From a virus, in IMG/VR virus record IMGVR_UViG_3300025732_003882, positions 1 through 20,047 of that record: a DNA stretch of 20,047 nucleotides. One strand, 5' to 3'. The position numbers were made by a program, and so were the translations under genes. The notes beneath the pieces were generated by a model. The model saw only the letters and a list, made by a program, of their open reading frames with translations. It had not been told where the DNA came from and did not search any database. Shown in pieces: positions 1 through 20,047 of the stretch (position 1 is its first letter; every line of letters begins with the position of its first letter).

Positions 1-366
1 TATAGGAGAAATTCCTATAAATGTAGGTATAGTAGAAAAATTAGGGGCTGCTATCTCAATACGGCTGGGTATCTCTATTCTGCTCGGAATTGAGATAGGG
101 CTTATTGAAATAAAAGTGGGAATACTAACACTACTAGGACTAATTGTAATTCTTGTAGGAATTGTAATTGGACTTATCGATATAAGTGTTGGTATATTAA
201 GCGGAGGAACAATTTCAATAACAGAAGGAACAGAAATGTTTCCGATTGGAGATGCATCCAAGCAAGGAAAAACTATTGGGGGTATATTATATTTGTTCTC
301 AAGTTGAACAAATGGACTAATAGTGATTGGAGGTATAACAGGAGGTGGTGGTATAGGTATCTCAAT
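1..366 (-). repeat. Pro/Ile/Ser low-complexity protein repeat
   Basis: Residues 275-396 of the left-edge CDS are dominated by Pro, Ile, Ser and Thr. From residue 331 there is a degenerate alternation of short units such as I-S-I-S-P, I-T-I-P-T-R and I-E-I-P-S-R, about 10-11 residues per turn. At DNA level the units are imperfect (recurring AATTGTAATT-type words on the plus strand near 140-175). The array continues past the window edge. Such Pro-Ile repeats fit an extended beta-rich shaft or linker; this is inference. Confidence 0.7.
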
Positions 367-1188
367 AGTACCATCTCCGGTAATTTGTTGAGTTGGCTCA
401 GAGATGCTTTCTCTTTCAGTAGGTGTGATAGTTATCGAACAAAGAGAATTGCTCACTGTTAAGACGGGGTCTATATTTGCATTAATTGCGTAGACATGAG
501 TTCCTTCTAACAAGAAATTATTAGTAGTTCCATCTCCAAAATCCAAAATAAAATTTGTATCTAACGCAGGATTGTTGATTGCTATCTGATATTGAGCAGT
601 TATTCCTGTTATATTATTTTTATCAATTATGTTGAATACAAAATTAACATCCGCACAAGAATGATCATCGAAAATTATCGGAAGCTCAGATAAATTTCTT
701 ATTCTCCAATCTAGTGTTTCTTGATCTTCATTAAGATTGTAACCAATAAAGCTTTCAGTATTAATTATAGCGTCAGCTAATTGATTATGATGCTCTGCTA
801 TTACAAATCCTCTTACTTTTGTTCCACGTCTGTTAAATTTAGTTTGAGTGCCTCCTAAATTTCTCACACAACCTTTAAATTTTGTTACCAAATAATAACC
901 AGAAACATCACTATCCCCTGTGTCAGATGCACTATCTATAGGCTTATTATTTTCAAAAAATACACGAGATCTTTCCACAGAATTATAATAAAAAAGCTCT
1001 CCATCTATGCTAGCATAGCCGTTATCGGCCCAAACTTCATGAGTGAATATAGGTCTAACACTTATTTCTTCAGCCCAAGCAGGACAATCTTCAGACAAAA
1101 TAGATTCAGAGGTATTATATACTAAAAATAAAGTCTCATCAGAATCATATCTTTTAGGGTATAATGGTGATGGTGGTGGTTTGCTCAT
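1..1188 (-). CDS. PKD-type virion fibre/adhesin protein, 3' end outside window (partial)
   Basis: The minus frame from an ATG at 1188..1186 stays open to base 1 (396 codons, no stop), so the C-terminus lies beyond the left edge. The start is supported by a purine-rich GAGAGG Shine-Dalgarno at 1192..1197, 12 nt after the previous stop. The N-terminal ~150 residues match the module of the two preceding proteins and end in the helix with A-E-H-H-N at 131-135. A PKD-like Ig fold follows (about 170-256; F-G-D-G at 217-220 and H-V-Y at 231-233). From about residue 275 the protein becomes a Pro/Ile/Ser repeat. It is most likely a baseplate-attached fibre or adhesin; the exact role is inferred from position and domains only. 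An alternative is a structural decoration protein. Confidence 0.85.
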   Translation of the reverse strand, partial: MSKPPPSPLYPKRYDSDETLFLVYNTSESILSEDCPAWAEEISVRPIFTHEVWADNGYASIDGELFYYNSVERSRVFFENNKPIDSASDTGDSDVSGYYLVTKFKGCVRNLGGTQTKFNRRGTKVRGFVIAEHHNQLADAIINTESFIGYNLNEDQETLDWRIRNLSELPIIFDDHSCADVNFVFNIIDKNNITGITAQYQIAINNPALDTNFILDFGDGTTNNFLLEGTHVYAINANIDPVLTVSNSLCSITITPTERESISEPTQQITGDGTIEIPIPPPPVIPPITISPFVQLENKYNIPPIVFPCLDASPIGNISVPSVIEIVPPLNIPTLISISPITIPTRITISPSSVSIPTFISISPISIPSRIEIPSRIEIAAPNFSTIPTFIGISPI

Positions 1189-1190
1189 TT

Positions 1191-1197
1191 TCCTCTC
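1191..1197 (-). promoter_or_regulatory. Shine-Dalgarno for the left-edge CDS
   Basis: On the minus strand GAGAGGA lies just upstream of the ATG at 1188, inside the 12-nt gap after the stop of the preceding gene. It decides the start of a gene that lacks a stop inside this window. Confidence 0.6.
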
Positions 1198-1200
1198 TTA

Positions 1201-3486
1201 CTAGTAGCATTTAAATTGCCACTGATTTCCTGTTGGTCTTGATCCTATATATTTAAAGGTTAAATCTACATTATTAAACTTAATAAATGATTTTTCACTA
1301 TAATCGTAACTTAAATAAGCAACCTGGTCGTTGTCGCTAGTTGCCAACAATGATTGGTTGTGATTATCAAAATATTCTTTATTAACATCTTGTAAAAATC
1401 TAAATTCACTAGAATTTGTACCTGGACCTCCTGTAGCCCATACATCTGATGATGAATTATAAACAGATATAGAGCCTGTATTATTAAACATGAATATGCC
1501 ATCGGAAAGATTAACTAATTGTCCTTCAGATTTTACTGGGCCGCTCAAATCAGACATTTTCTTTATAGACAATATTTCATTAGAATTTGTACCAGAAGTT
1601 TTATAAAAAGGTCTAAATCTAAAATAATCTCCTTCGCCCTCACTCCTCAATATATATCCAGTTCCATCTCTCCATATGCTTCTTTGTGGAGTATAATATT
1701 CTTTTTCGTCATTATCCTGTGCATTTTTACAAGAAACTAGAACCTCTCCAACACGCCATGCTTCACAAACCGAATTTACCTTTAATTCATCAGCACCATT
1801 TAAATATTGATCTATCTTATATTCATTATAAGAAAGGTTATTTAAATTTATTTTTGTAATAAATTCATTTGTTAAAGAATTGCCAAGTGAATTTTTACCA
1901 AAACAAAAATAAAGTCCATAGTTGCTTGTAAAATCAACCCAATTCCACGGTCTACTTATATAACTAGAATTACTCGAGCCTAAGGAAACACTTTCTAAAG
2001 TTTGTTTGAACCCATTAAATTTTCTAAGATGTATTTTTTCAACTGCGGAGGAGTCTACACCGCTAGTTCTGCCACTAGCCCAATATATTAGTGATTCTCC
2101 CAAGTCACCAGAAGAAACATTACTTTTTTTGCAAAAACCATTATTTCTATTGAACTCTCTAAGTTTTCTACAGTTTTCATTATAGCTATAACTATCTAAA
2201 TTGCATTTGCTTCTAATAAAACTATCATCTATTTGAGGGATAGAGTAACTCGATAGTGTTTTGAAAGTTTCACTTATTAATCCAAACTCATAATTAGTTA
2301 TAGAATCTTTATTATTGTTGATGTTCCATAGCCATAAATTTGTTTTCTCTACAATATCGATTTGATTTTCAAAAACAGTTATTCTAAAATTGCCATATTT
2401 AGTGTCAACTCTTAATCCAACATCATAAATACCACCAACACTAAAACTGCACTTCGTGGAACTATTATTGAAGTGATTCAAATCATCAACAATGCTCCAA
2501 GTGTAACTTGAAACAGAGTCAGTTGAATCTTGAGACAAACCAGAATCAAAAACATCTATTTGTATTACATTATTAACACCACATCTTACAGATCCATTGT
2601 ACTCTATTTGATTAATTGAGTCTTGTATTATTATCTCTGCTTCAGATGGAGAAGTTCCTCTTACATTTATCATATTTTCAAAAACAACAAAATCACTACC
2701 ATACTCATTTTCTACTAATAATCCAACAGTATAACTTCCAGGAGAATTATAGATATAAGAAACTTCTTTTTCTTCTGTGGATAGTTTCTCGTATTTTAAA
2801 ACAGCATCATCTTGGGTGGCAGTTTTAGGCGAATATAAACCATTAACTTTTTCCAAATCAAAATACCAAGTATATTTATTTTTTTTACTTAAACCATCGG
2901 TACCTAAGCTAAAAGTATAATCATTAAATTTAATATTTGCTGGAGATGCTGAGACATTTTTACTTGAGGAAAACCAAGCCCTTGGACCCAAAACAATTTT
3001 TCTAAGATAGTTTATCCTTTCTTCCATGGTTCCTTGATAAGGTGATGTTCCTACTTTTCCTTTAATTCCTACAAACTTTTGAATATTTATCAAAGCATCT
3101 TTTAAACTATTGTGATGTTCTGCTATGACATTCTGACATACAGATGTGACACTTTTATATTTTTTTACATCATTGAAATTATCTAAAATTTCTACGCCAT
3201 CAAAATACCAAGGATTCACACTATCTAAAAGGTCATTTGTTGTTCTACTAGTGTATGTAAAGCTAATTGATCTGTTCTGGACATCATCACATTGATCTGT
3301 TAGTGTTATCACTCCGCCGCCTTGAGAAGCGTTTGGAAAAGAACTCATAACAGATTTACTACCTACAACATAAATTCTGGAATCACCAGGATTGTAGTCC
3401 TCTGCTAACTTTAGTCTCAAATAATCATGAACTAAATAAAGATTTTTATTATTATCGAAATTTTCTGGATAATTGCTAAGGCTCAT
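1201..3486 (-). CDS. PKD-domain virion fibre protein with propeller-like C-terminus
   Basis: This is a 761-aa protein, probably attached to the baseplate or exposed on the virion. Residues 1-140 form the shared N-terminal module (start Y-P-x-x-F-D, then a beta-rich stretch with G-V-I and S-R-T, then A-E-H-H-N-S-L-K-D at 122-130). Two PKD-like Ig folds follow: about 165-276 (W-Y-F-D, then P-G-S-Y-T-V-G-L) and about 297-379 (S-Y-T-W, then G-I-Y-D-V-G-L). The remaining ~380 residues hold recurring Gly/Trp beta motifs (W-A-S-G, F-N-N-T-G-S, W-A-T-G-G-P-G, S-D-N-D-Q-V-A-Y-L-S-Y-D), resembling kelch-like propeller blades, which is a tentative reading. The start codon overlaps the upstream stop (ATGA), implying coupled translation. 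Receptor binding is plausible but unproven. Confidence 0.85.
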   Translation of the reverse strand: MSLSNYPENFDNNKNLYLVHDYLRLKLAEDYNPGDSRIYVVGSKSVMSSFPNASQGGGVITLTDQCDDVQNRSISFTYTSRTTNDLLDSVNPWYFDGVEILDNFNDVKKYKSVTSVCQNVIAEHHNSLKDALINIQKFVGIKGKVGTSPYQGTMEERINYLRKIVLGPRAWFSSSKNVSASPANIKFNDYTFSLGTDGLSKKNKYTWYFDLEKVNGLYSPKTATQDDAVLKYEKLSTEEKEVSYIYNSPGSYTVGLLVENEYGSDFVVFENMINVRGTSPSEAEIIIQDSINQIEYNGSVRCGVNNVIQIDVFDSGLSQDSTDSVSSYTWSIVDDLNHFNNSSTKCSFSVGGIYDVGLRVDTKYGNFRITVFENQIDIVEKTNLWLWNINNNKDSITNYEFGLISETFKTLSSYSIPQIDDSFIRSKCNLDSYSYNENCRKLREFNRNNGFCKKSNVSSGDLGESLIYWASGRTSGVDSSAVEKIHLRKFNGFKQTLESVSLGSSNSSYISRPWNWVDFTSNYGLYFCFGKNSLGNSLTNEFITKINLNNLSYNEYKIDQYLNGADELKVNSVCEAWRVGEVLVSCKNAQDNDEKEYYTPQRSIWRDGTGYILRSEGEGDYFRFRPFYKTSGTNSNEILSIKKMSDLSGPVKSEGQLVNLSDGIFMFNNTGSISVYNSSSDVWATGGPGTNSSEFRFLQDVNKEYFDNHNQSLLATSDNDQVAYLSYDYSEKSFIKFNNVDLTFKYIGSRPTGNQWQFKCY

Positions 3487-4745
3487 TGAATTATAATTTC
3501 TTCCTTCAAAAACGATTTTTTAATAACTTGATTTTTAAATAAAACAAATATGCTTGGTGATATATTTTGTGAATCTAGATACATGAAATTTAATGAATGA
3601 GAATTAGGATCTGTCTCTGTATATTGGGTAATTTGTTGCTCTTGAAAAAAACCTATGGTGGGCGATGTTATAATTTGATCTAATTTTCTGACTTTTATAT
3701 CTGTATATATCTTTTGACCAATATTTGTATAATCGGCACTTATTATATTTTCTATAATATTTGATTGTGATTTTATAATGCACTTATAATCACTGGTTAT
3801 GCTCTCTGGTATTTTTTTGTTTATTCTAAATAATGTATAATCAGAATTGCTATTATTTATTGTGGCCTTATACATTTTTTTGACCAAATAACCAGAACCA
3901 TTAAAATTCCAAATTCTTTCTTTCACATCTCCATCTGTCTGGTCCACAAATTCAAACAAAGTAGGATTGTTCTTAGAATAGTTATTTCCAACTAATGGGG
4001 AAACATAAAAAAATGGAGTTTTTTCTTCATCAGAAACAACAATATAATTGCTTTTTGTTGATATGCCTTGCCCTCCCATAGAACCAACAACATTCAATTC
4101 AACAGTATATGTTCCTTCTTGATAATAAGTATGCACTGGATTTTTTTCAGAAGATGTGTTTCCATCTCCAAAATCCCAAAAATACTTAACAATTGGACCT
4201 GTGCTAAAACTTTGAAATGTTACAGTGAGAGGAGAGGTGCCTTTTAAAGGATATGCTCTAAAAATAGGCTTGGTGATTAAGAACCTATTCTCTTGTTCCT
4301 TCAATATACCATTTAATGAAGCAGAGTTTGGATTTTTAATTAAACCAAGATCTACTTCCATTTTTATTATTGCATCTTTTAGGCTATTATGATGTTCTGC
4401 ACTTACGGCATTAGAAACAGAACTATTTATATTCCATTGGCTTCTAGAGCTGCCTGCAAAGCCTCTAATAAGTCCTTTGAAGGTATTAGATGTTTTAGAA
4501 GAATAATAAATCAATTCTCCATTTTTTGAATCAAAATTATCAGATATCTTAATAACACCTTTATCTGGGAATTTTTCGGTGGACTCTACGACCATAACCA
4601 ATGCAGAATAAGTCATTGTTTGACGCAATTTAGTTAAAGCATTATTACTAACCTCATAAAGGGTTTCTTTGGTATCTATAGCTTCAGGAAAAACAGATAA
4701 ATCACCTGTCTGATAGCCGTCTTGTAGTGTGTGAATTTTAGCCAT
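3483..4745 (-). CDS. PKD-domain virion fibre protein
   Basis: This 420-aa protein has the clearest PKD domain in the window: about residues 162-238, with W-D-F-G-D-G at 190-195, H-T-Y at 205-207 and G-T-Y-T-V-E-L at 211-217. The N-terminal ~135 residues are the module shared with the next two genes: a G-E-L-I-Y-Y-S-S-K-T-S-N-T-F-K-G segment (76-91), typical of phage structural proteins, then S-A-E-H-H-N-S-L-K-D-A-I at 115-126. The C-terminal ~170 residues are beta-rich and unrecognised. It overlaps the upstream gene by 8 nt and the downstream gene by ATGA. PKD folds are common Ig-like spacers or carbohydrate-contact domains on phage virions; a fibre or decoration role here is inferred. Confidence 0.87.
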   Translation of the reverse strand: MAKIHTLQDGYQTGDLSVFPEAIDTKETLYEVSNNALTKLRQTMTYSALVMVVESTEKFPDKGVIKISDNFDSKNGELIYYSSKTSNTFKGLIRGFAGSSRSQWNINSSVSNAVSAEHHNSLKDAIIKMEVDLGLIKNPNSASLNGILKEQENRFLITKPIFRAYPLKGTSPLTVTFQSFSTGPIVKYFWDFGDGNTSSEKNPVHTYYQEGTYTVELNVVGSMGGQGISTKSNYIVVSDEEKTPFFYVSPLVGNNYSKNNPTLFEFVDQTDGDVKERIWNFNGSGYLVKKMYKATINNSNSDYTLFRINKKIPESITSDYKCIIKSQSNIIENIISADYTNIGQKIYTDIKVRKLDQIITSPTIGFFQEQQITQYTETDPNSHSLNFMYLDSQNISPSIFVLFKNQVIKKSFLKEEIIIQ

Positions 4746-5388
4746 TTTGCTTTATTTTTTTAATATTATCGGCCAATGAGTTTATTTTATTGACCATAAA
4801 CTGCTTAATTGGTATATCGTCGGGTAGTGCGAGCACAGTTTCGACCAACTCTGTATCAATATTACTATTTAGTATTAATTTTAAGTTTATTTTTTCTAAA
4901 AGCTTGGTTCCCCAGTAAGCTTTTTGTGAATCTACATCATCAAAATGCTTTAAAGGCTCTTTAGAATTTATAAAATTGAAGGTTTTAATGAAAAAATCAC
5001 ACTCTTCTTCAATATCTTTCTTTTTTTTCAATAATTCATTTAAAGACTTATCTATAGATAATATCTTTCTTTTTATTTTATTTTTTGTAATAGTAATACG
5101 TTTTTTATTAATCTCATCAATATTTTCTTCTTGCTTCTCTTTATTCTCAATTTCTAATATTTTTAAATTCTCTAATTCAATATCATCTTTAAATTCATCT
5201 ATTTGTATATCTATATTTTCAAGATTTTCTTTTCTTGATTGCAATTCTTTTAGACATTGCCACATTTTGGCTTGATTGGTTGGCTCTTTCCCAATTAAAA
5301 AATATTGAAGTTGAAAATAACTATGTCTATTAATTATTTCTAAATCTTTTGGAAACACTTCTTCTATTTGCTTTATCAATGCCGACAA
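4738..5388 (-). CDS. Coiled-coil structural protein, TTG start
   Basis: The 216-aa product is not confidently recognised. It has an N-terminal segment with F-L-I-G-K-E-P-T and M-W-Q-C-L-K-E-L (30-49), a highly charged Lys/Glu-rich coiled coil at about 50-130, and a C-terminal helical part with A-Y-W-G-T-K-L-L (157-164) and L-A-L-P-D-D-I-P (186-193). The start is TTG at 5388..5386, preceded by an ideal AAGGAG six bases away; the Shine-Dalgarno overlaps the stop of the upstream gene. No signal peptide or membrane segment is seen. Its place among fibre genes suggests a minor tail component, connector or fibre-assembly chaperone; none of these is shown by sequence. Confidence 0.8.
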   Translation of the reverse strand: MSALIKQIEEVFPKDLEIINRHSYFQLQYFLIGKEPTNQAKMWQCLKELQSRKENLENIDIQIDEFKDDIELENLKILEIENKEKQEENIDEINKKRITITKNKIKRKILSIDKSLNELLKKKKDIEEECDFFIKTFNFINSKEPLKHFDDVDSQKAYWGTKLLEKINLKLILNSNIDTELVETVLALPDDIPIKQFMVNKINSLADNIKKIKQNG

Positions 5389-5394
5389 TTTATT

Positions 5395-5400
5395 CTCCTT
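5395..5400 (-). promoter_or_regulatory. Shine-Dalgarno AAGGAG fixing a TTG start
   Basis: Minus-strand AAGGAG is followed by a 6-nt spacer and TTG at 5388. It overlaps the TAA stop (5399..5401) of the preceding gene and supports a non-ATG start with tight coupling. Confidence 0.7.
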
Positions 5401-6256
5401 AAATTAAAGTAATATCATAATCCACAGAAATAACATCAGATGAATTTAATGCAACTGATAAAGAAAAACTAGCTGTGTCATTCTGCTCGGTGAAGTATAT
5501 GCTTTTCCAAATAACAGAGCCAGTATAATGTGTTGGATAAAGAGGAAAATCTTTATTAGCACAATCATCTGAGCAACTTTGCAATCTTATTCCATTCACA
5601 AAAACTCTCAAAGAGTCTTTCTTGAAAGATGGTATTCCATTTATAGAATAATCCTTATAATTACTCGATATTGGTTCTACGCCATAATAATGCCGGTGAG
5701 CCACCTCTACAGGAAACTTGCTATTAAATCTTATAGAATTGTCATCGCCTAAAACACATTCTATGGTATCTGAGTTTTCTATTTTTACAATTCCATTATC
5801 AAAAATATGATCTTCAGAATCTTGTTTAACAGAAAGCTTGATATTATTGGCTTCGGATTCTATTCTAGATAACTTGTCTCTTTCTTCTTGAATACATCTA
5901 ATAAACTTAGTGCTCTTAGATACAGAATATCCAAGGCTCGCATAATATGCAATCTCTTCATCAGTAAGATCTTTTCTACCATCGGTATGGTTGGCTATGT
6001 TATGATTAGCTTCATCTATGGCAGCAAGCTTTAAATTACCCAGACGATCTAAAGATTGATTTAATCTTGTAGTAACTTCTCCAACATCGCCGGCTGCATC
6101 TTTTAATATCTTAGTATTTCTGTTTATTAAACCCATAAGCACTTTATCTCTTTGTGCTAAAGACTTTATGGGTTTATTATCAAAATCATAGTGATACGGA
6201 TCACTAGGTTTGTATAAGGGTACGCCGTCAATATCGTTTAAATTAGAGTCAGCCAT
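5399..6256 (-). CDS. Baseplate/tail-fibre structural protein
   Basis: The 285-aa protein opens with a motif common in phage fibre and baseplate proteins: Y-H-Y-D-F-D-N-K-P-I with A-Q-R-D (21-37), presumably a docking segment. Helical regions follow (about 38-90 and 95-145; the second carries L-T-D-E-E-I-A-Y-Y at 97-105). The C-terminal beta-rich domain contains L-R-V-F-V-N-G-I-R-L (216-225), typical of phage fibre beta-domains, and an H-R-H tripeptide at 187-189. An AAAGGTGA Shine-Dalgarno precedes the ATG, 9 nt after the upstream stop. Fibre or baseplate attachment is inferred from the motif and neighbours; no enzymatic motif is seen. Confidence 0.82.
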   Translation of the reverse strand: MADSNLNDIDGVPLYKPSDPYHYDFDNKPIKSLAQRDKVLMGLINRNTKILKDAAGDVGEVTTRLNQSLDRLGNLKLAAIDEANHNIANHTDGRKDLTDEEIAYYASLGYSVSKSTKFIRCIQEERDKLSRIESEANNIKLSVKQDSEDHIFDNGIVKIENSDTIECVLGDDNSIRFNSKFPVEVAHRHYYGVEPISSNYKDYSINGIPSFKKDSLRVFVNGIRLQSCSDDCANKDFPLYPTHYTGSVIWKSIYFTEQNDTASFSLSVALNSSDVISVDYDITLI

Positions 6257-6265
6257 TTTTCACCT

Positions 6266-6772
6266 TTAAATAAAGTTTATTCTCCAATTCCAAGTAATTT
6301 GTATTTGTTCTGTCTTTGTTAAACTAGGAAATGTGACCATACTATATAGTTCGTCGTTAGCCATTTGTAGAGCCATTTCACTTAAAATACTACCATTACC
6401 CTCTGAGTAAGACACTACAGATGTAAATATCACCTCAGTTCTAATTTTAGGATCAATTGAGGCAATAACAGGTTTGGTTAATAATTTTGTGCCATACAAA
6501 GAATATCTAGACTCAGCAACAGGCTTAGTATTATTGTTGCTATCAACTCCCCCATCTCCAAAAATCATTCTTGATATGTAATAAGAGTTTCTTTCACTTG
6601 GTCCACCTTCTGTTGCAGATAGTGATATTGTTGAATTTGCTAAAGTGGCGGCAAGTGCTTCCTTGCCTTTTTTTAATATGGTATTTTTTAATGTGTATTT
6701 TTTAATAGATTTTTCTAAAGAATTTTCTATTATAAAATCTACATATCCACAAACATTTTGGAAATCTTTCAT
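6266..6772 (-). CDS. Small virion structural protein, baseplate region
   Basis: The 168-aa protein starts at an ATGA overlap with the end of the gpI-like gene. An N-terminal helical part (about 1-48; K-K-G-K-E-A-L-A-A-T-L-A at 34-45) is followed by a beta-rich domain with M-I-F-G-D-G-G (69-75). The conserved-looking C-terminal segment holds S-E-M-A-L-Q-M-A-N (130-138), L-Y-S-M-V-T-F-P (141-148) and I-T-W-N-W-R (159-164). Proteins of this type occur next to baseplate and fibre genes in other large phages, but I cannot name a T4 counterpart. A fibre-base or baseplate-rim role is inferred. No Cys pairs, membrane segment or signal peptide suggest export. Confidence 0.8.
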   Translation of the reverse strand: MKDFQNVCGYVDFIIENSLEKSIKKYTLKNTILKKGKEALAATLANSTISLSATEGGPSERNSYYISRMIFGDGGVDSNNNTKPVAESRYSLYGTKLLTKPVIASIDPKIRTEVIFTSVVSYSEGNGSILSEMALQMANDELYSMVTFPSLTKTEQIQITWNWRINFI

Positions 6773-9700
6773 AAATTAACCTCTTTTTCCTCTCCATTAA
6801 TATTCTCAATTCTAACAAAAATATTTTCTTTTTGAATAGAAATCTCAGCAGGGCCATTATTTTTATTGGACATACTTATTAATTGATTTTCATTGGTGCT
6901 ATTTGCAACACCATCACATTTAATTTCTATTTCTTTTTGAACAACACCAAAGTTAGACCTGTTTATTTCAGCCTCTATGGTGTCCAGATTTCTATTTTGT
7001 TCTTGTATTGTCATGGTGTTATTTTTATACTGGTAGAATGCACAAGAGCACTGCTTTTTATCTTTTAGTAATCCAAAATCTTCAAAATCTCCAAATAAAC
7101 TAAGAGTATTTGTATTTCCTGAAGTTTGTATGTCAGATATAAAATAGTAATTATCTAAAAAGTTTTCTGAAGTTATTTTTATTGCATATTCTTCAAAATT
7201 TTGAACAAAAGAAGAAGGCAAAGGAATTGCTATATAACCCTTTATTCCATTGTATTTAAAGCTTCCAATTTGATTTTTTGTAATATAATTTAAAACCTTC
7301 ATGGGAAGAGAACCAGAATCTTCACCAAAATAACCACTAATATAAAATTCATCTCTATTATATTGCACTATTGGACATGAGTAATTTGTACCATTTTTAG
7401 AAAAAGTTAACTTCAAATCATAATTATTTTTATATTTTATTTCTAAAAATTTATTAACCTTAGTTCTATTTTGATAAGTTATTTTTGAATAAGAAAAATC
7501 AGTATTGATCTTTAAAGCAACTTTGCTTTGATCAGATTTCAATATACTATACTTTGTATTAAAGCTTTTATCAATCTTATTGTTGTTATTTTTTAATATA
7601 ATTTTATTTTTAAAAATATTTTTTATGTCATAAGTATCACTTCCTATGGATACTTTATTAGAAGAATCTATATCTAGCTTTAAAAAATCTATTTGTGGAT
7701 CTTCTTCAAGCAATTCTACATAATCATCTCTAATCAAGTCTGCCGTGAAATTGTATGTTTCTTTATAAATATTAAATACAAATGTAGAATTGTTTGTATA
7801 ATCTTGAAAACTTGTATCAATAAAATTACCATTAGGATTAGAGACGCTATATATTCCACTATAGATACTTGGAGTTAAAATTTCAATCATGCTACCTTCT
7901 GGTGTATTATTGAAATTAAAATCTGGGGAGAATAGAGAAATTTTATCATTATACAAAGAAATATCGGCGTTAAACAAAAAAGATTTTTCAGAAAGTTCAC
8001 TTCTACTAACAGAATCGTTGGATAATCTGCTTCTGTGAAACCATCTTTGAAGACCTCCAGAGACATTATTCTCAGAATATTTAAAAGTCATTAATATTTC
8101 ATAGCTTTCTAATGGTGTTATAAAATATTCATTATTTCCACCCAAATAATTAATAGTTCTAAGCATAGAATGGAAAGGCGTATTTTCTGCTAATATCTCT
8201 TTTGCCTCTAAAATTCTATCGTCACACAAATTTTGAATTTCTAAATCCACATCAAAATTGCTGCTTCTACAACTAGTGCAGGTATCCAAAAAATCTTTAT
8301 CTATGTCACAAGGATTTTTAGAATCACGTATGGAATTATGCGAAACAATTCCATTTGAAATATATGAAGTTGTATCCTCTACGTTAAGTGGGTCAAAAAC
8401 TTCTTCTTTAGGACCCTTACTTATATTTTTTACTTTTTCAAAAAACCAATGATTTTCTACATAATTTTTAAGAAATAAAAATTCATCATTGTGTATTCCA
8501 AATTTTTCTGCTTTTTTATATATATCAAAAACTACATTATCTGGGATGGTTTGTTGGTAACCCTGCTTCAGTCTAGTTATGAGGGTAATTAATCTCTTTT
8601 CCTCTCTTGATCTGTCTTTCACATTTAAATCTGATATTCTCTTCCTGGTAGGGAAGATGGATCTAATTATCTTATTACCAAATGGAATTACTGTTCTATC
8701 TGCCTCTAGAATGGAGACACTTTCTAATTTAACAGCTTCTACAAGCGAGTTACTTTTTAATAATGAATTAAATCCAATTTTTTCTTTAAAAATTTCTCTA
8801 CTTTTTTTACCTAAAATTCTGACTCTGTAGTACTTTCTATTTTTCCCTTTCCAAAAAACCTTATAACGGGTCACAGAAGACGTTATATCCAACATCAATA
8901 ATAAATTTTGTATTTCATTTGCTAAGCTTTTCCATTTAGTGGTCAAAAGAGGCTGTCTTTTTTGGATACCACCATCGGTATCAAAAATTCCTCTTAAAAA
9001 CGAGCATATTTGATCTTCGCCGCTTGTCCATATTGATGGTGGCAAAATCTTTCGCCACTCTCCTTTGTGTTTATAGTCAGGAATTATTGAATCTAATAAT
9101 GGTAATTGGCGGCTAGAAGACGATATTCTCCATAAGTCTTCGTTGCATTTAAATTTAGTATGCATTTGATGTATTGATTTTTTTAAACAAAATATTTGAT
9201 GTTTGGCATTATATTTTTTAATTATTTGATGAATTAAACTTTTAATTTCCATTTCTTTTTCAGAAATTAGCCATCTAAAAAATCTTAAGTTGTTCTTCTC
9301 ATATACAGTGCCATCGCCATAAAGATGGCCAGCCAAATACCACAAATCACTATCTATCCCTTTATTTTTTGAAATAGAATTATTATTGCCCTTTTTGCAT
9401 AAAATATAATCACCTTTGCTCAATTCAAAAGTTTGCTTCCAATGAAATCCAGAATCATTAAACACTTTAAATTTATGATTAGGAGTAACAACTATTCTTC
9501 TTCCAAGACTGGTGGTGATGTTTATTGTTTCTTTTACACCTTGATTTATTAATTTTTCAAATTTCTTAAAACCGAACTCCGTAAGTATTAATTTATCATC
9601 TTTAATATCTTTTATCTTTTTTGGACCATTTTCTGTTATTATGATGGTGGAACCTATACAACAGCCATTGTACTCTTCCATGTTATAAATGTTTTCGCTA

Positions 9701-11223
9701 TATGGAAATTCTGTTCTTATTTTTCCAAAGACCACATCTTCAGTAAATGGATGTCTGGTTTTTATAACATGGTCTATGAAAGGATCATTTTCTTCTATTA
9801 GTTTGATATTCCAATTTTTTAAAGGAAGAATAGGCTCTTCAGATACATATTGCTCTCTAGTGTCCATTAGCGGCAGTTTTTTTATATACTCGGCAATGTT
9901 CTTGTCAAAGTCATTTTGAGGCAATTTATAACAATACTCTACCTTAACAATATAAGAGGTTATCGGAGTACTGTTTAAAACAATTTTTGTAGAAAAGTCT
10001 TCTTGAAAAATATTATAATCAGCAGAACTTAATTCTTTTTCAGACTCAGGAGTATAAACATATACACTGATTTCTTCTCCAACTAATTTTTTACTTAATT
10101 CAAAAGTGTCTTGGTTAGAACTTAAATAAAAAGAATCAACATAATAAAAAGGTGAAATGACTTGCCAATAATTACGAATTCTCATGAGTCTCATGCCGGC
10201 CTGGTCGAAAGCGTCATTAAGCGACTCTGCTGTTCCTTTCTTTTTAAATAAAGGAACAGCTTCTTTTATTTGTCTTCTCCAAAGAGTAGGATCACTACTC
10301 TTTAAATTTAAATTCAATGTATTAGAAAGATAATAAATAATATATTCATTAACAGAATTTGAATCAAGAAGATCAACTATTTGGTTTGTTAGGTCTTCTA
10401 AAACATTAAATCCCTTAGCTATAGATTTATTTAACTTGTCAAGAACAGTAGGGGTCAGGTCATTTTCAGAAATATACTCTTTAAACATTTCAGGAGTATA
10501 TCTTTCTAAAAGATCCAAATATTTTTGTGGATTAGTTCTATGCAGTAATGTACTAGTGTTAATGGCCGTGCTTGATCCTAGATAAAATTTTAAATGATTT
10601 GATATCTTTGCAGCCCCTTTATAAGGTGTATACGTCCAACATATAAAATAATCGCCTTCTCTAACGCCTTCAGGAGTCCAAACAAATTCAAAGCAACCTA
10701 TTTTTCCATCTATTTTTTTTAACAAAAGATTATCAGGATCTTGCTCATCTTTACTAGTTCTTTTGTAACCAAGTTGATCATTTGGATTTGGACAACTTAC
10801 TATTTTAGGTAAATTTGGATTTGAAGAACTGCTTCTGTAGTATTTTGCTATTTCTTCTTCAGTTGGACACTCTAAAACATTATTAACCCATAATGGCGGA
10901 CCAATTTTAAATACAACTACAGCATCACTATAGTGGAACAGTGTGTCATCGCCAGAGTATGTGTTTTTATTAGAAAAATTTCTCTCAATATAATAGATTG
11001 TTATATCATCAAAGGTGAAGGGATCCAAGCAATCATCTTCGCAGTAATCATCTGCACTTTCGTCGCAACAATAATCGCAATTATCTCCAGACTTTGTAGT
11101 CTTAAATTTAAAAAGAATTTTATCTACTATAGTGGGATTTTCATCTATAGTTAGTGGCTTTTCAACACAACTTTCTTCTCTGAAGTGGTCATTTATACAA
11201 TCTATATAATTGAATTTACTCAT
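6769..11223 (-). CDS. P2 gpI-like baseplate/tail protein interrupted by an intein
   Basis: This is a 1484-codon gene whose mature product should be about 1041 aa after removal of the intein at residues 521-963. The N-extein holds a segment resembling the phage tail protein I family (about 225-360; Y-L-D-L-L-E-R-Y near 235-242, W-R-R-Q-I-K at 315-320, F-K-K-K-G-T-A-E at 326-333). In that family the protein links the gpJ/gp6 wedge to tail fibres. The position right after the gp6-like gene, with an ATGA overlap, agrees. The extreme N-terminus carries an acidic cysteine cluster (C49, C52, C53, C61, C65). The C-extein begins S-I-R-D-S-K-N-P-C and contains a family-like segment N-T-P-F-H-S-M-L. The rest is a long Asn/Lys-rich beta-type tail with no recognised domain. 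It is much longer than P2 gpI (under 200 aa), as seen in large phages. Confidence 0.88.
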   Translation of the reverse strand: MSKFNYIDCINDHFREESCVEKPLTIDENPTIVDKILFKFKTTKSGDNCDYCCDESADDYCEDDCLDPFTFDDITIYYIERNFSNKNTYSGDDTLFHYSDAVVVFKIGPPLWVNNVLECPTEEEIAKYYRSSSSNPNLPKIVSCPNPNDQLGYKRTSKDEQDPDNLLLKKIDGKIGCFEFVWTPEGVREGDYFICWTYTPYKGAAKISNHLKFYLGSSTAINTSTLLHRTNPQKYLDLLERYTPEMFKEYISENDLTPTVLDKLNKSIAKGFNVLEDLTNQIVDLLDSNSVNEYIIYYLSNTLNLNLKSSDPTLWRRQIKEAVPLFKKKGTAESLNDAFDQAGMRLMRIRNYWQVISPFYYVDSFYLSSNQDTFELSKKLVGEEISVYVYTPESEKELSSADYNIFQEDFSTKIVLNSTPITSYIVKVEYCYKLPQNDFDKNIAEYIKKLPLMDTREQYVSEEPILPLKNWNIKLIEENDPFIDHVIKTRHPFTEDVVFGKIRTEFPYSENIYNMEEYNGCCIGSTIIITENGPKKIKDIKDDKLILTEFGFKKFEKLINQGVKETINITTSLGRRIVVTPNHKFKVFNDSGFHWKQTFELSKGDYILCKKGNNNSISKNKGIDSDLWYLAGHLYGDGTVYEKNNLRFFRWLISEKEMEIKSLIHQIIKKYNAKHQIFCLKKSIHQMHTKFKCNEDLWRISSSSRQLPLLDSIIPDYKHKGEWRKILPPSIWTSGEDQICSFLRGIFDTDGGIQKRQPLLTTKWKSLANEIQNLLLMLDITSSVTRYKVFWKGKNRKYYRVRILGKKSREIFKEKIGFNSLLKSNSLVEAVKLESVSILEADRTVIPFGNKIIRSIFPTRKRISDLNVKDRSREEKRLITLITRLKQGYQQTIPDNVVFDIYKKAEKFGIHNDEFLFLKNYVENHWFFEKVKNISKGPKEEVFDPLNVEDTTSYISNGIVSHNSIRDSKNPCDIDKDFLDTCTSCRSSNFDVDLEIQNLCDDRILEAKEILAENTPFHSMLRTINYLGGNNEYFITPLESYEILMTFKYSENNVSGGLQRWFHRSRLSNDSVSRSELSEKSFLFNADISLYNDKISLFSPDFNFNNTPEGSMIEILTPSIYSGIYSVSNPNGNFIDTSFQDYTNNSTFVFNIYKETYNFTADLIRDDYVELLEEDPQIDFLKLDIDSSNKVSIGSDTYDIKNIFKNKIILKNNNNKIDKSFNTKYSILKSDQSKVALKINTDFSYSKITYQNRTKVNKFLEIKYKNNYDLKLTFSKNGTNYSCPIVQYNRDEFYISGYFGEDSGSLPMKVLNYITKNQIGSFKYNGIKGYIAIPLPSSFVQNFEEYAIKITSENFLDNYYFISDIQTSGNTNTLSLFGDFEDFGLLKDKKQCSCAFYQYKNNTMTIQEQNRNLDTIEAEINRSNFGVVQKEIEIKCDGVANSTNENQLISMSNKNNGPAEISIQKENIFVRIENINGEEKEVNL
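8335..9663 (-). other. Intein with LAGLIDADG (DOD) homing endonuclease
   Basis: In-frame protein intron of 443 codons, residues 521-963 of the gpI-like gene. Block A is C-C-I-G-S-T-I-I-I at 521-529; counting six residues from the catalytic Cys to the conserved Thr favours C521 as residue 1. Block B is T-P-N-H at 580-583. The endonuclease motifs are L-A-G-H-L-Y-G-D-G at 630-638 and L-R-G-I-F-D-T-D-G at 743-751, with catalytic acids D637 and D750 intact. Block F is at about 941-953 (E-V-F-D-P-L-N-V-E-D). Block G ends I-V-S-H-N at 959-963, with penultimate His and terminal Asn, followed by Ser +1. All splicing residues are present, so self-splicing to join N-G with S-I-R-D is expected. The intact endonuclease implies recent or ongoing homing capacity. 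If C522 were residue 1 instead, the element would be 442 codons (8335..9660). Confidence 0.95.
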
Positions 11224-12776
11224 AAATTAGTTTCATATTGGAAGTTTACATATACTGAACTTGGTCTTATTATTTGATTAAACTTAGGAGTAATTATATT
11301 GGTAGAACCTTGATCTATCACGAAGGATATCTCGTATCTATTTGGATCAGAGATATCAGATAAAATTTTCATTAAATCTATTTCTCTTAATATCTTGCCA
11401 TAATCCCAGTTTACTAATAAAAAGAAGTTGTTTATTCTTCTTGCAATTTTTTCTTTGATTTCCTCTTCAAATTTTCTATAGAACCTATCAATGAATACGT
11501 CGATATTTACATCTACATATAAAATATCTCCGTCTCTTATGCAAACATGGTCTGTGAGCATTTTAATTTGATCTATATATGTTGTTAATTCTGCCTTTAG
11601 TTGATCACTAGCAACTCCTAAAGTAGAATCGTCTATTCTGCCTAATACATACAGATCTATTATATTAGCGGCACATCCATAATTTCTTAATACAGCAGTA
11701 CTTTTGCCTATCTGGCCTTGATAGGGGGATGCAAATTGCTCGGATAATGTTTTGTAATCCAAACCAGTAACTGCTCTATTTTGTGTTCTTAAATATTGAG
11801 GAAGTTTTCTTCTGATATCTTCTATGGTATCCCCATTATAACCATACTCTCCTTTGGTATAATTGCTAAATGATACGGGAACACTAAGGTCGTAATTTGG
11901 AGGATTAACTATGCCTTGTGTGTTAATGCTTCCAGCAATAATATTGCCTACAGTCCCACCACCAGTTCTATATGTGACATTTATTGCAGAACCTTGAGAA
12001 GGTATCAATCCTCCTCTGTTATTGCCAAATATTATATAAGCAGAATATGAAGAATCAAACTCTACCCTATACTCTCTTCTTCTTTGCGAGTCAGTGAAAT
12101 AATCAACTTGATTCCAACGAACACCATCCACATCAACTCTTATAGAATCATAAATTACAGGAGAATAAGATAACTGTATAGATTGTCCAATTTCACCTGT
12201 ACTAGAAAAAAGCTCAGTTCTGGATCTTCCTTCTAAGCCAATTATATTAGCATTAACAAAGCTACCTGCTGGTATGATAATGTCTTGATCAAGAATAGGA
12301 TTGCCATTAGAATCAGCAGGGAAAAGCTCAAATCTTATTGGAGTGCTACCGCTAATAGTGTCAATATCGTATGCAGGAGGTATCTGCAGATCAAAATTTA
12401 AAACATTATTAATAGTTGCGGTGAATAAACATCTACTTGCTATTGGAGGTTGCGGAGTAAATCCAACTAATTTACTTAATCTAAAGGCATTTTCTAATTC
12501 AGTTACGGTATCAATAAATATTTCATTAGCTATTTGGTCCATCTTAAAGCTTAATGTATCGGCCAAGAAAGCCCAATTTTCAATAAGCATGACTCCTAAA
12601 GATGATTCTACAAAATCGTTAAAATCCTCAGAAAATTCTTGTCTTATAAAATCAACCAATCTAGTCTTCATTGACCAGAAATCTTGATTGGTGTAATTTA
12701 AATTAAATATGTTAGGCTTATTTATTTCCTGCGATTGTGCATAAGGCGTTATATCAAAAGGACAGTTATTACTCAT
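11220..12776 (-). CDS. Baseplate wedge protein, gp6/gpJ-like (Baseplate_J family)
   Basis: This 518-aa protein matches the contractile-tail baseplate J / T4 gp6 family, the wedge core whose iris-like rearrangement triggers sheath contraction. Visible signatures: a helical N-terminus (about 30-105; G-V-M-L-I-E-N-W-A-F-L-A-D at 61-73); a beta domain with I-F-G-N-N-R-G-G-L-I-P and V-T-Y-R-T-G-G-G-T-V-G-N (249-278); then the family hallmark R-A-V-T-G-L-D-Y-K-T-L (334-344); and an alpha/beta C-terminal domain to residue 518. It lies 23 nt after the gp25-like gene, with only a weak Shine-Dalgarno (AAAGAG). The gp25, gp6, gpI order is conserved in contractile injection systems. It is clearly longer than P2 gpJ (about 300 aa) and somewhat shorter than T4 gp6 (about 660 aa). 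Confidence 0.93.
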   Translation of the reverse strand: MSNNCPFDITPYAQSQEINKPNIFNLNYTNQDFWSMKTRLVDFIRQEFSEDFNDFVESSLGVMLIENWAFLADTLSFKMDQIANEIFIDTVTELENAFRLSKLVGFTPQPPIASRCLFTATINNVLNFDLQIPPAYDIDTISGSTPIRFELFPADSNGNPILDQDIIIPAGSFVNANIIGLEGRSRTELFSSTGEIGQSIQLSYSPVIYDSIRVDVDGVRWNQVDYFTDSQRRREYRVEFDSSYSAYIIFGNNRGGLIPSQGSAINVTYRTGGGTVGNIIAGSINTQGIVNPPNYDLSVPVSFSNYTKGEYGYNGDTIEDIRRKLPQYLRTQNRAVTGLDYKTLSEQFASPYQGQIGKSTAVLRNYGCAANIIDLYVLGRIDDSTLGVASDQLKAELTTYIDQIKMLTDHVCIRDGDILYVDVNIDVFIDRFYRKFEEEIKEKIARRINNFFLLVNWDYGKILREIDLMKILSDISDPNRYEISFVIDQGSTNIITPKFNQIIRPSSVYVNFQYETNL

Positions 12777-12799
12777 TTTATTTTACTCTTTATTATAGT

Positions 12800-13210
12800 T
12801 TAACTTAAAGGAATTTCAAGTTTTAATTCTTGAACATTAGATATTTGTTCTGGGTCAAAGAACCTTATTTTTATATATAGTATATTATCTAAATCTTGTA
12901 AAGCATCGTTTTTATTTAGATTTTCTCTAGTAGGTTTTACAACATCTATACTTTGTATTGTAATTCTTGGTTCCCACTTATTTATTGAATCAATTATCAT
13001 CTTTTTTGCTTGTTGCTCAAGGATAGCATCACTTTGTTCAAAAACTAACCTTTTTAAAGGTGTGCCAAAATCAGCTAAAAACACTCTTTCTCCCGGATTT
13101 GTCAACAATAATATCAATAAATCTGCCTTTATTGTGGCAAGATCAGTTTGAGTTCTAAAATAACCCAAAGGATTTTTAGTAATTGGATAAGGTGTTCCTA
13201 AAAAATTCAT
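12800..13210 (-). CDS. Baseplate wedge / sheath initiator, gp25-like (GPW_gp25)
   Basis: The 136-aa protein has the length and motifs of the GPW/gp25 family, which in T4 nucleates sheath polymerisation on the baseplate and contacts gp6. L-L-T-N-P-G-E-R-V-F-L-A-D-F-G-T-P-L-K-R lies at 35-54, followed by L-V-F-E; the conserved E-P-R of the core bundle is at 80-82 (K-W-E-P-R-I). It is one of the most securely identified genes here. It starts within a TAATG junction with the spike gene, indicating translational coupling; the gp6-like partner follows directly. No anomaly seen. Confidence 0.96.
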   Translation of the reverse strand: MNFLGTPYPITKNPLGYFRTQTDLATIKADLLILLLTNPGERVFLADFGTPLKRLVFEQSDAILEQQAKKMIIDSINKWEPRITIQSIDVVKPTRENLNKNDALQDLDNILYIKIRFFDPEQISNVQELKLEIPLS

Positions 13211-15402
13211 TAAATTACTCCTGGAGCGTTATTTGCAGCATTATTTGCATTGTTATTTGCGTCATTTAATACTTGGTTTTGTTGATTAGTGAGATTATCA
13301 CCATCTCCGCCACCAGTATCACAGTTAGTTAGTGGTTCCATCATAAATATATTTGCAGCATTATCTGTTTTCTTGGCACTGGCGAAGACTCTGCTACTAA
13401 GCCTAATACATCCATTTACATAAACCAAAACAGGCCCAACACATGGACCCATTTCTCCTGTATCTGGATTTGGGCAATCTTTGCCAGCCAATAAAAAGAT
13501 ATTTTCGTCTGCTAAGAAGAAGTGAGATTTTTTTGTTAAATTAACATAATAATCTTCGGTAGATACAACTTTTTGTCTACTAATTATCTCTATATAATCA
13601 GAAGGATTATTTTCTTTATCTCCTATAATATCCACTTTATCTTTACAAGTAGATACTATATATCTGCCGCCTGCTCTAACCCATATAAATGAAGATTCTT
13701 TTGATTCGCTTTCTTGCATTCTTATAATATGAGGTCCACAATCATTATTTTTTTGCGGTGCTTGAAGTTGAATATACTGTCTCTGTGTTTCTTTTTGAGA
13801 ATTAGAGTCTGCCATACGCATCTCTAAACCATAACCACTTCTTATACTAATATAAGCTTTTTTAGAATTGTTTTTAGGAACTCCTCCTTCTTTCCTAAAA
13901 GGAGAACATTGTTCATTTGCCTCATCAACCATATCAAGAGTATGTCCAGATGTACTTTTAATATGAACACCTCTTTCAGAGCCAGCAACACAATCGGCTA
14001 CAGTATGATCATTTAATTCTATTTCATTGCCAGTAGCTGTTTTTATTTTTATATAATTATTTTTGCTTCTAACTGGGCTATCTGGGTTTTCTTCAACATC
14101 GCTCATCTCTATGGTATGCCCAGTAGCACTTTTCCAATAACTTCTTCCTACAAAAAGATTGTTGCATCCAAAATCAAAGCTTTTAGTGCTTCTTTCCCAA
14201 CTTAAATCTCCCCCAGGCTCTTCCACACTGTCATCCATAACAAAAGTATGACCGCTAATACTCATTAATTGTATTCCAGTTTGAGGTAAATCACATATAT
14301 TGTTTTGTGGAGTGCCCGGACCTTTGTATGGACGGCATTCATTCTCATGTTTAAAATAAGGATTATCACCAATTTGTTTTTTATTATATTTTGTTGAAGG
14401 ATGACCTGTGTCTGGGTGCCCTCCTATTATCTTACTGTTACTTTTATCTCCTTCGCAACTTGTTTTCTCCTTGGGATCATAAGAACTTATAGAATATCCA
14501 GAATTAACATTATCATCATTAAAATTAGATAAACTTATTCTGGTAACATCTTTAGATGGATCTCCTTCATCTTGATCTTCAACGCAACTAACATCTCCCT
14601 CTCTGGCACCACAACTGGTGTGTGCCCATTGACCAGCGTAGTGTATATGATCATCCTTCATCATCATCCAATTACCACAACTACTCATTATTTCTAATCT
14701 TTTCCATCGCCTATTACATTTTGCATCTCCATCAACCATCTTCATCATGTGTTTTTCTGGAGTTTTAAAACCATAAATATTAGGATATGTTATTCTCTTT
14801 TGTGCTTCCGGGTCATTATTAAAATCTACTACTGTATTTATATCATAACCATTGTAGCTTTCTGTATTCCATGGAGGCAAAACTTGAGATTCATCATTTT
14901 TCCCTACAAGATAACCTTTTCTATGGCCATCATATATTTTTTCATATTCTTGAATATTTTTATAAATCCATCTTTTATCACCTATAACTCCTCTGTTTCT
15001 ATTCCACACAGTGCCATGATAAAAGGGACTATCTCTGTTTCCCCCTTCAAAACTAATAACAACAGTAGAACCTGCTGGGGGTATCCAATTTAAACCGCTA
15101 TCATCAAATCCACCCATTGATGATATAGGCATTGCCCAAGGCATTTCGTTGATAGGCCTATTGGGATTCATTAACAAAGGAGAAAAAATTCTTATTCTAT
15201 TCATTTTCCAGATATCAACTGTATCAATACATAGAGCAGTGTATATTCCAAAAAGTGTTTCATTTTGCAATGGAACCTTCAATATTTGATTAAGTTCTTG
15301 AGTCACTATATGCTTGGATTGGTAGCCTAAATCTCCAATTCTTTGTTCTATTTCTCTTAATCTTTTATCTAAATCTATTATTTGATTTTCTTTAGCTATC
15401 AT
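13210..15402 (-). CDS. Central spike protein, gp5/VgrG-like, no lysozyme domain seen
   Basis: The 730-aa protein is the likely membrane-puncturing tail spike. A short N-terminal coiled helix (1-40) precedes a gp5/VgrG-type OB-fold (about 42-138: M-N-R-I-R-I-F-S-P-L, P-W-A-M-P-I, W-I-P-P-A-G-S-T-V-V-I-S-F-E-G-G, Y-H-G-T-V). From about 230 it is a beta-repeat region in which a turn recurs: S-G-H-T-F-V-M-D-D (383-391), T-G-H-T-I-E-M-S-D (427-435), T-G-N-E-I-E-L-N-D (457-465) and S-G-H-T-L-D-M-V-D (485-493), consistent with a triple beta-helix. It has 17 cysteines and a C-terminal Asn/Ala-rich tail (703-727). Unlike T4 gp5, no lysozyme motif lies between OB-fold and helix. An AAGGAT Shine-Dalgarno precedes the ATG. 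It sits next to its gp27-like hub partner. Confidence 0.9.
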   Translation of the reverse strand: MIAKENQIIDLDKRLREIEQRIGDLGYQSKHIVTQELNQILKVPLQNETLFGIYTALCIDTVDIWKMNRIRIFSPLLMNPNRPINEMPWAMPISSMGGFDDSGLNWIPPAGSTVVISFEGGNRDSPFYHGTVWNRNRGVIGDKRWIYKNIQEYEKIYDGHRKGYLVGKNDESQVLPPWNTESYNGYDINTVVDFNNDPEAQKRITYPNIYGFKTPEKHMMKMVDGDAKCNRRWKRLEIMSSCGNWMMMKDDHIHYAGQWAHTSCGAREGDVSCVEDQDEGDPSKDVTRISLSNFNDDNVNSGYSISSYDPKEKTSCEGDKSNSKIIGGHPDTGHPSTKYNKKQIGDNPYFKHENECRPYKGPGTPQNNICDLPQTGIQLMSISGHTFVMDDSVEEPGGDLSWERSTKSFDFGCNNLFVGRSYWKSATGHTIEMSDVEENPDSPVRSKNNYIKIKTATGNEIELNDHTVADCVAGSERGVHIKSTSGHTLDMVDEANEQCSPFRKEGGVPKNNSKKAYISIRSGYGLEMRMADSNSQKETQRQYIQLQAPQKNNDCGPHIIRMQESESKESSFIWVRAGGRYIVSTCKDKVDIIGDKENNPSDYIEIISRQKVVSTEDYYVNLTKKSHFFLADENIFLLAGKDCPNPDTGEMGPCVGPVLVYVNGCIRLSSRVFASAKKTDNAANIFMMEPLTNCDTGGGDGDNLTNQQNQVLNDANNNANNAANNAPGVI

Positions 15403-15414
15403 AAAATCCTTGTT

Positions 15415-16977
15415 TTAACATTTTTTAGCATCCGGTTGAGTTTTAATTTCAAGCTTTTGACCGCCACTACGTCTTCCGCCAACCTCAACATCCGGATTAA
15501 AGTGGACGCCTGGTACAGGTAGGAATATATTTATTATAGTAACATACGATCCTTTGCTAATTTGATGATTAACCCCCCTTATCATCCAGTTTTTATTACT
15601 AAATACCGGATTACATACAGGCTGGGCAAGCCAATCCGGACAATCGCCTAAACTTGGTCTTAAATGAAAAGGATTAACTACTATTAAACTTAAAGATCTT
15701 CCTACTAAAAGATGAGGAAAAACTAAGGCAGGATTGCCAAAAATTTTTAATTCAGCTTCTATGGGACCATAAACTTCTCTAAAGGAATTTGCTTTTTGGT
15801 GAGCAGTATTTGCATCACTATCTTTTTTAAATTGTTGGTCTGGGGAGCGGTAATTTGATGCACCTGTGTTGGTGAATGTGGCAGTATTAGAGCCGCCTTT
15901 GTCTATATCATCTTTACATTCTTTTTTTCCTTCTTGTTTTACGCCGCCGCCGTCAACACTAGATTGACCGCCACCAGTTTTTCCAGAGTTTACTAACGTC
16001 CAGTTAACAGTTGGATTAAAGCTAATTACAGCACTTGTTTTTCCTCCATTTACCACATATGTACCAGGTATACCAAGTTCTGTTGATATATTTGCTTTAC
16101 AAGGATCATAATTATTAGAACAAAAATCCTGATTGGGGTCTTCTTGAAATATTAGTGTTCCGCCAATATCTCCTTCTGGCTTGCCTCCTTTCCATTGCAT
16201 TATTATGCCTTTTTCATTGGTTGTAACCAAACTACTGATCCACCTTCTAGCGGTAGCTAATTTATTTTGTTGACTTGAACTCCAAACGCTTTTCGGTCCT
16301 TCGCCAGAGCTATCTCCACCGTCGCTAGCTTTAAACTTAAATTCCCCCTTTCCATCAGCAGAAAGAAACTCTACATCACATTTTGGAGCAGGCTCTCTTT
16401 CTGCGAATAACAATCTAATTGCTTGTTTTAATGTCATTTTTTTGTCATCCGTTCCAAAGTTACACTCTACTCTAGCCTCTCCAACTCTTGCCATCATATC
16501 TTGTGCCTCTAATATATACTTAATTTTATTACCTTCATAAGTTACTTTCATTGAAAGAGGAAGAAGATAAATTTTATCATATATTGTATTTTTTACAGCA
16601 TTACTAACTGCTAATTTTTTTGTATTAAACTCTCCGCCACAATTATCTTCTATAATCCATCCAAAATCTAATTCATAATATAATGTATTATCAGACATAC
16701 CCGCCAAGCTTTTATTTAATCTATTAAATGATTCTGCAAATGAGCCACCCTCTTCATCTTCTATCTCTATTGTACAACCTTGTCCATCAGAAGTACCATA
16801 GTTTAAACTACTTATCACAGCAGTATTATTTCCATTAGGCCTACTGTTGTTCCCAACAGTAAGATATTCATTTCCTATTTTTAACTCTACAAAAGGAGAA
16901 AAACTGTACCCTTGGGGTATAGTTGCTATCCCTGTATTTGCACATGAATATTTTTCTTCGCAACCTATTAAAGCCAT
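15415..16977 (-). CDS. Baseplate hub protein, gp27/gpD-like
   Basis: A 520-aa protein in the position of the gp27/P2 gpD hub, which forms the trimeric base on which the gp5-like spike sits and which joins the tail tube. The N-terminal half (about 25-165) is beta-rich with F-V-E-L-K-I-G (29-35), I-S-S-L-N-Y-G (55-61) and Y-I-L-E-A-Q-D-M (154-161). A middle domain (about 180-330) carries A-R-R-W-I-S-S-L (243-250) and A-V-I-S-F-N-P-T-V-N-W (316-326). A Gly/Ser/Asp-rich linker spans about 333-400. The C-terminal domain (about 400-495) has V-G-R-S-L-S-L-I-V-V-N-P-F (425-437). Family assignment rests on domain layout and gene order rather than on a single diagnostic motif. Its start overlaps the upstream stop by one base (TAATG). 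Confidence 0.75.
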   Translation of the reverse strand: MALIGCEEKYSCANTGIATIPQGYSFSPFVELKIGNEYLTVGNNSRPNGNNTAVISSLNYGTSDGQGCTIEIEDEEGGSFAESFNRLNKSLAGMSDNTLYYELDFGWIIEDNCGGEFNTKKLAVSNAVKNTIYDKIYLLPLSMKVTYEGNKIKYILEAQDMMARVGEARVECNFGTDDKKMTLKQAIRLLFAEREPAPKCDVEFLSADGKGEFKFKASDGGDSSGEGPKSVWSSSQQNKLATARRWISSLVTTNEKGIIMQWKGGKPEGDIGGTLIFQEDPNQDFCSNNYDPCKANISTELGIPGTYVVNGGKTSAVISFNPTVNWTLVNSGKTGGGQSSVDGGGVKQEGKKECKDDIDKGGSNTATFTNTGASNYRSPDQQFKKDSDANTAHQKANSFREVYGPIEAELKIFGNPALVFPHLLVGRSLSLIVVNPFHLRPSLGDCPDWLAQPVCNPVFSNKNWMIRGVNHQISKGSYVTIINIFLPVPGVHFNPDVEVGGRRSGGQKLEIKTQPDAKKC

Positions 16978-17300
16978 TATGTTATACTCTCCGGTATTCT
17001 AATATTTATACCAGCTTTAAAATCATATATATCTTTAATGTTGTTAGTTTCCATTATTTTCCACCAATAATCAGGAAAACCATAAACTCTTTGAGATACT
17101 AAATCTGGTCTGTATTCGTAACCTTTAGTTACAACCATATACTTATCTCCGCTTGTAGGAGTATAAGATTTCTTTTTATACGTATTTAATGTTAAAAATT
17201 TTTCTTCTTTATAGTAAACTACTAAACTTTCTGAGTATCTCGATGTTACAGTTACAAACTTTAAGGGATTTATATTTGTGGTCTCATAATAATTTGCCAT
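16977..17300 (-). CDS. Baseplate wedge, gp53/LysM-like
   Basis: The 107-aa protein contains at residues 57-103 a pattern shared by T4 gp53-like wedge proteins and LysM-type tail proteins: Y-E-Y-R-P-D-L-V-S (61-69), a W-W pair (79-80), N-N-I (86-88), D-F-K-A-G (93-97) and a final I-R-I-P (100-103). In T4, gp53 bridges adjacent wedges around the hub; in P2-like and PBSX-like tails a LysM protein fills the equivalent slot. The start is set by a TAGGAG Shine-Dalgarno whose TAG is the stop of the upstream gene. The position between the tube-junction protein and the hub supports the call. Confidence 0.8.
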   Translation of the reverse strand: MANYYETTNINPLKFVTVTSRYSESLVVYYKEEKFLTLNTYKKKSYTPTSGDKYMVVTKGYEYRPDLVSQRVYGFPDYWWKIMETNNIKDIYDFKAGINIRIPESIT

Positions 17301-17309
17301 ATTATACTC

Positions 17310-17867
17310 CTAGTTATTTATGTTCCACCAACCGTCAGGATCAATAATATTTGCCCAACCAGGAAGTTGATCGCTTTGATAAACAACATCCCAAGACATA
17401 TCTACACTAAATTTGTAAGGAAGCAAAGTTTCCTCGTCCCAACTAACATCGGTTGGAAATTTAACTGTATAACTTCTTAAAACGACACATAACTCTTCAT
17501 TTCCTAATATAGAACCACATTTAATAGAGCAAACAGGAGGAGGAGCATAAGGAGCGGGTTTATCTCTTGGATAGGTAACACTTTGTATGGCTCTAAGATT
17601 TCTTAAATTCATTATTGCTGAACCATCTCGATTTGGATTATCATGAGTTGTCATAAAATATGCAGTCCAACTTATTGTTCTGTTTTCAGAATGACTATAT
17701 GTTTTAAAAGGAGAGCTTCTTCCTATAATGGCTTCATCGCTATATTGTGCAGACTTTGAATCAGATATATCTGGAAGAATATACATATATATTTTTTTAT
17801 ATCTAGGTATACTGATATAACAGTCTGTTATTGCTTTCAAACTGCCATTGGGTAGTGTTGATTTCAT
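17310..17867 (-). CDS. Baseplate / tail-tube junction protein
   Basis: The 185-aa protein is the first gene after the tape measure, the position where gp48/gp54-like tube-initiator or XkdP-like proteins are found. An N-terminal beta region has I-S-D-S-K-S-A-Q-Y (34-42), I-I-G-R-S-S-P-F (47-54) and R-T-I-S-W-T-A-Y-F (63-71), resembling the first domain of such tail proteins. A Pro-rich loop (103-112) precedes a second beta region with L-C-V-V-L-R-S-Y-T-V-K-F-P-T-D-V-S-W-D (126-144) and Y-K-F-S-V-D-M-S-W-D-V-V-Y (151-163). A strong GAGGAG Shine-Dalgarno (17874..17880) precedes the ATG. Virion location is inferred from context; the exact T4 equivalent is uncertain. Confidence 0.78.
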   Translation of the reverse strand: MKSTLPNGSLKAITDCYISIPRYKKIYMYILPDISDSKSAQYSDEAIIGRSSPFKTYSHSENRTISWTAYFMTTHDNPNRDGSAIMNLRNLRAIQSVTYPRDKPAPYAPPPVCSIKCGSILGNEELCVVLRSYTVKFPTDVSWDEETLLPYKFSVDMSWDVVYQSDQLPGWANIIDPDGWWNINN

Positions 17868-17873
17868 CTTAAT

Positions 17874-17880
17874 CTCCTCT
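17874..17880 (-). promoter_or_regulatory. Strong Shine-Dalgarno after the tape measure
   Basis: Minus-strand AGAGGAG, 6 nt before the ATG at 17867, follows the hairpin at 17884..17906. It gives the junction-protein gene its own strong ribosome site at one of the few non-overlapping gene borders. Confidence 0.6.
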
Positions 17881-17883
17881 ATA

Positions 17884-17906
17884 ATATAGTGTTTATAACA
17901 CTATAT
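17884..17906. repeat. Perfect 10-bp inverted repeat directly after the tape-measure stop
   Basis: Arms ATATAGTGTT and AACACTATAT flank a 3-base loop. The hairpin abuts the TAA of the tape measure (17907..17909) and lies between it and the next Shine-Dalgarno. No T-run follows on the minus strand, so it is not a canonical intrinsic terminator; it could be an mRNA-stabilising or processing hairpin. Confidence 0.6.
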
Positions 17907-20047
17907 TTAAACTCTTTGTGCTGTTTGTGATTGTTTGCCTGTTCCCCATGGATAATAATTTGCTGGCTTACTGGGTTGTTTATTTGTACTGGTGTCTGAG
18001 GCAACCTGCATTGAAGTTCCAGTGGTATTATCTTTACTCAATGAATCTGCTATCTGCTGTAGTAGACTTACGGCTTCTATAAGTTGTTGAGTTTGAGTCT
18101 TTCCTTCAGAAGCCAATGTTCCTAAATCAGAACTTTCTATCTTATTAGAGGGCTCAGAAGAAATTAATTCTCTTTGTACAGAACTCTGCATATTTTCATT
18201 AGGAGCGGTTGTTGCCATAACATTAGCTTTTGGTGATATTGTTGCCATTTCACTAGCAATGGCAGTAAATTGATCTATCTTATCGCTATTAGCCAAGAAA
18301 CTATCTAAGTTTTGATCAAATGTCTTTACACTTTCAGAAAGTATCTGCATAGCGGTGGCAGTTATCATTAAATTTTGACCAGCAGCAGAAAGAAGCATTA
18401 TTTTATCTAAAATGCCATTTCCACCAAAAAAGCTAAGTATTCCTCCTCCCGCAACAGCAGCACCAAAAGCTAATAAAGATCCAGATAAAATAAGTAGTGC
18501 TCCAGAAACCGCAATTATTCCACCAGCTCTTTCTAGTGTTAGTTCTGACATAAAACCTTTTAATCCACCCATAACACTATCAACTATTGTTGCTATTCCT
18601 TCAAAGGCACTTTTAATTGCTTTTCCAAAAGCTTCTACAAGAGGAGCTAGTAAACTGAGTGCAAAAGCTAGCGGAATGAGAGCCACATTAAATGCAGCAA
18701 GAGCAGCTAATCCTAACCAAAAGTAAGGATTCATAGCTGCTTGTCCAAAGGCTTTCAATCCACTCGCCAATGCACTCAGACCGGCTTGTGCTAGTGGACC
18801 TACAACTCCTAATAAGGCCATTCCTGCTAATCCTGGTAGCATTAGTACAAAGCCGGCAGCAGCAGGTATTAATGTCAAAGCTCCCAATAACACCTTAGCA
18901 TTTGCCATAGTCTTTAATCCTTCTGCTAGGCCGGTGAGACCAGTTTTAAGAGCTTCTCCATCAATTTTAGAAACTAAATAAGCACCTGCTGAGCCAGCCA
19001 CCATAGCCACTAAACCAATACTCGCTGGTATGAGGTTTAGTGCACCAAAAAGAACATCTCTTCCGGCCAAAGCCTTTAAGCCTTCAGCAAGATTTTTAAG
19101 CCCTATCTTTGCATTTTCCATGGCACCTATTTTGTTGCCAGATTCAGCTACTTTTTCTAGTCCTTCACCTTCTTTTTTACCAAAACCTAATTTTTCTTTA
19201 CCAGATTCATATAATCCCTTGGCTTTATTTTTTGCTTGATCAAGCAATCCTGGTTTAGCTGGACCCATTTCATTTTCGCCTAATTTTTTACCAAATATCT
19301 TTTCTTTGCTAGATTCATATAATCCCTTAGCTTTATTTTTTGCTTGATCCAATAAGCCGCCACTTGTTACTCCTGTCATTGCATCTTTTTTACCAAATAA
19401 TTTTTCTTTTAAGATATCACTTTTTTCTTTAGCAATATCTATCAATCCTTTTTGACCTGTTATTCCTTTTGCAAAATCAGCTTTTTCTCCAAATAAACCA
19501 TCTTTGGCTCTTTGAAGAATGCCTTTTTTGACTTTTTCTCCATCTTTTTCTCCTAATAAACCATCTTTAGCTCTTTGAAGAAGGCCTTTTTTGACTTTTT
19601 CTCCTTCTTCACTACCTAATAATCCTTCTTTTGCCCAATCATAATTTTCTAATATTTTATTTTTTGTATTGTCTAAGAATGAACCCTTCTTTGCTATTCC
19701 TCCTTTTGTCATGCTCATGTATTGGCCTTTAACGCCTCTTGATAAAGATTCAAAATAACCTTTTCCATCTTCTCTAGCTTTGGAAAAACCTTTGGTTAAA
19801 GGACTAAACATTTTTTTAGCAGGACCAGAAATGTTATCTTCAACAACTCCAAAAATGCTTTCGGATAACTTATTATATCTTTCCGATATTCCTTTAAAGA
19901 AAGAGTTATCAAAGAATTTTTGTTTAAAACCTTCATACTTCTCCATCAAACCAGAGAAAAAACCACCAGTATCAGCACCTTTAGCAGATGGACTTTTTGT
20001 TTTCAAAGAACCCAAAGAACCCATTACGGAACCAATAGCTGATCCGC
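17907..20047 (-). CDS. Tail tape-measure protein, C-terminal part (5' end outside window)
   Basis: The reading frame has an ATG at 20024, but no Shine-Dalgarno precedes it. The frame stays open to the right edge (G-S-A-I-G-S-V before the Met), so the gene almost certainly starts outside the window. The visible ~712 residues (numbered from that Met) are Ala/Gly/Lys-rich helix. First come amphipathic Lys-rich repeats (about 130-285), then long hydrophobic helical segments (about 325-350, 378-410, 435-465, 500-530), then a Ser/Thr/Gln-rich C-terminus ending near a Y-Y-P-W-G motif (690-694). Length, repetitive helices, hydrophobic segments and position directly before the baseplate genes fit a tape measure. 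That protein sets tail length and is thought to help DNA pass the host membrane. No peptidase or lysozyme motif is seen in this part. Confidence 0.85.
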   Translation of the reverse strand, partial: GSAIGSVMGSLGSLKTKSPSAKGADTGGFFSGLMEKYEGFKQKFFDNSFFKGISERYNKLSESIFGVVEDNISGPAKKMFSPLTKGFSKAREDGKGYFESLSRGVKGQYMSMTKGGIAKKGSFLDNTKNKILENYDWAKEGLLGSEEGEKVKKGLLQRAKDGLLGEKDGEKVKKGILQRAKDGLFGEKADFAKGITGQKGLIDIAKEKSDILKEKLFGKKDAMTGVTSGGLLDQAKNKAKGLYESSKEKIFGKKLGENEMGPAKPGLLDQAKNKAKGLYESGKEKLGFGKKEGEGLEKVAESGNKIGAMENAKIGLKNLAEGLKALAGRDVLFGALNLIPASIGLVAMVAGSAGAYLVSKIDGEALKTGLTGLAEGLKTMANAKVLLGALTLIPAAAGFVLMLPGLAGMALLGVVGPLAQAGLSALASGLKAFGQAAMNPYFWLGLAALAAFNVALIPLAFALSLLAPLVEAFGKAIKSAFEGIATIVDSVMGGLKGFMSELTLERAGGIIAVSGALLILSGSLLAFGAAVAGGGILSFFGGNGILDKIMLLSAAGQNLMITATAMQILSESVKTFDQNLDSFLANSDKIDQFTAIASEMATISPKANVMATTAPNENMQSSVQRELISSEPSNKIESSDLGTLASEGKTQTQQLIEAVSLLQQIADSLSKDNTTGTSMQVASDTSTNKQPSKPANYYPWGTGKQSQTAQRV
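18675..19094 (-). repeat. Hydrophobic ~54-aa repeat (two clear copies, one diverged) in the tape measure
   Basis: Residues 311-347 and 365-401 align at a 54-residue offset: L-A-E-G-L-K, then V-L-[FL]-G-A-L, then L-I-P-A, then a hydrophobic helix ending A-G. A weaker third copy follows at about 415-450 (L-A-S-G-L-K-A-F to A-L-I-P). Each unit pairs an amphipathic helix with a membrane-compatible segment. Confidence 0.75.
19173..19358 (-). repeat. 36-aa (108-bp) repeat in the tape measure
   Basis: G-L-L-D-Q-A-K-N-K-A-K-G-L-Y-E-S occurs at residues 223-238 and again at 259-274, each followed by a K-E-K and G-K-K segment. The offset is 36 residues. The motif resembles the nearby 21-aa unit in spacing and charge, so the whole Lys-rich segment may come from one ancestral helix unit. 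Confidence 0.85.
19479..19604 (-). repeat. Tandem 21-aa (63-bp) repeat in the tape measure
   Basis: Residues 141-161 and 162-182 (from the Met at 20024) are near-identical tandem copies: G-E-K-V-K-K-G-[LI]-L-Q-R-A-K-D-G-L-[LF]-G-E-K. The copies are back to back with a 63-bp period and the DNA is still similar, suggesting recent duplication. Confidence 0.85.

Follow-up and report, generated by a model that had tools for sequence, protein, structure and literature searches.

A LAGLIDADG intein in a gpI-like phage baseplate gene, with comparative evidence for homing

A gpI-like baseplate gene in a 20,047-nucleotide stretch of IMG/VR virus record IMGVR_UViG_3300025732_003882 (the window, by which we mean that whole stretch) is interrupted by an element that, to judge from its sequence, is a full-length class-1-type intein with a LAGLIDADG (DOD) endonuclease, lying in frame between G520 and S964 of the precursor. 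The best explanation, and one we hold as very probable, is that this intein and its homing endonuclease form a selfish element that has settled in the gpI-like gene. From knowledge of the family, the precursor would splice itself by the standard route, in which C1 forms a thioester, the +1 Ser attacks it and the terminal Asn cyclises with the aid of the penultimate His, and splicing would leave a 1041-aa baseplate protein without a scar. The freed intein would be expected, again from family knowledge, to cut the gene in co-infecting phages whose copy has no intein, its target being the DNA that encodes the near-invariant YNMEEYNG-S motif (hyphens in motifs mark junctions), and repair from the carrier would copy the element into the cut gene. 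Such an element could persist selfishly at a site that a phage cannot easily mutate.

Anatomy of the intein and its host gene

Pfam places Intein_splicing on residues 552–963 (8.7e-15, 55.3 bits, cut-off 35.8) and LAGLIDADG_3 on residues 738–817 (2.5e-16, above cut-off), and the two NCBIfam models for intein termini, TIGR01445 (intein_Nterm) and TIGR01443 (intein_Cterm), each hit the corresponding end of the element (Table 1). The N-terminal junction reads NG-CCIGST and the C-terminal junction VSHN-S, with C521 as the first residue and N963 as the last. C522 was considered as C1 and dropped in favour of C521, because the related allele L084 begins NG-CVVSST, with a single Cys at the junction. 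The element carries a C1 nucleophile, a block B TxxH, a penultimate His followed by a terminal Asn, and a +1 Ser, as class 1 inteins do, and the +1 Ser is also present in all empty homologues. Its two LAGLIDADG motifs each hold a catalytic Asp, the mark of a DOD endonuclease. The G+C content of the intein (29.5%) does not differ from that of the extein (28.7%). A structure model of the intein was discarded as too weak (mean pLDDT 45.6).

An earlier note on this DNA had described a 443-codon, full-length intein with an intact DOD endonuclease (D637 and D750) in a gpI-like baseplate gene. Its coordinates are right to the base (C521–N963), and both aspartates are present and invariant in six alleles. 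The Pfam splicing domain, the NCBIfam end models and the exact empty sites described below bear out a full-length element, and the Tail_P2_I domain and gene neighbourhood agree with the host that it had named.

The host frame contains no internal stop over its 1484 codons. Tail_P2_I (Pfam) matches residues 262–355 of the 1484-aa protein (4.7e-6, 27 bits, cut-off 20.6) and is above cut-off in the window and in loci L003, L032 and L085; homologues without the insert are about 1000–1040 aa long. A gpV-like spike, a gp25-like protein and a gp6/J-like wedge protein are the usual order of neighbours in the baseplate clusters of contractile tails, and the order at this locus is V-gp25-J-I; the gpJ/gp6-like gene and the start of the gpI gene share 4 bases. 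From the Pfam domain and the baseplate gene order we infer that the host gene encodes a gpI-like baseplate protein, and from these same two sources its presumed role as a wedge or fibre anchor. An AlphaFold model of the empty homologue L003 has a mean pLDDT of 71, with the insertion site below 50; a Foldseek search with this model gave a best E of 0.002, and some baseplate chains are among the matches listed, none at E <= 0.001. The segment RTEFPYSENIYNMEEYNGS (residues 502–520; 9664–9720, minus strand) is almost invariant over about 150 loci, yet has a pLDDT below 50 in the same model; it might be an interface loop.

The sole relative in the annotated phage collection is LR756511, a 595-kb uncultured phage (34.5% identity), and several gpI-like homologues sit on contigs of 230–527 kb; the window is therefore probably a fragment of a large phage. 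Three consecutive genes of the window (1–1188, 1201–3486 and 3483–4745, minus strand) have an N-terminal region in common, with the motif AEHHN.L.DAI and PKD-like stretches, which suggests that a tail-fibre or appendage gene is present here as paralogues in tandem; the product of gene 1–1188 ends in a repeat rich in serine, proline and isoleucine. Adjoining the baseplate genes, 17907–20024 (minus strand) encodes a large protein rich in alanine, in which KKGLLQRAKDGLLGEK and LLDQAKNKAKGLYES units recur.

Table 1 Features of the gpI-like gene, its intein and the neighbouring baseplate genes.
Feature	Position in window	Strand	Basis
gpI-like baseplate gene, 1484-aa precursor; predicted spliced product 1041 aa	6769..11223	-	Open frame, Pfam Tail_P2_I, insert-free homologues
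N-extein, residues 1-520, ending RTEFPYSENIYNMEEYNG	9664..11223	-	Alignment with empty homologues
Intein, 443 aa, residues 521-963, first C521, last N963	8335..9663	-	Pfam, NCBIfam end models, allele L084, empty homologues
Block B TPNH, intein residues 60-63	9475..9486	-	Invariant in alignment of six same-site alleles
First LAGLIDADG (DOD) motif LAGHLYGDG, D637 = intein D117	9313..9318 (covers G116-D117)	-	Alignment
Second DOD motif FDTDGG, D750 = intein D230	8971..8982 (covers intein 228-231)	-	LAGLIDADG_3, invariant
Block G, penultimate His and terminal Asn (HN)	8335..8340	-	Six-allele alignment
C-extein, residues 964-1484, starting with the +1 serine SIRDSKNPCDIDKDF	6769..8334 (stop codon included)	-	Empty-homologue alignment
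gpJ/gp6-like baseplate wedge gene	11220..12776	-	PHROG 219 and others, baseplate wedge subunit
gp25-like baseplate wedge gene	12800..13210	-	Pfam GPW_gp25 1.2e-16
gpV/gp5-like spike gene (OB domain)	13210..15402	-	Pfam Phage_base_V 9.2e-8

Empty sites and conservation of the insertion point

IMG/VR was scanned twice for homologues of the host protein. The first scan used the N-extein as query with patterns that included one in ENIYNMEE, just upstream of the site; this pattern biases the sample towards the ENIYNMEE motif but not against inteins, as these lie downstream of it. All 80 of the 80 loci that it returned are empty, with the homologue continuous over the joint and NG-S at the joint in every case. 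For the second scan, the queries were an alignment of residues about 205–490, which does not contain the motif, and patterns placed elsewhere. Among its 80 loci (six of them already seen), three stop before the site, 72 are empty and five carry an intein, and the 72 empty sites among the 77 readable loci have G-S at the joint in every one. Over both scans, about 150 homologous loci (a count of loci, not of independent phages; the two scans overlap in contigs) lack exactly residues 521–963, and the joint itself has neither extra nor missing residues. Because so many homologous loci without exactly this segment align over the joint, chance is excluded. These are the intein-free homologues whose search the earlier note had proposed; homologues in which residues 521–963 align as tail protein were also looked for, and none was found.

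These loci bear directly on whether the segment could instead stay in the mature product, either as an additional domain that folds within the tail protein or as a Hint-like insertion without activity. We regard this as vanishingly improbable, as all splicing residues are present, the empty sites at about 150 loci are exact and leave the joint unchanged, close relatives differ in having or lacking the segment, and the inteins resemble each other more than their exteins do.

The insertion point of the proposed homing element adjoins the most conserved motif of the protein, ENIYNMEEYNG-S. The 12-residue segment ENIYNMEEYNGS is the most conserved in the protein (rank 1 of 819 windows of that length) in the first sample, which was partly selected by that very motif. 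Every readable locus of the second scan still shows the motif with few changes, e.g., ENVYNMDQYNGS and ENLYNMDEYDGS. The position of the site beside this motif agrees with the suggestion, made earlier as one option, that the intein simply exploits a conserved site.

Same-site alleles and their transfer

A DNA pattern for MEEYNGC led to L083, L084 and L085, and the alignment scans led to L098 (on the same contig as L111), L109 and L112. These six further contigs carry a related intein at exactly the gpI joint, in five distinct alleles (L083 and L085 are identical over the gene), making seven contigs and six distinct alleles when the window is included. A search for relatives with short exact peptides of the window intein alone found none, and bacterial and archaeal genomes scanned with the intein alignment gave no match. 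The same-site inteins are 436–444 aa long, with both Pfam domains in those scanned, and C1, TPNH, both DOD aspartates (D117 and D230) and the HN end are invariant in the six alleles. Among themselves the alleles share 43–96% identity, far more than with any of the inteins found at other sites.

For pairs with unsaturated dS, dN/dS is about 0.13–0.24 over the intein, and about 0.16–0.18 over the endonuclease core in two such pairs; pN lies far below pS in the saturated pairs. In the comparison of the window with L085 or L111, the endonuclease core has a pN of 0.16–0.18 against a pS of 0.71. On these substitution patterns, the endonuclease is kept under constraint and is not decaying. A vertically inherited relic, still competent to splice and with an endonuclease already dead in the window allele, would accommodate the saturated dS between this allele and its relatives; the invariance of both catalytic Asp residues in six alleles, the low pN of the core and the incongruence between intein and extein all argue against such a relic, which we consider very unlikely.

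The incongruence, which is in keeping with a homing element, is seen in both the identities and the extein tree. The window intein is 69–71% identical to four same-site inteins, with exteins at only 30–54%. Against L085, the identities are 71% for the intein, 42% for the N-extein and 30% for the C-extein, and against L111 they are 70%, 47% and 38%, respectively, while the L085 and L111 inteins are 79% identical as compared with 70% for the window and L111. In a tree of 91 exteins (quick search, SH-aLRT support), a supported group of 12 contains the window and L111 but not L085; L003 and L004, the closest extein relatives of the window, are both empty. Five changes are needed for the six carriers on this tree, all of them forced by well supported branches.

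For L109 and L112, the closest pair, dS is 0.07 in the intein, 0.53 in the N-extein and 0.58 in the C-extein, and for L111 and L112 it is 0.33 in the intein versus 1.29 and 1.48 in the exteins. The divergence between L109 and L112 steps at both edges of the intein: there are no differences in the first 100 intein bases, and outside the intein the nearest upstream difference is 25 bases away and the nearest downstream one 7 bases away. An empty site is found in L110, which shares 88% and 85% identity with the carrier L109 in its exteins. By these comparisons, the intein DNA in the L109, L112 and L111 alleles is much younger than the gene that surrounds it; recent transfer is demonstrated for these alleles only, because comparisons of the window allele with its relatives give saturated dS. 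Presence and absence, the dS step and the tree incongruence are what homing predicts, and they provide comparative evidence for recent homing within the same-site family, between diverged large phages.

This distribution also bears on the suggestion in the earlier note that the intein allows post-translational control of assembly. A conditional intein, with slow or signal-dependent splicing, could time baseplate assembly and be kept as a regulator. Conditional splicing is documented for some inteins, such as that of mycobacterial DnaB (PMC6195587), virion assembly is expected to depend on the host protein, and the splicing domain is under purifying selection. However, such selection is expected anyway, as a failure of splicing would break an essential gene, and the conserved endonuclease fits homing and not regulation. 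Nearly all relatives are without the element, including the one with 85–88% identical exteins, and its sporadic presence and absence among close relatives argues that the phages do not need it. Control of assembly is left unsupported, and we think a regulatory role most unlikely. The compound proposal of an undescribed baseplate insertion site, repeatedly invaded by an actively homing element whose splicing is also tuned to baseplate assembly, is highly unlikely as well.

Relation to known inteins and significance

Other LAGLIDADG inteins share the splicing blocks and DOD endonuclease of the putative homing element, with alignments over half to most of its length. These are the intein part of PRK07773 (NCBIfam; DnaB-type helicases), the helicase inteins of Staphylococcus phage Twillingate and S25-3, SPbeta bnrdE and the terminase intein of Psychrobacillus phage Perkons; in contrast to their shared architecture, they have only about 21–27% identity to the window intein and occupy other host genes and sites. 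The PI-PfuI intein (PDB 1dq3) gives a weak sequence match with its splicing domain and DOD endonuclease (E 0.0042), but is archaeal and distant, and its host is a ribonucleotide reductase.

The inteins of mycobacteriophages and of T4-like phage terminases are also sporadic, reside at conserved motifs, carry homing endonucleases and vary in presence among close relatives (PMC5050341, PMC3868846, PMC3706429), but their hosts are enzymes that act in DNA packaging or on nucleic acids, and the portal. A mycobacteriophage survey reports portal inteins and lists no tail or baseplate hosts (PMC5050341); inteins of terminases and non-structural genes are mentioned in a 2013 paper (PMC3706429). The contrast drawn in the earlier note between a structural host here and catalytic hosts elsewhere was overstated, as structural portal hosts exist in mycobacteriophages (PMC5050341) and in the same phage group as the window.

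Within that group, 8 of the 30 related contigs searched have other inteins above cut-off. Pfam identified two of these as T4-like portal proteins, each with a mini-intein of about 217 aa and no LAGLIDADG match; by eye, the same portal extein can be seen in the remaining frames. These mini-inteins (L086–L093, on the contigs of L012, L013, L035, L036, L072, L078, L081 and L082) appear to lie at a single site, FADE(A/S)-C...HN-C, of a T4 gp20-like portal protein, and have a conserved non-splicing insert (RQF.DEW...). Like the gpI intein, they occupy a virion structural gene in the same phage group, but they differ in length (about 217 aa), in their +1 Cys, and in site and gene. The contigs of L012 and L013 have a second intein (L094 and L095) with LAGLIDADG-like motifs, in an actin-like protein that is of ParM/FtsA type by eye.

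In the open-licence literature, we found no earlier description of a baseplate or tail intein. The kind of element is known, and the host gene and insertion site appear undescribed in the literature covered; within that scope, the novelty of the site is provisional. The finding would extend the host range of inteins to a tail baseplate protein, and it offers a natural series of empty site, closely related carrier and distant carrier in which homing between diverged large phages can be followed in a structural gene. This is in line with the idea that an intein's place is set by the conservation of its target sequence and not by what the host protein does as an enzyme. Where inteins in structural genes go unnoticed, the predicted lengths of tail proteins would also come out too long.
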